Below are positions 1-64,000 of a stretch of 64,000 bases of DNA, piece after piece. Numbering within the stretch: the first letter of the stretch is position 1; each line of letters begins with the position of its first letter. Source of the stretch: Rhizobium leguminosarum bv. trifolii WSM1325 (lineage in GTDB: Bacteria > Pseudomonadota > Alphaproteobacteria > Rhizobiales > Rhizobiaceae); assembly GCA_000023185.1 (NCBI GenBank), contig CP001624.1, positions 372,001-436,000 on the forward strand. The letters run 5' to 3'. The notes beneath the pieces were generated by a model. It was given only the letters and a program-made list of their open reading frames with translations. It made no database searches and was not told where the DNA came from. Position numbers and translations under genes: made by a program.

Positions 1-662
1 CGCACGTGCGTCACTGGGCCAGCATTGCTCCAGGTGCGGCGTTCGACCACGAGACAGGCGGTATTGCGCGCGATGTCCAGGACTGCGGCCACTTCGGCAT
101 TGGCCGAGACGGCATGGATCCGATGTTCGGCCGTGCTCCACGGCACTTGGTTCAGCAGCCAGGGGCCTGGCGCCGTCGTCAGGAAATCGGCATCGGCGGC
201 TTCTGGAACCGTCGCAAGACTGATCAGCCGCTCCTCCAGGCAAAAGGGCCGCGCGCCGGCATTGTGGATGCAGACGACTTCGACGACCGAGGACGCCACA
301 GGCAGTTCCAGCCTTCGACTGTCGTCCACCTTGGCCTTGCGGCTCACCTTCTTCGAAACCGCATAGGAATAGGGCAGGTTCAGCGACCGCACCTCGGCCT
401 TGATATCGTGGATTTCAAGAATGGCCGATTGCGCCTGCGGCTGGGTGACGAAGCTGCCGGACTTCTTGCGGCGCTCGATCAGGCCGGCCTTGGCAAGCTG
501 GGTCAGCACCTTGTTCACCGTCATGCGCGAGCAGTCATACTGCGTGGCGAGATCGACCTCGAAGGGAATGCGGTGCCCCGGCGGCCAATCGCCCGAGACG
601 ATACGGCCCTCGATGTCGCTAAGGATGCGCTGGTGCAAGGTGGGATCCTTGCTTTGGTTCAT
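1..662 (-). CDS. hutC: HutC, GntR-family repressor of histidine utilisation (3' end outside window)
   Basis: The reverse strand reads from an ATG at 662 into a GntR winged-helix domain (the segment around CSRMTVNKVLTQLAKAGLIE is the recognition helix region) followed by an UTRA ligand-binding domain, with no stop before the window edge. HutC represses hut genes until urocanate accumulates (family knowledge). It lies about 120 bp downstream of hutF on the same strand, so it is probably co-transcribed with it. A palindrome that fits its operator lies upstream of hutF and hutI. The start is supported by the family's usual N-terminus (MNQSKDPTLHQRI); the Shine-Dalgarno sequence is weak. Confidence 0.93.
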   Translation of the reverse strand, partial: MNQSKDPTLHQRILSDIEGRIVSGDWPPGHRIPFEVDLATQYDCSRMTVNKVLTQLAKAGLIERRKKSGSFVTQPQAQSAILEIHDIKAEVRSLNLPYSYAVSKKVSRKAKVDDSRRLELPVASSVVEVVCIHNAGARPFCLEERLISLATVPEAADADFLTTAPGPWLLNQVPWSTAEHRIHAVSANAEVAAVLDIARNTACLVVERRTWSNAGPVTHV

Positions 663-780
663 CGCCACGTTCCGTTTGGTCTCCCGCTATCTCTTTGTTT
701 TTACGCAATCCCGGACGCGAACCGCTCCACACTTGCTGGAATTGCTCTAATTCGAATGCCTGGACAGGAAAAGCTCTTTT

Positions 781-2127
781 TCAGTCGGCCAGCAGTTCAC
801 CCATCGCAGCGAGGAAGCGCCGGTCGATGGCATCACGCTTGAGATGGCGACCGCCCTCCACCTGCTTGCGGCCATGCGCCCAGACGCAATCGACGGAAAT
901 GCCGCCTGCAAACAGCCAGTGATCGAGGATCTGGTCGCCTGCGAGATAAGGAACAGCCGTCGTATCGAGCGAAACGATATCGGCGTGATGGCCCTCAGCA
1001 AGACCCGCCGGTGCTTTCAGCGCAGCACCGCCGCCGGCAAGCGCATGAGTGAACAGCGAAAGCGCCGTCGATCCGCCGGGTGCCGCGACGACGTTGCGGG
1101 CGCGAAGCGCCAGGCGCTGCGAATATTCGAGCTGGCGCAGTTCCTCCGGCACGGAGATCAGCACGTTGGAATCCGAACCGATGCCGTAACGCCCGCCCTC
1201 TTCGAGAAAGAGCGGCGCGGCGAAAGCGCCGTCGCCGAGATTGGCTTCGGTAATCGGGCAGAGGCCGGCGATCGCGCCGCTTTTCGCCATCCGCCGCGTT
1301 TCGTCCTCGGTCATGTGCGTCGCATGGATCAGGCACCAGCGCTCATCCATAGGCGCATGATCGAGCAGCCATTGCACAGGCCGCGCGCCGGACCAGGCAA
1401 TGCAGTCCTCGACCTCCTTCACCTGCTCGGCGACATGGATATGGATGGGACCGTCGCCGGCCATCGGCACCAGCCTTGTGAGCTCCTCCGGTGTCGCCGC
1501 CCGCAGGCTGTGCGGCGCCAGCCCAAGCTCGGCGCCGTCGAGCCGGCCGGTGACTGCCCGGCATCCCTCCATCAGCCTTTCGAAGCTTTCGAGCGAATTG
1601 ATGAAACGCCGCTGGCCGTCGATCGGGGCAGCGCCGCCGAAGCCGGAATGGGCATAGAAGACCGGCAGCAGTGTCAGGCCGATACCGGTCTCTTGACTTG
1701 CCGCGCCAATGCGTTCGGCAAGCTCGGCGATATTGGCGTAAGTGCCCCCATCCCTGTCGTGGTGGAGATAGTGGAACTCGCCGACGCGGGAAAAACCGGC
1801 CTCCAGCATTTCCGCATAAAGCTTGGCCGCGACCGCCTCGACATGATCAGGCGTCATCGCCAGGGCAAACTTGTACATGACCGTGCGCCAGCTCCAGAAG
1901 CTGTCATTGGCCGGGCCGCGCACTTCGGCAAGGCCGGCCATCGCCCGCTGGAAGGCGTGGCTATGCAGGTTTGCCATGGCGGGAACGAGGAGAGCATGAC
2001 ACTCGTCGCCGGGCTCGGGAGAAGTGCCGATTTCGACCCGCGCGATGCGCCCGGCCTCAAGCGTCAGCCGCACATCCTTCTGCCAGCCCTGCGGCGTCAG
2101 CGCCGTGTCTGCGTGAAGTGTGGTCAT
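781..2127 (-). CDS. hutF: HutF, formimidoylglutamate deiminase
   Basis: This 448-residue amidohydrolase-superfamily protein deiminates N-formimidoyl-glutamate to N-formylglutamate plus ammonia. It shows the metal-binding NLHSHAFQ motif near the N-terminus and further HIH and HATH histidine motifs. Together with HutG it defines the five-step route from histidine to glutamate. The open frame extends upstream to 2283, but that start would lie across the hut operator; the ATG at 2127 gives the normal MTTLHAD-like N-terminus and is preceded by a purine-rich GGCAAGAGGAG stretch on the coding strand. Divergent from hutI, and followed by hutC. Confidence 0.95.
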   Translation of the reverse strand: MTTLHADTALTPQGWQKDVRLTLEAGRIARVEIGTSPEPGDECHALLVPAMANLHSHAFQRAMAGLAEVRGPANDSFWSWRTVMYKFALAMTPDHVEAVAAKLYAEMLEAGFSRVGEFHYLHHDRDGGTYANIAELAERIGAASQETGIGLTLLPVFYAHSGFGGAAPIDGQRRFINSLESFERLMEGCRAVTGRLDGAELGLAPHSLRAATPEELTRLVPMAGDGPIHIHVAEQVKEVEDCIAWSGARPVQWLLDHAPMDERWCLIHATHMTEDETRRMAKSGAIAGLCPITEANLGDGAFAAPLFLEEGGRYGIGSDSNVLISVPEELRQLEYSQRLALRARNVVAAPGGSTALSLFTHALAGGGAALKAPAGLAEGHHADIVSLDTTAVPYLAGDQILDHWLFAGGISVDCVWAHGRKQVEGGRHLKRDAIDRRFLAAMGELLAD

Positions 2128-2208
2128 GACCTTGCCTCTCCTCTTGCCGTGCCGCCGATCTTTCTTTTCCAGAAAAGCGCACAAAATTTCTCTTGTCACC
2201 TGTCGATT

Positions 2209-2220
2209 ATGTATATACAT
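2209..2220. promoter_or_regulatory. hutC operator: Probable HutC operator in the hutF/hutI divergent promoter region
   Basis: A perfect 12-bp palindrome, ATGTATATACAT, sits in the 122-bp gap between the divergent hutF and hutI starts. HutC regulators of proteobacteria bind TGTATATACA-cored sites (family knowledge). One site placed here could control both operons, and the local AT-richness stands out against the GC-rich coding sequence on both sides. Binding is inferred, not shown. Confidence 0.8.
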
Positions 2221-2249
2221 GTTTCGGCATAAGGAAAGGCGCAAAGCTG

Positions 2250-3512
2250 ATGACCGGGAACATTTTTTCAGACGAAGCCCCATCCGCCGACACCCGCCCA
2301 GTGCTGTGGCGCAATGCGCGGCTGGCCACGCTGGCGTCTGCTAAAGAAGGGCTCGGCATCGTTGAAAAGGGCGCCGTGCTGATCGAAAACGGCCGCATCG
2401 CCTTTGCCGGCGCCGAAAGCGAGCTGCCAGCATCGGCCATCGAACGCTCCGAAATCGTCGATCTCGAAGGCCGCTGGGTAACGCCCGGTCTCGTCGACTG
2501 CCACACCCATATCGTCCACGGCGGCAACCGCGCCCGCGAGTTCGAAATGCGCCTTGCAGGCGCGACTTATGAGGAGGTCGCGCGCGCCGGCGGCGGCATC
2601 GTCTCCTCGGTGAAGGCGACCAATGCGCTGTCGGTCGAGGAGCTCGTCGCGCAGGCTCTGCCGCGGCTCGACACGCTGCTTGCCGAAGGCGTGACGACGA
2701 TCGAGGTCAAGTCCGGTTACGGGCTGAACCGGACCGGTGAAGTGAAGATGCTGCAGAGCGCCCGCCTGCTCGGCCATGTCAGACCAGTCCGCGTCGCCAC
2801 CAGCTATCTCGGCGCCCATGCGACGCCCGTGGAGTATAAGGGGCGCAACGGCGATTATCTCGATGATGTCGTTCTGCCCGGTCTCGACGACATGCATGGC
2901 CTCGGTCTTGCCGATGCCGTCGACGGCTTCTGCGAGGGCATCGCTTTTTCGACCACCGAGATCGCCCGCGTCTTCGACAAGGCCAAGGCGCTCGGCCTGC
3001 CGGTCAAGCTGCATGCCGAGCAGCTCTCCAATCTTGGCGGCGCCAGGCTCGCCGCATCCTATGGCGCATTGTCGGCCGATCATCTCGAATATCTCGACGA
3101 AGATGGCGTTGCGGCGATGGCCGCGGCCGGCACCGTCGCCGTGCTGCTCCCCGGCGCCTTTTACGCCATCCATGAAAAGCAGAAGCCGCCGGTGGAGGCG
3201 CTGCGGCGGGCAGGCGTGCCGATCGCGATCGCCACTGATTGCAATCCCGGCACCTCGCCGCTCACCTCGATGTTGCTCACCATGAACATGTCGGCCACGC
3301 TTTTCGGCCTCACCGTCGAGGAATGCATCGCCGGCGCCACCCGCGAAGGCGCCCGCGCCCTTGGCCTGCTCGACCAGACGGGAACGCTCGAACCCGGCAA
3401 ATCCGCCGATCTCGCCGTCTGGAATATCGAAAGCCTCGCCGAGCTCGTCTACCGCATCGGCTTCAATCCGATTCACGCACGCGTCTTCAAGGGCGAAAGG
3501 AACGGTCGATGA
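2250..3512 (+). CDS. hutI: HutI, imidazolonepropionase
   Basis: 420-residue amidohydrolase that opens imidazolone-5-propionate to N-formimidoyl-glutamate, the third step of histidine breakdown. Recognisable by the CHTHIVHGG metal-binding segment near the N-terminus, [12 protein letters not shown] in the middle and the [11 protein letters not shown] segment toward the C-terminus. The ATG at 2250 follows an AAGGAAAGG ribosome site about ten bases upstream; the longer frame from 2193 would overlap the operator and is not favoured. Its stop overlaps the hutH start (ATGA), indicating translational coupling in hutIHGUD. Confidence 0.96.
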
Positions 3513-5044
3513 CCATCACGCTCCACCCGGGGTCCGTCTCGCTCAAGGATCTCGAAACCGTCTACTGGACCGGCGTGCCGGCAAGGCTCGATCCCGCCTT
3601 CGATGCCGGGATCGCCAAGGCCGCTGCCCGTATCGCCGAGATCGCCGCCGGCAACGCGCCGGTCTACGGCATCAATACCGGCTTCGGCAAACTCGCCTCG
3701 ATCAAGATCGACAGCGCCGATGTGACCACCTTGCAGCGCAATCTCATCCTGTCGCATTGCTGCGGCGTCGGCGCGCCACTGCCTGAGAATATCGCGCGGC
3801 TGATCATGGCGCTCAAGCTGGTCTCGCTTGGGCGCGGTGCCTCCGGCGTGCGGCTGGAGCTGGTGCGGCTGATCGAAGGCATGCTGGAAAAGGGCGTCAT
3901 TCCGCTGATTCCGGAAAAGGGCTCTGTCGGCGCCTCCGGCGATCTTGCCCCGCTTGCCCATATGGCGGCGGTGATGATGGGCGAGGCCGAAGCCTTCTTC
4001 GCCGGCGAACGCCTCCCGGGCGCGCAAGCCCTCGAAAGGGCCGGGCTGAAACCAGTGGTGCTCGCCGCCAAGGAGGGTCTCGCTCTCATCAACGGCACCC
4101 AGACCTCGACGGCGCTGGCACTTGCCGGCCTCTTCCGCGCCCATCGCGCCGCGCAGGCGGCTCTGATTACCGGCGCCATGTCCACCGATGCCGCCATGGG
4201 CTCTTCGGCGCCCTTTCATCCGGATATTCACACACTGCGTGGCCACAAGGGCCAGATCGACACGGCCGCCGCACTTCGGGCGCTCCTCGAAAACTCCATC
4301 ATTCGCCAGAGCCACATCGAGGGCGACGAGCGCGTGCAGGATCCCTATTGCATCCGCTGCCAGCCGCAGGTCGACGGTGCCTGCCTCGATCTGTTGCGCT
4401 CGGTTGCCCGCACCCTCGAAATCGAGGCCAACGCGGTCACCGACAATCCGCTGGTGCTTTCGGACAATTCCGTCGTCTCCGGCGGCAATTTCCACGCCGA
4501 ACCCGTCGCCTTCGCCGCCGACCAGATCGCGCTCGCCGTCTGCGAGATCGGCGCGATTTCGCAGCGCCGCATCGCGCTGCTCGTCGATCCGACCCTCTCC
4601 TACGGCCTGCCGGCCTTTCTCGCCAAGAAGCCGGGCCTGAACTCCGGCCTGATGATCGCCGAGGTGACGTCAGCGGCGCTGATGTCCGAAAACAAGCAGA
4701 TGTCGCACCCCGCCTCGGTCGATTCGACCCCGACATCGGCCAATCAGGAAGACCATGTCTCCATGGCCTGCCATGGCGCCCGCCGCCTGCTCGCCATGAC
4801 CGAGAACCTGTTCGGCATCATCGGCATCGAGGCGCTGACCGCCGCCCAAGGCGTCGAACTGCGCGCGCCGCTGTCGACCAGCCCGGAGCTTGGCAAGGCG
4901 ATCACGGCCATCCGCACCAAGGTGGCGAGCCTCGACGTTGACCGCTACATGGCAAACGACCTCGCCGCCGCCGCCGAACTGGTGGCGACGGGTGCGCTGA
5001 ACGCCTCGGTTTCTTCTGGGATCTTGCCGGTTCTGGAGAGCTGA
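3509..5044 (+). CDS. hutH: HutH, histidine ammonia-lyase
   Basis: 511-residue lyase that converts L-histidine to trans-urocanate and ammonia, the first step of the pathway. The Ala-Ser-Gly triad that cyclises to the MIO electrophile is at residues 142-144 within [14 protein letters not shown], and the family segments YGINTGFG (53-60) and the [11 protein letters not shown] region are present. Length matches the family. The ATG at 3509 overlaps the hutI stop. It is followed after one base by hutG. Confidence 0.97.
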
Positions 5045-5045
5045 G

Positions 5046-5867
5046 ATGACGATCAAGGAAAAAGTCTCCGTGCCATGCGAAATTCGCCAAGGCACCTCCC
5101 CCGTCATCCTCGGCTTTCCCCATACCGGCACCGAGGTCCCGCCCGAGATCGCCGATCGCCTCAACGACAATGGCAGGATGCTGGCCGACACCGACTGGCA
5201 CATCCACCGGCTCTATGACGGCCTGCTCGACAATGTCACGACGGTGCGCGCCACATTCCACCGCTACGTGATCGACGCCAACCGCGATCCGGCCGGCGTC
5301 AGCCTCTACCCCGGCCAAAACACCACCGGCCTCGTTCCCCAGACGGATTTCGACGGCAAGGCGATCTGGAAGGAAGGCGCCGCACCCGACGAGGCCGATA
5401 TCGCGGCGCGGCTGCGGGACTTTCATGCTCCTTATCACGCGGCCCTTGCCGCCGAGATCGAGCGCGTGAGAGCAATCCACGGCGTCGCGATCCTCTACGA
5501 CTGCCATTCGATCCGCTCCCACATTCCCTTCCTCTTCGAAGGCAAGCTGCCGGATTTCAATATCGGCACCGATATGGGCAAGACGTGCGACAGCGCGATC
5601 GAGCAGGCGACGCTTACCGTCGTCGAAGCCGCCGAGGGTTACGACAGCGTGCTCAACGGTCGTTTCAAGGGCGGCTGGACGACACGCCACTATGGTCGGC
5701 CCGAAACCGGCGTGCACGCGATCCAGATGGAGCTCGCGCAATCGACGCATCTGCAGAGCGAGGCGGCGCCCTTTGCCTATGACGCCGCCAAGGCGGACAG
5801 ACTTCGCGTTCATCTCAAGAACATTCTGGTGCGCATCGAACAGATTGCGCCAGGCCTGAAACGATAA
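5046..5867 (+). CDS. hutG: HutG, N-formylglutamate amidohydrolase
   Basis: 273-residue FGase-family protein that hydrolyses N-formylglutamate to glutamate and formate. Family features visible include GFPHTGTEVP near the N-terminus, DTDWHIHRLY, NRDP and the DCHSIRS motif around residues 157-163, plausible metal ligands. It is the partner of HutF, so this organism uses the formylglutamate branch rather than the formamide-releasing one. Starts one base after the hutH stop. Confidence 0.95.
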   Translation: MTIKEKVSVPCEIRQGTSPVILGFPHTGTEVPPEIADRLNDNGRMLADTDWHIHRLYDGLLDNVTTVRATFHRYVIDANRDPAGVSLYPGQNTTGLVPQTDFDGKAIWKEGAAPDEADIAARLRDFHAPYHAALAAEIERVRAIHGVAILYDCHSIRSHIPFLFEGKLPDFNIGTDMGKTCDSAIEQATLTVVEAAEGYDSVLNGRFKGGWTTRHYGRPETGVHAIQMELAQSTHLQSEAAPFAYDAAKADRLRVHLKNILVRIEQIAPGLKR

Positions 5868-5891
5868 CGATCTCTCGACAGGGGAACCGCC

Positions 5892-7565
5892 ATGAGCAAT
5901 CCACGCCACAATATCCGCGAAATCCGCGCGCCCCGCGGCAACGATCTCAATGCCAAAAGCTGGATGACCGAAGCGCCGCTACGCATGCTGATGAACAATC
6001 TCGACCCCGACGTCGCGGAAAATCCGAACGAGCTCGTCGTCTATGGCGGCATCGGGCGCGCCGCCCGCACCTGGGAGGATTTCGACCGCATCGTCGCGAC
6101 GCTGAAGACGCTGACGGAAGAAGAAACGCTGGTCGTGCAATCCGGCAAGCCGGTCGGCGTGTTCCGCACCCACAAGGATGCGCCGCGGGTGCTGATCGCC
6201 AATTCCAACCTCGTGCCGCATTGGGCGACCTGGGACCATTTCAACGAGTTGGATAAGAAGGGCCTTGCCATGTACGGCCAGATGACGGCCGGCTCGTGGA
6301 TCTATATCGGCACCCAGGGCATCGTGCAGGGCACCTACGAGACCTTCGTCGAGGCCGGCCGCCAACACTACGGCGGCAATCTCAAGGGCAAATGGATCCT
6401 GACCGGCGGTCTCGGCGGCATGGGCGGCGCCCAGCCGCTCGCCGCCGTCATGGCCGGCGCCTGCTGCCTTGCCGTCGAATGCAATCCCGATTCGATCGAT
6501 TTTCGCCTGCGCACCCGCTATGTCGACGCCAAGGCCGAGACGCTCGATGAAGCGCTCGAGATGATCGACCGCTGGACCAAGGCCGGCGAGGCGAAATCCG
6601 TCGGTCTGCTCGGCAACGCCGCCGAAATCCTGCCGGAGATGGTCCGCCGCGGCATCCGCCCCGATATCGTCACCGACCAGACCTCGGCGCACGACCCGAT
6701 CAACGGCTACCTGCCGAAGGGCTGGACGATGGGCGAATGGAAGGCAAAGCGCGAAACCGATCCGAAGGCCGTGGAAAAAGCGGCGCGCGCCTCGATGCGC
6801 GAGCATGTCGAAGCGATGATCGCCTTCTGGAACGCCGGCGTGCCGACCCTCGATTATGGCAACAATATCCGCCAGGTCGCCAAGGATGAAGGCCTCGAAA
6901 ACGCCTTCGCCTTCCCTGGCTTCGTGCCGGCCTATATCCGGCCGCTGTTTTGCCGCGGCATCGGCCCCTTCCGCTGGGCGGCCCTTTCGGGCGATCCGGA
7001 GGATATCTACAAGACCGATGCCAAGGTGAAGGAGCTGCTGCCTGACAACAAGCACCTGCATCATTGGCTCGACATGGCCAGGGAGCGCATCGCCTTCCAG
7101 GGCCTGCCGGCGCGCATCTGCTGGGTGGGCTTGGGCGACCGCCACAAGCTCGGCCTCGCCTTCAACGAGATGGTGAGAACAGGCGAGCTCTCCGCCCCGA
7201 TCGTCATCGGTCGCGATCATCTGGACTCCGGCTCCGTCGCTTCGCCGAACCGCGAGACCGAAGCGATGAAGGACGGTTCCGACGCCGTCTCCGATTGGCC
7301 GCTGCTCAACGCCCTGCTCAACACGGCGTCGGGCGCCACCTGGGTGTCGCTGCATCACGGCGGCGGCGTCGGCATGGGCTTCTCGCAGCATTCCGGCATG
7401 GTCATTTGCGCCGATGGCACGGACGATGCCGCAAGACGCCTCGAGCGCGTGCTCTGGAACGACCCGGCGACCGGTGTCATGCGCCACGCCGATGCCGGTT
7501 ACGAGATCGCCATCGACTGCGCCAAGGAAAAGGGCCTGCGCCTGCCCGGCATTCTCGGGAACTGA
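5892..7565 (+). CDS. hutU: HutU, urocanate hydratase
   Basis: 557-residue urocanase that converts urocanate to imidazolonepropionate using tightly bound NAD+. Full length for the family, with the [13 protein letters not shown] dinucleotide-binding glycine run (about 176-188), the conserved [14 protein letters not shown] segment near the N-terminus and the C-terminal [15 protein letters not shown] signature. An AGGGGAACCGCC leader precedes the ATG. Fourth gene of hutIHGUD. Confidence 0.97.
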
Positions 7566-7570
7566 GCCCG

Positions 7571-8146
7571 GTGAGGATCCTGCGCGCCGGCGATCACAAA
7601 CGCATGCCCTGGAAAAACGGCAAGGGAGAGACGGTGGAGATCGCCGTCTTTCCGCCCGGCGCGTCGATCAATGACTTCGACTGGCGCATCAGCATGGCAA
7701 CGGTCGCAGAGGATGGCCCGTTTTCGATCTTTCCTGGCATCGACCGGACGCTTGCAATCCTTGATGGCAACGGCATGGTGCTCGATGTCGCAGGCAGCAA
7801 GCCCGTGGTTCTGACAATGGCAAGCGATCCGCTGGCCTTCACGGCGGATATCCCGGTCGCGGCCAGGCTCGAGGACGGAGCCATCACCGATCTCAACGTG
7901 ATGACGCGCCGCAACGGGCTTACCCATACGCTGATCCGCATCGACGTCGATGGCGGCAAGTCCGTGCCGCTTTCGCCCTCGACATGCCTGTTGCTTTGTC
8001 ATTTCGGCGCACTGTCATTCCGCCGGGGCGGCGAGACCGGCGCGCTCGCGGCCGGCGATGCGCTGCTGATCGAGGACGCGACTGCCACCGTGCTAAAAAT
8101 CGATGGCGAAGCCAGATGTTATCTCGCTTCGATCACCGCAGGCTGA
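7571..8146 (+). CDS. hutD: HutD-family protein
   Basis: 191-residue cupin-like HutD/Ves-family protein. The family signature RMPWKNGKGETVEIAVFP is at the N-terminus and DWRISMA follows. In Pseudomonas, HutD is thought to limit over-activity of the hut operon, perhaps by binding formylglutamate (established knowledge, function not fully settled). The frame is open much further upstream through hutU, but the GTG at 7571, five bases after the hutU stop, gives the family N-terminus. Last gene of the operon. Confidence 0.9.
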   Translation: MRILRAGDHKRMPWKNGKGETVEIAVFPPGASINDFDWRISMATVAEDGPFSIFPGIDRTLAILDGNGMVLDVAGSKPVVLTMASDPLAFTADIPVAARLEDGAITDLNVMTRRNGLTHTLIRIDVDGGKSVPLSPSTCLLLCHFGALSFRRGGETGALAAGDALLIEDATATVLKIDGEARCYLASITAG

Positions 8147-8321
8147 TCTTCGAACAACGGGTTGAAAACATTAAATAATCTAGGATTTGGCGAAGCATTG
8201 GCATAAACCATCGCCATCTCGGGCCATGGACGTCATTCCTCGTTTCGGTCTAAACTTCGCCCTTGTGATGCGGAAGAAGACCTAGACTGCCCGCAACGTG
8301 GCGGGGAGCAAGGGAGCAGGC

Positions 8322-8951
8322 GTGACGGATCCATACGATATTCTCGGCGTTGAACGCGATGCGGACGAGGCGCAGTTGAAGGCCGCCTATCGGCGCCTGG
8401 CAAAAGTTGCCCATCCCGATTCGGGCGGTGATTCGGACGCCTTCGCCCATCTGCAGAAAGCCTACGGGCTGCTTCTCGATCCGGTACGGCGCAAGGTCTA
8501 CGACGACACCGGCTACGACGTCGAATTCGCCGACGCGGCCGAATTGCAGGCGCTGGTGATGATCGAGAAGCTCGTCACCGACGCGGTGCTCGACGAGCGC
8601 GCACCAGGAAGTTTCGATCCCGTCGCCGTCATGCAGGACAGCCTTTCCGAAGAACTGCGCAAGGCGCGTTTCAGCAAGAGCGAGCTCGAGCGCCACGCCT
8701 CGCGAATCGGCCTGCATCTGGAACGGCTCGAAAAACAGTCAGGCCGCGACGTGCTTGCCCACATGTTCCGCGCCCGCATCGAAGCGATCTCCAAGGCGGT
8801 CGCCGAAACCGAGGCGAAGATCAAGGCGACGGAACGCGCCGCCGACATGATCTCCGGCTATGTCTACGACATCGATCCGCCGCCGCTGCCGGATGACACG
8901 GTCACCAGCATCGAATGGGCCGAGCCCTCCAGAAACCGCTCCACCGGCTGA
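8322..8951 (+). CDS. J-domain (DnaJ-like) protein
   Basis: 209-residue protein with an N-terminal J-domain (DPYDILGVERDADEAQLKAAYRR). The catalytic HPD tripeptide is present as HPD in AKVAHPDSGG. There is no zinc-finger or substrate-binding region of canonical DnaJ; the rest is charged and helical, so it is a J-domain co-chaperone of unknown client. A GTG at 8298 is possible, but the GTG at 8322 has AAGGGAG just upstream. Confidence 0.85.
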   Translation: MTDPYDILGVERDADEAQLKAAYRRLAKVAHPDSGGDSDAFAHLQKAYGLLLDPVRRKVYDDTGYDVEFADAAELQALVMIEKLVTDAVLDERAPGSFDPVAVMQDSLSEELRKARFSKSELERHASRIGLHLERLEKQSGRDVLAHMFRARIEAISKAVAETEAKIKATERAADMISGYVYDIDPPPLPDDTVTSIEWAEPSRNRSTG

Positions 8952-8976
8952 CGGGCGGCGTAGGACGCGGCTGATC

Positions 8977-9678
8977 TTAATAAGACAGCTTGGGATACCA
9001 GTCGGCCGGCCGGCCTTCGGGCGTCGAATCGATGACGGTCCAGAGCGGCATCAGGTCGGGCGCCCCGCGCGGATCCTCACCGGGATCGGCCGTCACCCCG
9101 CCCATCTCCTGGCTCCAGAAATGGCGGATGGTGCCGTCGCGCCGCGTGAAAACGTTGAAGGCCGCGTCATCGCCGCCATCCTGGCCGATTGCGTGATAGT
9201 CGCGGCTGTAATCGTCCGTCATGTCGGAATAAAGCGGCAGGTGATGCCAGCCACGCTCTTTCTTGAAGGCGAGCAGCTTTTCAATCGGCGAGCGGGCGAC
9301 GACGGCCAAGGCTGCGCGCTGCTGAATGTCGGGCACCTCGCCGTCCCAGGACGATAGCAGCGAAGTGCACATCGGGCACGGGCGCTCGCGTTGCGGACCG
9401 AACATGTAGCTGTAGACGATCAGCGTCTCCTTGTCGGCGAAGAGTTCGCTAAAGGAGATCGGCCCGTCGCTGCCTTCGAAGCGGTAGTCTTTCGTCACCT
9501 CGCCGCCCGGCGGCAGCGCCCGGCGCTGTCTTGCCACGCGCTCGATGTGCCGGCGCAATTCGATCTCTTCGGCCAGCAGCGCGTCGCGGGCGCTGCGATA
9601 CGCCTCGCTCTCGTTTGGGAACCGGACGCCGTTCTTGGCCGCAAGCACGGCGGCAGGTACGAGATGCTGATTATCCAT
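8977..9678 (-). CDS. DUF899 thioredoxin-like family protein
   Basis: 233-residue protein of the DUF899 family, which has a thioredoxin-like fold. Typical features are YRFEGSDGPISFSELF, YSYMFGPQRERPCPMCTS (CPMC in place of the CxxC active site), and a C-terminal region with TVIDSTPEGR. A redox role is plausible but unproved. The start at 9678 is preceded by GGAGCAATTTTC; an upstream in-frame ATG at 9720 lacks such a site. Monocistronic. Confidence 0.88.
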   Translation of the reverse strand: MDNQHLVPAAVLAAKNGVRFPNESEAYRSARDALLAEEIELRRHIERVARQRRALPPGGEVTKDYRFEGSDGPISFSELFADKETLIVYSYMFGPQRERPCPMCTSLLSSWDGEVPDIQQRAALAVVARSPIEKLLAFKKERGWHHLPLYSDMTDDYSRDYHAIGQDGGDDAAFNVFTRRDGTIRHFWSQEMGGVTADPGEDPRGAPDLMPLWTVIDSTPEGRPADWYPKLSY

Positions 9679-10029
9679 GAAAATTGCTCCTTCTGTTGCC
9701 CGACGACGTGCTGAAGCCACGACCGCGGTGCCAGCACATCGTGATAAGGACGATCGGCCAAGGCGAAAATCGACAGTGCCGACGGAAAATATTCACGGAA
9801 TGTAGCAAATGCCACAGGTTTCGAAGGCAGAAATAGTTACCTCCAACGCTGTCGAGGGAGTTGGGTTGCACGCAAGCGGCGTTATGGCCCCACCTTCTGG
9901 AACAGCGTGTGATTGTTGATGTTGTTGCCGAACGGGGCTTCGACATATGACGATTACATGATTTACACATAGCACCAGTTCAGACGTGCCGGCGCAGCGG
10001 TTTAAGGTTTTCACGGAAACTGGACGTCG

Positions 10030-10137
10030 GCGCGATTGGAGCGCTGTTTCAGCGTCCTGTGGAACTGATATTCGCGTGTAATTCCGCTTCAGGATTTCGA
10101 CAAAAGCATCGGACATACCGTTCGAATGGAAGCGCAA
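10030..10137 (-). pseudogene. IS3-type transposase remnant (integrase-core C-terminal piece)
   Basis: About 35 residues (RFHSNGMSDAFVEILKRNY, then RISVPQDAETALQ) match the integrase-core pattern around the last catalytic acidic residue of IS3-family OrfB transposases. Similarity stops abruptly at about 10030 and upstream sequence is missing, so this is a fragment. The remaining DNA to 9679 holds the DUF899 promoter region; a short open run ending in NNHTLFQKVGP near 9900-9965 reads like coding remnant but I do not recognise it. Confidence 0.55.
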
Positions 10138-10155
10138 CTCTGTTGCGGCTGCGGA

Positions 10156-10707
10156 TCAAAGCGGAGGGGTCAATGCCTCATCATCGAACTTCCGGATTTC
10201 AATTACTCCTAGTCCGGACTTAAGCTTGACCCCCCACGGCCCAATTCGCATTTTTACAATTCGTCCATCGTCATGCGTAATCCAAAAATCCACTTTAGAG
10301 ACATGCGGTGCCTCATGACGGATAGCTGAATAGTGCTTTGCCGCGAGATCCGGGTGACTTTCATCACCCTTCAATACACAGTCAGTTATTTTTGGACCAA
10401 ATCGGTCCGCTGGAACCCACTTTGTCTGTGGGTAACGGATCCATTGCTTTCGCGTTGAATCTTTCAGATAATTAGTACCTAACTGGGTTCGCAAATCGGC
10501 AATAAACACTAAAGATCCATCGTCCTGCTCGGCATAAGCCGTCACGCTCGACCGCGTAGCGTTCATGGTTGCCGCGTATGCAAGGTTGACGATTTCACAA
10601 GATGGGTCTTCGCCATTGTCACTGTTAGCTTCCGCCGGGTGAACTGCGCTAATGACGACCAAGGTCGCTCCCGCCAATCCCATCAAAAGTTCAGCAATGC
10701 ACTTCAT
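10156..10707 (-). CDS. Secreted protein of unknown function
   Basis: 183 residues, starting with a clear signal peptide (MKCIAELLMGLAGATLVVISAVHPAEA). The mature part contains two cysteines (DPSCEIVN and KITDCVLK) that could form a disulfide, and a beta-rich C-terminal half. I do not recognise the family. An in-frame ATG at 10719 is also possible, but 10707 has a GGGGCG stretch at suitable distance and leaves a cleaner signal sequence. Codon use is less GC-biased than the hut genes, suggesting later acquisition. Confidence 0.65.
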   Translation of the reverse strand: MKCIAELLMGLAGATLVVISAVHPAEANSDNGEDPSCEIVNLAYAATMNATRSSVTAYAEQDDGSLVFIADLRTQLGTNYLKDSTRKQWIRYPQTKWVPADRFGPKITDCVLKGDESHPDLAAKHYSAIRHEAPHVSKVDFWITHDDGRIVKMRIGPWGVKLKSGLGVIEIRKFDDEALTPPL

Positions 10708-10842
10708 GAATCGCCCCATCTTGACGGCTTCATCATGTACTCAGATGACTCTGATGCAAAGCTAGATGAAGTGCAACGAAGCGGTGTGCCACTTGCACGT
10801 AGTCGGGTGGACTTTCGATTTGGTGGCAGCAACTCTGCGCCG

Positions 10843-11150
10843 TTAGGCGTCGTTCAAGCGGTTTGGGATGAGTTCCGCCTTCGCCCCATGGGTCTCTGTC
10901 TGGACATATCCTTCCCTGACATATTTCCCCACGCATTCAGGCATGGCATTCTCCGCGAAATCGCCCGCGGTCCTTGCCACAAAGCCCTGTTGCCTGTTCA
11001 GGTCCAGCGTTTTTGCCAGATCATCGAATAAACCTGGCCGGCAAGGACCACGATAAATAGTCGGAACGGGCTGGATGCTTGATTCCTCGAAGCGCGCCAG
11101 CGTCGGTATTGGCAGTTCGGCAGTCGCGAGAATGACGCCGCCCCTTAAAC
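10843..11150 (-). pseudogene. Truncated RNA-ligase-like gene (C-terminal part)
   Basis: An open reverse frame without a start codon reads GGVILATAELPIPT, then RGPCRPGLFDDLAKTLDLN, AENAMPECVGKYVREGYVQT and a stop at 10843. The VGKYVREGYVQTETH ending resembles the C-terminal part of bacterial T4-type RNA ligase family proteins, where a lysine-rich VAKYVRKGHVQT-like segment follows the nucleotidyltransferase core. The N-terminal half with the catalytic KxxG lysine is absent, so it is a remnant. Identification rests on pattern memory and should be searched. Confidence 0.4.
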
Positions 11151-11293
11151 CCTATGGTCTACTTCACAAGATGATGTGCCAGTGGATTGCTGAGCACGAC
11201 GCTCGGTCTCGCGCGCAAATGCGAAAAGACACCGGCAAGCCGTCGCCTCCGTCATGTGAGATGAGATCACCGACCTGTCGAACTGGCGGGGAC

Positions 11294-11418
11294 TCAAACT
11301 CGTGCCGGCGGCTGATGGCCTGAAGACAGAACCAGGCCGCCGATAAGGGCGACAATGGCAACCAGGATGACGACTATGGGAAAGGTGGTCCCGATCCCTT
11401 GTCTTCATGGTGGATCAT
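11294..11418 (-). pseudogene. Frameshifted gene for a ~41-residue single-pass membrane protein
   Basis: On the reverse strand a strong AGGAGG site precedes an ATG at 11418; the frame begins MIHHEDKGSGPPFP, then stops at TAG. One base later another frame continues as IVVILVAIVALIGGLVLSS, a transmembrane helix, and stops at 11294. The total length is one base short of 42 codons, so a single deletion (or sequence error) in the CCTTTCCCATAG stretch splits the gene. The region 11150-11294 shows nothing else I can support. Confidence 0.4.
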
Positions 11419-11435
11419 TGATCCCTCCTGCGGCC

Positions 11436-11461
11436 CCCGGCGGCGCAAGGACGCCGCCGGG
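11436..11461 (-). terminator. Strong hairpin after the DUF1236 gene
   Basis: A perfect 10-bp stem (CCCGGCGGCG / CGCCGCCGGG) with a 6-base loop begins just after the stop of the DUF1236 gene on the minus strand. No T-run follows, so it may act as a Rho-assisted terminator or mRNA 3' stabiliser rather than a classical intrinsic terminator. Confidence 0.5.
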
Positions 11462-11470
11462 AAGCGCGTG

Positions 11471-12349
11471 TTAGGCCTCGATGATGTAGACGATCGTGAG
11501 AGCATCGGGATCGACAATAACGATCCGGCCATCCGCAAGGATGAAGAAGCGGTAGCTTTCGTATTGCGGAACGATCTTCACGATGCGTGGCGGCAGCGGT
11601 TCGAGACGAACCTTCTTCGGGATCGTCGTTCCAACGGAAACCGTGAAGTTCACTTCCTTCACAGGTTCGACATGAACCTCTTTCACCACCTGGCGAATTT
11701 CGGTCTGCTGTTCAACGGAAATGTTGACGTTGGTCTTGGTGTTGGACGTCTGATTGTTCGTCGTGGCGTTGCTGTTGACGTTGGTTTCGGAAGAGCTTTT
11801 GTTGGTCGTCGACGTGTTCTGGTCGGTCGACTGCTTGGACGCATCGCCGCTTTGCGTGGTGGCGCCCTTGCCGGTGCCCTCCGCGGGCTTGGTTTCGGCG
11901 CTGCTCTTCGTGCCTGCCTTAGCCGAGCCGCTGGTATCGGTGCTGCCGGACTTGGCGGCCGGGGTCTGTTCGGTCGTGGTGCCACCGCTGGCGTCTTGGG
12001 ATCCGGGCTTGGCTTCCGTCGAAGACTTGCCGGAGGAACTTCCGCTCGTCGAACTATCGGTCGAAGGCTGCTCGGCGCTCTTTTTCATGTCCGAACCCTG
12101 GTCCGATTTCTGCTGCGAAGATTGGCCCTTGCCTTGCGGGCAGGCACCCGACGCGTCGGGCGTGCAGTCGGTGCCAGTTCCGGTGGCCTTGGAGCCGGCC
12201 TGCGAAGTGGCGTCCGTGCCCGTCTGAGAACCGGACTGAGCCTGGCTGCCGCTCTTGGTGTCCTGCTGGGCTGCTGCTGGCAACGTGGCAAGCGGCGACA
12301 CGCTGAGTGACAACGCTGCCACGAGCATGGCGAGATGGTTGCTTTTCAT
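11471..12349 (-). CDS. DUF1236-domain secreted protein with long Ser/Thr/Gly/Gln-rich linker
   Basis: 292 residues: signal peptide (cleavage near PAAAQQ), about 160 residues of low-complexity Ser/Thr/Gly/Lys/Gln sequence, then a conserved C-terminal domain ending RFFILADGRIVIVDPDALTIVYIIEA-like, the DUF1236 pattern of rhizobial periplasmic proteins. The linker contains repeated SGS, TNN and TEQT-type blocks and likely makes it an extended envelope protein. Start 12349 follows GGAGATTGATC. Its neighbour at 12449 carries a second DUF1236 domain, so the pair are paralogues. Function unknown. Confidence 0.8.
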   Translation of the reverse strand: MKSNHLAMLVAALSLSVSPLATLPAAAQQDTKSGSQAQSGSQTGTDATSQAGSKATGTGTDCTPDASGACPQGKGQSSQQKSDQGSDMKKSAEQPSTDSSTSGSSSGKSSTEAKPGSQDASGGTTTEQTPAAKSGSTDTSGSAKAGTKSSAETKPAEGTGKGATTQSGDASKQSTDQNTSTTNKSSSETNVNSNATTNNQTSNTKTNVNISVEQQTEIRQVVKEVHVEPVKEVNFTVSVGTTIPKKVRLEPLPPRIVKIVPQYESYRFFILADGRIVIVDPDALTIVYIIEA

Positions 12350-12425
12350 GATCAATCTCCAAAGTTTTGGCACGCGATGCCGCCCCGCATTCTCATGCGT
12401 CGCATGCTTGCCCTGATTGTTAAGC

Positions 12426-12441
12426 GGCGGCCAAAGCCGCC
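12426..12441 (-). terminator. Short hairpin after the smaller DUF1236 gene
   Basis: GGCGGC-caaa-GCCGCC lies a few bases after the stop of the gene at 12449 (minus strand), followed on that strand by GCTTAA. A weak terminator candidate. Confidence 0.35.
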
Positions 12442-12448
12442 CGGAAGG

Positions 12449-12844
12449 TCACTGAATGACCTGGATGACCTTCCGAGAGGAAGGTTCGACGATCACACGC
12501 TGATCGTTAACGATAGCGTATGCGTACTTCGGGTCATCGGGAATGGGCGTGACGACCACGGTTTCCGGCAGAGGCTGTCCGACGACGACTTTCTCCTTCA
12601 CCACGACGCGCTCGGTCGGGGCGGGAGCCTGTTGAACATAGGTCACCACCTTCTGCGGCGGCGGATCGATGACGCTACCCGCCACACCGCCAACGATGCC
12701 GCCGACAGCAGCACCGACCGGGCCGCCGACGACGGCACCCGTTGCGGCACCACCTGCTGCACCTGTCACCGTCGAAGACTGCGCAAAGGCAGAAGTCGAT
12801 GCCAACAGGATGCTCGCGGCAATTCCTAGTGCCTTGATCTTCAT
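12449..12844 (-). CDS. DUF1236-domain small periplasmic protein
   Basis: 131 residues with a signal peptide (ending ASTSAFAQ), a Gly/Ala-rich glycine-zipper-like segment (TGAVVGGPVGAAVGGIVGG, about 31-49) and a C-terminal DUF1236 unit (YAYAIVNDQRVIVEPSSRKVIQVIQ-like). The glycine zipper suggests membrane association. A GSR-type promoter lies 40 bp upstream and GGAGGAAAACAG precedes the start. The upstream extension of the frame to 12997 is non-coding in character. Confidence 0.83.
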   Translation of the reverse strand: MKIKALGIAASILLASTSAFAQSSTVTGAAGGAATGAVVGGPVGAAVGGIVGGVAGSVIDPPPQKVVTYVQQAPAPTERVVVKEKVVVGQPLPETVVVTPIPDDPKYAYAIVNDQRVIVEPSSRKVIQVIQ

Positions 12845-12883
12845 CTGTTTTCCTCCTTGTATGTTTGATTCCGCTGGGGACCA

Positions 12884-12908
12884 AACCGCAGGATGGAGGA
12901 AGTGTTCC
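12884..12908 (-). promoter_or_regulatory. GSR (EcfG-type sigma) promoter of the DUF1236 gene
   Basis: Reverse strand reads GGAAC, exactly 16 bases, then GGTT. This matches the alphaproteobacterial general-stress-response promoter consensus GGAAC-N16/17-cGTT (established knowledge). It is 40 bp from the start at 12844. Confidence 0.72.
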
Positions 12909-12999
12909 AGAAGTAGGACTTCAGACCGGGCCTCCTCAGACCTTGGTCCTAGCCCGCAGAACTCGGCAGCCTGTTGGGTTGGAAAGCGAAGCAGCATCC

Positions 13000-13282
13000 G
13001 GTCCTTGATTGGGGTTCGCTATGTTCTCGGGCGGCATGCCATGGCCGGCTAGAAAGCAGGTGGCAAAAGAGAAGATTCGAGAGGCCCACTCCAAAGACAG
13101 TTCGCAGCGCTTTTGCGGGAACAGCAGTTCGAGGTCACTGTCCCTGCCCCAAATTCGACCCCTGCGCGCGAAGCTGCCGATTGCGCCCGGTCGGGATCTG
13201 AAGGCGGCGTGAAGCCCGAGGCGCGATACGCGCCAGTCCCAGTCAACGGCAACCGGGACCCCTGGCCACCGGACGCCCGTTT
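13000..13282. other. Intergenic stretch with no supportable gene
   Basis: Between the GSR promoter region and the kinase stop. Short open frames exist on both strands (for example one containing KEKIREAHSKDSSQRF), but none has a convincing start, length or family pattern. Confidence 0.4.
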
Positions 13283-14749
13283 TTAAGCAGAGGCAGCAAC
13301 CTCGTGATCGGTGTCTGCCCATTCCACATCCAGAGGCGCGCTGATCAGGCAACGCAGGCCACCGTCGTCGTAAGCAAGTTCTGCACGGCCCTTGAGCTGT
13401 CCCGAGGACATCGCCTCGATCAAGCGCGACCCGAACCCCCGCCTTAAGGGAGGCTTAACTGGGGGGCCGCCGCTTTCACTCCACAGCAGTATGAGCGACG
13501 GGTCGGGTGAACCTTCCAACTTCCATGACACTGCGATTTTTCCGGACTCGGCTGATAAGGCACCGTATTTCGCGGCATTGGTGGCCAGCTCATGTACAAT
13601 GAGCGCCAGCGCGACCACTGCTTTGGGCGAGATATTGAGATCCGGCCCGCTAATGTCGAGACGCTCCGCCGGATACGCTGACAGCGCCTCGGAAACCACA
13701 TTTCCAAGGCTTGCCGCCTCCCAATTGCCATGGGTGAGCAAATCATGCGCTCTCGCCAGGCTTTGGAGCCTGGCGTCGAAAGCTGCCCTCGCCGCCTCGG
13801 CATCCGGCGCTCCCGCGAATGTCTGACGAGCGATCGCCGCAACCGTCGCCAAGATATTCTTGACCCTATGGTTCAACTCGGCGATCAGAACCTCCTGCAC
13901 CCGCTCCGCTTCCTTGCGCGCCGTAATATCTCTCGCGATTTTCGAGGCGCCAACGATGCGTCCCTCTGCGTCATAGATCGGAGATACCGTAAGGGAGACG
14001 TCCAAGAGTTCTCCGCTCCTATGGCGCCTGATCGTCTCATGGGTCTCGATACGCTCCCCGGCCTTGATGCGCGCGATGATGCGCGCCTCCTCGTCCACGC
14101 GATTATCTGGAATAAGAACCGTCACCGACCGGCCGAGAATTTCGCTGGATGAATAGCCGTAGAGCTTTTCGGCTCCATCGTTCCAGTCGGTCACCATCAT
14201 GGCGAGATCGATACCGAGGATTGCGTCTTCAGAGGAGGAAATGATCGATGCCAGGCGTTTGAGCTTAGCCTCGTAGCCGACCCGACCCGTCGTTTCGCTG
14301 ACGATGCAAAAGACCGCCAGGACCCTGCCGTTTTCATCGAATACCGGCGAATAGGAAATATCGAAATAAACCGTTTCCGGCTTGTGATGCCTCTCGATAT
14401 AGAAAGGCCTGTCCTTGGCGAAGACAGTCTCGCCGGTCTCCAAAACCTTGCGCAGCAGCGGCTCCAGATCATCCCACAGCTCGGCCCAGTTTTCCTTTGC
14501 CGGCTTTCCCAGCGCCGCCGGATGCTTTGCTCCAATCGTCGGTGCATAGGCGTCATTGTATATGGCGATGAATTCTGGGCCGCAGAACATGACGATCTGG
14601 GCACGCGAGGGAAGCGCTATATCAACCGCGCATCTGAGCTGGATCGGCCACGACGAAACCGGCCCGAGGCTGGTGTTTGCCCAATCATAGCGGAGGATGA
14701 GCGCGGCCAATTCGCCCTGATGGGGCACAGCGGGATTACTTTCGTGCAT
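13283..14749 (-). CDS. PAS-PAS HWE-family sensor histidine kinase
   Basis: 488-residue soluble kinase. A PAS/GAF-like module (about 20-155) typical of HWE kinases (YDWANTSLGPVSSWP at the N-terminus) is followed by a PAS domain with PAC motif (170-280), the phosphoacceptor H-box ELNHRVKNIL with H294, and an HWE ATPase domain with a WSE motif (LLWSESGGPPV) and GFGSRLIE. No membrane segment, so it senses a cytoplasmic cue. HWE kinases often feed the PhyR/EcfG stress pathway (family knowledge). The frame opens further to 14803, but the ATG at 14749 has GAGG nearby and gives MHESNP. No receiver lies next to it on this strand. Confidence 0.9.
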   Translation of the reverse strand: MHESNPAVPHQGELAALILRYDWANTSLGPVSSWPIQLRCAVDIALPSRAQIVMFCGPEFIAIYNDAYAPTIGAKHPAALGKPAKENWAELWDDLEPLLRKVLETGETVFAKDRPFYIERHHKPETVYFDISYSPVFDENGRVLAVFCIVSETTGRVGYEAKLKRLASIISSSEDAILGIDLAMMVTDWNDGAEKLYGYSSSEILGRSVTVLIPDNRVDEEARIIARIKAGERIETHETIRRHRSGELLDVSLTVSPIYDAEGRIVGASKIARDITARKEAERVQEVLIAELNHRVKNILATVAAIARQTFAGAPDAEAARAAFDARLQSLARAHDLLTHGNWEAASLGNVVSEALSAYPAERLDISGPDLNISPKAVVALALIVHELATNAAKYGALSAESGKIAVSWKLEGSPDPSLILLWSESGGPPVKPPLRRGFGSRLIEAMSSGQLKGRAELAYDDGGLRCLISAPLDVEWADTDHEVAASA

Positions 14750-14949
14750 GAAACGGGCCTCGGTCTTTTCGTCATTCTTGAAAGTTCGCGGGCGGCAAGT
14801 CAACGGTGGAAAGGGAGCAAGACCGGCCAGGAGACATGTCGCTTGACGCGATCGCGGATTGAGATCGACTTAAAAAAATCGAGGCGAATCCACTAGACTC
14901 CGTGGGGGAAAGCGCTAGGTCAAGTCTCCCAAACCTAGATCAACATCGC

Positions 14950-16077
14950 ATGCAGGATACCGATCGATATCACAAAGAGGCTCGCCGCGCCGGCGACCGG
15001 CTGATTGCTAGGCACGTGAAGGAAGACCCCTTCGCGGCGGCATTCAAGGCGACGCGCATGCCGATGATCGTCACTGATCCCGCTCAGCATGATAATCCCA
15101 TCATCTTCTGCAACGCGGCTTTCGAAAAAATGACGGGCTACTCGAATGATGAGCTCATCGGCCGCAACTGCCGCCTGCTCCAGGGGCCGGAGACAGACAG
15201 GCGGAGCGTGGGTTACATTCGCGACAGCGTCGCGCGAGGCCAAGACATCTCCGTCGACATCCTCAATTACCGAAAAGACGGCAGCACCTTTTGGAACGCG
15301 CTTTTCATCAGTCCGGTGCGCGATGACGAGGGAAGGATCATCTATTTTTTCGCCTCGCAGCTGGATTTCACAACCGTCAAAAGCCGTGAAGCGGAACTTG
15401 CATTGGCCCGACATCAAGCGGAAGAGGCAGTTGCAAGGAATATGGCGGAACTGAAATCAGCCCTTTTGGCAAAGACCCTTCTCATCCACGAAGTCGACCA
15501 TCGGGTCAAAAACAATCTCCTGACCATGGCGTCGATCGTCAAACTGCAGGCGCGGTTCACGCAGGACACGGTCAAGAAGCAGACGCTGATGTCGGTGCTC
15601 AACAGGGTAGAAGCACTGAGTACCGTGCAGCGAAAACTTTTCACCCTCGACGACATTGCCCGATTCGACGTCGCGGACTTCATCCGCGAGCTGGTCACCG
15701 ACCTTGTCAGCGGCGTCGGACGGAATGACATCCGGCTGACGCTCGACCTAGCGCCGCTCCTCGTTCCGGCCGTCAAGGCGACACCCCTGTCGCTGATCGT
15801 CAACGAGCTCGTGGTGGACGCGGTCAACAGGGGTCTCAGCGACGGCGGCGGCGCGATCCACGTCGTCGTAAAACGGATGCACGGCCACTTTGTGATCCGG
15901 GTCGAGGACACGACGACTCCCGTCGAGCCGGACGCGGAAGCCGCCGAGTTCGGGCGGCTTCTCCTGGAAGCATCGGCCCGTCAACTCGCAGCCAATGTCG
16001 AACGCAAGATCGAAGGCGACAAGATAGTGGTCGAGGTCATGCTGCTGATCGACGAACATCAGGAGAACGAGAATTGA
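14950..16077 (+). CDS. LOV-domain blue-light histidine kinase (HisKA_2 type)
   Basis: 375 residues: an N-terminal LOV domain with the photoactive motif [13 protein letters not shown] (C74), an E-x-x-H-box [13 protein letters not shown] with H184, and a degenerate-looking HisKA_2/HWE ATPase ([13 protein letters not shown]). LOV kinases of rhizobia and Brucella bind flavin through this cysteine and respond to blue light, commonly linked to general stress signalling (established knowledge). The GTG at 14902 is an alternative start; neither has a good ribosome site. The stop overlaps the receiver gene start, so kinase and receiver are a translationally coupled pair. Confidence 0.88.
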
Positions 16078-16499
16078 AAGTCATGATCGTCGAGGACGAG
16101 ATGCTGCTCGCCATGGAGCTTGAAATCGAGGTGGAAGCAGCCGGACACGAGGTCGCGGGCATCGCGATGAATAGCAGACAAGCGCACGATCTGCTGGCTG
16201 CGCAAAAACCGGATTTCGCTTTCGTCGACGTTCAACTGATGGACGGACCGACGGGAATCGAAGTCGGCCGCTCTTTAGCCGCTGCAGGCATTCCCTACGT
16301 CTTCGTTACAGGCAACATCAAGCGATTGCCGCCCGATTTCGTGGATGCGCTTGGCGCGATCGAAAAGCCCTACACGATGAACGGCATGAAAAACGCGTTA
16401 AATTACATCTCCGCCATCCTATCGGGAAACGAGGGGCCGGACATACCGCCAAATCTCGTGCTGGCCAACGATAGCCAGCCCCAGCCTGTCAACAAGTAA
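16074..16499 (+). CDS. Single-domain response regulator, partner of the LOV kinase
   Basis: 141 residues, one receiver domain with acidic pair VEDE, phosphoacceptor D52 in FVDVQL, conserved Thr in VFVTGN and Lys in IEKPY; no output domain. It begins at TTG 16074 (MKVMIVEDE) with AGGAGAACG upstream and overlaps the kinase stop by four bases. It resembles receivers that act as phosphate sinks or in PhyR-branch signalling in rhizobia (inference). Confidence 0.88.
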
Positions 16500-16550
16500 A
16501 CGAGGACCTACCTGGATTCCCGGGGCCCGACATTTGTGCATTGCCGCTGT

Positions 16551-16844
16551 CTAGGAGGTTAAGCTGCGGGGCAAGACCCCCTCTTTGGCCAGGGGGAGTT
16601 CGTCAATGTTTGCGAGAGCCCGTTCCTTGATGAGATACCGCCGAACATTTTCATGAAGGGAGTTCAACGGGAAAATCCCTTGTGCTGCCAGTCGGCAGGC
16701 TTTCACCAGCACCTCGTAGGTCATGCCTCGTCTTTCCGCCGGCCATTCATCAAGCAGGTCGAATAAGTCTTCCAGGCTTGCCACTTCCTGAATGTGGTGG
16801 CCCCGCTTAACGAAGAGCGGTCTGTCAAACAATGTGCTTGTCAT
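16551..16844 (-). CDS. DUF982 small protein
   Basis: 97 residues of the DUF982 family, common in multiple copies in Rhizobium and of unknown function. Pattern: a short N-terminal strand region, SLEDLFDLLDEWPAERRG and a following helix (VLVKACRLAAQG). AGAAAGGAGACAGCG precedes the ATG. A second member lies at 19293-19556. The frame continues upstream through a decayed KaiC-like gene, but that is a different unit. Confidence 0.8.
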   Translation of the reverse strand: MTSTLFDRPLFVKRGHHIQEVASLEDLFDLLDEWPAERRGMTYEVLVKACRLAAQGIFPLNSLHENVRRYLIKERALANIDELPLAKEGVLPRSLTS

Positions 16845-16904
16845 CGCTGTCTCCTTTCTAAGCTTTTTGATCCCGACAATCTGGGAACGGTAAGTTGGAT
16901 CTTC

Positions 16905-17330
16905 AAGCCTGAGCCTGGTGTGCCTTGAAGGCAATAAGTTCGCTGCGGCAGCGGGGCGAATCTCCAGAGATGAACCGAATTTCAAGCAAGCAGTCATAGA
17001 CGAGACGGCGGGGCTTGTGTTCCTCGATGGCAGCCTCTCATTCAGCCTGAGATCGGAAGTCATGAAGATGCTCCGCTCATCAGCCTCATCGACCGAGCCA
17101 GGCCTCGCGAGTTCTTCGACACGAATGCCATCAAGCGTCCAGCCATGGGACAAGGCGATGGCGTTGAGTTCGGCGGCCGTCTGCGACAGCGCCACGTAGA
17201 CGCAGCTTTCGGCCACTTCGACACCGGCGCGCAAAAACCGCGGTGCAGCAGTCGTCTTGCCGGATCCCCGAGCGCCCTGAAGCATATATAATTGGACGCG
17301 GGAAGGCCGCTGCGGAGGATTTCATTCAAT
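16905..17330 (-). pseudogene. Decayed KaiC/RadA-like ATPase gene (N-terminal part)
   Basis: Three reverse frames give consecutive pieces of a KaiC-family ATPase: NEILRSGLPASNY, then a Walker A piece MLQGARGSGKTT with VYVALSQTAAELNAIALSHG, then EEHKPRRLVYDCLLEIRFISGDSPRCRSEL. The pieces align in order on the family but need frameshifts near 17287 and 17040, and the protein ends early near 16905. The second KaiC half is missing. KaiC-like ATPases in rhizobia commonly sit beside hybrid kinases, matching the kinase remnant at 17372. Confidence 0.6.
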
Positions 17331-17371
17331 CCTTATAATCCGGTGTTGACAACAGAGGGAGTTTTTCGTTT

Positions 17372-17560
17372 GGGCGTGGTCACCTTCCGTAGAATATCCG
17401 GGCGGCGCCCGCCGGTGCGGCCACCGACGCGTCAGGGATATGGAACACGCTATGTGGGCTCAGCACTGGTCTCGTTATTAGGCACGGCGCCGAACATCAC
17501 GTTCGCCGCATCAGGCTTTCAGTGCAGCGCCAAGGGTCCGGCATCGCGGCTGCGTATTCG
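17372..17560 (+). pseudogene. Remnant of an HWE-type histidine kinase C-terminus
   Basis: The forward frame reads RPPVRPPTRQGYGTRYVGSA, LVSLLGTAPNITFAASGFQ and CSAKGPASRL, the pattern of the end of an HWE/HisKA_2 ATPase domain (GGPPV...GFGTRLI). The ATP-binding and H-box parts are absent. It lies directly upstream of a receiver gene, so it was probably that receiver's kinase. Confidence 0.45.
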
Positions 17561-17640
17561 AAGAGCGTTTGAGGGTTATCGGCGATTTTCAGCGGAGGAT
17601 GGATCCTTCCCGCCGCCCAAGTGTTACCGTGCTCGAGGCC

Positions 17641-18051
17641 ATGCCAGAGATGCTGGCGGCCGGAACGGAGAGCGTTGAGGTGTCTGATATCGGCGCGGCG
17701 GTTCTTGTTGTTGAGGACGAGGTTCTCGTCCGCCTGGCCATTGTGATATCGCTCGAGGATGAGGGGTTCACGGTCTTCGAGGCCTCTGACGCGGACGCTG
17801 CGATAGAAATACTGAATGTCCACGCAGAGATCCGGCTGATGTTCACCGATATAGACATGCCAGGATCGATGGATGGTCTTAAACTCGCCGCGGCGGTACG
17901 GGACCGATGGCCCCCTGTCAAGATCATCGTGACATCAGGGCACCATGACCTAAGTGACGAGGTCCTGCCAGTCGAAGGCCGGTTCTTCAGCAAGCCATAT
18001 GATCATAGTCGGGTTGTCGGCACCGTGAGAGAGATGGTCGCCGCCGTCTAA
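17641..18051 (+). CDS. Single-domain response regulator
   Basis: 136 residues: receiver fold with VVEDEVLVRL, D70 in LMFTDIDMPG, Ser/Thr in IVTSGH and Lys in FFSKPY. No DNA-binding domain. Its likely kinase partner survives only as the fragment just upstream, so it may be an orphan or answer to another kinase here. ATG 17641 chosen because the longer frame from 17569 has no ribosome site. Confidence 0.85.
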   Translation: MPEMLAAGTESVEVSDIGAAVLVVEDEVLVRLAIVISLEDEGFTVFEASDADAAIEILNVHAEIRLMFTDIDMPGSMDGLKLAAAVRDRWPPVKIIVTSGHHDLSDEVLPVEGRFFSKPYDHSRVVGTVREMVAAV

Positions 18052-18169
18052 ATGCGCGCGAAAACTCAATTGACCCAGATTGATTATTGACTCGCAGGGA
18101 GATGAGAACATAATAAGAACATAAGGCGCCGCGGCAGCCCTTCTGAAAACCGAAGTACGGAGCACGGAT

Positions 18170-18373
18170 ATGCGAGAGCGGCCGATCGGCGAAGCCGTGG
18201 AAGACGATGAGCGTGCAAAGGTGATTGCCTACCACAGAGGCGATACGCACGCGGCCATAGACACCCTTCTGGAAGATATCCGTCACCTTCGCCGGCAGTT
18301 GGCATTGACCGAAGGCGCCATGATGAGCCGGGGCATGGCCCGCGGCTGGCGACCGAGCTACCATCGAGACTGA
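18170..18373 (+). CDS. Small protein of unknown function (67 aa)
   Basis: 67 residues, mostly helical and charged (MRERPIGEAVEDDERAKVIAYHRG), with HAAIDTLLEDIRHLRRQLAL. A GGAG lies upstream of the ATG. I believe similar short proteins recur in Rhizobium genomes, but no function is known to me. Confidence 0.6.
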   Translation: MRERPIGEAVEDDERAKVIAYHRGDTHAAIDTLLEDIRHLRRQLALTEGAMMSRGMARGWRPSYHRD

Positions 18374-18453
18374 TATGCCCAAGATCACCCATGAGCGAAA
18401 GCGACTGCGATGGCCGATCCGCGGTGTCGAACCCGAGACCAGGGCTGACACCT

Positions 18454-18768
18454 ATGCTTGACCGTCCCCAACCAACGTCCGTGTCATTCGAAACCGCTCT
18501 GCGGGACTGGTGGTCGTCGCAGCCGCGGGCTTTCCGCGAGAGCGTTGGTCTGTCGGCCGCGCGCGCTTGCTTTCGCGCGGGATACACGGCAGGCAAGCAA
18601 ACGACCGAACGGCGCTTCGTATTCAAAGCCGGCCGCATGCGCATCACTGTCTGGGCAGCGGGCATCATGGAAGCAAAGAAGAAAGCCGAAGCCGAGGCTG
18701 ATTTCCGCGCGGCCCAGAAGGGGTGGCCGGTCCCGAAAGCCGGCTGGCAACTCCAGGAGGAAAGATGA
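18454..18768 (+). CDS. Small protein, paralogue of the gene at 56838-57158
   Basis: 104 residues starting MLDRPQ. It shares with the protein at 56838-57158 the pattern WWS-x-PRAFRES, A-x-x-CFRAG, KAGRM-x-I-x-VWA and a GW-L ending. A zinc or catalytic function is not evident; the single conserved Cys and several Trp are notable. Start 18454 chosen because the paralogue also begins MLD. Its stop overlaps the next gene start (ATGA), so they are coupled. Function unknown. Confidence 0.7.
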   Translation: MLDRPQPTSVSFETALRDWWSSQPRAFRESVGLSAARACFRAGYTAGKQTTERRFVFKAGRMRITVWAAGIMEAKKKAEAEADFRAAQKGWPVPKAGWQLQEER

Positions 18769-19019
18769 GCGACACCGACAGACGGCCACTGACGGAAGCG
18801 CCGCGAATGCATGTCCACTATTGCGAGGAAAAGGGATGCGCCGAGTGGGGTGGCTGGGGCAACAGTCCTTCTCCGGCCGGGGCGACCCGCTGGTGGTGCT
18901 TCGAGCATTTCCCGCACAAGTCATACGAGCAGGAACAGGCACTCGGGCGGAAGCGGGAGGCGGCCGAGCGTGGAGATAGCGTTCAATGGTTGCTGGGCGG
19001 ATCATCCGCGCATCTTTGA
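18765..19019 (+). CDS. Small Cys/Trp-rich protein
   Basis: 84 residues with CEEKGCAEWGGWG and RWWCFEHFPH, three cysteines and several His that could make a small zinc-binding site. A CCAGGAGG ribosome site precedes ATG 18765, which overlaps the preceding stop. Family not recognised by name. Confidence 0.7.
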   Translation: MSDTDRRPLTEAPRMHVHYCEEKGCAEWGGWGNSPSPAGATRWWCFEHFPHKSYEQEQALGRKREAAERGDSVQWLLGGSSAHL

Positions 19020-19299
19020 CCATCGGCGACGGCGACACGGTAAAATGCGGCGGGCACAACATGCGGGTGCGGGAAAGGCGCTCCCTTCGTTTCTGCCATC
19101 GACCCGGCGGAATGTACGCGGAATACTGAAGGAACGGAAGCCGGCACTTGTCACCAAGGAGAGGCCAAAAGAGCTGCTGGCCGAGCGCGGGCTGAAAGTG
19201 ATGTTCAGCGGCATGGACCCCGCGCATGCACCGAACGGAGAGGGTTGTGTCACGAAAGGCGCCCGTGAACTCATTTCATTCGGCAGCGAAGCTCAGTGA
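18986..19299 (+). pseudogene. Decayed staphylococcal-nuclease-like gene
   Basis: One frame from ATG 18986 reads MVAGRIIRASLTIGDGDTVK and CGGHNMRV, resembling the start of thermonuclease-fold proteins (IxDGDT). Another frame continues as APFVSAIDPAECTRN and a third as KELLAERGLKVMFSGMDP, a typical mid-domain segment. Three frames are needed, so the gene is broken. It overlaps the end of the preceding CDS in another frame. Confidence 0.45.
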
Positions 19300-19556
19300 A
19301 CGACGGTGATCACCGGAATGCCAGCTTCGTCGGCGGCACGGATCAGCGCTTCTCGTGCGTCCTCGGCCGAGACGTCCCCATGAAGTGCATCCCGGCACGC
19401 CCTAATTGCCGTGAGATACTCTTCACCATCGTCGATGGGCCAGCAGGCCGTCAGCATATTGGCGGCCTCCCAAAGGGTTGCGACAAGTTTGTACTTTTCC
19501 GGCCCATTCACAACGAGCATCAAGGGACTAAACTCTCCGGATCTGTGCCATTTCAT
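19293..19556 (-). CDS. DUF982 small protein
   Basis: 87 residues of the DUF982 family: FSPLMLVVNGPEKYKLVAT, LWEAANMLTACWPIDDGEEY and ACRDALHGDVSAEDAREAL-like helices. Start at 19556 has GGGGAG nine bases upstream; in-frame starts at 19583 and 19664 are less likely. Paralogue of 16551-16844. Confidence 0.8.
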   Translation of the reverse strand: MKWHRSGEFSPLMLVVNGPEKYKLVATLWEAANMLTACWPIDDGEEYLTAIRACRDALHGDVSAEDAREALIRAADEAGIPVITVVH

Positions 19557-20161
19557 GACGTTAGGTCTCCCCACGATAAACATATTAGTAACCGTGCAAG
19601 AACCGTTCCGTGATCCCCTGGCATGCCAAAGCTCGTTTCGCGGGCCGCATAAGTGAGAGGACATAAACGCGCTTCGGGCGCCTTGGCATCGCCAGCGTCA
19701 GCTTGGGCCTTGGCAGGGTAAAACTCGCCAGCCTCCTCGCCCGCCATGCTGAAGCCAACAAGGCCGCCGACATGTTCGCGATGAAGTCGAACGCCCCGAA
19801 TCATTCCGGAACGCCGACATCATCGAAATACCCCTTCATCCAAGAATGACCACGATTGCCCTTCGGACCAGCCCCTGCGCTGCTGCGTCGCCATGTTCAC
19901 TCACCGTATCTCGATTGGCGAGCCATGGAGCCGCGGATACCATACTGCGTGCAGGATCCTCGGATCGTCTTATTCGTCTCTCCGCAAGAGCGCTGGTTTT
20001 TTTGACCTCGGACCCTTGCCGTTCCCTATCGAGGACTCGGTCAGTTCCCGAGCCCGTCGGCGGCGATCGGTTCGCTGCTCGAGAAAAGCATCTCTTCACG
20101 CCACCACCTCTTGAATAAATCGAGGGACACGCGAGTTCTCCCGGTTAGCAAGGAGGAAACC
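19557..20161. other. About 600 bp without a supportable gene
   Basis: Open frames on both strands are short, lack ribosome sites and show no family pattern. The sequence between 19640 and 19810 has coding-like composition in more than one frame and may be a remnant. Confidence 0.4.
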
Positions 20162-20374
20162 ATGTCCGTACCCAACGAGCCCATCGTTCCGCCGCCAGCG
20201 CCGCCGATCGGCAATCCCGAACCTGAGCGAGACCCTGGGGAGACTCCGCCGCCTGTCGGCCCCGAGCCAGACGACGGCAACGATCCGATGACGCAAGCTC
20301 ACGCCCAGGAGGCCCAACGACGCCCGACTTGGGGACTGCTCTGCCGCGGCGTTCAGGTGCATGCTGCTGACTGA
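20162..20374 (+). CDS. Small proline-rich protein
   Basis: 70 residues, about one quarter proline in the first 45 (NEPIVPPPAPPIGNPEPERD). The CAAGGAGGAAACC before ATG 20162 is an excellent ribosome site, which is the main support. No signal peptide or membrane segment; likely disordered. The last 25 residues are less constrained and may follow a frameshift. Confidence 0.55.
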   Translation: MSVPNEPIVPPPAPPIGNPEPERDPGETPPPVGPEPDDGNDPMTQAHAQEAQRRPTWGLLCRGVQVHAAD

Positions 20375-20420
20375 GATCGTGGACGTGGGAGTGAGTTTCC
20401 CGGCCTTGGGTAGATCCGCT

Positions 20421-20830
20421 TGATCATTGCAGGCATAAGCGGGCGACGCTGCAAATCCAAAATGCTCTTAGAACGCGTTGGCTTCATCGAAGATTGCGTG
20501 AACCAGAAGGCCGCGATACCTCATGATACGGGCTGCCTATCCGGTACGCTGCACGCCTCCTGCAACAGCGCGGCTCCAATTCCTTTTCCCAGCCAGTTGC
20601 GATCGATAGCCAGACGGCCAGGACTGCCATTGGAACCGGGGTCGGGCACATGTTGCGCCGGATCGCTGCCGGCGCGTCCGCGACCGTCAGCGCTCCCGAT
20701 GGGCAGTAGTATCCGACGACGCGCTCGCCCTCGCAAACCACATAAGTTCGCGATGCGCTGCTGACCTGATTGGCCCGCGACCGGCGCGCGGCCATTCATC
20801 GGGGCGGGTATGGGTATCAGTGGCGTTTTT
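20421..20830 (-). pseudogene. Decayed GNAT acetyltransferase (TacT-like)
   Basis: Reverse frames give ordered pieces of a GNAT domain: ANQVSSASRTYVVCEGERVV with GYY, then AIDRNWLGKGIGAALLQEA (the acetyl-CoA loop region, R/Q-x-x-G-x-G/A), then GLLVHAIFDEANAF followed by a stop and EHFGFAASP. At least two frameshifts and one in-frame stop break it. The pattern is that of TacT-type acetyltransferase toxins usually paired with a DUF1778 antitoxin, which I do not find here. Confidence 0.6.
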
Positions 20831-21321
20831 GCTGGTCATGGCCTTCTCCTTCAAGCATTACACCACAAACGCATACGACAATCTGTATCCACTTCTTGCC
20901 GTATTGCGGGGTGCCCAAAGGCTCCCTTTCAGCTTCCTTTGGACACGGGCGCTGATCCGAAGTCTGCCCATAGCCATAAAACGCGCCCCCAATGATGTGA
21001 AATGAAACGGCTACCAGACGACGTTTTAAACGTTCACGGAAGCAAACTGAGTGCAAGCCTCCATTCAAGATTTCACGATAGCGCCATTCATGGCTGACGA
21101 TGGCGATCATGATCTGCAAGTCAATTCTGCTTGTCGCGTCTATAGGGCTCATAAGCGAGGCGGCAACTATGCGCGTCTTAGGCTTGCATCGGCTACTTAT
21201 TCTGCGGGCTTAAGAGTAGGCCGCTTTTGGTGGTGTCGACAGACCGGATTTCCGCAAGCTTTTTCGTCACTCGCCGAACAATAGATCTTCGTCGTCGTTA
21301 AGCTCCCGAAAGGAGTTTCCG
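20831..21321. other. About 490 bp without a confident gene
   Basis: A reverse open frame at 20817-21152 contains SFHIIGGAFYGYGQTSD and a CVCGV stretch, but has no ribosome site or recognised pattern. Left unassigned. Confidence 0.35.
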
Positions 21322-21534
21322 ATGTCAAAGACCACAAACGGCCTCAATGACCGCCCGAAGGATTCCACAATCGCCCAGAGCGGTCCCGGCCTTCCGGACG
21401 ATTCAGGCCAACCCATCGAAGCGACCAACCAGGAAGTGGAACGTGTCCGCGCGAAGTTCGAAGGCGACGCCCGAAAGAAGCTGCAGGCGGAAATCGACGA
21501 GCAGGTCGAGAAGCCCCAACGCGGCACCGCATGA
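21322..21534 (+). CDS. Small hydrophilic protein (70 aa)
   Basis: 70 residues, hydrophilic, with a C-terminal charged helix (EVERVRAKFEGDARKKLQAE). CGAAAGGAG precedes the ATG. Its stop overlaps the next start (ATGA). Resembles small stress-associated proteins of rhizobia in composition; function unknown. Confidence 0.65.
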   Translation: MSKTTNGLNDRPKDSTIAQSGPGLPDDSGQPIEATNQEVERVRAKFEGDARKKLQAEIDEQVEKPQRGTA

Positions 21535-21785
21535 GTTCGCCGATGCCCGGAGCGTTCACTTCGATCAGCATATTCGCATTCGATCTCGATGATAGTGGGC
21601 AGCCGGTCCGGGCATGGGAAACGGTTTTCCACGGGGAAGAGGCAGGGGCTGTCGAAGAAGCTAGGGAGGCTGCAAGGACGCACGCTGGCGCCCTCGTCGT
21701 GAAACGGGAGGGACATCCTGCGGTGGGCGAAGTAGGCGATCCCGTCATACTCTTCCAGACCGGGAAGATCGGCGATTTCAACTAA
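21531..21785 (+). CDS. Small conserved-type protein (84 aa)
   Basis: 84 residues: a beta-strand start (SISIFAFDLDDSGQPVRAWE), an acidic helix (EEAGAVEEAREAARTHAGAL) and a final strand region (VGDPVILFQTGKIGDFN). Coupled to the preceding gene by a four-base overlap. No known function. Confidence 0.65.
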   Translation: MSSPMPGAFTSISIFAFDLDDSGQPVRAWETVFHGEEAGAVEEAREAARTHAGALVVKREGHPAVGEVGDPVILFQTGKIGDFN

Positions 21786-21805
21786 GCAGGCGTCAAGTCC
21801 CGTCG

Positions 21806-21960
21806 TCACCCGGCCAATCGTTTGCGGGCTCCTGGAGCGGCGTCGTCGTCGGGCGGGTCAGGATCGCGTTCGAGCGCCTCGCGCAGGAGGCCCACCTGCT
21901 CAACGATCGCATTGAAGACGTCAAGCCTGCCTCGCGCCGTTCACCACGAAGCTGTCGACG
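21806..21960 (-). pseudogene. Short coding remnant
   Basis: A reverse frame reads RLDVFNAIVEQVGLLREAL and ERDPDPPDDDAAPGARKRLAG then stops; the upstream part (VVDSFVVNGARQ) lies in another frame after a one-base shift. It looks like the end of a small acidic-tailed protein. No start codon survives in frame. Confidence 0.3.
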
Positions 21961-22005
21961 ACTCCGGCAGCTTCAGCGGATCCTTCCCTTACCAATCTTC
22001 ATGGC

Positions 22006-22806
22006 TCACTTCGTCTTCCTCTTCTTCTTGACGAGCTCGTCCTGAAGCTCGATCCATACTGGGGCGTGATCACTGCTGTGTCCCAGCCGCGAACGTGCTT
22101 GTCGACCTCCGCCTTCGTCAGCCGTCTGGCTGCCTCCGAACTTAGGATAAAGTGGTCGATGCGAAGGCCGGCGTCGCGCGCGAATGCGTTTCGGAAGTAG
22201 TCCCAGAACGTGTAGATGCGCTCGCCTGGATGCAGATGGCGAAGCGCCTCCGTCCAACCCTGCCCGACAAGCTTCTTGTAGGCCTCCCGGACCTCGACGC
22301 GGAAGAGGGCGTCGTTCGTCCAGCGTTCGGGTTTGTAGACGTCCAACTCGGTGGGCATGACGTTGTAGTCGCCGACGAGCACGACAGGCACCCCGAGCTC
22401 GAGCAGTTCGGCCGCGTAGTCGTGGAGACGGCGGAACCAGCGGAGCTTGTAGTCGAATTTCGGGCCTGGATAGGGGTTTCCGTTCGGCAAGTACAGGCAA
22501 CCGACTACGATGCCATCGACGATCGCTTCAATATAGCGGCTGTGCTCGTCCTCCGGCTCGCCGGGCAGCCCCTTTCTAGTGAGATGCGGCTCCTTCCCCA
22601 TGTGAGGATGGCGACGCCGTTCCAGGACTTCTGGCCCTGCCAACCGCCCCATAGCCGGCTGCCTCGATCGCTTTGATCGGGAACTTCTCTTGCGGGGCCT
22701 TCAGCTCCTGTAGGCAGACGACGTCCGGCTTGGCTTCATCAAGCCACCTCAGCAAGACTTCGAGGCGGCCGTTGACACCATTGACGTTGTAAGTCGCAAG
22801 CTTCAC
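22006..22806 (-). pseudogene. xthA: Exonuclease III (xthA-like) gene broken by several frameshifts
   Basis: Reverse strand begins at GTG 22806 with MKLATYNVNGVNGRLEVLLR and the ELKAPQEKFP segment, shifts frame near 22652 (WQGQKSWNGVAIL) and again near 22605 (GLPGEPEDEHSRYIEAIVDG, VVLVGDYNVMP, FWDYFRNAFARDAGLRIDHF), then near 22085 (SDHAPVWIELQDEL). All catalytic blocks of the AP-endonuclease/exonuclease fold are recognisable (N-x-N, QE, GD-x-N, RIDH, DHAP), but three frameshifts preclude a full protein. It is the second gene of an operon with the DUF3606 gene and its GSR promoter. Confidence 0.85.
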
Positions 22807-22809
22807 GGC

Positions 22810-22986
22810 TCAGTGCCGGCCGATTTCCGCCTCGACCTTTTTGCGAGAGTTCCCAGCCTTCTTCACGGCCCTATTGACCGTTTCCTTTGGAACGCCTTCC
22901 TTTTTCGCCTCGTAGCGAACCTCGTGATCCTGTCCGCCAGCGACCTTCGCGCGATCCTGAGCACGGCCCCTCGAAGTGGTTGCCAT
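22810..22986 (-). CDS. DUF3606 small protein
   Basis: 58-residue basic protein ending in the DUF3606 core (YEAKKEGVPKETVNRAVKKA). AGGAGATACGAAA precedes the ATG at 22986, and a perfect GSR promoter lies 34 bp upstream. Followed after three bases by the exonuclease III remnant. DUF3606 proteins are typical members of stress regulons in rhizobia; biochemical role unknown. Confidence 0.85.
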   Translation of the reverse strand: MATTSRGRAQDRAKVAGGQDHEVRYEAKKEGVPKETVNRAVKKAGNSRKKVEAEIGRH

Positions 22987-23019
22987 TTTCGTATCTCCTG
23001 ATGATAACGGTCACCGGGA

Positions 23020-23044
23020 AACGGACACCGATTCAGGAAGTTCC
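23020..23044 (-). promoter_or_regulatory. GSR promoter of the DUF3606-exonuclease operon
   Basis: Reverse strand: GGAAC, 16 bases, CGTT, the full consensus. It sits 34 bp before the DUF3606 ATG. Confidence 0.85.
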
Positions 23045-23279
23045 GGCGTTCAGGCTGGTCTCGCCAATGAGCTGCACATTCTCGAGGCATGTATGCCGTT
23101 AAATCGCACGCGGCAACGTCCACATCCTGGGACCGCGAAAAGCTGATCGAGACCGCCGGCGGCTGCCGCCCTCAAATTCTCCGGCAGCTTTGGTCGCCGC
23201 GATCCTCTCGTCATGGGGATAAAGAACGCGGAAGCAGGGGACGTCGACGATGGCGATCGAAGTGTCGGAGGCTGCTGCC

Positions 23280-24002
23280 TTATCGGCCGATATCAGGCAG
23301 AACCCCTACAAGGATTCGACCATCGGTGAAGTACGGATCGCCGCCACCGTTGCGACCATCTTTCGTCGCACCGACGCCTGCGCGCTCGTAGGTCATGGAG
23401 ATCTGCCCAGCGCCCTTGAGGTCGCCGATCACCAGCTCGCGCTCGGCGTCGAGATCGGGTCCGATATGGTGGGTGATCTGCCCGGTGTCGTGGCTGACGC
23501 CGACGCCGCGGTCGAAGCTGGCGGAGCCCAGCCACAGCGGCTGGCCGTCGGCGCCGACCGTCGCCGTTTGCCAGAGACGTATGTGGTGGCGCTCGTCCGC
23601 GCTTCGCCCGACAGGCTTTTCGAATGCCAGATCCTGTTTCCGACCGTCGAAGAACAGCGGACTGACGGGCGCATCGAGATCCGGACGATCGAGCACCACG
23701 CTCAGGCCGATTTCGACCGAAGAGAGTAATGTTACTCTGTCGGCCGGATCCCAGCCCGAGGCGGCGAAGGCCCTGATCACCTGCTGCTTCGGGCCGACGA
23801 GCCCGACGTTGATTGGATCGCCCGGAATGTCGTCGCCGGTGGTCGTGACCATCCGGCTGAAATCGGCAACCGTACTCCGGTCACGGAAGATCCAAAGCTC
23901 CGGCATCACCAGGTAGCAGACGAGCAGATAGGCCAGGAGGACGGCGGCGAGAACGCCCGCAGCCGACCTCCATCCGCCTCGGCTGTTTCTCCCCAGCCTC
24001 AT
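23280..24002 (-). CDS. LssY_C-domain membrane protein
   Basis: 240 residues: one N-terminal transmembrane helix (AAGVLAAVLLAYLLVCYLVM, about 14-33) and a large external domain with the LssY_C pattern (PINVGLVGPKQQVIRAFAAS, GWDPADR, WLGSASFDRGVGVSH, THHIGPDLDAER). The last is a family signature. The role of LssY_C is not settled; it occurs fused to PAP2 phosphatases or alone. Ends just before the gene at 24023, forming a minus-strand run with OmpA-like and Cys-rich genes. Between 23045 and 23279 I see no gene. Confidence 0.82.
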   Translation of the reverse strand: MRLGRNSRGGWRSAAGVLAAVLLAYLLVCYLVMPELWIFRDRSTVADFSRMVTTTGDDIPGDPINVGLVGPKQQVIRAFAASGWDPADRVTLLSSVEIGLSVVLDRPDLDAPVSPLFFDGRKQDLAFEKPVGRSADERHHIRLWQTATVGADGQPLWLGSASFDRGVGVSHDTGQITHHIGPDLDAERELVIGDLKGAGQISMTYERAGVGATKDGRNGGGDPYFTDGRILVGVLPDIGR

Positions 24003-24022
24003 TGCGATATGCCGCTCCGATT

Positions 24023-24709
24023 TCAGTAGCAGGGCGGATACGGATAGTAGCCGCACGGGGGGTGATAGTAGTATGGCGCGGAGGCCGCCGCGGCACCGAT
24101 GGCCGCGCCCGTCGCGACCGCGGCGCCGTAGCGGGCCGCCGGGTGCGCATACCAGCCGCCATGGAAGCCGACCGCACCCACGCCAACCACGCCGACGCGC
24201 CCCATTCCGGCGCGCGCCACGAACATGTCGATGAAAAGCGAAGCCGGGCCATTGGCCTTTGCGAGTTCGCCCTCGAGAACCTGGACGTCAAAGGTCAGCG
24301 TGCCGCCGTCCAGCTTCGGCTTGGTCAGGACCACGACCGCATCTTCGACAGCCGTCCCATCGCTGCTCATGACAGAGATCGTCGCGTTCGGCGGGTCGAC
24401 GGCGAAGCTGTCCTTGCCCTCGTCCCATTCCTTGATGAACTCGGTCGTGAGCACATGTCCGGCCGATCGTACTGGACGGTCGGCGAACACGATGGAGTTC
24501 GGAGTGACCCCCGTCATCGTCAGCTTGCCGTCGGCCAGCGTCGCCCCGCCGGAATTGAGGACGGCGAGCGACGGCACCATCTTCCCGGCCGCGGTCGCTC
24601 CAATGGTCTTGGAAGCGGGTGCCGTGATCGCGTCTTCGGCCAACGCCGCTCCTGCGCACGACACCAGGCAGGCTACGGCGACTGTGCCGATCCGAATATG
24701 GCGTTTCAT
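24023..24709 (-). CDS. Secreted protein with Gly/Tyr/Pro-rich C-terminus
   Basis: 228 residues with a signal peptide (MKRHIRIGTVAVACLVSCAGAALAE region), a beta-rich domain (PNSIVFADRPVRSAGHV, then DPPNATISVMSSDG) and a tail rich in Gly, Ala, Tyr and Pro ending YYYHPPCGYYPYPPCY. The tail hints at surface association. CAGGAGGATTCTCC is a strong ribosome site. Not recognised beyond this. Confidence 0.8.
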   Translation of the reverse strand: MKRHIRIGTVAVACLVSCAGAALAEDAITAPASKTIGATAAGKMVPSLAVLNSGGATLADGKLTMTGVTPNSIVFADRPVRSAGHVLTTEFIKEWDEGKDSFAVDPPNATISVMSSDGTAVEDAVVVLTKPKLDGGTLTFDVQVLEGELAKANGPASLFIDMFVARAGMGRVGVVGVGAVGFHGGWYAHPAARYGAAVATGAAIGAAAASAPYYYHPPCGYYPYPPCY

Positions 24710-24727
24710 GGAGAATCCTCCTGGTTG

Positions 24728-25297
24728 CTACTTCACGAGACCGAGGTTGACGAGCTGGACGCGTCGATTGTCGGCGGCCTGCGGATTCGACGGATCTCCG
24801 GGCCACTCCTCGCCGACGCCGATCGCGAACAGACGATCCGGGGCGATGGAAAATGTCGTCGACAGCGCCTCCGTGATCGCGTTCGCCCGCTTCTGGCTGA
24901 GGTCCAGATTGTGCTTGGCGTCGCCCGTCGAGCTCGTGTGTCCGACGACAAGGAACTTGTAGCGCCGCAGGTTCGGATGATGCAGGGCGTCGGCGATCAT
25001 GCCGACGGTGCGATAGGATTTCGGTTCGATGGCGATGGAGTCGTTCTCGAAGTCGATCTCGACGATGAGCTGCGACAGCTTCGAAAGCTTCTGCCAGTCG
25101 GGAAGCCCGGCGAGGCCCTTGCCTGCACTCGCCGCCGCTTCTTCCATAAGCAATGCGAGGTCAATGGCCGGAGCTCCGCCCTGCAATCTGTCGAGCGTGC
25201 GCACCACCTGCGGGCCGCTCAGTTCCTGGGCGAATGGATGGCCGGGTGCCAGCAGCAGCCCGGCGGCGAACATCGTTGCGAGTCGAAAGCTCTTCAT
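24728..25297 (-). CDS. OmpA-family periplasmic/outer-membrane protein
   Basis: 189 residues: signal peptide to about residue 25, then an OmpA-like peptidoglycan-binding domain with VVGHTSSTGDAKHNLDLSQKR and RLFAIGVGEEWP. The D and R that contact diaminopimelate correspond to the D/R in DLSQKRA. Probably tethers an envelope complex to the cell wall. Start at 25297 rather than 25318 on signal-peptide grounds. Confidence 0.86.
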   Translation of the reverse strand: MKSFRLATMFAAGLLLAPGHPFAQELSGPQVVRTLDRLQGGAPAIDLALLMEEAAASAGKGLAGLPDWQKLSKLSQLIVEIDFENDSIAIEPKSYRTVGMIADALHHPNLRRYKFLVVGHTSSTGDAKHNLDLSQKRANAITEALSTTFSIAPDRLFAIGVGEEWPGDPSNPQAADNRRVQLVNLGLVK

Positions 25298-25321
25298 GAA
25301 CCTGTGTCCCTTCAACATCGT

Positions 25322-25744
25322 TCACCGCCAGCCGGCGTCGGTGATGGCCTGGCCGCACTGGCCTTCGTTCACGCGCGTCGCCTTGTTCAGGCAGGAAAGA
25401 ATGTTGCCCTCCCCCACCACGCCGCTGCAGAACTGCGCGACATAGTGCTTGCAGATTGTGGTGAACGACGACTGGGCGGCAAGGCGCTGCCCGATGGACG
25501 AGGTGACGCTCGCCAGTGTCGCCGTACAGGTCGGCGAAACTTTCGCGGCATGGGTCTCGAGGCAGTTCTGGATACGGCCGCTTCCAAGGTTCAGGCCCTT
25601 GCAGAACTTCTTGATGTCGGATCCGCAGTCGTTGGCGAGCGTGCTCACCGCGTCGGCGAAGCTGATGGTGTCGGCACGGGCCGCACCGCTGAGCGCCAGG
25701 AACGCGACCAGCGCCCCTCCTAACAGTCTGGTTCTGGTCGACAT
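25322..25744 (-). CDS. Secreted cysteine-rich repeat protein
   Basis: 140 residues, signal peptide, then paired-cysteine repeats of the GLG1/Cys-rich-FGFR type: DCGSDIKKFCKGL, NCLETHAAKVSPTC, CKHYVAQFCSG, LSCLNKA and a final QC. Such proteins are periplasmic and disulfide-bonded. The GATGGGGGAA before ATG 25744 is a good ribosome site. First gene of a four-gene minus-strand unit with the motif at 25825 about 80 bp upstream. Confidence 0.85.
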   Translation of the reverse strand: MSTRTRLLGGALVAFLALSGAARADTISFADAVSTLANDCGSDIKKFCKGLNLGSGRIQNCLETHAAKVSPTCTATLASVTSSIGQRLAAQSSFTTICKHYVAQFCSGVVGEGNILSCLNKATRVNEGQCGQAITDAGWR

Positions 25745-25824
25745 GCTTCCCCCATCGTGAACAATTGATCGTCGGAGAAACTCCCCCGCACGCATCTGGT
25801 GCGCTTTCGGGGGTGAGAAGGGAA

Positions 25825-25842
25825 GTATGTTACGGTTACACG
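25825..25842 (-). promoter_or_regulatory. Copy 1 of the envelope-cluster motif
   Basis: On the coding (minus) strand this reads TGTAACCGTAACATAC, matching the GTAACATAC core shared by five sites in this cluster. About 80 bp upstream of the Cys-rich gene. Confidence 0.6.
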
Positions 25843-25892
25843 GACCGTAGGAGACGGCTTTCAACGTGTCGCCGCAACGACGGATGTGGAAG

Positions 25893-26373
25893 CTACCGGC
25901 CCCGTTCTGGCGGTCCATCCTCTACGGCCTGTCCGAAGCGAGCCAGTTCGAGCGAGTAGCAGAATAGTCCGAACAGCGTCGCCGCCACATACACGCTCTT
26001 CACGCACGCCTGAGCGAATGGCGGTAAGGCGTCGAGTTCCGGCAGATGCCTGAAGAAGATGGCCGAGAAGAGCGCGCCGCCGAAGAAGAAGCTGACCCGC
26101 TGGCGAAGAAGAGCAGATGCGCCACGAAGACGTTGTGAAACGGCGACGTGACCGGCACCCATTTCAACCGTATCCAGTAGAAGCAATGGAGCAGCGCGGC
26201 GCTGACAACAACCCCACCTGGTCCGAGAGAGCGAGCGTCCGCCGTTCGCCGAGGTGGGTGACCAAGCCATGAAAGATGGGGAACACGATCCAGAACAGGG
26301 TCAGGGCCGCGGCGGTCTGAGCGGCGAGGAGACCCGCGTATATCCATGGTGCCGATGGCGCTGATCTTGACAT
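25893..26373 (-). pseudogene. Frameshifted small multi-pass membrane protein gene
   Basis: Three reverse frames join into a continuous hydrophobic protein: SAPSAPWIYAGLLAAQTAAA with LTLFWIVFPIFHGL, then VVSAALLHCFYWIRLKWVP and FHNVFVAHLLFF, then SFFFGGALFSAIFFRHLPEL and ACVKSVYVAATLFGLFCYS. Four membrane helices and about 160 residues are implied, with frameshifts near 26220 and 26085. Family not recognised. Two frameshifts make decay likelier than sequence error. Confidence 0.5.
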
Positions 26374-26533
26374 CAAGCTCCGTCTTCCCGCAGTCCTGTT
26401 GATCCTTGCTATGCGCACGAGCCAGAAGGCTCAAGGCGGCGCGGCTGATGCCGGCGGCGCACTCATGTTTTCCGGCCGCGCCGATCCGACACACCAGTCG
26501 GACCGGCATTGGAGTTCATGGCGTATTTGAGCG

Positions 26534-28046
26534 TCACTCGACAGGTTCGAACTCGCCTGGCTTCCAGGTCTTGTCGAACCATGGCTCCAAAGGCCCGTAG
26601 AGGCGAAGAAGGACGTTCCAACCCTTGCCCGGCACTGTCTGGACCCAGTTGGCCTCATGGCCTTTCGGCGCCGTCGGACCGAACCAGACGTCAACCGACG
26701 AGTCCGCGTTGATCACGATGTCCTTCTTGTCGCTGCCGATGCTGGGGAATTGCCGGTCCGTCTGCAACATCGAACGCGTCTGGTTGTCATACGCCACGAA
26801 CGACCAGAATTCCTTTGCGGGAATGTTTGGCGGCATGTGAATCTTATAAGTCTTGCCGCCGTCGAACGGCTTGCCGTCCTTGTCGGTCGTTGCGCCGGCA
26901 TATTGCGAACCAATGCCGACGCGCTTTATCGCCATGGCCGGCGTGATGCCCGTCGCGTAGTAGTGGAACAGGACGCGGGCATCCAGATAGCGAACGCCAG
27001 GCTGCAGCAGAAACTCGTAGCTCCCGCCGACAAAGCCGGTGAACCAGGCACTGTTCGGATAATAATAGGCATCCTTCATGCGCGTCTTGAAGGTGATGGT
27101 GCGCGCCGTCGCCGACGGCCACGGCTTCGGTGAGGATCTTCTTCATCCGCGCATCCGGCGCGAAGGGCTTGCCCTTTACGATGCCGATGGACGCGAGCTG
27201 TCCCAGCACTTCCGGATGATAGGCTTCGTTCGGCTCGTACTGGACGATGTCGTTTACTTCCTCGTAGAAATGGAAATTATTGGCATGGATCGTGTTGAAC
27301 TCCTTGCCGGAGACGTTGACGATCTTCATCGGCGGCGGATCGCCGGCCTCCGAAAGCGGATAGACCTTGGCGAATTTCCTGGTGTTTTCGACGGCCGTCG
27401 TCGTGCTGCCGTTTTCGAGGAAGCCGCGCCAGAAGAACAGGTTCCCATAGGTCGAGGACCGCAATACGTCATAACCTTCGGGAACCACGCCCTCGTAGCC
27501 CGGCGGCAACAGCAGGTATTTTCCACCCTTGCCCTTGTCCGGACCGGCATTGCCGACATCGCCGACATATTCGAACCAGTGGTTATCGATCATGCCCAGG
27601 ATGTTGGGCGGCGTCTCGATGACCAGCGGACCGGCCTTGGTATCCAGCCACATGAGATTGTAGATGCTTTCGGTGTTCCCGGTCAGGAACAGCGAATGCG
27701 AATCCATGAGATTTTCGAAGATCAGGATGGTCTGATTGTTGTCGGCGCCCTGGCCGGCCAGTCCAACCCGTAGGGCTTCGACGGAGGCACCCGGCATGGC
27801 GTTGAGAAAAGCGTCGACGCCGCGCATGAAATCGAGGTTGTCATAGATCTTTTCCGAAGTGGCGTCGTCCGGAAAGCCGTCGAAGAAATTCAGCTTGCCA
27901 ATCCTGGTGTCGACGCTCTCCGGCGTGACGATCGAATCGGGTATCGGCGTCGCCATCTTGGTTTTCGGTGCTTCGGCGTACGCCGCCCCCCAGCCCATCA
28001 GCAGCACCGCGGCAGTAGCGTAAAACTGTCTCGTCGCGCGTTTCAT
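26534..28046 (-). pseudogene. DUF1254/DUF1214 secreted protein, split by one frameshift
   Basis: Starts at ATG 28046 after AAGGAGAGTGAA with a signal peptide, continues through the DUF1254 domain (YDNLDFMRGVDAFLNAMPG) and breaks near 27101 inside a GCGC run; the downstream frame carries DUF1214 (YYYPNSAWFTGFVGG, AKEFWSFVAYDNQTRSML, EANWVQTVPGKGWNVLLRLY) to 26534. Adding two bases (GCGCGC for GCGC) restores one reading frame of about 504 residues, so this is either a recent mutation or a sequence error. A second intact DUF1254 gene is at 34046. Confidence 0.85.
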
Positions 28047-28221
28047 TTCACTCTCCTTGTCGACCGCCCGTCGGCCGTTCTTCATGAGGTCGCCAATCTG
28101 TGTGCATTCGGGCGCGCGCGGCATGACGCGCAGCGAACTCGACCAGGCGATGAAGCCGTTCCGGCAGCGATTGCCGGAAATGATTGCCGCCGCAGTGATA
28201 GCCGATCACGGGGGAAACACC

Positions 28222-28239
28222 CGTATGTTACCGTATCCG
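28222..28239 (-). promoter_or_regulatory. Copy 2 of the envelope-cluster motif
   Basis: Coding strand of the DUF1254 gene reads GGATACGGTAACATACG about 175 bp before its ATG, in the same orientation relative to the gene as the other copies. Confidence 0.55.
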
Positions 28240-28253
28240 CTTGTTCCCCCGGA

Positions 28254-28592
28254 CTATTGGCGTGACCACTTCTGCGACTCGCAGACGACCTTCATCACAC
28301 AGCCTTTGAGGGTAACCGTGTCGCCGGAGACGCTGATGGTGCCGTCGTAGGTCTTGTTCGCGTCGGGGTCGGTGATCCTGCCGGAATAGCTGCCGCCGTT
28401 GCCTTCGAACGCGCCGATCTTCTTGCCGGTATGCTTGCCGCTCTTCAGCGTGATGCAGAAACCGCCGCCGCACGGCTCGATCGCGGCGGTGTCTCCGAGC
28501 GTCGTCTTCCAGTTTCCGACGATCGGCTCGGCTGCGCTCGCCAGTCCGGTCGACATCAGCAGCGCTGCGACGGAGACTAGAATGGGCTTCAT
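28254..28592 (-). CDS. DUF2147-like secreted small protein
   Basis: 112 residues, signal peptide ending ASAAEP, then a lipocalin-like small beta barrel pattern: IVGNWKTTL, CGGGFCITLKSGKHTGKKIG, TYDGTISVSGDTVTLKGCV. Four cysteines. This is the DUF2147 arrangement (W-x-T near the start). Function unknown. Start at 28592 chosen on the signal peptide; the motif at 28677 is 85 bp upstream. Confidence 0.8.
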   Translation of the reverse strand: MKPILVSVAALLMSTGLASAAEPIVGNWKTTLGDTAAIEPCGGGFCITLKSGKHTGKKIGAFEGNGGSYSGRITDPDANKTYDGTISVSGDTVTLKGCVMKVVCESQKWSRQ

Positions 28593-28676
28593 GGTAAGGT
28601 CCTCGCATGGCTGGCCCGCCGCCGGGCCGGTGACCGAATGGACCACACATGCGCTGCCGACCGCAAGAAACTCGCG

Positions 28677-28695
28677 GTGTGTTACTGTAACCTAC
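28677..28695. promoter_or_regulatory. Copy 3 of the envelope-cluster motif, between divergent genes
   Basis: Contains GTTACTGTAAC, an inverted repeat. The minus strand reads GTTACAGTAACACAC toward the DUF2147 gene; the plus-strand gene at 28782 is about 85 bp the other way, so it may serve both. Confidence 0.6.
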
Positions 28696-28781
28696 ATGGT
28701 GTCGGCCGGGTTCTGTGCCATCTTCACGGCGACTACGCGGATGTGCGGGAGCCTTCGCCTCGCCTGGGCGGGAGCGATGCA

Positions 28782-29048
28782 ATGCAATATGACACGGAGT
28801 TCGCCAAGCGCAGGTTTCCCGAGCAGGCGCTGGAGATCGAAGCGCTCGCCTCCCGCAATGAAAGCTTCCGGGAACTGTGCCACGACTTTTCCATCGCGGA
28901 CCAGCTCGTGCGGGACTGGGAGTCGTCGACGGCCCCGGGGCAACATGAACGTTACGCCGAGGCGCTCGAACTCATGGATTGGCTCGGCAAGGAAATTCAC
29001 ACCATGCTGGATCTTGCCAAGGTCGTGCCATTCCCTGCAGCCCGATGA
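28782..29048 (+). CDS. Small cytoplasmic helical protein (88 aa)
   Basis: 88 residues, all-helical (FAKRRFPEQALEIEALASRN, ESFRELCHDFSIADQLVRDW), with no signal or membrane segment. It resembles short regulatory or DUF proteins of alphaproteobacteria without a clear match. GGGAG lies eight bases before ATG 28782; the frame upstream is non-coding. Confidence 0.65.
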   Translation: MQYDTEFAKRRFPEQALEIEALASRNESFRELCHDFSIADQLVRDWESSTAPGQHERYAEALELMDWLGKEIHTMLDLAKVVPFPAAR

Positions 29049-29099
29049 AGTCGCGATCTCCCCGTCGTGGTGGCACGGCGGCTACAGGAAAGGAACAAC

Positions 29100-30116
29100 A
29101 TGCCTCGACTGATGGCGATCATCTTGATCTTCGCGGTCGCCCTGATCGTGGCGGCTTTGACAGCCTGGGGCTCCTTGGCGTTCTGGTATCGCCTGCCCCT
29201 GCCCGATGCCGGCCGGGCGATCGGCGCCTGCGTCTTCCTCGCCTTCGGTCTCCTCACAGTAGCGGCGCTTGCCAACCGGCTGCGCAGGAGAGCCATCCTT
29301 TCATTTGCGGTCGCCTTCGCGCTGGTTCTCTTCTGGTGGAGCTCGATCAAGCCGGAAGCCAACGCCGCATGGGCTCCTGACGTCGCCCGCCAGGTCACGG
29401 GTCGCATCGACGGAAATTCGCTGACCTTGACCGATGTCCGGGACTTCGAGTGGCGAAGCAACTCCGACTTTACCGAGCGCTGGACGACGCGAACCTACGA
29501 TGTGAGCAAGGTGAGGACGGTCGACCTGTTCATGTCATACTGGGCGGGGCCGAAGATCGCGCATGTCATCTTCAGCTTCGGCTTCGAAGGCGGCGAACAG
29601 CTCGCCTGGTCGATCGAGGTGCGCCACAAGGTCGGCGGCGGGTTTTCTCCCCTTGCCGACCTCTTCAAGAACGACCCGCTGGTGGTTGTTGCCGCGGACG
29701 AACGCGACGTCGTCGGCGTCCGTTCCAACGTGCGTGGCGAGGACGTCCAGATCTACCGGCTGAGAGCCAGTCCCGAGCAGGCGCGCAACCTGCTGCTCGA
29801 GTACGTCGCCGAGGCCAACGCGCTCGCCCGGACGCCGCGGTTCTACAACTCGATCACGACGAACTGCACGACAACCGTCGCCAAGCTGATGCGGGTCGCT
29901 GGAGACAAGGTACCGTTCGACTGGCGACTGATCGTCAATGGTTATCTTCCCGACTACGCCTATGACCGGGGAGCCGTCGACACCTCGATGCCGCTCGACC
30001 GCTTGCGGGAGATTGCCAAGATCGATGTGCGGGCGCGGGCGGATGGTTTGTCGCCCGACTTCTCGAAGGCGATCCGTCTCGGCGTGCCCTTCCCGGTCGT
30101 CGTCGCTGGGCCGTAG
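29100..30116 (+). CDS. DUF4105 membrane protein
   Basis: 338 residues: three N-terminal transmembrane helices (about 5-25, 35-55, 62-82) and an exported DUF4105 domain with WTTRTYDVSKVRTVDLFMSY, the conserved NCTTTVAKLM cysteine motif and WRLIVNGYLPDYAYD. DUF4105 proteins are predicted thiol-type peptidase-fold enzymes in the envelope (family inference; Cys in NCTT is the likely catalytic residue). ACAGGAAAGGAACAAC precedes the start. Ends in a copy of the cluster motif. Confidence 0.85.
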   Translation: MPRLMAIILIFAVALIVAALTAWGSLAFWYRLPLPDAGRAIGACVFLAFGLLTVAALANRLRRRAILSFAVAFALVLFWWSSIKPEANAAWAPDVARQVTGRIDGNSLTLTDVRDFEWRSNSDFTERWTTRTYDVSKVRTVDLFMSYWAGPKIAHVIFSFGFEGGEQLAWSIEVRHKVGGGFSPLADLFKNDPLVVVAADERDVVGVRSNVRGEDVQIYRLRASPEQARNLLLEYVAEANALARTPRFYNSITTNCTTTVAKLMRVAGDKVPFDWRLIVNGYLPDYAYDRGAVDTSMPLDRLREIAKIDVRARADGLSPDFSKAIRLGVPFPVVVAGP

Positions 30117-30132
30117 CGTACAGTAACATACG
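30113..30132 (+). promoter_or_regulatory. Copy 4 of the envelope-cluster motif
   Basis: GTAGCGTACAGTAACATACG, overlapping the stop of the DUF4105 gene and 73 bp upstream of the lipoprotein gene at 30205. Confidence 0.65.
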
Positions 30133-30204
30133 ACGGGATACGCACGGGTTGAGGCATGGTCCGTCCTGTCAGGATGTAGCCGGAATGCGGATGGGGGACT
30201 GGGC

Positions 30205-31494
30205 TTGTTTCGTTTGATGACTGCTGGTCCTATCCGGCGACTTCTTCCATGCCTCGCGCTGGTCGTGCTCGCGGGCTGCGGCGGACATCCGAAGAACGTG
30301 CTGTTCCCCGTTGCGGACACCGTGCCGGATACCAGTCGCGTCGACATGCTTGTCGCGACCACGCGTGCCCGATCGACTGTTTCCGGCGAGATGTTCACGG
30401 GCGAGCGCGCCCGCACGCCGTCCTTCGCACAGATGAGAGTTTCGCTGCCCAAGGTCCGCAACGAGGGCGACGTCGCCTGGCCCAAGAGGCTGCCTTCAAA
30501 TCCGAAGACCGACTTCGCCACGCTGAAGGCCGACGCGCTTAGTCTCGAAGCGGCGAAAGGCTGGCTGAACGCCTCGGTCAGAAGGAACCGCGACCACAGC
30601 GTCCTGGTCTTCATCCACGGCTTCAACAACCGCTTCGAGGACAGTGTCTACCGCTTCGCTCAGATCGTCCACGATTCCAATGTCCGCAGCACGCCGGTCC
30701 TTGTGACCTGGCCATCGCGCGGCAGCCTGCTCGCCTATGGTTATGACCGCGAGAGCACCAACTACACGCGCAACGCGCTCGAGACCCTGTTTCAGTATCT
30801 CGCCAAAGACGGCACCGTGAAGGAAGTCAACGTGCTGGCCCACTCGATGGGCAACTGGCTGGCGCTGGAAGCGCTCCGGCAGATGGCGATCCGCAACGGC
30901 GGTCTCCCGGCAAAGTTCAAGAACGTCATGCTGGCCGCTCCGGACGTCGACGTGGACGTCTTCCGGTCGCAGATCGAGGATATGGGCGACCCCCATCCGC
31001 AATTCACGCTTTTCGTCTCGCGCGACGACAAGGCGCTTGCCTTCTCGCGGCGGGTCTGGGGCAACATCCCGCGCCTCGGTTCGATCGATCCGGAAACCGC
31101 GCCGTACAAGACCGAACTCGCCGACTACAAGGTATCGGTGATCGATCTGACCAAGATCAAGGTCAGCGACGACCTCAATCACAGCAAGTTCGCGGAATCA
31201 CCGCAAGTCGTCCAGCTCATCGGCCAGCGGTTGTCCGAAGGGCAGACCCTGACCGACAGCCGGGTCGGCCTTGGCGACACGATCCTTGCGGGGACAACGA
31301 ACGTGGCGGCGGCGGCCGGAAGCGCCGCGGGCCTCGTACTGACCGCCCCGGTCGCGGTGCTCGACGCCGATACTCGCAGCAACTACGCCAATCATGTCGG
31401 CGGTCTGACCGGACAAGACGGCGGGACGCAGAAGATCGCGGTCAAGAACTGCGCGGCGACGCCGGCCGACCCGGCATGCCGGAAGCAGCGATAG
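30205..31494 (+). CDS. DUF900 alpha/beta-hydrolase lipoprotein
   Basis: 429 residues. A lipobox (LVVLAGC, C25) marks it as a lipoprotein. The DUF900 alpha/beta-hydrolase domain has VLVFIHGFNNRFEDSVYRFA (oxyanion region), nucleophile elbow AHSMGN (GxSxG variant with S) and a late APDVDVDVF acid. Substrate unknown. TTG 30205 lies seven bases after GGGGGA; the ATG at 30217 is a possible alternative but lacks a site. The C-terminal 100 residues are outside the hydrolase fold. Confidence 0.85.
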   Translation: MFRLMTAGPIRRLLPCLALVVLAGCGGHPKNVLFPVADTVPDTSRVDMLVATTRARSTVSGEMFTGERARTPSFAQMRVSLPKVRNEGDVAWPKRLPSNPKTDFATLKADALSLEAAKGWLNASVRRNRDHSVLVFIHGFNNRFEDSVYRFAQIVHDSNVRSTPVLVTWPSRGSLLAYGYDRESTNYTRNALETLFQYLAKDGTVKEVNVLAHSMGNWLALEALRQMAIRNGGLPAKFKNVMLAAPDVDVDVFRSQIEDMGDPHPQFTLFVSRDDKALAFSRRVWGNIPRLGSIDPETAPYKTELADYKVSVIDLTKIKVSDDLNHSKFAESPQVVQLIGQRLSEGQTLTDSRVGLGDTILAGTTNVAAAAGSAAGLVLTAPVAVLDADTRSNYANHVGGLTGQDGGTQKIAVKNCAATPADPACRKQR

Positions 31495-31723
31495 GGGTAG
31501 GCGCCCGCTTGAGTTCGCCACGCCTGGCACGCTCGTCTTCATATGCCCCTCCAGGCCCTTGTTCATCGCCATCATCGTCCGGTACCGGTTGCCCGGCCCA
31601 TACGTGATCCGCCTTGAAACTTCTTTCAGGTAGACGAAGGGCTATTGGGGGAATAGGTTGCATAAGGGGATTTGAATACAAGCTTTAACTGTCGCGCATA
31701 TGTGTGACGAGGGGGAGGATGCA
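31495..31723. other. Leader region of the TPR gene
   Basis: No gene is supportable. It does not contain a clear copy of the cluster motif, unlike the other upstream regions. An ATG at 31700 is in frame with the next gene but has no ribosome site. Confidence 0.4.
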
Positions 31724-33526
31724 ATGCAAACCTCGGTGCCTTTGCCCGACGATCGGGCCGAGCGCCCCTGTCCGACCCATGAGGAGGTCAGGGCGCAGCT
31801 TGAACGCATTCTGTCCAGCGGCGAGTTTCCGAGCGCCGGACGTGGCGCTGCCTTCTTGAAATATGTCACCGAGGAGACGCTTGCAGGCCGGGCACCGCGC
31901 CTCAAGGCGTATTCGATCGCCATCGAAGTGTTCAACCGAAGCGCGGGCTTCTCTCAGGAAGATCCCGTCGTTCGCATCGAGGCCGGACGTCTGCGCCGGG
32001 TCATCGAACGCTACTATCTCGTCGCAGGCCAGCGCGATCCGATCCGCATCGACATCCCCAAGGGCGGTTATGTGCCGACCTTTACGTGGAATGGGGCGCC
32101 GATGGAAGCGGCCGGGGATGCGCTGAAGGAAGACGTCTCCGAGCGCCGGGCTTTCGCGTGGCGGCGTCTCGCCTGGCCCGTGCTGGCCGTGCTCGTGGCA
32201 TTCGTCTTCGCGGGGCTTGGCTTTTACGCCGGCGTTCTGAAGGGGCCGGCACCCGGTCGTTCCGCCGAGCAACTTCCGGGCGAGCCGACCCTTGTGATCG
32301 CACCTTTCGCGGACCTCGGCGACGGCCCGCAGGCTGCACGTTATGCAGCCGGACTGACCGAGGAGCTTCTAACCGCCCTTCCCCGCTTCAAGGAGATTAC
32401 CGTCTTCGGCCGCGAGACATCAAAGGCACTGCCCCCAGGCGTCGAGGCGTCGCAGGTGCGCGAAGGACTTGGCGCCCGTTACCTGGTCGCAGGCGGGGTT
32501 CGCGTCGCGGGCGACAAGGTCCGTGTGACCGTGCGCCTCGTCGACACCTCCGACGGATCCATCCTGTGGTCGCAGGACTACGACGAGAACCTGGACACGC
32601 ACGAGCTCTTCTTCATTCAGGCGGATGTCGCAAGCAAGGTGGCGACGGCGATCGCTCAGCCTTACGGCATCATCGCGAAATCGATAGCGGCCAACCCGCC
32701 GCCGGACGATATGAGCGTCCATGACTGCACCCTGCGCTACTACGCATACCGCGAGGAGCTCAATCCGGAAAAGCATCAGGTCGCGCGCGACTGCCTGCAG
32801 AACGCCGTGGCGCTTTTCCCCGCCTACGCGACGGCTTGGTCGATGCTCTCGATCATCCAACTCGACGAGGGTCGGTTCGAGTTCAATCCGCAGAGTGACA
32901 AGGGTCCCGCGATGGAGCGCGCGCTCAGTTCGGCGCGGCGGGCAGTCTCGCTCGAGCCCGACAACACGCGCGCCCTGCAGGCGCTCATGACGGCCCTGTT
33001 CTTCAACAACGAGACGAAAGAGGCGTTCGATGTCGGCGAAGCGGCGCTCGCCGCCAACCCGAACGACACGGAGTTCCTGGGGGAGCTCGGAACGCGTGTC
33101 GCATTCTCGGGGCAATGGAAGCGCGGCGGCGAATTGCTGGATCGTGCGATCAAGCTCAATCCGGGCGGCTCTGGATATTACTTCGGGACGCGCGCCCTGA
33201 TCGCCTGCATGCTCGACGATCACGAGATGGCGGTGCGGCTGATCCGTAAAGCCGACCTGCAGAAATTTCCGCTCTTCCATGGCGTTGCGGCGGTCATCTA
33301 CTCCGAGGCCGGGCTGTTGGCAGAAGCGAAGCACGAGGGCGAGGTGTTTATGAAAATGCGCCCCGATTATCTGCCCAACATCGTGGCCGAGAATCGGAAG
33401 AGAAACCTGCCGCCGAAGGACAGCATGCGCATGATCGCAGCGCTACGACGCGCTGGACTGCCAGTGCCCAGCGCGACTGATATCGAAGCCGAATTCAGGG
33501 TCTCCGACGCCTCATATCGCCCGTGA
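31724..33526 (+). CDS. Membrane-anchored regulator-like protein with TolB/FlgO-type and TPR domains
   Basis: 600 residues. N-terminal domain (about 10-115) has the pattern of adenylate-cyclase-associated regulators of rhizobia (FLKYVTEETLAGRAPRLKAY, then EDPVVRIEAGRLRRVIERYY), one transmembrane helix (VLAVLVAFVFAGLGFY, about 157-176), an FlgO/TolB-N-type domain (TLVIAPFADLGDG, then RYLVAGGVRVAGDKVRVTVR, WSQDYDENLD) and C-terminal TPR-like repeats. It could be a sensor/transcription factor for the surrounding cluster, but no DNA-binding helix is certain. ATG 31724 follows GAGGGGGAGG. Confidence 0.75.
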   Translation: MQTSVPLPDDRAERPCPTHEEVRAQLERILSSGEFPSAGRGAAFLKYVTEETLAGRAPRLKAYSIAIEVFNRSAGFSQEDPVVRIEAGRLRRVIERYYLVAGQRDPIRIDIPKGGYVPTFTWNGAPMEAAGDALKEDVSERRAFAWRRLAWPVLAVLVAFVFAGLGFYAGVLKGPAPGRSAEQLPGEPTLVIAPFADLGDGPQAARYAAGLTEELLTALPRFKEITVFGRETSKALPPGVEASQVREGLGARYLVAGGVRVAGDKVRVTVRLVDTSDGSILWSQDYDENLDTHELFFIQADVASKVATAIAQPYGIIAKSIAANPPPDDMSVHDCTLRYYAYREELNPEKHQVARDCLQNAVALFPAYATAWSMLSIIQLDEGRFEFNPQSDKGPAMERALSSARRAVSLEPDNTRALQALMTALFFNNETKEAFDVGEAALAANPNDTEFLGELGTRVAFSGQWKRGGELLDRAIKLNPGGSGYYFGTRALIACMLDDHEMAVRLIRKADLQKFPLFHGVAAVIYSEAGLLAEAKHEGEVFMKMRPDYLPNIVAENRKRNLPPKDSMRMIAALRRAGLPVPSATDIEAEFRVSDASYRP

Positions 33527-33531
33527 AGGCT

Positions 33532-33551
33532 GTACGCTACAGTAACATACG
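33532..33551 (+). promoter_or_regulatory. Copy 5 of the envelope-cluster motif
   Basis: GTACGCTACAGTAACATACG, 87 bp upstream of the gene at 33638. It differs from copy 4 at only four positions. Confidence 0.65.
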
Positions 33552-33637
33552 TTTCTTCCTCCGGCCCGTTCCGTCATTCTTGCGGCGCATGACCCAGACT
33601 GCCTCGCCGCCAGCCTGAGCATCGGATGGAGAGAGAA

Positions 33638-34015
33638 ATGGCAAATGCCGCATCGACCCGCGCCCTGCCGGCGAAGAGGTCCCTGACGCTCGCCGTCGCC
33701 GCGGCCCTCGGCGTGGGGGCGCCGGTCTACGGCCAGGGTTCGTGCACCGATCTCGCCAAGAATCTGTCGAATCCCATCGCCTCCCTCATCAGAAAGCTGG
33801 TCAAGGTCAACGAACAGCCGATCAGCCTGACGGGCGAGCTTCGAAACTGGGCAGCGTCTCCAGACGACGGCCCCGAAGGGCACGGCGTCCAAGTCGGGCT
33901 GACCGTTCCTGTTTCCGAAGTAGGCGCCTACCTCCTCATGGTCAGGACTAGGTCGGCTCTGTTCGCTCGATGTCCGCGGCCGCATGACGCTACCCTGTCA
34001 CCTCAGCGTGCCTGA
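33638..34015 (+). pseudogene. Internally deleted outer-membrane transporter-like gene
   Basis: 125 residues: a signal peptide, then DLAKNLSNPIASLI, the usual start of transporter/meta-pathway-like beta-barrel proteins of ~290 residues, joined directly to their C-terminal region (EQPISLTGELRNWAASPDDG, GPEGHGVQVGLT). The central ~150 residues are missing, so it is an in-frame deletion remnant even though the frame is open. GGAGAGAGA precedes the start and motif copy 5 lies upstream. Confidence 0.55.
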
Positions 34016-34045
34016 TCGCACGCCGCGAACCGAAAGGACGTTCAC

Positions 34046-35488
34046 ATGCTTACGAAACGCGATCTGCTCCGCTCCGCTGCGATGGCCGCACTCGTTGCCG
34101 CAACGGCCAAGTCTACCCCGGTGCTTGCGCAGAACAAAGAAGAATGGCCCAGCCTGCTGGAGGCGAAGGATATCGCCGAGGAAGGCTTCATCTACGGCCT
34201 GCCGCTCGTGATGAACTATGCGGTCATGAACGAGTTCGCCGTGGACAGGAACTCCGGACAGTTCAAGGCGCCGTTTAACGACATCAACAACATGCATCAG
34301 GTCGCCAGCCCGGCGGACACGGCAATCATCACGCCGAACAGTGACACGCCCTACTCGATCCTCTGGCTGGACTTGCGTGCTGAACCGATGGTGATCTCGG
34401 TGCCGACGGTCGAAAAGGAACGCTACTACTCGGTCCAGCTTATCGACGGCAACACCTACAATTTCGGTTATATTGGCTCGCGCACCACGGGAACCGAGCC
34501 GGGTTCCTATCTCGTCGTCGGACCCGACTGGAAAGGCGCGAAGCCCGACGGCGTCAAGCAGGTCTTCACCTCGAGCACCCCGTTCGTATTCGCCAACTTC
34601 CGGACACAGCTTATCGACGCCGACGATATGGCGAATGTGGAAAAGGTGCAGACCGGCTATAAGGCGCAACCGCTTTCGGCCTTCCTCAAGCAACCCGCCC
34701 CGCCCGCCGCACCGACGATCGAGTTCCTTCCCGCCACCACCGCCGGCATCAAGAAAAACTTCTTCGAATATCTCGACGTGGCTCTGCAATTCGTCCCGGA
34801 GACGTCAAGGGACAAGGTCATCCGTGCGAAGCTTGCAAGGATCGGCATCGGGCCCGGAAAGACCCTCGAATTCAAGGATCTGCCGCTCGAGCATAAGGCC
34901 GAGTTGTTGGTCGGCATGAAGCAGGGTGACGACAAGATCGACAAGTGGCTGGCCAGCGGAAACAAGCCCATCAACGGCTGGAACGTCAGCTCGCTGCTTG
35001 GTGACGAGGCCTTCTACAACGGCGATTGGTTGCTGCGCTCAGGCGCTGCCAAGGCAGGCCTCTATGGCAACGATGCAGCAGAGGCCATGTACCCCTTCAC
35101 CCGAACAGATGCGAGCGGAAAGCCGCTCGACGGCAGCAAGCACAAGTACACGATTACCTTCCCGCCGGGCCAGTTGCCGCCAGTGCATTCGTTCTGGTCA
35201 GTGACCATGTACGACGGCAAGAGCCAGTTGCTGGTCAAGAACCCGATCAATCGCTACCTCGTCAACTCTCCGATGTTGCCGGGAATGAAGAAGGATGCGG
35301 ACGGTTCGCTGACGCTGCACATCCAGAAGGACAGCCCCGGAGCGGACAAGGAAGCCAATTGGCTTCCGGCCCCGGACGGCACGATCTATCTCGTGATGCG
35401 CCTGTACTGGCCAAAGACGGAGGCGCCTTCGATCCTGCCTGCGGGGAAAGGTACGTGGCAGCCGCCCGGCGTGAAGCGGGTCTCGTAG
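34046..35488 (+). CDS. DUF1254/DUF1214 secreted protein
   Basis: 480 residues with a Tat-like N-terminus (MLTKRDLLRSAAMAALVAAT), then the DUF1254 domain (EGFIYGLPLVMNYAVMNEFA, ADTAIITPNSDTPYS, ERYYSVQLIDGNTYNFGYIG) and DUF1214 (LPPVHSFWSVTMYDGKSQLL, DKEANWLPAPDGTIYLVMRL). Full length. The TPNSDTPYS segment is the most constant part of the family. Function unknown though some members are linked to carbohydrate or lipid metabolism. Paralogue of the split gene at 26534. Confidence 0.92.
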   Translation: MLTKRDLLRSAAMAALVAATAKSTPVLAQNKEEWPSLLEAKDIAEEGFIYGLPLVMNYAVMNEFAVDRNSGQFKAPFNDINNMHQVASPADTAIITPNSDTPYSILWLDLRAEPMVISVPTVEKERYYSVQLIDGNTYNFGYIGSRTTGTEPGSYLVVGPDWKGAKPDGVKQVFTSSTPFVFANFRTQLIDADDMANVEKVQTGYKAQPLSAFLKQPAPPAAPTIEFLPATTAGIKKNFFEYLDVALQFVPETSRDKVIRAKLARIGIGPGKTLEFKDLPLEHKAELLVGMKQGDDKIDKWLASGNKPINGWNVSSLLGDEAFYNGDWLLRSGAAKAGLYGNDAAEAMYPFTRTDASGKPLDGSKHKYTITFPPGQLPPVHSFWSVTMYDGKSQLLVKNPINRYLVNSPMLPGMKKDADGSLTLHIQKDSPGADKEANWLPAPDGTIYLVMRLYWPKTEAPSILPAGKGTWQPPGVKRVS

Positions 35489-35989
35489 AAAGCGCTGAAC
35501 GTCGACTGGAATCTTTCCGCGATCGGCCAGGGTCGACAGGGCGCTCCGCGAGCCGGAGCGCCTTGACCGGCTGGACATCGACATGAAATTGGGCTGTAGA
35601 CCAGTCCTCGCTTTCGAAAACTAGCCGGAAGGACAAGAGTTTGAAATAGATCGCCGGGCTTTCTGGCCCTAACGATGTTGCCTTTGCTCACGCTCAGGAG
35701 GCTCCGCGACCGCAGAAGATCGACGATCTCGTGCGGCTGCCGCAGGAACCGGAGGCTCAACGGTGGTGCGACGTCATGGAATTTGGAAAGGCGAACACCG
35801 GGCACCAGCTCATCGGCGTGCCTTCAATGTTCGGCGGCAATGACGATCGTTCGTGCGTTTTCAATCACATCCGCTGGATCGACGCTTTCCCGCGATCCAA
35901 TTCGTCCAACTCCTTGAGTATTTTGGAGGAATTCGGCTCCTTCAACTGCAATTTATCGACTGAGAGCCTGAGGGGTACGGGACCTTCGC
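35489..35989. other. Intergenic 500 bp with a coding remnant
   Basis: A forward frame from about 35640 reads NDVAFAHAQEAPRPQKIDDL, VRLPQEPEAQRWCDVMEFGK and then loses coding character. The PQKIDDLVRL...PE pattern resembles the N-terminus of mechanosensitive-channel proteins of rhizobia, but there is no start codon and no membrane part. Nothing else is supportable. Confidence 0.3.
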
Positions 35990-36739
35990 TCAAAGGTAAG
36001 CTCGCGAAAAGAACACCGCGGTCGTTAAAAAGGCGACCGCGAGGGTTAGCATCCGGACGACGGGTGATGGCAGCCTTCGTCCGATATGCGCTCCGATCCA
36101 CCCGCCGATAACGGCTCCAATCGTCATGGGAATGCACTCCTGCCATACGATTGCCCCGGCAAGTACGAAGACGACGACGGCGACGGCGTTGGCGGCAGTG
36201 ACCATCACCATTCTTGTCGGATTCAGGCTCTTGATGTCCCCGCCCCCGAGCGCGCTCCATGCCGCAAGCATCATGAGACCCACGGCGCCACCAAAATAGC
36301 CGCCATAAAGACCGAGAAAGAATTGAACCGTTGCGAATGCCAGAATACTCGGACGTGCCCGCGTCTGCAAATGGGCGCTGAGCCTCGGACCTGCAGCGAG
36401 CATCAATGTCGCCACCAGCAAAAGCCATGGCAGGATCCCATCGAAAATCCTCGATGGTGTTAGCAGCAATAGAATGCTGCCGGCCACGCCACCCATCACC
36501 GTCACGATGGCAATGGGCATCACCTTGACGCCGCACACACTCCTAACCCCGTCACGATAGACCCACGAGCTCGCCATGCCGCCGGGAAACAAGGCCAGGG
36601 TACTTGTCGCGTTTGCGGATACCGACGGCACTCCGACCGATATCAGCGCAGGCAGGGATACGAATGACCCGCCGCCCGCCAACGCATTCATGCTGCCTGC
36701 TAACAGGCCAGCAAGGAAAAGAAGCATTGCATCGTACAT
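35990..36739 (-). CDS. TauE/SafE (TSUP) family anion exporter
   Basis: 249 residues with about eight transmembrane helices and the two TSUP repeat motifs: GSMNALAGGGSFVSLPALIS near the N-terminus and LGLYGGYFGGAVGLMML after the middle. The family exports sulfite, sulfonate or related anions; the substrate is not indicated by the context. The ribosome site is weak. The opposite-strand open frame is a shadow. Confidence 0.9.
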   Translation of the reverse strand: MYDAMLLFLAGLLAGSMNALAGGGSFVSLPALISVGVPSVSANATSTLALFPGGMASSWVYRDGVRSVCGVKVMPIAIVTVMGGVAGSILLLLTPSRIFDGILPWLLLVATLMLAAGPRLSAHLQTRARPSILAFATVQFFLGLYGGYFGGAVGLMMLAAWSALGGGDIKSLNPTRMVMVTAANAVAVVVFVLAGAIVWQECIPMTIGAVIGGWIGAHIGRRLPSPVVRMLTLAVAFLTTAVFFSRAYL

Positions 36740-36888
36740 GTTCAGGTCGCCCTAGCACCCAAGCCTGAGTTCGGCCGAGCCCGTTGTCCAAATACCGCCG
36801 TCAAATCGCTGCACGCCGTTGCGCGTCCGGAAGAGCCCACCCCACGACTGCCATTAGCCGTAGTCAAGGAAACGCAATTGAGAGCCAT

Positions 36889-37203
36889 TCATCCGATCAC
36901 CATAAGCGTAACCGATGCTATCCCGAGGAGGACGCCAACCGCCTGATGCCAGCCGAGCCGCTCGTCGAAAACCAACACGGCGATCGCGTTGATGGCGATG
37001 AGCTGCGCAACCGACGACAACGAAATAGCAAGGGAAAGACCGCTTGTCCGCATGAGAGCGATCATCGAAAGATTGCCTAATGTATAGAGGACAAGCGCGG
37101 TTGCGAGCAGCCAAAAGTTAGAGTTGCCCACGTATGCGCGCGAAGCAGTCGCTCCCGCCAGGAATAGGCACACGGCTATGAAGAGGATGACGGCAACACG
37201 CAT
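36889..37203 (-). CDS. Small EamA/SMR-like membrane protein
   Basis: 104 residues with four transmembrane helices. The pattern LYTLGNLSMIALMRTSGLSL, VAQLIAINAIAVLVFDERLG and QAVGVLLGIASVTLMVIG is that of half-size DMT transporters, which act as dimers. AGGAGTTTACCG precedes ATG 37203; the longer frame to 37368 is not supported. Substrate unknown. Confidence 0.8.
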   Translation of the reverse strand: MRVAVILFIAVCLFLAGATASRAYVGNSNFWLLATALVLYTLGNLSMIALMRTSGLSLAISLSSVAQLIAINAIAVLVFDERLGWHQAVGVLLGIASVTLMVIG

Positions 37204-37557
37204 CGGTAAACTCCTGCTGACGCGCTTGTCTAACGCCGGGCGAACCATCAGTCCATCAGAGACTATCCCCCGTCCTTGATCTCGGCGTACACCCTGGTTG
37301 GTGATCAGTCGACTTACGCCCAACTCGACGCGTTTCGAAGCTCGGGCTTTCCGAGGGTTGCCCTTCAACCGCCACTCTGGCTTTCAAAACATGCCAAAAA
37401 ACGCGTGGCACGAATTGGCCGGACATATCGTGAAGCAGTGGAGATAGTACTCGGACGATCCCGAGCAGCTTTTGAAATCGGACTTTATGGCGTCAGTCGC
37501 CTTGTCGGAGGATTGGGGACGATAGCATCACCGTTCGGATCAGCGAAAACGAATTGC
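37204..37557. other. 350 bp without a supportable gene
   Basis: A forward open frame at 37276-37569 has no ribosome site, membrane segment or recognised pattern. I leave it unassigned. Confidence 0.4.
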
Positions 37558-37812
37558 TCAATGGCTTAGAGCCGAAGACGGAGCGTTGACCCTCATGGCC
37601 ATCAGACCTGAAAACGTCCGGATGAGGTCACCTTCTATGTAACGCTGGCCTCGCCCCTCTGCGTAGAGCAACATCGCCCGTTCGCACAAGACATCGGCTG
37701 TCCGTTCATCGAAGGGGACACCATAAAACCGAAACCACATGAGAACGGCATTGAGCAGGATCGCCTCTCCGTCCTGAAGGGCTTCGCTATGGTCTTCATG
37801 CGGCGCTGACAT
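37558..37812 (-). CDS. Small GSR-controlled protein of a three-member family
   Basis: 84 residues: ILLNAVLMWFRFYGVPFDER, ADVLCERAMLLYAEGRGQRY and a C-terminus ending VNAPSSALSH. The protein at 55018-55266 shares the order LSDAIRIWCRH, LLCSAAVDLYNQGHRT, VNAPTSTSHH, and 44388-44597 a more distant version. GGGGGAG lies before ATG 37812 and a perfect GSR promoter lies 36 bp upstream. Divergent from the Ku operon. Function unknown. Confidence 0.75.
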   Translation of the reverse strand: MSAPHEDHSEALQDGEAILLNAVLMWFRFYGVPFDERTADVLCERAMLLYAEGRGQRYIEGDLIRTFSGLMAMRVNAPSSALSH

Positions 37813-37833
37813 GCACATCTCCCCCGTAGTTTC

Positions 37834-37858
37834 GGAACGAAAGGCCGAACGACAAGTT
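37834..37858 (+). promoter_or_regulatory. GSR promoter of the Ku-Ku-SRAP operon
   Basis: GGAAC at 37834-37838, 16 bases, then AGTT at 37855-37858. It lies 31 bp before the first Ku ATG. Confidence 0.7.
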
Positions 37859-37872
37859 AATTGGAAAGTTCC
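37848..37872 (-). promoter_or_regulatory. GSR promoter of the divergent small gene
   Basis: Reverse strand: GGAAC (37872-37868), 16 bases, CGTT (37851-37848), a full consensus match. It interlocks with the plus-strand promoter, the two -10 elements crossing each other. Confidence 0.8.
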
Positions 37873-37888
37873 GCCCGGAGGGAAAATC

Positions 37889-38782
37889 ATGGCAGCGCAT
37901 AGGGCTCAATGGAAAGGCCACATCAAGGTCGGGGAAATCACCTGCGGCGTCGGGCTTTATACTGCTGCGTCGACCTCGGATCGCATCTCCTTCCGGACGA
38001 TCAACAAGGCAACCGGGAACCCCGTACGCCGCGAGTTCGTGGACAGCGAGACGGAGGAGACTGTCGAGCGGGAAAACCAGGTGAAGGGGTTCGAGGTTGA
38101 GAACGGCGAATACATCATGATCGACCCGGAAGAGGTGACCGCCGTCATCCCGGATTCCGATAAGATGCTCGAGATCGAAGCGTTCCTCCCCTGCTTTGAG
38201 GTCGACGATGTCTATTTCGACAAGCCGTACTATCTTGTACCGACAGACGAAGTCTCAGAAGACGCATTTGCAGGCCTTCGCGATGCCCTAAGCAAGGCCA
38301 GCGTCACCGCGATAGCGAGAACGGTTCTCTTTCGACGGATGCGCACCGTTCTTATCCGCGCCCACGGGCGCGGCCTGATCGCGACGACACTCAATTTCGA
38401 TTACGAGGTGCGGCCGTCCAAGGAGGCATTCAAGGAGGTCCCGGAGATCAAGGTAGAGGGAGAAATGCTCGACCTCGCCAAGCACATCATCGGCACGAAG
38501 AAGGGTGATTTCGATCCGGCGACGTTCGATGACCGCTATGAGGCCGCCCTCGCCGATCTGGTGAAAGCGAAGTCGGAGGGCCGCTCACTACCCAAGCCGA
38601 AGCCAGTTCAGGTGTCAAAGCCCAACGACCTTCTGAAGGCCCTGCGCGAAAGCGCTGGAATGGGCAACGCCAAGCCCGCTGCCAAATCCAAGACTAAGGC
38701 TGCAAACGCGAACGCGAAGAAAAAGACCAAGGCGGCCGCTCCCAAAACAGCTGCCAAGACCACTCACAAAAAAGCCAGCTAG
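37889..38782 (+). CDS. ku: Ku protein (non-homologous end joining), first copy
   Basis: 297-residue bacterial Ku: core beta-barrel with WKGHIKVGEITCGVGLYTAA, FRTINKATGNPVRREFVDSE and YYLVPTDEVSEDAFAGLRDA, then a Lys/Ala-rich tail of about 50 residues after ALRESAGMG. Bacterial Ku binds DNA ends and recruits LigD. CGGAGGG precedes ATG 37889. It is followed after nine bases by a second, different Ku; in Sinorhizobium such adjacent Ku proteins work as a heterodimer (established for Ku3/Ku4). GSR promoter upstream. Confidence 0.95.
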   Translation: MAAHRAQWKGHIKVGEITCGVGLYTAASTSDRISFRTINKATGNPVRREFVDSETEETVERENQVKGFEVENGEYIMIDPEEVTAVIPDSDKMLEIEAFLPCFEVDDVYFDKPYYLVPTDEVSEDAFAGLRDALSKASVTAIARTVLFRRMRTVLIRAHGRGLIATTLNFDYEVRPSKEAFKEVPEIKVEGEMLDLAKHIIGTKKGDFDPATFDDRYEAALADLVKAKSEGRSLPKPKPVQVSKPNDLLKALRESAGMGNAKPAAKSKTKAANANAKKKTKAAAPKTAAKTTHKKAS

Positions 38783-38791
38783 GAAACAACA

Positions 38792-39619
38792 ATGGCACCC
38801 CGTCCATACTGGAAAGGCTACCTCAAGCTTTCGCTTGTCACGTGTCCCGTGGCAATGAGCCCGGCGACATCGGAGAGCGAGAAGGTCCGTTTCCACACGC
38901 TCAACAAAGAGACCGGCAATCGCGTCCTGTCCCGTTACGTCGATTCCGTGACTGGAAAGCCCGTCAAGGATGAAAACGAAGCCAAAGGCTACGAGCGCGG
39001 TGAAAACGACTACGTTCTGCTGACCGACGAAGACCTCGAGTCCATTGATCTGGAGACCGTGCGGACGATCGATATCGAAAAGTTCGTTCCGCGCGAAAGT
39101 ATCGAGTGGATCTACCTTGAAACACCCCACTACCTCGTTCCTAACGACAAGATCGGCAACGAGGCGTTTGCCGTCATAAGGGATGCGATGAAGGCAGAAA
39201 AGGTCCTTGGCGTCTCGAGGGTAGTAATCGGCCGGCGAGAACGTGCGGTGGTCCTAGAACCGCGCGATGAGGGCATCGTTGTCTGGACCCTGCGCTTCGG
39301 TGACGAGGTTCGCCCTGAGGAGGAGTACTTCCAGGGGATCGAGAAGAAGGCTGACACCTCGACGGTCGCTGCCATCACCCAAACGATCAAGCGGCGCATG
39401 GATAAATGGTCGCCTTCGATGGTCAGCGATCCGATCCAGGAGAGCTTGCTGAAGCTGATAGCGACCAAGAAGAAGGCTCTAAAGCCCTCCAAATCGTCCA
39501 AGGCGGCCAACAGTAAAAAAGACGACGACGCGAAGCCATCAAACGTCATCAGCATCATGGACGCCCTCAAGAAGAGCGTCGAAGCCGACCTTAAAGGTCG
39601 AAAGAAGGCGGGCCGATAA
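38792..39619 (+). CDS. ku: Ku protein, second copy
   Basis: 275 residues with the same core (WKGYLKLSLVTCPVAMSPAT, FHTLNKETGNRVLSRYVDSV, YLETPHYLVPNDKIGNEAFA) and a shorter basic tail (KKKALKPSKSSKAANSKKDD). Sequence divergence from the first Ku suggests specialised heterodimer partners rather than a recent duplicate. Second gene of the operon. Confidence 0.95.
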   Translation: MAPRPYWKGYLKLSLVTCPVAMSPATSESEKVRFHTLNKETGNRVLSRYVDSVTGKPVKDENEAKGYERGENDYVLLTDEDLESIDLETVRTIDIEKFVPRESIEWIYLETPHYLVPNDKIGNEAFAVIRDAMKAEKVLGVSRVVIGRRERAVVLEPRDEGIVVWTLRFGDEVRPEEEYFQGIEKKADTSTVAAITQTIKRRMDKWSPSMVSDPIQESLLKLIATKKKALKPSKSSKAANSKKDDDAKPSNVISIMDALKKSVEADLKGRKKAGR

Positions 39620-39647
39620 TCCTCCCTGGCTGACGAGCGGTCCCGCT

Positions 39648-40244
39648 ATGTGCAATGACTATGAACAACATATTCGCTGGAAAGAGTACTGCGAGATGAT
39701 GCAGTCTCTCGCCCTGCGCATTCCGGCGCACCAGTCTGAACTCGATCTACCCACGGCCGATGACATCAAAATCGGTGATATCGCCCCGGTGGTCCGGACA
39801 TCTGGCGATGAGTTCGAACTCTTCGCCGCCAAGTTCGGGTTTCCGCCGTCTGCCGGACGCAAAGGCGGACCGGTTTTTAATTTCGTCTCGGAAAACCGGG
39901 ATTTCTCTGAGAGCAAACGCTGCCTCATCCCGGCGTCGGCCTTCTTCGAGTTTACCGGAACGAAATACCCGAAGGCCAAGCACAGGTTTACGCTCGCCGA
40001 CCGTGCGATATTCGCTATTGCCGGGCTGTGGCGCGAAGGCGAAGGCAATCAGCCGGCGTCGATGACGATGCTCACGACGAAGCCGAGCCCGGATGTCGCG
40101 CCAATCCATAATCGACAGGTTGTTATCCTGAAACCTGAAGATTGGAGACACTGGCTGGCGCTGTCGAAACCCCAGGATCAGCTACTCAAGCCGCTGCCTG
40201 CGGGAAGTCTCTCGGTGGAGCAGGTGCGAGCTGGAAGCGACTGA
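39648..40244 (+). CDS. SRAP-family (YedK/HMCES-like) abasic-site protein
   Basis: 198 residues with the catalytic Cys at position 2 (MCNDYEQHIRW), the asparagine segment FNFVSENR, RCLIPASAFFEF and the APIHNRQVVIL histidine motif. SRAP proteins crosslink to abasic sites in single-stranded DNA and so shield them. Downstream of the two Ku genes in the same orientation; 28 bp gap. A decayed second SRAP gene lies at 43672. Operon context implies a stress-induced break-repair set. Confidence 0.92.
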   Translation: MCNDYEQHIRWKEYCEMMQSLALRIPAHQSELDLPTADDIKIGDIAPVVRTSGDEFELFAAKFGFPPSAGRKGGPVFNFVSENRDFSESKRCLIPASAFFEFTGTKYPKAKHRFTLADRAIFAIAGLWREGEGNQPASMTMLTTKPSPDVAPIHNRQVVILKPEDWRHWLALSKPQDQLLKPLPAGSLSVEQVRAGSD

Positions 40245-40784
40245 CGCTCGCCTCACCGAGATGCAGGTGCGCAGCATTGCAATCTCCGAGGCCATCCAGA
40301 ATGTCGATCCATCGCCAAGCCATTCGCCGATGGTGGCGTGGACGACGGCCTCGCGAACTCCTGGGCCGAGAGTTGACCACTCGATGACGCGGCGAGGCAC
40401 ACCGCAAGTGCGACCCTTCCCAACCCCTTACTCGCAAGGCTCAACCCTTCATCTCGACGGTTTTCGTAAAGCTCTTGATCTCCTCGCGACGGGCCGCATC
40501 AACGCCGCCAAAAGAGAAGCCCGAGCACCATGAGGCGGATGCTCCAGGCGCGCTTCAGGACCTTGCGCCAGTCATGGACGAACACGGAGTGGCTCCGGGT
40601 TGTGAATTTTCAGCAGAAGTTCGTTGCCAAAATCCGAGGAAGGCCTACTTCCCCGCTTTTGTGGAGGGCAAAATTGCTACAGAGTGAAACACGTAAAGCG
40701 CTTATGCTCGCCTTCTTAATTGGCGGCTCCTTTTTGATTGCAATTCGCTATGGCATACATCACGGCTATCTTTCGCCCTGACCG
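40245..40784. other. 540 bp with no confident gene
   Basis: A forward open frame at 40530-40781 ends in a possible membrane helix (ALMLAFLIGGSFLIAIRYG) but has no ribosome site. A reverse frame at 40253-40444 begins like a signal peptide, most likely by chance. Nothing is firmly supportable. Confidence 0.35.
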
Positions 40785-41054
40785 TCAGAGAGAAGCCGCC
40801 GCCTTAAACCCGTCGCTCTGTTGCGACGGGAAGCCCATGGCAACAAATCCAGCCATCATCGTCGGACTCTTCCCCCAAATCGGTTGCGACTCGCATAGTT
40901 CCCACGCTTCCGCCTGCCTCATTGGCCGCCAGATGGTGCTCGGCTTCTGATCTACTGGATAGGTGGTGATGAAGTTGGACTGCGACACCTTGGCGGCGCT
41001 ACCCAGTATCCCGATCTCATTCAGCGAGACGTTGTTGCCGTTGTCCATCAGCAT
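40785..41054 (-). CDS. Possible phage-related protein downstream of a spike-base-like remnant
   Basis: 89 residues (MLMDNGNNVSLNEIGILGSA, then KVSQSNFITTYPVDQKPSTI). Its start overlaps the stop of the remnant at 41055 in the manner of coupled phage genes. There is no ribosome site of its own and I recognise no family. Confidence 0.35.
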   Translation of the reverse strand: MLMDNGNNVSLNEIGILGSAAKVSQSNFITTYPVDQKPSTIWRPMRQAEAWELCESQPIWGKSPTMMAGFVAMGFPSQQSDGFKAAASL

Positions 41055-41270
41055 AATGCAATGATGTTGGAGGCCGCGATCCCGGTCAGCGCCAAGATGG
41101 CGGCGTGAACCGGCTGGATCGTTCCGGCGGGCACGCTCTTGAAGATGACAGGGTCATGTCTCGACGCGGCGCGATAGCAATATCGCCGGCCGTGCCATAT
41201 AGCGGGCCCGCGCACCGACGATGGCAGTATCGCCCGGCAGCCCGAGAGGCCGGAGCAATCGAGGGATCCA
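41055..41270 (-). pseudogene. Decayed phage 'spike base'-like small protein gene
   Basis: Reverse strand: MDPSIAPASRAAG at the start, then YGTAGDIAIAPRRDMTL in a shifted frame and SVPAGTIQPVHAAILALTGI with AASNIIALC in another. The order TP/S-D-T, YVGTxGDI, NVPAGT, TGxxAxxIxAL matches small spike-base proteins of phages and gene-transfer agents (pattern memory). Two frameshifts. A truncated relative lies at 44885-44956. Confidence 0.45.
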
Positions 41271-41348
41271 ACTAATACTGCCTACTCGGTGCATGCGACG
41301 CAGCTTTTGGAAGCATTCACATCTCGCCTTCCCCACCTGGATATGGTT

Positions 41349-41373
41349 GGAACCGACCCTAGATTTTCTGGTT
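41349..41373 (+). promoter_or_regulatory. GSR promoter of the small gene at 41407
   Basis: GGAAC, 16 bases, GGTT, 34 bp before the ATG at 41407. Confidence 0.7.
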
Positions 41374-41406
41374 CGGTTCGGGAGTGGCCACCTTTGGGAG
41401 GATGGG

Positions 41407-41655
41407 ATGTTCGTGAAGTTGACCGACGGCACGATTACTCGCTGGATTAACATGGACGCCGTGATCCAGATGCGGTTCGATGAGGACAAACATCAAACGG
41501 AACTATTTTTGGTCAGAGAGAACGCCAGACTGGTTTTCGTCGATCAGTCTCCGGAAGAAATCCGAACGCTACTGGACGTCGAACTCGAACGGCTATCCCA
41601 AATCACAAACTGGACCACGGGCGGCCCAATAGGAAAGTCAAATGGTTGCAGATGA
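41407..41655 (+). CDS. Small GSR-controlled protein (82 aa)
   Basis: 82 residues: FVKLTDGTITRWINMDAVIQ, then a strand region ENARLVFVDQSPEEIRTLLD. GGGAGGATGGG precedes the ATG and a GSR promoter is positioned correctly, which together make the gene credible. Likely a beta-alpha fold of unknown function. Confidence 0.65.
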   Translation: MFVKLTDGTITRWINMDAVIQMRFDEDKHQTELFLVRENARLVFVDQSPEEIRTLLDVELERLSQITNWTTGGPIGKSNGCR

Positions 41656-42250
41656 CGGGCCATTACCACATACACTTGTAGTTGAAACGCCCTAACCCAT
41701 TGCAAGGGTACGCGCTACTGCGAGTAAAGGGATGGGAACTCAACCGCTAAAATCATTAGAATCGCTCTCGCAGCGACCGTATTCGCTATGTCAGCAATCG
41801 GCGCTTTCGCTCATGGCGGTGAGCCATACGAACCACGAGGCCGGTGACTATCATTGTCACTGAAGCGCTTCACGGTGGCCGAATCACGAGGAGAAAAGTC
41901 TTTCAGAAAGCTCAATGGCAACGATGCCGAGCTCGACAGCCACATCGTTATCGTGATCCTCAACAACGGCGTGCGGTGCATCTTCGTGGCCATTCTCCTT
42001 CGAAGCGAGCCGGCGCGCTACGATAAGTCGATTGGTTTCAGGAGGCTTGCTGTCGCGTTGCGATTGAAAGCTTCCACTGCGCTCTCCTGGTGAAGCCAAA
42101 GGCGAAGTTCTTTATCGCTGTGCCCATTGCGTTGGCGGTAAGCTCCTTTTTGACAATGGTTTTTGCCTTGGGTCTGATGGGAATTGTCAAACATTGTGCC
42201 GATTGCGGAGGGTAGCTCTTGAACGTCACCCCAAGTTATTAACCGCCGCG
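41656..42250. other. 600 bp of decayed or non-coding sequence
   Basis: A signal-peptide-like run (IRIALAATVFAMSAIGAFAH) near 41745-41805 ends after a few residues, suggesting a truncated secreted-protein gene. Other frames are short and unsupported. Confidence 0.35.
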
Positions 42251-42364
42251 TTATTCCTGCTCCTCCCGCAGCCTCTTATAGGACGCGTGCCGCAGCTTTC
42301 CGTCATCCGTCCACGCCCGGTGTTCGATCTCGGCGATCAGCTTCGGCTTCACGAATATCGCTCC
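42251..42364 (-). pseudogene. ligD: LigD ligase C-terminal remnant
   Basis: Reverse frame reads IFVKPKLIAEIEHRAWTDDG and KLRHASYKRLREEQE then stops. This is the end of a LigD-type ATP-dependent ligase; the intact ligase at 53320 has the same segment (KIVAEIEYRAWTHDGKLRHA). About 38 codons remain. Confidence 0.75.
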
Positions 42365-42480
42365 CTTGCGCTCGACGGGCGGGCTCCAGCAGGTTTGAAT
42401 GTCGAGATAAGCATTTTGGATGGATATTCCCGGTGCTCTATAGCGGCTACAATATTCGCTTAAGGAGAAGGGAGTGCACG

Positions 42481-42807
42481 ATGAAAGCGATCACGGTTTC
42501 TGGCCTCATTATGCTAGCCTTCGCATCCGGTGCATATGCCGCAACCATGACGGCGGAGCAGTTGAAAAGCGAGTTGGTAGGCCACCCAATTCACTGGAAG
42601 TCAAAGACGCAATCGGGCGTCACAACTTATAAACCAGACGGGACGATTGAAGCGACTGTCGACGGGGACAAGGCCACCTACAAGGGGACATGGAGCATCA
42701 AAGATAATAAGATGTGCGAGAAGTTCGGTAAGGAAAAATGTGCAACGATCAATTCGCTTGGAGGTAAGAAATACTCCAAGGGGGGCGGGACATTTACTGT
42801 GGAATAG
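42481..42807 (+). CDS. Secreted small protein
   Basis: 108 residues, signal peptide cleaved near ASGAYAA, mature part with TAEQLKSELVGHPIHWKSKT, GTIEATVDGDKATYKGTWSI and two cysteines near KMCEKFGKEKC. The pattern suggests a small lipocalin-like or DUF995-type beta protein. AAGGAGAAGGG precedes the ATG. Confidence 0.75.
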   Translation: MKAITVSGLIMLAFASGAYAATMTAEQLKSELVGHPIHWKSKTQSGVTTYKPDGTIEATVDGDKATYKGTWSIKDNKMCEKFGKEKCATINSLGGKKYSKGGGTFTVE

Positions 42808-42844
42808 CGCCTGTTTTGGTTTCGTCACCAGGCGGCTTATGTGC

Positions 42845-43270
42845 CGGCTGGCTTGTCGCGCAACGGGAAAGAGCCTGAGCTCAACCAGCGGCGCCTCGAT
42901 GCTCGCGTGGCCGAGGCTCCAATAGCCGACGCCCTTCTGGATCCACTTCAGCTCGCCGAGCGTGCCGGCGTCCTTGGCGGATGGTGGGAGGTCTGCAGGC
43001 GGGCTTATCGGCCGTCTCGCTAGAATATTTCTTATCGATCTCCCTCGGAAACTTGACGCACTTCGGCGCTGCGGTCGTCGGCTTTGCCGATTCCATCTCG
43101 CTTGTGGCGGTGACGCTGCTTCGTCAGCCTTGTCAGCAGCAACAGCGGCCGTCGGCCTTGGCGGCTTGGTACTTGGTGCTGCACTCCTTCATCGTCAACG
43201 TATGCGCCGGCGACGACATGAGGAAAGCAGCGACCACCGAGCCGGCGGCGGAGAGAAGCAGTTTGTGCAT
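42845..43270 (-). pseudogene. Frameshifted secreted small protein gene
   Basis: From ATG 43270: signal peptide and MKECSTKYQAAKADG, the start of a rhizobial periplasmic family, then a stop. Other frames continue with KCVKFPREIDKKYSSETADK and AKDAGTLGELKWIQKGVGYW, the usual central and final segments of the same family. At least two frameshifts. Confidence 0.5.
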
Positions 43271-43671
43271 AGTGCTTAAATTACTTGGTCGATGCAACGA
43301 AACCCATGACACCCTCCCTTGTTCATCTACGGCGCGAACGGTGAAACCCACCGAATGAAGGGATGAACAAAGGCGACACTCGTTTCAGGGCCCCTGCGAA
43401 GCGCATGAAAGACGTTGCTTCGGGAGGGATTCGCCACGACCTGGAACCAGAAGGGGCGCAACGACTGGTGTGTTTGAGCGTCCCTCCCTTTCCCCGTTGC
43501 CTTTCATCTGAGGTTCAGGATGGATGGCCGAAACTAGTCCACCAGTATTTGTTGATTGGCATCCGGAAAGAGGAGTCCAAGGCATGAAGCTCATGACACT
43601 GGCTGCCGCAGCAAGCGTGGCTGCTACCGCGCCGCGCGGCCAGCCTATGGCTATCACAGGGACTGAACATT

Positions 43672-44368
43672 GTGTGTCGCCGTATTTTTGTAGATTCATC
43701 CTTAGATGAGCTGATCGGCCATTTCACCTTTGCTGATCGCGGCGAAGTTGATGGCTTGGATGACCGCTTCCCTCGCTACAACGGCTATCCCAAGGAAGTT
43801 TATCCAATCATCATCAGGGGCAGCGCGCAGAAGCCGGAAGCCCCGGCGTCGACTTTTGAGATGGCCGTTTGGGATTTCACACCGTCTTGGATGAAGCCAT
43901 CCCAACGTAGGCCATCGGCTAATCTGCCGTGCGAAGGCATTGCTGTGAATGCAAAGTTTGGTCTCGCCTATCAGGCGCGCCGATGCCTGATACCTGTCAA
44001 CGGGTTTCGAGTGGGAGACGTTGGAGACTGGTCGTCGGTCGCAGCCATACGCCATCGCCATGAAGGATGGCTTGCCCTTCGCTCTGGCCGGTATTTCGGA
44101 GATCTGGAGCCACCCATCAGGCATCGATATCCTCAACTTCGCCGTCTTGACCTGCGCACCGAACGAGATGATGGCGACGATCCATGATCGTATGCCGGTT
44201 ATCCTGCATCGGAACGACTATGCCCGCTGGCTATCGACAGAACCAGACCCTGCAGACCTCATGAAGCCCTTTCCGGCCGCACTGATGAGCCAGTGGCCGG
44301 TGGCGCGACGGCTGAACAATGACAAAAGAGGCGGGCCAGAGACGATTGCTGCGATAGAGGTTGTCTAA
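43672..44368 (+). pseudogene. Second SRAP (YedK-like) gene, frameshifted
   Basis: Begins GTG TGT (MCRRIF, catalytic Cys2 retained), continues SLDELIGHFTFADRGEVDGL, RYNGYPKEVYPIII and ARRCLIPVNGF, then shifts frame near 44015 to YAIAMKDGLPFALAGISEIW, NEMMATIHDRMPVILHRNDY and a stop at 44368. All domain parts are present but in two frames, and the start and MCGR motif are degraded. Related to, but not a recent copy of, the SRAP at 39648. Confidence 0.75.
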
Positions 44369-44387
44369 AACGAAAAGGATCACCAAG

Positions 44388-44597
44388 ATGTTTCAAGCGC
44401 TAACCTCCCTTTCCGATCACGATATCGAAACTGTGGTCGATGCGGTGACCGAATGGTGTTCGCAACATCATTGCGACATTCAGAGCTGTCGCGGGCAATT
44501 CGCCCTCGCTGCGGCTGTCGATGCGCTCCAGAGTTCACCGAATCATGACGCCTTGGTGCATCATCTTTCCGAGAAATTGATGGATAATAAAGAATAG
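44388..44597 (+). CDS. Small protein, distant member of the 37558/55018 family
   Basis: 69 residues: SDHDIETVVDAVTEWCSQHH and QFALAAAVDALQSSPNHDAL, aligning in helix order with the proteins at 37558 and 55018 (helix with W-C, then AAVD-L). AAAGGA lies upstream. It follows the SRAP remnant, perhaps formerly in its operon. Function unknown. Confidence 0.6.
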   Translation: MFQALTSLSDHDIETVVDAVTEWCSQHHCDIQSCRGQFALAAAVDALQSSPNHDALVHHLSEKLMDNKE

Positions 44598-44977
44598 CGT
44601 CATTCGAATATGTGAGGTCGGACGACCGCCCGGCGCACAGGAGTTCGATTGCTTGGGGTTAGGCAACATCGCCGAGCGGCCGGGCGCACAATACCAAAGA
44701 CAACTCCAGTGTAAATTCACAAATACTGCCAAAGACGTACACTTAGTTATTACCTCTTCTGCAGCACGCATGTCGAAATAGTAGCGGGTCATGCATCCTC
44801 TGCGCAGCCTTAACCTCCTCGAGGCTGAAGGGATTCTGCGTCGACGCCATTCCAAATTGCCGCTTCGGCGGCGCTTGATCGATTCCGCGGAAGCGATGGC
44901 GGTATCGTTCGGGGTCACCGCGGCGGCCCGCGAGGCCGGAGCAATCGAAGGGTCCATTGCAGTTTTCCTTGCGAGAT
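44598..44977. other. Mosaic of remnants before brnT
   Basis: On the minus strand, 44885-44956 reads MDPSIAPASRAAAVTPNDTA, the N-terminus of the spike-base-like gene seen at 41055, then diverges. MTRYYFDMRAAEE at 44755-44793 resembles the start of DUF6894 proteins. Neither is complete. Confidence 0.35.
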
Positions 44978-45044
44978 CCGTATATAGAACCAGTTTCCGT
45001 ATATGCAGGAACCTATTGTAAAATTAGGTCTGTTTCCGTATATA
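44978..45044 (+). promoter_or_regulatory. Three CCGTATAT repeats upstream of brnT
   Basis: CCGTATATA at 44978, CCGTATATG at 44997 and CCGTATATA at 45036, spaced 19 and 39 bp, i.e. two and four helical turns. BrnA antitoxins autoregulate their operon (family knowledge), so these are likely operator half-sites. Confidence 0.6.
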
Positions 45045-45052
45045 CAATATCC

Positions 45053-45298
45053 ATGAAGATCACCTACGACGAAGCAAAGCGCCGGACCAATATCGAAAAG
45101 CACGGGCTCGACTTTGCCGATCTCGATCTGCTTTTCTTTGCAGGCTCCGTTGTCGTCCCGGCCAAAGGCGAACGCCTCATGGCCATCGGTGTCTTTCGTG
45201 ATGGCGTGATTGCCGTCGTGTTCGTCACCCTCGGCTCTGAAGCCATTTCGGTAATCTCCATGCGCAAAGCCAGCCGTAAGGAAAGGAGCATCCTATGA
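45053..45298 (+). CDS. brnT: BrnT-type ribonuclease toxin
   Basis: 81 residues with the BrnT pattern: ITYDEAKRRTNIEKHGLDFA near the N-terminus, then GERLMAIGVFRDGVIAVVFV and a C-terminal SMRKASRKERSIL. BrnT is a RelE-fold RNase neutralised by BrnA. ATG 45053 gives the normal length; the upstream frame is non-coding. Overlaps brnA by four bases. Confidence 0.88.
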   Translation: MKITYDEAKRRTNIEKHGLDFADLDLLFFAGSVVVPAKGERLMAIGVFRDGVIAVVFVTLGSEAISVISMRKASRKERSIL

Positions 45299-45609
45299 CC
45301 CGCATCGCAGATAGTGTTCTGAAAATCTCCGACGCTGAAGAAGCGAAGATCCAGAGGCAAATCGCCAGCGATCCCGACGCCCCAGAGGCGACGGATGAAC
45401 AGTTGGCCAAGGCCAAACCTTTTGCCGAAGCCCTTCCCGAGTTGGCCGAGTCCATCAGGAAGAACCTGGGCGGCCGGCCTAAGTCCAATAATCCTAAGGT
45501 CGCCGTGAGCATTCGGCTCGATCCAGAAGTCGTCGATGCTTTCAAGGCCAAAGGCGAAGGCTGGCAAAGCCGGATAAATGAGACACTGCGGAAGGCGGTA
45601 GGGCTATAG
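45295..45609 (+). CDS. brnA: BrnA antitoxin
   Basis: 104 residues: N-terminal toxin-binding region and C-terminal ribbon-helix-helix DNA-binding segment (VAVSIRLDPEVVDAFKAKGE, then WQSRINETLRKAV). Coupled to brnT (ATGA overlap) with GGAAAGGAG upstream. Confidence 0.88.
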   Translation: MTRIADSVLKISDAEEAKIQRQIASDPDAPEATDEQLAKAKPFAEALPELAESIRKNLGGRPKSNNPKVAVSIRLDPEVVDAFKAKGEGWQSRINETLRKAVGL

Positions 45610-45626
45610 CACTCCGCGGCCGTTTA

Positions 45627-45955
45627 TCATTGCCCCGCAAATGCAGGCTTGAGCTCGGCGCGAAGGGTGGTAATAACCCGTCCTGCTTCTTCCTGGGTGA
45701 GGCCACACGGCAAAAGCGATTGATCATCGAGCGCAAGACCGGCTGCGAGATTTTCAGGGAAGGCGACTTCCGCGCCGGCTCTGACAAGAGCCCTGAATCC
45801 CAATCATAGGACGTACTGACCAGACAGGGGATGGTCATCTGCTGATCGCTCGCAAACTTCACGATTCGTTCGACGGCGAAGTGCCGATCAAAAGTGATGA
45901 CGATAAGCCTGGGTTCATGGGGTGGCGTGGCTGGCAACGACCGCGTCAACTTCAT
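45627..45955 (-). pseudogene. C-terminal remnant of a CPA2-type cation/proton antiporter
   Basis: Reverse frames: PRLIVITFDRHFAVERIVKF and TIPCLVSTSYDWDSG, then after a shift ALVRAGAEVAFPENLAAGLA and LPCGLTQEEAGRVITTLRAE. This matches the TrkA-N region of KefB/C-type antiporters. All membrane helices are missing. Confidence 0.5.
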
Positions 45956-46406
45956 CGATACTCCGATTTCGCCGATGCCGCGCGTGCCGCTCTTCAAATG
46001 AGCACATTCATTGGCAGCTATCATCTGACTGGCCCCGGCACGGTATTCGCCGCCGCGGCCATCATAGTCACTTCGCTAGCCGGGCTCCTGCTGAGTCGCG
46101 GGAAGTTCAATCAGGAATGATGGACTATCATTTTCGTGCGAGCATCGAGTATCTTCCGGCCACTGCTGACCTCATTAGCCGATTTCCTCTTGCTCTTGCC
46201 CAGCCAGCAGATCGATGAGCACGGCTGTGCTCGTTATAGGAACATGTCGAGGATGGGCAAGTAGAAGGAACCTGTTCGCAGGTGCGGCCGCTGGGTGCGG
46301 CCTGAGAAGGATCCAGCCCGCCAAGGCGATCAGGAGGATCGCGGCGACGGCGAGCGTAGACTCCGACCTTGCGACGGAGCCCTGCGGTTCGCGATCGTGC
46401 TCGCCT
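45956..46406. other. 450 bp with weak coding signals
   Basis: A 40-residue frame at 45998-46120 (GTVFAAAAIIVTSLAGLLLS) could be a tiny membrane protein. On the minus strand, downstream of the DUF983 stop, an open frame without a start reads STLAVAAILLIALAGWILLR, another possible membrane-gene remnant. Neither has a ribosome site. Confidence 0.35.
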
Positions 46407-46793
46407 TCATTTGCCCCACTCTCGATCGATCCGACCCTCTTCAGCTTTGTGGAAGTACTGCGAGCAGACCAGCCATCCTTTCAGAGGCCTCAACAACAAT
46501 ATGCATGCCAGCCCGGTCAGTGGAACCGTCAGGACCAGATGGACCCAGAGGTGAACGTCGAAGGTGAACTGAAGCCATAGAGCAAAGGCAAGCGCGGGAA
46601 CCGCGACGATGCTCATGGCGAAGAATGCCGGCCCGTCCGCCGGGTCCGCGAAGGAGTAGTCCAAGCCGCAGACTTCACAGGCCGGAGCGAGGGATAGAAG
46701 GCCATTGAACAGATGTCCCCGCTGGCAACGTGGGCAACGCCCTTTGATACCAGTTAAAGCGGGGACTGTCGTTTCGTCGTATTCCGTTTTCAT
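46407..46793 (-). CDS. DUF983 membrane protein
   Basis: 128 residues with an N-terminal zinc ribbon (CPRCQRGHLF, then CEVCGLDYSF) and two transmembrane helices (FAMSIVAVPALAFALWLQF, HLVLTVPLTGLACILLL). Typical DUF983, often linked to cytochrome oxidase assembly loci, which are not present here. Role unknown. Confidence 0.88.
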   Translation of the reverse strand: MKTEYDETTVPALTGIKGRCPRCQRGHLFNGLLSLAPACEVCGLDYSFADPADGPAFFAMSIVAVPALAFALWLQFTFDVHLWVHLVLTVPLTGLACILLLRPLKGWLVCSQYFHKAEEGRIDREWGK

Positions 46794-47314
46794 CTCCGGA
46801 TTCCCTCGATCGCGCGGTCAAAGGCGGTTAGTGCCCCCTACTTAGGCGGTAATGTAGAAGCGAACTCTTGGCGGGACGTCGGGTTCCAATCGATCATTTC
46901 GTAGAAGGTCTTCGATCCGCCGAGGGTTGCCGGAGAGCTTGCATGGGAACGAACAGCGGAGTCCGCTCGTCTCACTGTGTCGATTGGTTTTGCCAGCGCG
47001 CCCTTAATTTTGAGCAATTGGCTAAGCCCACCAACGCTTGAACATCTCCAGGGCATGACCTGTATGTATTTTAGCCACGCTGATTATTTCATCAGCAAAC
47101 CGCAAAAAGCGGCTTTTTTTGGCAGCTTTTGCGATTCCTTTGGCCGAAATTGAAACCCTCGCCGCATTGCGCAATTTCGCAAGTTTACCTGTAATGCCGG
47201 TCAAGCGATCGGGACAATTCACCCTTCGTAACACCGAAAACTTGCATAGCGACCCCTCTGCCGGCCTGCAATCGCGGGAGTGGCGAAGCTGTGCCAGACG
47301 CGGAGACGGCAGCC
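46794..47314. other. 520-bp leader region of the nitrile hydratase cluster
   Basis: No gene is supportable. The region is AT-richer than its surroundings near 47060-47130, suggesting promoters for the cluster; no consensus sigma-54 or GSR element was found. Confidence 0.4.
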
Positions 47315-48289
47315 ATGTCGAAGTTGAAAACCACCATACTCACGGGCTTCCTCGGAGCCGGTAAGACGACGCTACTCAATCGGATTCTTTCGTTCGAGAG
47401 CAGCGAGCGCGTCGCCGTCATCGTCAACGAATACGGAGAAGTGGGCATCGACGGCCAACTTGTCGTGCAGACCAACGATCAGATCGTGGAACTGAACAAC
47501 GGATGCATTTGCTGCACCGTCCGCGACGACCTCATCGCGGCGATTAGAGCCCTGCTTCAGTCGGGCCGCCAGATCGATCGTTTCATCATCGAGACGTCGG
47601 GACTAGCCGATCCGGCGCCCGTCATCCAGTCCTTCATCCTCGACGACGTCCTGTCCGCCCGATTGGAACTGGACGCGATCGTCACCGTAGTCGACGCCCG
47701 ACACATAGAAGGACAACTCGCGCAAGAAGAAGCAGTCGAACAGATCAGCTTTGCCGACGTCCTGCTGCTGAATAAGGTTGATCTCGTCGACGAGGATCAT
47801 CTTCTACAAGTCGAGCGGGATCTAAGGCGACGAAATCCCCTGGCCCGGATCATCCCGACCAAGGATTGCGGCGTCGCATTTGAAGATGTCGTGGGCATCG
47901 GCGCGTTCGACTTGAAGAACGTGCTCGAAATCGATCCGCAGATCCTGGAAGAACAGGAGCACGAGCACGATCAAACTATCGGGTGCGTAGCTTTCCGCGA
48001 GCCAGAGCCTCTCGATCCGGTGGCGCTCAATAGCTGGCTGACCCGCCTGGTGCAGGACATCGGAGCCGACCTGTTTCGGATGAAAGGCGTGCTCAGCTTC
48101 GCTGGGGAAGCCAGGCGATATGTCTTGCATGGCATCCACATGACCTTGGAAGGCCGGCCGGGAAAGGTCTGGCAACCGTCCGAGATTCGCTCAAGCGACA
48201 TCGTCTTCATCGGTCGCAACCTTGACGAGGAGATGCTGCGAGCGGGGTTCGAGCGCTGCATCGTACCACGCCAAGCCCTGGCGTCCTGA
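47315..48289 (+). CDS. CobW/P47K-family GTPase (metallochaperone)
   Basis: 324 residues. G1 loop GFLGAGKTTLL (11-21), the metal-binding CICC motif (C64, C66, C67), ETSGLADPAPV and NKVD G4 motif, then a CobW C-terminal domain. P47K-type GTPases accompany nitrile hydratases and act in metal delivery (family knowledge). CGCGGAGACGG precedes ATG 47315; a GTG at 47291 is an alternative. A His/Glu-rich patch (EEQEHEHDQ) near residue 220 may bind metal. First gene of the cluster. Confidence 0.93.
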   Translation: MSKLKTTILTGFLGAGKTTLLNRILSFESSERVAVIVNEYGEVGIDGQLVVQTNDQIVELNNGCICCTVRDDLIAAIRALLQSGRQIDRFIIETSGLADPAPVIQSFILDDVLSARLELDAIVTVVDARHIEGQLAQEEAVEQISFADVLLLNKVDLVDEDHLLQVERDLRRRNPLARIIPTKDCGVAFEDVVGIGAFDLKNVLEIDPQILEEQEHEHDQTIGCVAFREPEPLDPVALNSWLTRLVQDIGADLFRMKGVLSFAGEARRYVLHGIHMTLEGRPGKVWQPSEIRSSDIVFIGRNLDEEMLRAGFERCIVPRQALAS

Positions 48290-48322
48290 CCCATTCCCCG
48301 CTTTCACACAAGGAGACACGAC

Positions 48323-48820
48323 ATGCCCCCTCTCGTAGCAGCAATGATCAGCCTTGGCGTCCTGGGCGCCATAGACACCTATATCACCGCTACCGTCTTT
48401 CCTGTTCCGGTGTGGGTGACGTTCATTGCATGGGCGTCTTTTTATGCCTGCGGCGGCGGGCAGCATGGCCTCGTCAAGAGCATCGTGTCCAACTGGACCG
48501 GTATCATCATCGCGTCGCTAACGCTGCTGGTGATCCAATACGGACCGCAGCATCCGATCTTTGTCGCCTTACTCGTCGGCCTCGGTACCTCGGCCATGGT
48601 GATGGTGTCCTCCATCAAGATACTGAACTTCCCGCCGGCCATCGTATTTGGCTTCGCGTCGTTGGTCGGCACGACGGCCGCCACCAATACATCTGTCGTC
48701 ACGTCAGGAATGAACCATCCAACCCTCGTCGCCATGGCCGCAATGCTGCTCGGCGGCGCCTTTGGCCTTCTGTCGGAAATCGGCACGTCGCTACTCTCCA
48801 CCAAGCCCGCCACCGCGTAG
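48323..48820 (+). CDS. DUF1097 membrane protein
   Basis: 165 residues with about five transmembrane helices and the DUF1097 pattern (VPVWVTFIAWASFYACGGGQ, SIVSNWTGIIIASLTL). AAGGAGACACG precedes the ATG. Function unknown; placed between the metallochaperone and the NHase structural genes, it could be a nitrile/amide or metal transporter (inference). Confidence 0.85.
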   Translation: MPPLVAAMISLGVLGAIDTYITATVFPVPVWVTFIAWASFYACGGGQHGLVKSIVSNWTGIIIASLTLLVIQYGPQHPIFVALLVGLGTSAMVMVSSIKILNFPPAIVFGFASLVGTTAATNTSVVTSGMNHPTLVAMAAMLLGGAFGLLSEIGTSLLSTKPATA

Positions 48821-48849
48821 CCACACCAATCGCTCAAGAGGAAATTTCG

Positions 48850-49590
48850 ATGAAGCTCCAACACTATCTCGGCGGCCTTGAAGGCCTTGGCCCGGTCAGC
48901 ACGGAAACACGTGTCTTCGTGGAGACATGGGAGACCCGCATCTTCGGTATCCACACCGCAATGATGGCCCTGTCCTCTCAGCTCTCGCTTCCGGCGACGC
49001 CGTCTGCATTCTCAAGCATCTGGACCTGGGCGGACCTGCGCAAGGGTGCGGAATCTCTCAACCCCTTCGACTACTTCAAATACCGATACTACGAGAAATG
49101 GCTCGGCGGCATTTCCGGCTACTTCATCGACAAGGGCTACATCACCGCCGAGGAACTCGATGCCCTGACGGAGGAATACTACGCTGATCCCTCGATACCC
49201 GTGCCGACGGCCGGCGACCAGGCGATCGACGATCGGGTCGTTCAATATCTCGTCGAAGGCGACAGCCCCAAGCGCGAGGCGGAGGTATCCTTCGATTTCA
49301 CCGTTGGCGACCTCGTCTCGATCAGGAATGTCCCATCGGTCGAGCACACCAGGCTGCCTGGCTTTCTTCGGGGTAAGACGGGAACCGTCGAGACTGTCTA
49401 CGACGGCGCCTACGTCTACCTCTGTGACACGGGAACGGACGGGATCGGCGCGGCGATGCCGGTCTACTGCATCCGTTTCGAGCCCGAGGAACTCTGGCCC
49501 ACCAACGCCGAGACGAACTTCAGCCTCTACGCGGATCTCTACGCCCATTACGTGGAATCCCCACGCGCCGTCGCCGCCCAAGCCGCCTGA
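48850..49590 (+). CDS. nthB: Nitrile hydratase beta subunit
   Basis: 246 residues. N-terminal helix region (YLGGLEGLGPVSTETRVFVE, WETRIFGI), middle region with YYEKWL and a C-terminal beta-barrel (FTVGDLVSIRNVPSVEHTRL, PVYCIRFEPEELWP) that is diagnostic of NHase beta. The frame is open upstream through DUF1097, but ATG 48850 follows AAGAGGAAATTTCG. Beta before alpha is the order normally seen for cobalt-type enzymes. Confidence 0.94.
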   Translation: MKLQHYLGGLEGLGPVSTETRVFVETWETRIFGIHTAMMALSSQLSLPATPSAFSSIWTWADLRKGAESLNPFDYFKYRYYEKWLGGISGYFIDKGYITAEELDALTEEYYADPSIPVPTAGDQAIDDRVVQYLVEGDSPKREAEVSFDFTVGDLVSIRNVPSVEHTRLPGFLRGKTGTVETVYDGAYVYLCDTGTDGIGAAMPVYCIRFEPEELWPTNAETNFSLYADLYAHYVESPRAVAAQAA

Positions 49591-49617
49591 CGCGCAAAGC
49601 AATAGGAGAACACTCAG

Positions 49618-50235
49618 ATGATCGACCGCTTCAAATACCGCGAAGATCGCGAAGCCTACAGTGCCGCGCGCGTTAAAGCTCTCGAGGCCCTCCTGATCAA
49701 GAAAGGCATCATCACGGACAAGACCGTCGATACCATCCTGGATTTCTTCGAAACGAAGATGGGACCGTTCAACGGCGCCAAGATCGTCGCCCGCGCATGG
49801 CTCGACCCCGCCTTCAAGGACCGCTTGGTGGCCAATACCCCCGCAGCGATCGCCGAACTCGAGCTTCCCGAAGGGATGGCGGGCGCGGAGGGCGAACATA
49901 TGCGCGCAGTCGCCAATTCTGCAGACGTCCACAACCTCATCATATGCACGCTCTGCTCCTGCTACCCTTGGCCAGTCCTGGGGCTGCCGCCGTACTGGTA
50001 TAAGGATCCGACATTCCGCAGCCGCGCAGCTCGCGAGCCGCGCGCGGTCTTAAACGAGTTCGGTCTGCCCGTGCCGGAGACCATCGAGATCAAAGTCTGG
50101 GATTCCAGCGCGCAGATCCGCTGGTTCGTTATCCCGGAACGCCCGCCAGGCACCGATGGGCTGACGGAGACGGAGCTTGAGGCTCTCGTAACCCCCGAAG
50201 CCATGATGGGCGTCGCCATCGCCAAGGCCGCTTGA
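49618..50235 (+). CDS. nthA: Nitrile hydratase alpha subunit, cobalt type
   Basis: 205 residues with the metal-claw motif CTLCSC (C110, C113, S114, C115). The Thr after the first Cys is the mark of the cobalt class; iron enzymes have Ser. Also present are SADVHNLIICTLCS and YWYKDPTFRSRAAREP. It hydrates nitriles to amides with Co(III). Sits between beta and the activator gene. Confidence 0.95.
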   Translation: MIDRFKYREDREAYSAARVKALEALLIKKGIITDKTVDTILDFFETKMGPFNGAKIVARAWLDPAFKDRLVANTPAAIAELELPEGMAGAEGEHMRAVANSADVHNLIICTLCSCYPWPVLGLPPYWYKDPTFRSRAAREPRAVLNEFGLPVPETIEIKVWDSSAQIRWFVIPERPPGTDGLTETELEALVTPEAMMGVAIAKAA

Positions 50236-50245
50236 GGCGGATGCG

Positions 50246-50572
50246 ATGTTGACCCAGTTCGAACATTTCGCGGTTACGGAAATGATGGGGGAGCCCGACA
50301 ACCCTCCCCGCGCCAACGGTTCCCTCTGCTTCGGTTCTCAATGGGAACGGTCCTCGTTCGGAATGGCGCTTGCCCTCGCAAAGAGCGGCGCCTTCGAATG
50401 GGACGATTTCCGAGACGAACTGATCGCGACGATCAAGGATTGGGAAGATGCGCATCCCATCGATCGCTCGAGCTGGAATTACTACGACCAGTTCCTGACA
50501 GCCCTTGAGAAGGCCATCGTGAAAGCTGGTGTCGTCGACCCTGAAGAGATCGTGGCCGCTCTGGCGGCCTGA
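50246..50572 (+). CDS. Nitrile hydratase activator (accessory) protein
   Basis: 108 residues resembling the N-terminal half of the beta subunit (FGSQWERSSFGMALALAKSG, FEWDDFRDELIATIKDWEDA, YYDQFLTALE). This is the P14K/self-subunit-swapping activator type that loads cobalt into alpha. Ten bases after the alpha stop. Confidence 0.9.
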   Translation: MLTQFEHFAVTEMMGEPDNPPRANGSLCFGSQWERSSFGMALALAKSGAFEWDDFRDELIATIKDWEDAHPIDRSSWNYYDQFLTALEKAIVKAGVVDPEEIVAALAA

Positions 50573-50628
50573 TCCCAGTCAAAACTTGCCAAATTGGCGC
50601 TCTACTCAAACACTTGAAAGGTATCAGG

Positions 50629-50817
50629 ATGTCAATCTCAGCCTCCACTGCCATCGCGGCGCCAAACCTCACGACGTCGGCCGCGAAAATCCTCCAGGCC
50701 GCGACGGCGGTCTTCTTCGGTCTGGTGATCGTGGGATTCGTCGGGTTCTCGCACATCGAAATCGTTCACAACGCAGCGCATGACACCCGTCACGCCAATG
50801 CGTTTCCCTGCCACTGA
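50629..50817 (+). CDS. cbtB: CbtB, cobalt transporter small subunit
   Basis: 62 residues, one transmembrane helix and the histidine-rich signature EIVHNAAHDTRHANAFPCH, which defines CbtB. Likely binds cobalt for uptake with CbtA. Start 50629 rather than TTG 50614. Confidence 0.9.
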   Translation: MSISASTAIAAPNLTTSAAKILQAATAVFFGLVIVGFVGFSHIEIVHNAAHDTRHANAFPCH

Positions 50818-50828
50818 GGTTTAATCTC

Positions 50829-51554
50829 ATGTCGCTGTTTCGCTCGATCGTATTCACGGCGGCCCTTACGGGCGTCATCGTCGGCGGCGCCGTCAGCGCC
50901 GCCCAATTCGCTGGAACCAGCCAGTTGATCGCCAAGGCCGAGGTCTATGAAAAGGCGGGCGAAGCCACGGAAACGCCGGAAGTCGTTTCGCCCATGACGA
51001 CACCGCACCCCCACGAAGCCGATCACGATCACAACGAAGCAGGCTGGGAGCCGTCAGACGGACTGGAGCGGATGACCTTCACGGTTGCAGCAAACATGCT
51101 GACCGCGATCGGCTACGCCCTGGTCCTGTGCGGACTTATCGCAATGCGTGGGAAGCCCGTCACCTGGCGCGACGGCTTGCTGTGGGGATTGGCCGGTTTC
51201 GCCTGCGTCATGCTCGCGCCTTTGATAGGTCTGCCGCCTGAGTTACCCGGAACGCCTTCCGCGCCCCTGGCCGACCGTCAGCTCTGGTGGATTGGAACCG
51301 CGTTGGCTACAGCAGTCGGTATCGGTCTAATTGCTTTCCAGCGAAAGCCATGGGCGGCAGCCGTCGCCATTGCGACCATCGCGGCCCCTCACCTGATCGG
51401 CGCTCCGGTCGCACCGGAAGGAATGCACCCGCTGGCCCCGGAGTCCCTCGAGCATCAGTTCGTAGCTGCCGCGGTGATGACGAGCCTCGTCTTCTGGGCT
51501 CTGCTTGGGTCCGTGAGCGGGGCGCTTTTCCGTCGATTTGAACGTACCGCATGA
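50829..51554 (+). CDS. cbtA: CbtA, cobalt transporter membrane subunit
   Basis: 241 residues, five to six helices, with a His-rich loop (TTPHPHEADHDHNEAGWEP), APLIGLPPELPGTP and APHLIGAP motifs of CbtA. CbtAB is usually under cobalamin riboswitch control, but here it is embedded in the NHase cluster, arguing that its cobalt feeds the enzyme. Stop overlaps the next start (ATGA). Confidence 0.9.
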   Translation: MSLFRSIVFTAALTGVIVGGAVSAAQFAGTSQLIAKAEVYEKAGEATETPEVVSPMTTPHPHEADHDHNEAGWEPSDGLERMTFTVAANMLTAIGYALVLCGLIAMRGKPVTWRDGLLWGLAGFACVMLAPLIGLPPELPGTPSAPLADRQLWWIGTALATAVGIGLIAFQRKPWAAAVAIATIAAPHLIGAPVAPEGMHPLAPESLEHQFVAAAVMTSLVFWALLGSVSGALFRRFERTA

Positions 51555-51871
51555 GCTCCGGCACGTTTTGGAACGCGGACCTCGACGCGTTGCAGTTCAC
51601 CGCCTGTAACGGCGGGAACTGCCTCGTTCATCGAAGGGCGTTTCGCGCCGTGCTCCGGAAGTCTCCGCTCATGGAGGACTGTATCGCTTTCTACGCGGTG
51701 AACCAGGCGACCCTCCAAGCGGCTGCGACGGAGAAGATCGAAGAACATCGCATAGGCGACGGTCAGAGTTTCCACCTCAACAGCAGGCAGATCAGGCGCT
51801 GGCTAGTCATGACGAGACTGGCAGAAATCTTGCATGACCAGACATTGGACGGGCAACTAGGAGCGGAGTAG
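51551..51871 (+). CDS. Unknown protein coupled to cbtA
   Basis: 106 residues: a strand-rich N-terminus (FWNADLDALQFTACNGGNCL) reminiscent of DUF1488-type folds, then a helical C-terminus. Two cysteines (ACNGGNCL) could bind metal. Starts inside the cbtA stop and ends two bases before the regulator gene, so it belongs to the operon. Role unknown. Confidence 0.7.
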   Translation: MSSGTFWNADLDALQFTACNGGNCLVHRRAFRAVLRKSPLMEDCIAFYAVNQATLQAAATEKIEEHRIGDGQSFHLNSRQIRRWLVMTRLAEILHDQTLDGQLGAE

Positions 51872-51873
51872 TC

Positions 51874-52944
51874 ATGCGGATTGTCATCCTCGCGCCGCCA
51901 GGCGTGCAGTCGCTGGACATCGTCGGCCCTGCTGAAGTTTTCTGGGAGGCTGCGCGAAGGCTGGGCGACATGAGCGCCTACGATATACAGGTCATGTCAA
52001 CCGGAGCGCGCTCGATCGCCGGAACCGGTCAGCTGAGGTTCATGGCGGATCGCACCATCTTCGACGAAGATGAGGAGATCGACACGTTGCTGGTCGCCGG
52101 AGATCCTGCTTTTCTCGAGATCGATCCAGAAGTCACTGCATGGCTGCGGCGCCGCGTTCCAGGCGTTCGGCGGTTCGGCTCGATCTGCACCGGGGTTTTC
52201 CTGCTTGCCGAAGCCGGGCTTCTCGATGGGAAGCGGGTGACGACACACTGGGAATGCGCGGCGAAGTTTAGCCGCGAGTATCCGGCGATCGATCTCGACG
52301 CCGATGCCATCTACGTACGGGACGGGTCGCTTATCACCGCCGCCGGTGTCACCGCCGGCATCGATCTCGCCCTTTCGCTTGTTGAAGAGGATCACGGCAA
52401 GGACGTAGCAATGATCGTCGCCCGTTACATGGTCATGTTCATGAAAAGACCTGGCGGCCAATCGCAGTTCAGCGCGCACCTTGTCGGGCAGATGTCCGAG
52501 ACGACGTTGATACAGAAGGCTCAGGAGTTCGTGCTCGCAAATCTGAACGGCAACCTCGACGTCGAGAGTTTGGCGCAAGAGATTGGAATGAGCATCCGTA
52601 ATTTTGCACGCGTCTTTCGCAAGGAGCTTGGAATCACGCCGGCCGATTTCGTCGCGGCCGCTCGGACGGACGCCGCACGGCGGCTGCTCGAGGACACCGT
52701 CCATCCGCTACAGAGGATCGCCACCATCTGCGGGTTCGCAGACGTCAACGCGATGAGGCGGGTCTTTACCAAGACGATCGGCGTGAGCCCGAACGATTAT
52801 CGAAGCCGTTTCCAGGTATCATCCAAAACCATTTCCCAGCCGGCCTCCGACCGGCGCCCTGCTCGACAAACGATAGCCATGGACCTCGCACTAGCAATCT
52901 CGCATCCTCAAGAGGCATCAACGAGCGCAAGCCGACACACTTGA
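51874..52944 (+). CDS. GlxA-family AraC-type transcriptional regulator
   Basis: 356 residues: an N-terminal DJ-1/PfpI (class I GATase-like) domain with RFGSICTGVFLLAEAGLLDG (nucleophile-elbow Cys) and THWECAA, then an AraC double helix-turn-helix (SLAQEIGMSIRNFARVFRKE and ICGFADVNAMRRVFTKTIGV). Such regulators respond to amino-acid or amide-type signals. Last gene of the run, probably its regulator (inference). Confidence 0.92.
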   Translation: MRIVILAPPGVQSLDIVGPAEVFWEAARRLGDMSAYDIQVMSTGARSIAGTGQLRFMADRTIFDEDEEIDTLLVAGDPAFLEIDPEVTAWLRRRVPGVRRFGSICTGVFLLAEAGLLDGKRVTTHWECAAKFSREYPAIDLDADAIYVRDGSLITAAGVTAGIDLALSLVEEDHGKDVAMIVARYMVMFMKRPGGQSQFSAHLVGQMSETTLIQKAQEFVLANLNGNLDVESLAQEIGMSIRNFARVFRKELGITPADFVAAARTDAARRLLEDTVHPLQRIATICGFADVNAMRRVFTKTIGVSPNDYRSRFQVSSKTISQPASDRRPARQTIAMDLALAISHPQEASTSASRHT

Positions 52945-53053
52945 GGCGAGCTCGCCTTCGTCCGGTTCCGTCCGGGCCGATCGAGCTCAAATCCAGGCTG
53001 ATATTCACGCCGCCGTTGAACATCGACAGGAACCCTTCTGCTTAAGGAGGTTA

Positions 53054-53167
53054 AGCCCGCAGGCGGCTGCCAGCTTCATCGCGATGAATTCGGCCTTCAC
53101 CACGCTGTAGGTGTCGTTGATTGCCGGGAGTTTAGCGATGAATTTCTTCGTCCCGTCATTAATCAGC
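53054..53167 (-). repeat. 114-bp duplicated piece of the hipA gene
   Basis: Nearly identical to 63307-63420 inside hipA (five mismatches by eye). It encodes KAEFIAMKLAAACGLN-type sequence on the minus strand with no surrounding hipA. The flanks 52945-53053 and 53168-53319 hold nothing else supportable. Confidence 0.85.
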
Positions 53168-53319
53168 GGAAATTGAGCAGAAAGAGCTCGCAGAGAAGAC
53201 CGGCTTGAACGTCAACACTATTCGGAACATGGAGAGTTTGGGAAACGGACCGATCGCCGGTCGTGCAGCAAACGTTCAGGTCGTTCAACGCGTCCTCGAA
53301 GCAGAGGGGATCGAATTCC

Positions 53320-54384
53320 TCAACCACGGTCGCCCGGGCGTCCGCGTGGTTGGTAAGGAATCGCATTGTCCTGCACATCGCGGAGCCCCTTGTACGACGC
53401 ATGCCGCAGCTTCCCGTCATGGGTCCAGGCTCGATATTCAATCTCGGCAACAATCTTCGGATCGACGAAGACTGCATTTCGCTTCCGTCCTGTATCCACA
53501 GTAGCCTTGCCAATAATCAGCTTGTCCATCTGCTCCCGGAGCTCGGCGGCGGATCGTTCATTGAAGCCGGTCCCCACTCCTCCGACATAGACGAGGTCGT
53601 CTCCTTTGCGCGCGGCGAGCAGCAGCCGGCCGATCCCGGCGCGCGCTACTGTGGATCGCTCATAACCGACGATCACAAAACTGTCGCTCTGGATGCATTT
53701 GATCTTCAGCCAGTCTCCAAGCCGGCCGGAACGATAAGGCGCGTCCCGGCGCTTGGCTATGATCCCTTCCAACCCGTGTTCGCAGGCGCTTGCCAGCAGC
53801 TGATCGCCGTCGGCCTCGATCTCCTCTGAGAGCCGGATATCTCCCTGCTCGCCGGTTGGCACCAAATCCGCGAGCAGGTGCCGGCGCATGTCGAGTTCGG
53901 AATTCCTGAGGTCGTGACCGTCGAAATAGAGCAGATCAAAAGCCATGAAGATGGCGTCGCTTGACCTCTTCTTGCCGCCCCTGCCGCCGAGCGACTGTTG
54001 CAGCAGGCCGAAATCCGACCGGCCCTGCTCGTCGAGAACCACAGCCTCGCCGTCGAGGATTGCCGAGCCAACAGGAAGCCATAGGGCCGCTTGTTGGATT
54101 GCGGGGAAGCGATGCGTCCAGTCGTGGCCGCCACGCGTCAGGATGCGAATGCCCGTCGGCTCGACATGAACCGAAAGGCGATAGCCATCCCATTTCACTT
54201 CGAACGCCCATTGCGGCCCTTTGGGCGGCTTCGGCTTCAGGAGAGCGAGGCATGGATCGATGCGATCCGGCATGGGGTCGAGGGGAAGGTTCGGCTGTGC
54301 GGGATTTCGTGGCTTGCTCGGCCGGGATCGAACCGACTTGTCAACATCCTGCAGGAGCGGCTTTGGTTTCGGCGGCTTTGTCAT
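53320..54384 (-). CDS. ligD: Stand-alone LigD-type ATP-dependent DNA ligase
   Basis: 354 residues: ligase core with adenylation motif EVKWDGYRL (K64), LDGEAVVLDEQGRSDFGLL, the GLEGIIAKRRDAPYRSG segment and an OB-fold (FVIVGYERSTVARAGIGRLL, GGVGTGFNE). It lacks the polymerase/primase and nuclease domains of full LigD. The natural partner would be the Ku pair at 37889-39619. The stop-side region KLRHASYKGLRD is mirrored in the LigD remnant at 42251. Confidence 0.93.
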   Translation of the reverse strand: MTKPPKPKPLLQDVDKSVRSRPSKPRNPAQPNLPLDPMPDRIDPCLALLKPKPPKGPQWAFEVKWDGYRLSVHVEPTGIRILTRGGHDWTHRFPAIQQAALWLPVGSAILDGEAVVLDEQGRSDFGLLQQSLGGRGGKKRSSDAIFMAFDLLYFDGHDLRNSELDMRRHLLADLVPTGEQGDIRLSEEIEADGDQLLASACEHGLEGIIAKRRDAPYRSGRLGDWLKIKCIQSDSFVIVGYERSTVARAGIGRLLLAARKGDDLVYVGGVGTGFNERSAAELREQMDKLIIGKATVDTGRKRNAVFVDPKIVAEIEYRAWTHDGKLRHASYKGLRDVQDNAIPYQPRGRPGDRG

Positions 54385-54493
54385 GCCGCCATCCCATCAG
54401 CAATGCCTTAAAAAGCAATTGCCCAATTCGTGTTATTGACTCCGCCTAAGTCGAGAACATTTTGCGACACGCTCGACGGTCGGAGGCTACCCG

Positions 54494-54781
54494 GTGCCAG
54501 ATCAGTATCAACCAAAATACAAATGGCGCGAGACCTGGCCGGGAGAAGGACACCAAGACTTCAGCGGGTTCGACGGCGAGCAGTCCTTCGGCCGAATCCA
54601 GTTGGACCAAATGAGCCACGGCAAGATGGGGATGTGGAAGTGGAACATCACCCACATCCCTTGGGTGCGAGAGCATATCGCGTCTCATAGCGGATGGGAG
54701 GCAATGTCACGGGAGGCATGCCGGAGGGTCGAGGAGCACTACGAGAAATTGTTGGAATTGCATGGTCGGCCGAAAGGCTGA
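54494..54781 (+). CDS. Small Trp/Gly-rich protein of unknown function
   Basis: 95 residues starting at GTG 54494 after CGGAGGCTACCCG. Dense in aromatic residues (YKWRETWPGEGHQDFSGFDG, MGMWKWNITHIPWVREHIAS). This is suggestive of a conserved small soluble domain, but I know no function. No signal peptide. Confidence 0.7.
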   Translation: MPDQYQPKYKWRETWPGEGHQDFSGFDGEQSFGRIQLDQMSHGKMGMWKWNITHIPWVREHIASHSGWEAMSREACRRVEEHYEKLLELHGRPKG

Positions 54782-54836
54782 TAAAAATTTTTCGGCATGG
54801 GAACTATTGGCTCCGCCGATCGTAAGGAGTCGGGCT

Positions 54837-54889
54837 GTGCAGAGATTGTTATGGCAGCCACCATACACTTCAATATGCGGTCCGCCGAA
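54837..54889 (+). repeat. 53-bp repeat, copy 1
   Basis: Matches 60917-60970 apart from one substitution and one extra T. Contains ATGGCAGCCACCATACACTT and resembles the N-terminal coding part of DUF6894-type proteins (HFNMRSAE). Followed in this copy by a terminator. Confidence 0.8.
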
Positions 54890-54897
54890 CCCAAACT

Positions 54898-54928
54898 AGC
54901 CCCGTCCTACCTAAGGCGGGGCTTTTTT
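54898..54928 (+). terminator. Intrinsic terminator
   Basis: AGCCCCG, a 12-base loop, CGGGGCT and a run of Ts. It terminates plus-strand transcription downstream of the gene at 54494. Confidence 0.8.
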
Positions 54929-55017
54929 GGCCTTCGGCCCATTGGCTTCGACGTTCCAGGAGATGGGCTGAGCGACACCGGCAAGCCGGCGTTCCGCATT
55001 CACGGCCGATATTACCT

Positions 55018-55266
55018 TCAATGATGAGACGTGGACGTTGGCGCGTTTACCTGCAGCGAGTGAGGGCTATCAAACTTCGTGATCAGAAGCGTGACCAACT
55101 CCTCGCGCGTCCTGTGTCCTTGATTATAGAGGTCGACCGCCGCGCTGCAAAGCAGCTGCATTGATTGTTCCGTTGGCGCGGCGCGATTGTGCCGGCACCA
55201 AATCCGAATGGCATCCGAAAGCACGTTCACGTCGTCCATCTGGAGTGAGAGATTGAAGTCAGCCAT
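55018..55266 (-). CDS. Small protein, family of 37558-37812
   Basis: 82 residues: VNVLSDAIRIWCRHNRAAPT, LLCSAAVDLYNQGHRTREEL, C-terminus VNAPTSTSHH. The ending and helix order match the GSR-controlled protein at 37558. AAGGAGAATGAT precedes the ATG. No GSR promoter was found here. Function unknown. Confidence 0.7.
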   Translation of the reverse strand: MADFNLSLQMDDVNVLSDAIRIWCRHNRAAPTEQSMQLLCSAAVDLYNQGHRTREELVTLLITKFDSPHSLQVNAPTSTSHH

Positions 55267-55413
55267 ATCATTCTCCTTGAGCGTCGCAACAGCTCGCCCG
55301 GATCGCGATAAGGAAACGGTAGTGCATTAACCTCCCAAGGCCAACCATCAGTACGGTTGCGGACGGTTGCCGCGAACCTCCGCCAAGTCACCGGCGATCC
55401 GCTTCTCTAACTC

Positions 55414-55704
55414 TTGTACGGAACCGCGCGCGGCGTCGACCTACTGGGGCTTCCACGCGGGACGGTGCTGAAGCTGGGTGCGGACGTCGAACTTGAGGTT
55501 ACGGGTCTGCGCAACCCGTGCTCCCAGATCGACACGTTCCAGCCGGGGCTGCTCAAAACCGTTGTCAGCAAAGGGCCGAACGGCGAACTCGTCAGGAAGA
55601 CGGGTGTGATGACGATAGTTCTCAAGGGGGGCGTGGTCGCGCCCGGCGACGCCGTTGTCGTCGAGCTGCCCGTCCCGCCGCTGATTCCGCTTGGGGTCGT
55701 TTAA
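55414..55704 (+). pseudogene. MOSC-domain protein, N-terminally truncated
   Basis: About 95 residues starting mid-domain: GVDLLGLPRGTVLKLGADVE, LEVTGLRNPCSQIDTFQPGL and LKTVVSKGPNG. MOSC proteins are ~180 residues and carry the conserved Cys seen here in NPCSQ. The N-terminal half is missing, and no proper start or ribosome site exists. Confidence 0.7.
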
Positions 55705-55754
55705 CGCCGGGTCTTCGTGTCGTCCCCGACCTCGCGCTCATCCGGCATCCTCGC

Positions 55755-55961
55755 CTACCGCGTCTGACCTTCGTTCATGTCACCGGGATCGTAGTTCAGA
55801 TCCCATTCTTTCACCGGCTTCTTACCTGGCGGCGTCTTGTGCTCCGTCGCATCTTCCGATCCGGTGAGGACTGTCGGCTTGGCACTGGCCACGCCCGTCG
55901 CTTTTCTGTCGCCGATCGACTTGGCGAACTGGCCTTTGGCATCCTTCTCGACGTCGGACAT
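55755..55961 (-). CDS. Small hydrophilic protein (68 aa)
   Basis: 68 residues, highly charged and probably disordered (DVEKDAKGQFAKSIGDRKAT, KPVKEWDLNYDPGDMNE). Second gene of an operon with 55963-56163 under a GSR promoter. Function unknown. Confidence 0.65.
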   Translation of the reverse strand: MSDVEKDAKGQFAKSIGDRKATGVASAKPTVLTGSEDATEHKTPPGKKPVKEWDLNYDPGDMNEGQTR

Positions 55962-55962
55962 C

Positions 55963-56163
55963 TCACTCGCCTTTCTGCTTCAGCCCGTCCGAGATCTTCT
56001 TGACCTCGGGGTCGGCATTGGTCTCGCCATTGGCGTCTTCCGCACGGTCGGGATCGTCCTTGGCGGGCAGATATCCTCGCGGCGCGTTTTCCTGGGGACC
56101 TTCCCATCGCGGCGACTGGTCCGTGGTGCCCGGTGCACCGTCCTTCGGCTTGTTCATTCCCAT
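55963..56163 (-). CDS. Small hydrophilic protein (66 aa)
   Basis: 66 residues, Pro/Asp-rich and disordered (APGTTDQSPRWEGPQENAPR). AGAAGGAGTAAGC precedes ATG 56163 and a GSR promoter lies 24 bp upstream. One base separates its stop from the next start. Likely a stress protein of unknown role. Confidence 0.68.
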   Translation of the reverse strand: MGMNKPKDGAPGTTDQSPRWEGPQENAPRGYLPAKDDPDRAEDANGETNADPEVKKISDGLKQKGE

Positions 56164-56186
56164 GATGCTTACTCCTTCTGCTAGGT

Positions 56187-56211
56187 AACCTTCGTCGTCA
56201 ATGGATGTTCC
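56187..56211 (-). promoter_or_regulatory. GSR promoter of the 55.7-56.2 kb operon
   Basis: Reverse strand GGAAC, 16 bases, GGTT, 24 bp before the ATG at 56163. Confidence 0.7.
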
Positions 56212-56521
56212 CTTCTCCTCGTCGCCACGCCGGAACTTTGAGCGCCCACCCAAGGTTCGGTGTCGCGTTCAAACGAGGAGACCATCACCCTCCCTCCACC
56301 CGACGGCGAGCCGCGGTAGGTCTCGACGAGAAGGGGCTTCCGATCGCCTCGGTCAACCTGTCGTCGAGGTGACACCGGCGGCCTTATCAAACTTCAGTCG
56401 CATCTCCGACGCTGGTTGGGCGCACGGGGCGCCGGATCTCGGGGGCATCGAACGGCTACGACATCCTACGCGAAAAAGCACTTGACCGCATGCAAATCCG
56501 GCGCGTCGGGTGCAGTCCATT
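56212..56521. other. 300 bp with no supportable gene
   Basis: Short open frames only on both strands. Confidence 0.4.
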
Positions 56522-56845
56522 CTAGCTGAGAAACTCGTCGTTCCAGACCGGCACCGCAACCGTGCGAATCCGCTTCAGCCTGCGGACCTTCAGCGTTCCG
56601 TACTCGCTCCCGTGCGGGAAATGTAGCTTCATTTGCAGGTAGTTCTTCTTGCCACAGCCGTCGCACCTGAACTTCTGAAGCAGTCTGTCGAGGGAAAGGT
56701 TGCCGCAAAGCTCTTCGATATCCCTAGGGATATAGTTGTGGGTCACCCGGCAGAGATTGCATGTCACCACAAGTATCTGCCCCTGATCCGCGGCGGCCCT
56801 CACCGTCCAGAGCCGCAGCCGCTTGACCGGATGGATCTCAGGCAT
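56522..56845 (-). CDS. Small zinc-ribbon-like protein
   Basis: 107 residues with CNLCRVTHNYIPRDIEELCG and FRCDGCGKKNYLQMKLHFP, three CxxC-type elements that suggest a zinc ribbon. A common hypothetical of rhizobia by composition. Overlaps the upstream gene by eight bases. Confidence 0.72.
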   Translation of the reverse strand: MPEIHPVKRLRLWTVRAAADQGQILVVTCNLCRVTHNYIPRDIEELCGNLSLDRLLQKFRCDGCGKKNYLQMKLHFPHGSEYGTLKVRRLKRIRTVAVPVWNDEFLS

Positions 56846-57158
56846 GGTCGGCGACGGGCGTCAACTTCCACCCCGAACCCGGCGGCCGCTTGCCCGCTTT
56901 TGCGACCCGGTAATCCAGCTCGATGGCCGCTTCCCTCGCCGCGTCCCTACTGTTGGTCGCCCAGACGGACACGACCAACCTGCCCGCTCGAAGCTTATAC
57001 TTGTTTTTGGCGGGTCGGGAGCCTACGGCTTGGCCGGCGCGGAAACATCGCCGTGCAAACGCCTCGTCGTTGCTCTCGCGAATAGTCAGCGGAAGCGCAG
57101 ACCACCAGGCGTCGAAGGCCGATTTCTTTTTTGCGGGTTTCTTGACATTGTCCAACAT
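56838..57158 (-). CDS. Small protein, paralogue of 18454-18768
   Basis: 106 residues: WWSALPLTIRESNDEAFARR, CFRAGQAVGSRPAKNKYKLR, AGRLVVSVWA and a GSGWKL ending. Same order and lengths as the protein at 18454-18768. CGGAGCGATGC precedes ATG 57158. Function unknown. Confidence 0.72.
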   Translation of the reverse strand: MLDNVKKPAKKKSAFDAWWSALPLTIRESNDEAFARRCFRAGQAVGSRPAKNKYKLRAGRLVVSVWATNSRDAAREAAIELDYRVAKAGKRPPGSGWKLTPVADHA

Positions 57159-57570
57159 GGCATCGCTCCGACAAAGAAATGTTCCTTATTTGTTCCAATT
57201 CACTCCGGAGTCAATATCTGCACCGTAGCGGTCTACCAAGGAGGGGGGACGAGGAGGTCGGGAAGCGGCAGTCCTTGTCGCCGCCATCATAGAACCGATC
57301 GGTCGGCCTGTCAGCGGGCGTCTCAATTCCTCAGGCGCGGGAGAGACCGCTTTTGCGGCTCGACATAAGGAAGAATCATCGCATAGCCGCACATTGCCCG
57401 CCCTAGTCTGGCCGTGCCTGCGGATACTGGGCGTTCTGTAGCTCCTGCTTGACGTTCCATGCCGATGACGCCGATTGGCACGCCGCTAACAGATCCGCAA
57501 CTATTGGGCCGTTGGCCGGAACCATCGAGAGCACGGCGGATTTCCTCCTACCGAGGCATGGAGTACAAGC
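57159..57570. other. 400 bp without a supportable gene
   Basis: Contains GGAAC at 57518, but the -10 is GATT rather than GTT, so it is not a convincing GSR promoter for the next gene. Confidence 0.4.
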
Positions 57571-57753
57571 ATGGACAAGGACAAGACGGCCCAGGAGGCG
57601 ATCGAGGAGACAGGGAAGAAGCAGGTCGATGGGCAGGGGCTACCGGCTGCCGGTCCACACGCGACTAAGGAACAGACGGACGAAAGCAAGACGCCTGGCA
57701 CGGGCGCACTTCCCGACCGTGAAGACGAAAGCGTTTCTCCCGGCGGCGGCTGA
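57571..57753 (+). CDS. Small acidic protein (60 aa)
   Basis: 60 residues, acidic and disordered (TAQEAIEETGKKQVDGQGLP, DREDESVSPGGG). GGAG lies nine bases before ATG 57571. Confidence 0.5.
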   Translation: MDKDKTAQEAIEETGKKQVDGQGLPAAGPHATKEQTDESKTPGTGALPDREDESVSPGGG

Positions 57754-57914
57754 CCATCGCGCGATGGCGCCGGTGATCCTCCGGAGCCGCCTAGCCTTTC
57801 GAAACCCGCATCGCGCCGACACCCCCGTGACGCGCTGCAGACGTCTGCGTTGAGGTTTTGCACCGCTGGCATCGAGCGGACGGAGATCAACAGGGAGTGA
57901 AGTCCTTCGACGAT

Positions 57915-58549
57915 CCTGGAGCGAGAACTGGGAGGATTTGCGGCCGATCACCGAAAAGGCAATGTCGGGCGAAACCGTCTACCACGAAGACTTTCCGCTC
58001 GAAACCACGCGACACGGGCAGGCTGAAACTGCGTATTTCACCTTCTGCTATAGTCCGATCCGTGATGAGAACGCCAAGGTTCTCGGCATGATCGACACCG
58101 TGATGGAGACGACGGAAATCGTGCGAGCGCGCCAGCGCCTTGTGTCGGAGTCCGAGCGCTATCGCCAGATGTTCGAGAACGCGCCGGGTTTCATGGTGAT
58201 GTTGAGCGGACCGGAACACGTTTTCCAATACGTCAACCTGGCTTACTCGGAGCTGATCGGTTTCCGGGAGGCGGTAGGAAGGACTGTCGCAGAGGTTCTG
58301 CCGGAAGCGGTGGAACAGGGCTTCGCCGCGGCTCTGACCGAGATCGGGCAGACCGGAGAACCACATTCCGCACTCGGTGCGCTTCTAACGATCAAAGGGC
58401 CGGGCGGCGCCTCTTTCGACAGATATGTCGACTTCGTCTACCAGCCCATAAAAAACGCCTGCGGGGAAGTGACGGACATCTTCGTTTCACAGCCAACGTC
58501 TTTGAGCGTGGTGCTTCGTCGTGTGATGATCACACGAGTAACCGCGTAA
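57915..58549 (+). pseudogene. PAS-domain sensor kinase fragment
   Basis: A forward frame without a start reads WSENWEDLRPITEKAMSGET, YFTFCYSPIRDENAKVLGMI, then a second PAS (YRQMFENAPGFMVMLSGPEH, FQYVNLAYSELIGFREAVGR) and ends at 58549 before any H-box. The first half matches the PAS region of HWE kinases such as the one at 13283. Both ends are truncated. Confidence 0.65.
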
Positions 58550-58565
58550 AAACGCGTTACGCCGC

Positions 58566-58805
58566 TCAGCCGGCCTTAGTCGATGGATTGCCCCAGGCAT
58601 GGCGCGGCATTGCCGGACATTGCGGTTTCGGGCGAAACTTCACCAGCACCTCGCGGCCATCAACTGAAGCCTGCGTGCGCTCGAGCGCGTCGCGTTCGGC
58701 AACCGCCTGGCGCCAGTGCTCGGCGTCGCGGCCATCAGGCCGGCCCTGTTCCTCCCAAATCGCGTAAGCTCTTTTGCTGATCCATTCGTGGCGTCTGTCG
58801 CTCAT
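58566..58805 (-). CDS. DUF2934 small protein
   Basis: 79 residues with the DUF2934 signature near the N-terminus (ISKRAYAIWEEQGRPDGRDA, EHWRQA). Start 58805 overlaps the stop of the upstream reading frame (ATGA). GSR promoter at 59081 likely drives both. Function unknown. Confidence 0.82.
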   Translation of the reverse strand: MSDRRHEWISKRAYAIWEEQGRPDGRDAEHWRQAVAERDALERTQASVDGREVLVKFRPKPQCPAMPRHAWGNPSTKAG

Positions 58806-59046
58806 TTATCCATTCCATTCGATGCTTCGGCAATGCTATCCTGCGGGACCAGTCGGTCCTGCCGAACCCGTAGGCGGCGCTTGGCTGCCATCAGCAAGTC
58901 AAGTTCGATCGAGGACGGCCCGAATCGGGCGAACAGGGTTTTTGCCTGCTCGTCCTTCAAGCCATATTTGGTAGCGAATTCATCAAGGGTATGGGGCGGC
59001 CGCGCAGCATTCTGCTCCGGCGCTCCGGTTCACGGATTTGCGTCAT
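58802..59046 (-). pseudogene. Frameshifted small gene upstream of DUF2934
   Basis: From ATG 59046 the frame reads MTQIREPERR then runs out; the next frame reads QNAARPPHTLDEFATKYGLK, DEQAKTLFARFGPSSIELDL and LMAAKRRLRVRQ and ends by overlapping the DUF2934 start. A one-base shift near 59020 is required. A helical DNA- or ribosome-associated protein is possible. Confidence 0.55.
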
Positions 59047-59080
59047 TGGTAGTAACCCCAGTGTGCTTTGCAAATGCAAG

Positions 59081-59105
59081 AACAATTAATGGGGGCGGAA
59101 GTTCC
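59081..59105 (-). promoter_or_regulatory. GSR promoter of the DUF2934 operon
   Basis: Reverse strand GGAAC, 16 bases, TGTT, 35 bp before the ATG at 59046. Confidence 0.7.
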
Positions 59106-59172
59106 GCCAGTTTTCAGCGTTTTTTCGTCCGGTTATGTCGTCATTTGGCTGCTATGTCACAAACGAAAAAAG

Positions 59173-59197
59173 CGCCCTCCCGATCAAGGAGAGGGCG
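59173..59197 (-). terminator. Intrinsic terminator, strongest in the minus direction
   Basis: Stem CGCCCTC / GAGGGCG with an 11-base loop; the minus strand continues GCTTTTTT. Placed between the IS element and the DUF2934 operon promoter. Confidence 0.65.
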
Positions 59198-59272
59198 TTT
59201 AGAAGTGGCGTGTGTTGCTATACAGCGAACAGCAATATTGTATCGGCGACGAAATTCGCGATGCTTGCTTAG

Positions 59273-60090
59273 GGGCTGTTGAGAATCATCTTGAGTTTAT
59301 GACGGCTGCAGCGAGGTGAATGATTGCGCTGAAACTTTGGTCGGTTTTGTCCGCTCGCATTGCAATGCGTTTGAACTCTTTGAGTTTGCAGAAGAAATTC
59401 TCGATGAGGTGCCGCCATTTGTAGATTTCGCTGTCGAGTGGAAGAGGTGCTTTTCGTCGTGGATGCTGGGAGATGACGACCTTAGCTCCACGCTCGTTTA
59501 AATCAGCGACGATTTGGTTGCTGTCGAAGGCCTTGTCAGCGATCAGCCCGTCAAAACCAATGCCATCGATGAGCGGAGCAATGCCCACCGTGTCGAAGCG
59601 ATGACCGGGCAGAAGAACAAAGCGTACGAGATTTCCAAGTGCATCAGTCAACGCAAGGATCTTAGTCGTCATGCCGCCCTTCGAACGACCTATAGCCTGG
59701 CTCTGAGTCCCCCTTTTGAGCCCTGTCCGTGGCGGTGGACCTTGTCGATGGTGGCGTCAACCATGGCATATTCCATGTCAGGCTCATCTGAGCAGACCTC
59801 AAAAAGCCTTGTGAAAACATCGGCTTTGACCCAATCGCGATACCGTTTGTAGATCGTGTTCCAGTTTCCAAAAACCGTGGGGAGATCCCGCCATGGGCTT
59901 CCTGTACGCACAATCCAAAGAATTGCCTCGATGAAGCCCGGTTGTTGCTGCCACTTCGGCCGGGATCAGACGGCTTGCCGTGGCAATGTGGTTCCATTTT
60001 CGCCCATTGGGCGTCCGTCAGCACAAATCGTTCCATCTGCAGCTTGAATCACAAACAAGCCCCAGAAGAAACCCTGAACCTCAACAGCCC
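59273..60090 (-). mobile_element. IS5-family insertion sequence
   Basis: 818-bp element bounded by inverted repeats GGGCTGTTGAG at 59273-59283 and its complement at 60080-60090. TA flanks or nearly flanks both ends. It encodes one transposase read in more than one frame. Inserted next to a tRNA-Ser-like sequence. Confidence 0.8.
59286..60036 (-). pseudogene. IS5-family transposase (two-frame; with an extra frameshift)
   Basis: The N-terminus (MERFVLTDAQWAKMEPHCHG), middle (IVRTGSPWRDLPTVFGNWNT, DATIDKVHRHGQGSKGG) and C-terminal part (GRSKGGMTTKILALTDALGN, DKAFDSNQI, WRHLIENFFCKLKEFKRIAM) are in three frames. The change near 59713 lies at AAAAGGGGG, a classical -1 slippage site that fuses the two halves in related elements. 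The change near 59945 has no such site and probably inactivates the element. The catalytic DD...E residues are present. Confidence 0.75.
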
Positions 60091-60319
60091 GTAGCCGGCG
60101 GTGTTTGGATGGCGCGAATTAAACAATCCCTGCGACACCATATTCAGGTAATCGCCGTAATGGTCACGAAGTCGATCATGGGAGGATCATTTAACAATAC
60201 CAAGTCCCTCACCGCCAGACGGATAGTTGCTGCTTCACGTCCGTATCATCGGCAAGGCTACAGGGATCTCCGGTTTGCAACAGGACGTCGCCCCCTCCGG
60301 CTTTGGCCGACCGACCAAA
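60091..60319. other. Flank between the IS element and the tRNA-like sequence
   Basis: No supportable gene. Forward open frames crossing this stretch are short and lack ribosome sites. Confidence 0.4.
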
Positions 60320-60398
60320 GCAGAGTGGTTGAGTGTACCGCACTCGAAAGCGGCATACTGCACGGGTGTCGTGGGTTCAAATCCCACCCTCTGCGCCA
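60320..60398 (+). tRNA. tRNA-Ser(CGA)-like sequence, apparently truncated
   Basis: Contains GCAGAGTGGTTGAGTG, an anticodon loop CTCGAAA with CCGC/GCGG stem, a perfect T arm GTGGGTTCAAATCCCAC and a CCA end. At 79 nt it is short for a Ser tRNA (about 90) and the anticodon stem lacks one base. The usual GGAGAGG-type acceptor 5' strand is missing; GCAGAG can pair with CTCTGC but then the D arm is too short. Probably a 3' attachment-site-type fragment rather than a working tRNA. Confidence 0.5.
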
Positions 60399-60484
60399 TT
60401 AACCTCATCCAACTATATGCATTTTTTGCGAGTGGATGACGCCTGTTGCTGGCTTCGATCCTGAGAATTGCGCTTAACGCTAAC

Positions 60485-60754
60485 CTAGCCGTCTGAACCG
60501 CCGAGATCCTGAGCGAACCGTTCCAGGTCTCGGCACAGCGTGTCCGCGAAAGCGATCGACTGCGACGTATCCGTTGACCGCCGCACGAGCTCTACGACCT
60601 CAAGCACAAGGACCTGGGCTTCCCGGCTTGTGATCAGGCCTTTCTTGAGCATGACCTTCGTGTTGGCTATGAAGATCGCGTTAGCAAGGGACAAGGCTGT
60701 CACTGCTGTCGCAGTGATCACAGATGCACCGCCATTTGGCGTATTATGGCTCAT
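60485..60754 (-). CDS. Small membrane-associated protein of unknown function
   Basis: 89 residues: one hydrophobic helix near the N-terminus (ITATAVTALSLANAIFIANT) and a helical C-terminus (REAQVLVLEVVELVRRSTDT). AGGAGACTACCA precedes the ATG. No family recognised. Confidence 0.65.
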   Translation of the reverse strand: MSHNTPNGGASVITATAVTALSLANAIFIANTKVMLKKGLITSREAQVLVLEVVELVRRSTDTSQSIAFADTLCRDLERFAQDLGGSDG

Positions 60755-60916
60755 TGGTAGTCTCCTGGATGCCAGGGAATATAGCCATGGCGTTGCTCGG
60801 ATGAACAGTAGACGCGTTCGGTAGTGTTTCCTGTCGGCCCGGCCGGAGGCGCGGAGCGCAGCGAAGAGTGCGTGCTGCGCTTCATGAGAGCTCAGAAGTG
60901 GAATGCCACCGACGCC

Positions 60917-60970
60917 GTGCAGAGATTGTTATGGCAGCCTACCATACACTTCAATATGCGGCCCGCCGAA
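60917..60970 (+). repeat. 53-bp repeat, copy 2
   Basis: 54 bp matching 54837-54889 with one substitution and one inserted T. Its right end coincides with the point where the glycosyltransferase gene loses its family pattern. Confidence 0.8.
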
Positions 60971-61359
60971 ACCGCAGCCCAGTGCGAGGGCAACCGGTTG
61001 AGAGCGCTCACCTGCTTTTCGACTTTCGTTAGGTGCCAGAGATCGTCCGCATCAAGGAATGCCACGAATCGACCTGATGACGCCTCGATCCCAGTGTTCC
61101 TCGCGGCGGCGACACCGCAGTTGGGGGTAGACAGAAGGCGGATTCGTGAGTCCGACATCGCCATCTGCTCGAGGAGTTTTGCCGTGTGGTCCGTGGAACC
61201 GCCGTTGACAACGATAATCTCCAGGGCGTCGTAGGTCTGGCGCACGGCGGACCGAAGCGTGCGCTCAATATAGGTGGAAGCATTGAAGGCTGGGATAACT
61301 ACTGAGACCAGAGGCCGGTCAGAATGAAACGTGTCGCGTCGATCCTCATCTGAAAGCAT
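60971..61359 (-). pseudogene. Truncated family 2 glycosyltransferase
   Basis: From ATG 61359: LVSVVIPAFNASTYIERTLR, SAVRQTYDALEIIVVNGGST, GVAAARNTGIEASSGRFVAF and the DXD segment LDADDLW. After residue ~125 the frame enters the repeat and loses coding. The usual VDDGS has become VNGGS, losing an acidic residue that binds the sugar nucleotide. Length ~130 instead of 250-300. Confidence 0.75.
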
Positions 61360-61750
61360 TGCAGATCTCTCGCCACGTCATCCAGAAAGCTACTTTCGTA
61401 CAGGTGAAGGGACTGCTTTTTGATTTCTCCCGTTTCGTACATTCAATTCGGAGCTCGCGACTCCCCGCCGCCGACATTGTTGGAACGCCGTCTGCCAGCC
61501 TACGCTCTAACTTTGTTCTGCGGGCGCAAACGGACTTTGATCCGACGTAGACCCTCTACTTTCGTAGAAGAGGGTAGATCTGTCAGCCGCACGTTGGTGA
61601 AAAACTGAAGCGTTCGGGCCTGGCGTCAAGATCTGGTCCTTCGACACTTCGTTCACGCTGGTCGCTGCCGGGGAGCGGGCGCGCGATCTCGGTGAGGCAT
61701 CCGGATCTCGGACCTTAGTTGGGCATGCTTGAGACTGAAGTCCTACACAT
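61360..61750. other. 390 bp without a supportable gene
   Basis: No ribosome site-linked frame. TAGACCCTCTACTTTCGTAG and nearby GTAGAAGAGGG form an imperfect hairpin near 61548-61575, possibly a terminator. Confidence 0.35.
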
Positions 61751-61775
61751 GGAACGGCTTGTAGCGGGGAGTGTT
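61751..61775 (+). promoter_or_regulatory. GSR promoter of the receiver gene at 61833
   Basis: GGAAC at 61751, 16 bases, TGTT, 58 bp upstream of the ATG. Confidence 0.65.
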
Positions 61776-61832
61776 TTCGATTTGCGACGCCAGAGAGCGC
61801 CGCGCCGATTGTAGCCGCCCTGGAGACGAAAC

Positions 61833-62210
61833 ATGCGTCTGCTCATCGTTGAAGACGAACCGGGAATCGCTCTGGTGATCGAGGATGTCGCGATCGACGC
61901 CGGATTCGAAATCACTGGCATAGCGGGGAACATGTCAGAGGCTCTGGAGCTCGGTTCCGAAGCAGACATCGCCATCATCGACATCCGGCTTGGGGATGGA
62001 CTGACCGGGCCGTCCATTGCCCGCGCCCTCTTTTCCGGGTTCGGACTTGGTGTGGTGTATTTCACCCTGAACCCCGGCCTTGTCGAAAACCCGGAGGGCC
62101 GAGCTGTCGTCACCAAACGGGCGAGCCCCGAAAGAATAGTGGACGCGTTGTCTATGGCAGCCAAGAATGCAAGAAAGCATTGCGTCGCGAGCAGGCCCAC
62201 CTTCCGCTGA
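61833..62210 (+). CDS. Single-domain response regulator
   Basis: 125 residues: acidic pair IVEDEP, phosphoacceptor D50 in IAIIDIRLGDG, Thr in VVYFTLN and Lys in VVTKRASP. No output domain. GGAGACGAAAC precedes the ATG. GSR promoter upstream suggests feedback on stress signalling, as for PhyR-branch receivers (inference). Confidence 0.87.
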   Translation: MRLLIVEDEPGIALVIEDVAIDAGFEITGIAGNMSEALELGSEADIAIIDIRLGDGLTGPSIARALFSGFGLGVVYFTLNPGLVENPEGRAVVTKRASPERIVDALSMAAKNARKHCVASRPTFR

Positions 62211-62633
62211 ACGCTTGAGGCGCGGTTGATCGGTTTCCTCCACCCGAACCCAATGCTGCCGACACTATTCCTTCGTCGGTCAAAGATGCACCTCCCCACT
62301 CCGCAATCATATGAAGCGGCTATGCTCGAATTTTTCAACGAAGGCTCCCCTCGGGGAACTCCCCACGACGCCCAACATGGATCGACATTCACCAGGGAGG
62401 TTCTGACCGGATACAGCAACAAACTCCCTGGTGTCCTCTCAACAAGGGTGAGGAAAATTTAAGCGAGATAGCGCCGAGGGAAGAGGGAACGCTCCGATCA
62501 GCCCGTCATGAATGGCGGCCACCAAGAAGTTGATGCCCGCGGCAGTCTGCTCCGCAGCCCATGACACATGGCCAAGAGAGCGGAGAAAGGCCCTGCCAAT
62601 CGCCTCTCTTGAGCTGCTGTCGCGCTGTCATCG
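62211..62633. other. 420 bp without a supportable gene
   Basis: A forward frame at 62283-62462 (MHLPTPQSYEAAMLEFFNE) has no ribosome site; left unassigned. Confidence 0.35.
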
Positions 62634-63956
62634 TCAAGCGCCTCCGGCCGCGATCAGCGCATCCCGTGCGGCGCGAAAGGCATCCTTCAGCGCTTTTTGA
62701 CCTTCGAGCCCCTCAAAGGCATAGCTATTGAGAAACTGACGTCCGGCGAACAGGTTGCGGTCCACGGGGCTCAGCTCGGCTTCCGCGCAGACCGCTGGCC
62801 AGTTTGCGGCAATCATCGTGACCTGGTTTTCAATCAGCGCGGCAGCTTCCGCCTCTTTCAAGTGATAATCCGGCGCGCTAGCTAGCAAGGTGGCGAGGGT
62901 GCTGGCGCGGCCATCGCCCTTGATCAGCATGGCCTGCGTGGCCTCGTTACCCGTGCGTCTCTGGGGGCAGATATCATAGGCCGGCGTCAGAGTGAGCATT
63001 CGGCCGTCCCAGAAGGCGGCATGATTGCGGGCATGGTCGTCGGTGTTGCCGCACAGCACGTTGAAGCAAATCCGCCCGTAGAGTTCCTTGAGGGTATCCT
63101 TGGGTGCCGTGAAGCGGCGACGGATCAGCTCGGCCAAGTCTTCGTAAGAGGCATAGCGCGCCATCATCTCATCAAGGCCCAGCATGGTCAGGGCCGAGAC
63201 CATGGCGTGCCTCCTCCAGCCATCCGTTGTGTGCGTGCGGTCAAAGCGCTCGATCAGCAGCAAGTCCTTTTGCGCGGCGCGGGTCATCGCCACGGACGCC
63301 GCGTTTAGCCCGCAGGCGGCTGCCAGCTTCATCGCGATGAATTCGGCCTTCACCACGCTGTAGGTGTCGTTGGTTGCCGAGAATTTAGCGATGAATTTCT
63401 TCGCCCCGTCATTGATCAGCACCTTGGGGCGCGCGCCGCCGATCGAGGTGCCATGGTTGAGGGCTATTTCGAGCGCCGATGGCAGGGGGACGCCTTTTTC
63501 GATGAGGGCGGCAGCTTCCATGAGTTCGTCGAGCGATGCCTGTGCGGCATGGCGGGGGACATACTCAGTTGCCGAGGCCTGAAAATCGAGAGCACCAATC
63601 CGGTCGGAGCCGGACTGGAGCAGATAGGTAAGTTCGCTGATCTCAGGCACGCCGGCAGCGTCGGGCTTCTTGCCCGTCAGTCTGTTGATGATAACCCGGC
63701 GGCCCCAGGCATCGGGCGAGCAGTCGCGAATGCAGCTCGCCATCGACAGGCCGTTGATCGGCGCGATAATGCCTTCCTGGAGCGGTAACTCCGGCTCATA
63801 GACGGAAATGGCGTTTTCGCGGCGGCGGTAACTGGCGCCATAGGTGAAGAGCAGGCGCTCGCCATTCTGGTCGAGGCGGCCCGCCACCACCGGTTCCGTT
63901 GCCCCCGGCAGCCACATCCAGACAAAGGCTTCCGTGGCGTCCGCCTTAGAAGTCAT
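62634..63956 (-). CDS. hipA: HipA-family serine/threonine kinase toxin
   Basis: 440 residues: N-terminal HipA_N subdomain, GTSIGGARPKVLINDGAKKF (ATP-binding lysine), ERFDR, catalytic GNTDDHARNHAAF (NTDDH 304-308) and AYDICPQ metal-binding motif. HipA phosphorylates tRNA synthetases and blocks translation (known for homologues). ATG 63956 has AGGAGG six bases upstream. Its start overlaps the hipB stop. A 114-bp copy of its middle is found at 53054. Confidence 0.92.
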   Translation of the reverse strand: MTSKADATEAFVWMWLPGATEPVVAGRLDQNGERLLFTYGASYRRRENAISVYEPELPLQEGIIAPINGLSMASCIRDCSPDAWGRRVIINRLTGKKPDAAGVPEISELTYLLQSGSDRIGALDFQASATEYVPRHAAQASLDELMEAAALIEKGVPLPSALEIALNHGTSIGGARPKVLINDGAKKFIAKFSATNDTYSVVKAEFIAMKLAAACGLNAASVAMTRAAQKDLLLIERFDRTHTTDGWRRHAMVSALTMLGLDEMMARYASYEDLAELIRRRFTAPKDTLKELYGRICFNVLCGNTDDHARNHAAFWDGRMLTLTPAYDICPQRRTGNEATQAMLIKGDGRASTLATLLASAPDYHLKEAEAAALIENQVTMIAANWPAVCAEAELSPVDRNLFAGRQFLNSYAFEGLEGQKALKDAFRAARDALIAAGGA

Positions 63957-64000
63957 CATCGACCTCCTTCACCGTGTGGCGGACACTCTTGGGCAGCAGG
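63946..64000 (-). CDS. hipB: C-terminus of a HipB-type antitoxin (cut by window)
   Basis: Reverse strand ends LLPKSVRHTVKEVDDDF and stops at 63946, overlapping the hipA start. Position immediately upstream of hipA implies the HTH antitoxin; the DNA-binding part is outside the window. Confidence 0.55.
   Translation of the reverse strand, partial: LLPKSVRHTVKEVDDDF

What the first reader, a model, noticed from the sequence alone, without database searches (positions are those of the whole stretch)
25825..33551. Five-copy motif with fixed orientation before envelope-cluster genes
Seen directly: at 25825, 28222, 28677, 30113 and 33532 the coding strand of the next gene carries a variant of TAcGnTACaGTAACATACg. 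The core GTAACA(T/C)AC is present in all five, always with the same orientation relative to the gene and mostly 73-90 bp (one 175 bp) before its start codon. It precedes the Cys-rich/OmpA/LssY_C unit, DUF1254, DUF2147, the DUF900 lipoprotein and the transporter remnant, and is not the GSR promoter. It probably marks a dedicated regulon with its own transcription factor or sigma factor. The TnGTAAC inverted half-sites favour a dimeric repressor or activator.
Basis: seen in the sequence. Interest (0 to 1): 0.78.

Follow-up and report, generated by a model that had tools for sequence, protein, structure and literature searches.

The report
Operators of an unrecognised membrane regulator family
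The repeated DNA motif is very probably the landing site of a membrane-anchored gene switch that databases mislabel as an adenylate cyclase, and related bacteria carry many sister switches with their own variants of the site, in front of genes for cell-envelope and exported proteins.

Summary
Confirmed: GTAACA(T/C)AC occurs five times in the window (0.08 expected), in fixed orientation before a gene. It is the strong half of a 19-bp site, GTA-N3-TAC-N-GTA-N3-TAC.

The best candidate regulator is encoded between the sites (31724-33526, annotated "adenylate cyclase"). Its N-terminus passes no Pfam or NCBIfam threshold, but a confident model aligns best with OmpR/PhoB-type DNA-binding domains; a membrane helix and a CadC-like alpha/beta-plus-TPR part follow.

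Relatives carry many paralogues. Within the genus the 19-mer occurs in 16 of 20 genomes with the family and 0 of 5 without. Paralogues with another recognition helix go with another operator, TTTAC-N-GTAACGTAC: its 46 sites, all intergenic, fall in exactly the 10 of 41 genomes that have that helix. A -10-like hexamer recurs 22-23 bp downstream of both operators, as expected for an activator beside the -35 region.

So this looks like a CadC-like one-component activator family with paralogue-specific operators. No binding or expression was measured. Against: most window -10 boxes are weak, the 19-mer was absent from 16 genomes of other families and from an S. meliloti locus, and at family level an unrelated repeat hides the correlation.

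The parts
25825..25843 (-). Operator before the Cys-rich/OmpA/LssY_C unit; core GTAACATAC 25825-25833, followed by TTCC
   Evidence: core 9/9 invariant in 5 aligned copies (window plus 4 copies in 3 loci) while 22/71 downstream positions are
28223..28241 (-). Operator before the first DUF1254 gene; left half degenerate; -10-like TATCAC 22 bp after the core
   Evidence: present in 7 of 7 orthologous loci, core 7/9 invariant
28677..28695 (-). Operator before DUF2147; its reverse face also lies before the gene at 28782(+)
   Evidence: 7 of 7 orthologous loci, but the flanks are also well conserved here (52/71)
30113..30131 (+). Operator before the DUF900 alpha/beta hydrolase lipoprotein; perfect GTA-N3-TAC-N-GTA-N3-TAC; overlaps the last codons of the DUF4105 gene
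   Evidence: core 9/9 invariant in 8 aligned copies, 28/71 downstream
33532..33550 (+). Operator before the truncated exported-protein gene and the second DUF1254 gene; perfect architecture
   Evidence: core 9/9 invariant in 8 aligned copies, 26/71 downstream
31724..33526 (+). Proposed regulator, 600 aa, RLEG_RS28695 / WP_012763443.1, annotated adenylate cyclase; no cyclase domain found
31781..32092 (+). N-terminal OmpR/PhoB-like winged-helix DNA-binding domain (residues about 20-123), recognition helix DPVVRIEAGRLRRVIERYY
32168..32236 (+). Single predicted transmembrane helix (residues about 149-171), Arg-rich on the N side, suggesting the DNA-binding part inside and the rest outside
   Evidence: topology inferred
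32291..33514 (+). Presumed periplasmic alpha/beta domain with three-stranded meander, then TPR repeats; CadC-periplasmic-like
25322..25744 (-). Cysteine-rich repeat protein; OmpA (24728-25297), 24023-24709 and LssY_C (23280-24002) follow
26534..28046 (-). DUF1254 gene, reading frame broken in this strain and not in the PLSDB gene table of the record
   Evidence: an intact 1518-bp homologue is annotated in L157
28254..28592 (-). DUF2147 protein
30217..31494 (+). DUF900 alpha/beta hydrolase lipoprotein
33638..34015 (+). Short exported protein (125 aa; 276 aa at the same place in L036 and L157), apparently truncated
34046..35488 (+). DUF1254/DUF1214 protein, possibly in the same transcription unit (inferred from the 30-bp gap)

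Best explanation
The five motifs are operators of the membrane protein encoded at 31724-33526. It is a CadC/ToxR-like one-component activator: a cytoplasmic OmpR/PhoB-type winged helix, one transmembrane helix, and a periplasmic alpha/beta domain with TPR repeats that would sense an envelope state or ligand. Its DNA-binding domains bind GTA-N3-TAC half-sites one turn apart (sometimes a third two turns further on), directly upstream of the -35 region, and recruit RNA polymerase to weak promoters of exported and envelope proteins. It is one of a large paralogous family in Rhizobiaceae in which different recognition helices go with different operator variants. Shown by computation: sites, conservation, domain model, co-occurrence, spacing. 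Inferred: binding, activation, membrane topology, signal.
Confidence: 0.78

Rival explanations
1. A different, unlinked transcription factor (TetR, GntR or LuxR type) binds the sites, and the TPR family is merely one of its targets or a neighbour.
For: The 19-mer is often a dyad, typical of soluble dimeric repressors; 17 of 39 sites are over 10 kb from any family gene hit; two genomes with a related palindrome lack the family.
Against: The operator variant changes with the recognition helix of the family, with an exact 10-of-41 genome match. The regulator family is the commonest protein cluster within 5 kb of sites (15 loci, but most of those loci were fetched because they hold it); representatives of ten other recurrent clusters gave no regulator in Pfam, three of them no hit at all. 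The family has its own DNA-binding-like fold.
Confidence: 0.09
2. The TPR protein binds the sites but as a repressor, not an activator.
For: The chromosomal paralogue in L028 has a perfect dyad centred 52 bp before its own start codon, a layout common in autorepression; four of five window promoters lack a clear -10 at the expected place.
Against: A -10-like hexamer recurs 22-23 bp downstream of the last half-site in other promoters, which puts the protein beside the -35 rather than over the start site; CadC, the nearest layout, activates (PMC5430869 passage), as does PhoB (recalled).
Confidence: 0.1
3. The motif is a promoter element for an alternative (ECF) sigma factor.
For: Fixed orientation and fairly fixed distance to the start codon; GTAAC resembles some ECF -35 boxes (recalled, not tested).
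Against: Two or three phased half-sites of the same type, inverted or direct; a separate -10-like hexamer 22-23 bp on, wide for a -35/-10 pair; no sigma factor among the ten cluster representatives scanned.
Confidence: 0.02
4. Chance, or a dispersed repeat such as a REP element.
For: Four of nine exact short-core hits in the genome look like chance.
Against: 0 of 100 shuffles reach 5; cores outlast diverged downstream flanks in orthologues; 36 of 38 listed 19-mers and 46 of 46 sites of the second operator are intergenic.
Confidence: 0.01

Closest known systems
CadC (E. coli), ToxR-like one-component membrane activators
   Different: The winged helix is below every Pfam and NCBIfam threshold tested; no sequence relative in the PDB at E below 1. 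CadC has an AT-rich TTAxxxxT consensus (PMC5430869 passage), this family GTA-N3-TAC. Up to 6 family hits per genome, some relatives with two winged helices in tandem.
HilA/EilA
   Same: Weak NCBIfam match over the alpha/beta-TPR part, residues 255-495, E 2.4e-4, far below cut-off.
   Different: No match in the DNA-binding part; different hosts and targets (recalled).
PhoB/OmpR response regulators
   Same: Fold of the DNA-binding domain; tandem half-sites about one turn apart next to the -35, as in pho boxes (recalled).
   Different: No receiver domain; predicted membrane anchor.
Class III adenylate/guanylate cyclases with TPR tails
   Same: Records annotated so match the C-terminal half of a family member, the likely source of the name adenylate cyclase.
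   Different: No cyclase domain in the window protein.

Membership tests
CadC/ToxR-like one-component membrane regulators | OmpR-type winged-helix DNA-binding domain at the N-terminus | tested here: met
CadC/ToxR-like one-component membrane regulators | Single transmembrane helix between DNA-binding and sensor parts | tested here: met
   Hydropathy peak 2.39 at residues 153-171, predicted helix 150-171; topology itself not measured
CadC/ToxR-like one-component membrane regulators | CadC-type periplasmic alpha/beta plus TPR sensor | tested here: met
   order of elements; CadC periplasmic structures at E 3.6e-6 to 9.6e-6 over 318-340 columns, among many TPR proteins that score alike or better; low TM scores (0.25-0.45)
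CadC/ToxR-like one-component membrane regulators | Direct promoter binding and transcription control | not testable with these tools
   Indirect only:
Adenylate cyclase (as annotated) | Cyclase catalytic domain | tested here: not met
   No cyclase family among Pfam or NCBIfam hits
HilA/EilA (NF009037) | Score above the curated cut-off | tested here: not met
   19.7 bits against 589
ECF sigma-factor promoter | -35/-10 pair with a spacer of about 16-18 bp (recalled) | tested here: not met
   The -10-like hexamer lies 22-23 bp after the last half-site
TetR-type operator | A TetR-family gene linked to the sites | tested here: inconclusive
   Ten recurrent protein clusters within 5 kb of sites gave no regulator by representative, three without any Pfam hit; smaller clusters were not scanned, and an unlinked TetR is not excluded

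The most novel reading that the evidence does not exclude
Rhizobiaceae carry an expanded, so far unnamed branch of CadC-like membrane activators whose DNA-binding domain escapes family libraries and whose paralogues form parallel, insulated circuits. The GTA..TAC frame is the common ground, the remaining bases follow the recognition helix, single-chain versions with two winged helices exist, and much the same envelope gene set (DUF1254, DUF900, DUF3300, sulfatase/FGE, Cys-rich) is handed from one paralogue's operator to another's between species.
Probability: 0.7. Interest if true: 0.78.

Novelty: new variant of a known kind. Interest (0 to 1): 0.72.

Why it matters
The N-domain has 1865 protein hits at E <= 0.001; those listed that bear a name are called adenylate cyclase, TolB-like, TPR or hypothetical protein. 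They would become membrane transcription regulators with a readable operator. That places orphan genes such as DUF1254, DUF2147, DUF900, DUF3300 and DUF3141 in envelope regulons, gives a natural series of helix-operator pairs to study how winged-helix paralogues stay insulated, and makes the unknown signal directly testable by reporter fusions.

Tried and rejected
Generic dyad search upstream of 73 family genes: best-dyad scores did not differ from random windows of the same loci (9/9 in 5 of 73, control 20 of 730). Most family genes do not carry a site before themselves; the common architecture only appeared after comparing the few strong ones.

Raw 19-mer in 111 family-level genomes: no correlation with the family, because sites with GTACCGTAC in a half (17 of 30 places) occur about once per genome; the reversed control pattern gave 16 places there. 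I set the GTACCGTAC ones aside after seeing them; the remaining 13 places in 10 genomes favour the family, with two exceptions.

Tandem-domain loci of S. meliloti and R. gallicum: no 19-mer, only a half-site before the regulator gene in each. Left open.

Sequence search of the N-domain against the PDB: best E 1.1. Foldseek on the N-domain: nothing significant. Neither is evidence against the fold.

Literature: eight searches for the motif strings, for TPR/TolB-like/winged-helix/CadC/HilA combinations and for DUF1254/DUF2147 regulons. In the listings (at most 20 shown per search; one search showed 15 of 63) I saw no paper describing this family or its site. Beyond listings I saw only passages of PMC8638967 (irrelevant), PMC5430869 and PMC9214523. 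Most subscription journals are not in the library.

Gene calls outside annotated records come from my own codon-usage script; it miscalled the OmpA/Cys-rich unit in the window (an antisense frame), so intergenic counts are approximate. The -10 and phasing counts are not fully independent: the eight 21-bp third half-sites appear to be promoters of one 155-aa gene family and the 22-bp one precedes an aminotransferase-like gene; DUF3141 orthologues contribute to the -10 peak. With stricter de-duplication the peak is 6 of 24, p 0.001. In the profile comparison 12 of 20 OmpR-type loci passed my filter and were used.

Full report
What was claimed and what is there. The core GTAACA(T/C)AC occurs five times in the window against 0.08 expected, with no shuffle of 100 reaching five. 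All five lie on the coding strand of the next gene. The window is Rhizobium leguminosarum bv. trifolii WSM1325 plasmid pR132502, NC_012858.1, position = window + 372000.

The site. Aligning the five and their relatives shows two half-sites GTA-N3-TAC whose starts are 10 bp apart, GTA-N3-TAC-N-GTA-N3-TAC. The gene-proximal half is GTAACATAC (GTAACACAC before DUF2147); the distal half varies. The chromosome of the same strain holds a perfect dyad, GTATGTTAC-C-GTAACATAC, just before a 59%-identical paralogue of the TPR protein, with further sites on the divergent side and before a second DUF900-like gene. In seven orthologous loci from other rhizobia, four of the five sites recur 7 of 7 times and the Cys-rich one 3 of 7. 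For DUF900, the 33532 site and the Cys-rich site the core is fully invariant while 28/71, 26/71 and 22/71 downstream positions are; upstream positions are kept more often (29/40, 21/40, 16/40). For DUF2147 the downstream flank is conserved too (52/71), so that one says little. L039, a 65% relative, has no site.

Family and site travel together. The N-domain has 76 matches in 28 of 41 relatives and 1865 protein hits at E <= 0.001. Of 28 listed proteins printed (the best-scoring 25 and three more), 26 carry two copies in tandem; the window's own type carries one. In 66 stretches, 64 of which hold a family gene, the perfect 19-mer occurs 38 times and with one mismatch 13 times; 60 permuted control patterns gave no perfect hit and 1.1 on average with up to one mismatch, 6 at most. 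These stretches include orthologues and overlaps, so the counts are not independent. Over whole genomes the 19-mer has 39 places in 16 of 41 genomes, all within the genus and all in genomes with the family: 16 of 20 with it, 0 of 5 without (p 0.0024). The reversed control pattern has 10 places in the 41 genomes, 3 of them in the genus. Of the 39, 22 lie within 10 kb of a family gene, where about 0.7% of the searched bases lie (rough estimate). Of 38 listed sites 36 are intergenic by my gene caller; one of the two others touches a gene cut by a contig end.

A second operator for a second helix. Paralogues with helix DPIVRIE.SRLR, instead of DPVVRIEAGRLRR, have a different, asymmetric site: TTTAC-N-GTAACGTAC, first seen in seven loci from six genomes; one of those loci (L077) holds a non-SRLR paralogue in a genome that also has SRLR ones. 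Over 41 genomes it has 46 places in 10 genomes (control pattern: 1), and these are exactly the 10 with the SRLR helix; the helices of all 76 family hits were read, 65 and 11. Leaving out the six discovery genomes, the match of the other 4 among 35 has a chance of 1.9e-5. I defined the helix class after seeing the loci. All 46 sites are intergenic by my gene caller (39, 7); 33 lie within 160 bp of a same-strand start against 6 for the other strand, and in the 39 the consensus extends to TTTACnGTAACGTACTTcC (T, T, C, C in 39, 38, 25 and 32). In G008 the single SRLR gene is on a contig without a site, while 11 sites lie on other contigs, so the control would be in trans. The genes that follow include DUF1254/DUF1214 (several), DUF900, DUF3300, sulfatases and alkyl sulfatase, formylglycine-generating-enzyme-like proteins, a Cys-rich protein, MscS and solute-binding proteins (some identified only by resemblance to scanned proteins): partly the same families as in the window. 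Genes after the first operator include DUF900, DUF3141, FGE-sulfatase, and also an aminotransferase, an exchanger and others at larger distance.

How it works. With promoters aligned on the last half-site, a TATnnT-like hexamer recurs exactly 23 bp downstream: 11 of 36 promoters against 0-3 at other offsets, not reached in 1000 rotations; 6 of 24, p 0.001, after strict de-duplication. For the second operator the peak is at 22-23 bp. A third half-site occurs in 9 of 32 de-duplicated sites, 21 bp on in 8 and 22 in 1, nowhere else within the flanks scanned; the 21-bp cases appear to belong to one 155-aa gene family. Half-sites at 0, 10 and 31 bp face roughly the same side of the helix and end where a -35 box would begin. 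That is the place of an activator that touches RNA polymerase, as PhoB does (recalled) and CadC by recruitment (PMC5430869 passage). In the window only the DUF1254 promoter has a convincing -10 (TATCAC, 22 bp); the others are weak, which fits dependence on an activator but does not prove it. The signal is unknown; the presumed periplasmic TPR part and the exported products suggest an envelope state.

Against and open. In 111 family-level genomes the raw pattern does not correlate with the family (11 of 41 versus 15 of 70, p 0.64) because of a GTACCGTAC-containing repeat; without it 8 of 41 versus 2 of 70 (p 0.005), a post hoc cut, and G068 and G131 remain exceptions. None of 16 genomes from other families of the order has the perfect 19-mer, though 8 carry the family; one of them (L102, G028) has a one-mismatch site just before the regulator. 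In the genus, G002, G003, G009 and G021 have family genes but no 19-mer; G003 and G021 have the second operator instead. Tandem-domain loci show only single half-sites. The window regulator has no site before its own gene.

Verdict. The new content is the recognition of an OmpR-like DNA-binding domain in a large, mislabelled family and the operator variants that go with it. It works like CadC and shares its layout; by sequence it is below every family threshold tested, so I call it a new variant of a known kind.

Noticed in passing
P0001-P0022, P0024, P0034, P0035, P0040; L158:6452-8755; L180:6791-9178: Family proteins with two N-terminal winged-helix domains in tandem on one chain (for example 757 aa in S. 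meliloti), possibly covalent dimers; the two loci looked at lack the 19-mer but have a half-site upstream of the gene.
   Followed up: partly
L082:7729-9495: The same DNA-binding domain is fused to what reads like PAS and GGDEF (diguanylate cyclase) parts instead of TPR; seen in the translation, not domain-scanned.
   Followed up: no
17 places in family-level genomes: A GTACCGTAC-N-GTACGGTAC-type repeat, about once per genome in a number of genera of the family, unrelated to the regulator family.
   Followed up: no
G068:C61:5640 and G131:C23:49325: Perfect palindromes GTAATGTAC-N-GTACATTAC in genomes without the family at E <= 1e-20; perhaps another factor's operator.
   Followed up: no
window:26534-28046 and 33638-34015: The DUF1254 gene behind the 28223 operator is frame-broken in WSM1325 and intact in a relative; the gene behind 33532 is shorter than in relatives (125 versus 276 aa).
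   Followed up: partly
L066:7932-8399, L109:10581-11045, L135:3543-4013, L130:4010-4477: A 154-156 aa gene family without any Pfam match that has the best-defined operator (three half-sites and a clear -10), the site centre 84-90 bp before its start.
   Followed up: partly
L118, L122, L124, L131, L133: Proteins of one cluster of about 750 aa (two scanned: DUF3141) preceded by a site centred 165-172 bp before the start in five loci.
   Followed up: partly
G008:C98:63032-63344 (L189): A family gene that appears split into two frames (98 and 316 aa).
   Followed up: no
window:31724-33526: Misannotation as adenylate cyclase; no cyclase domain found.
   Followed up: yes
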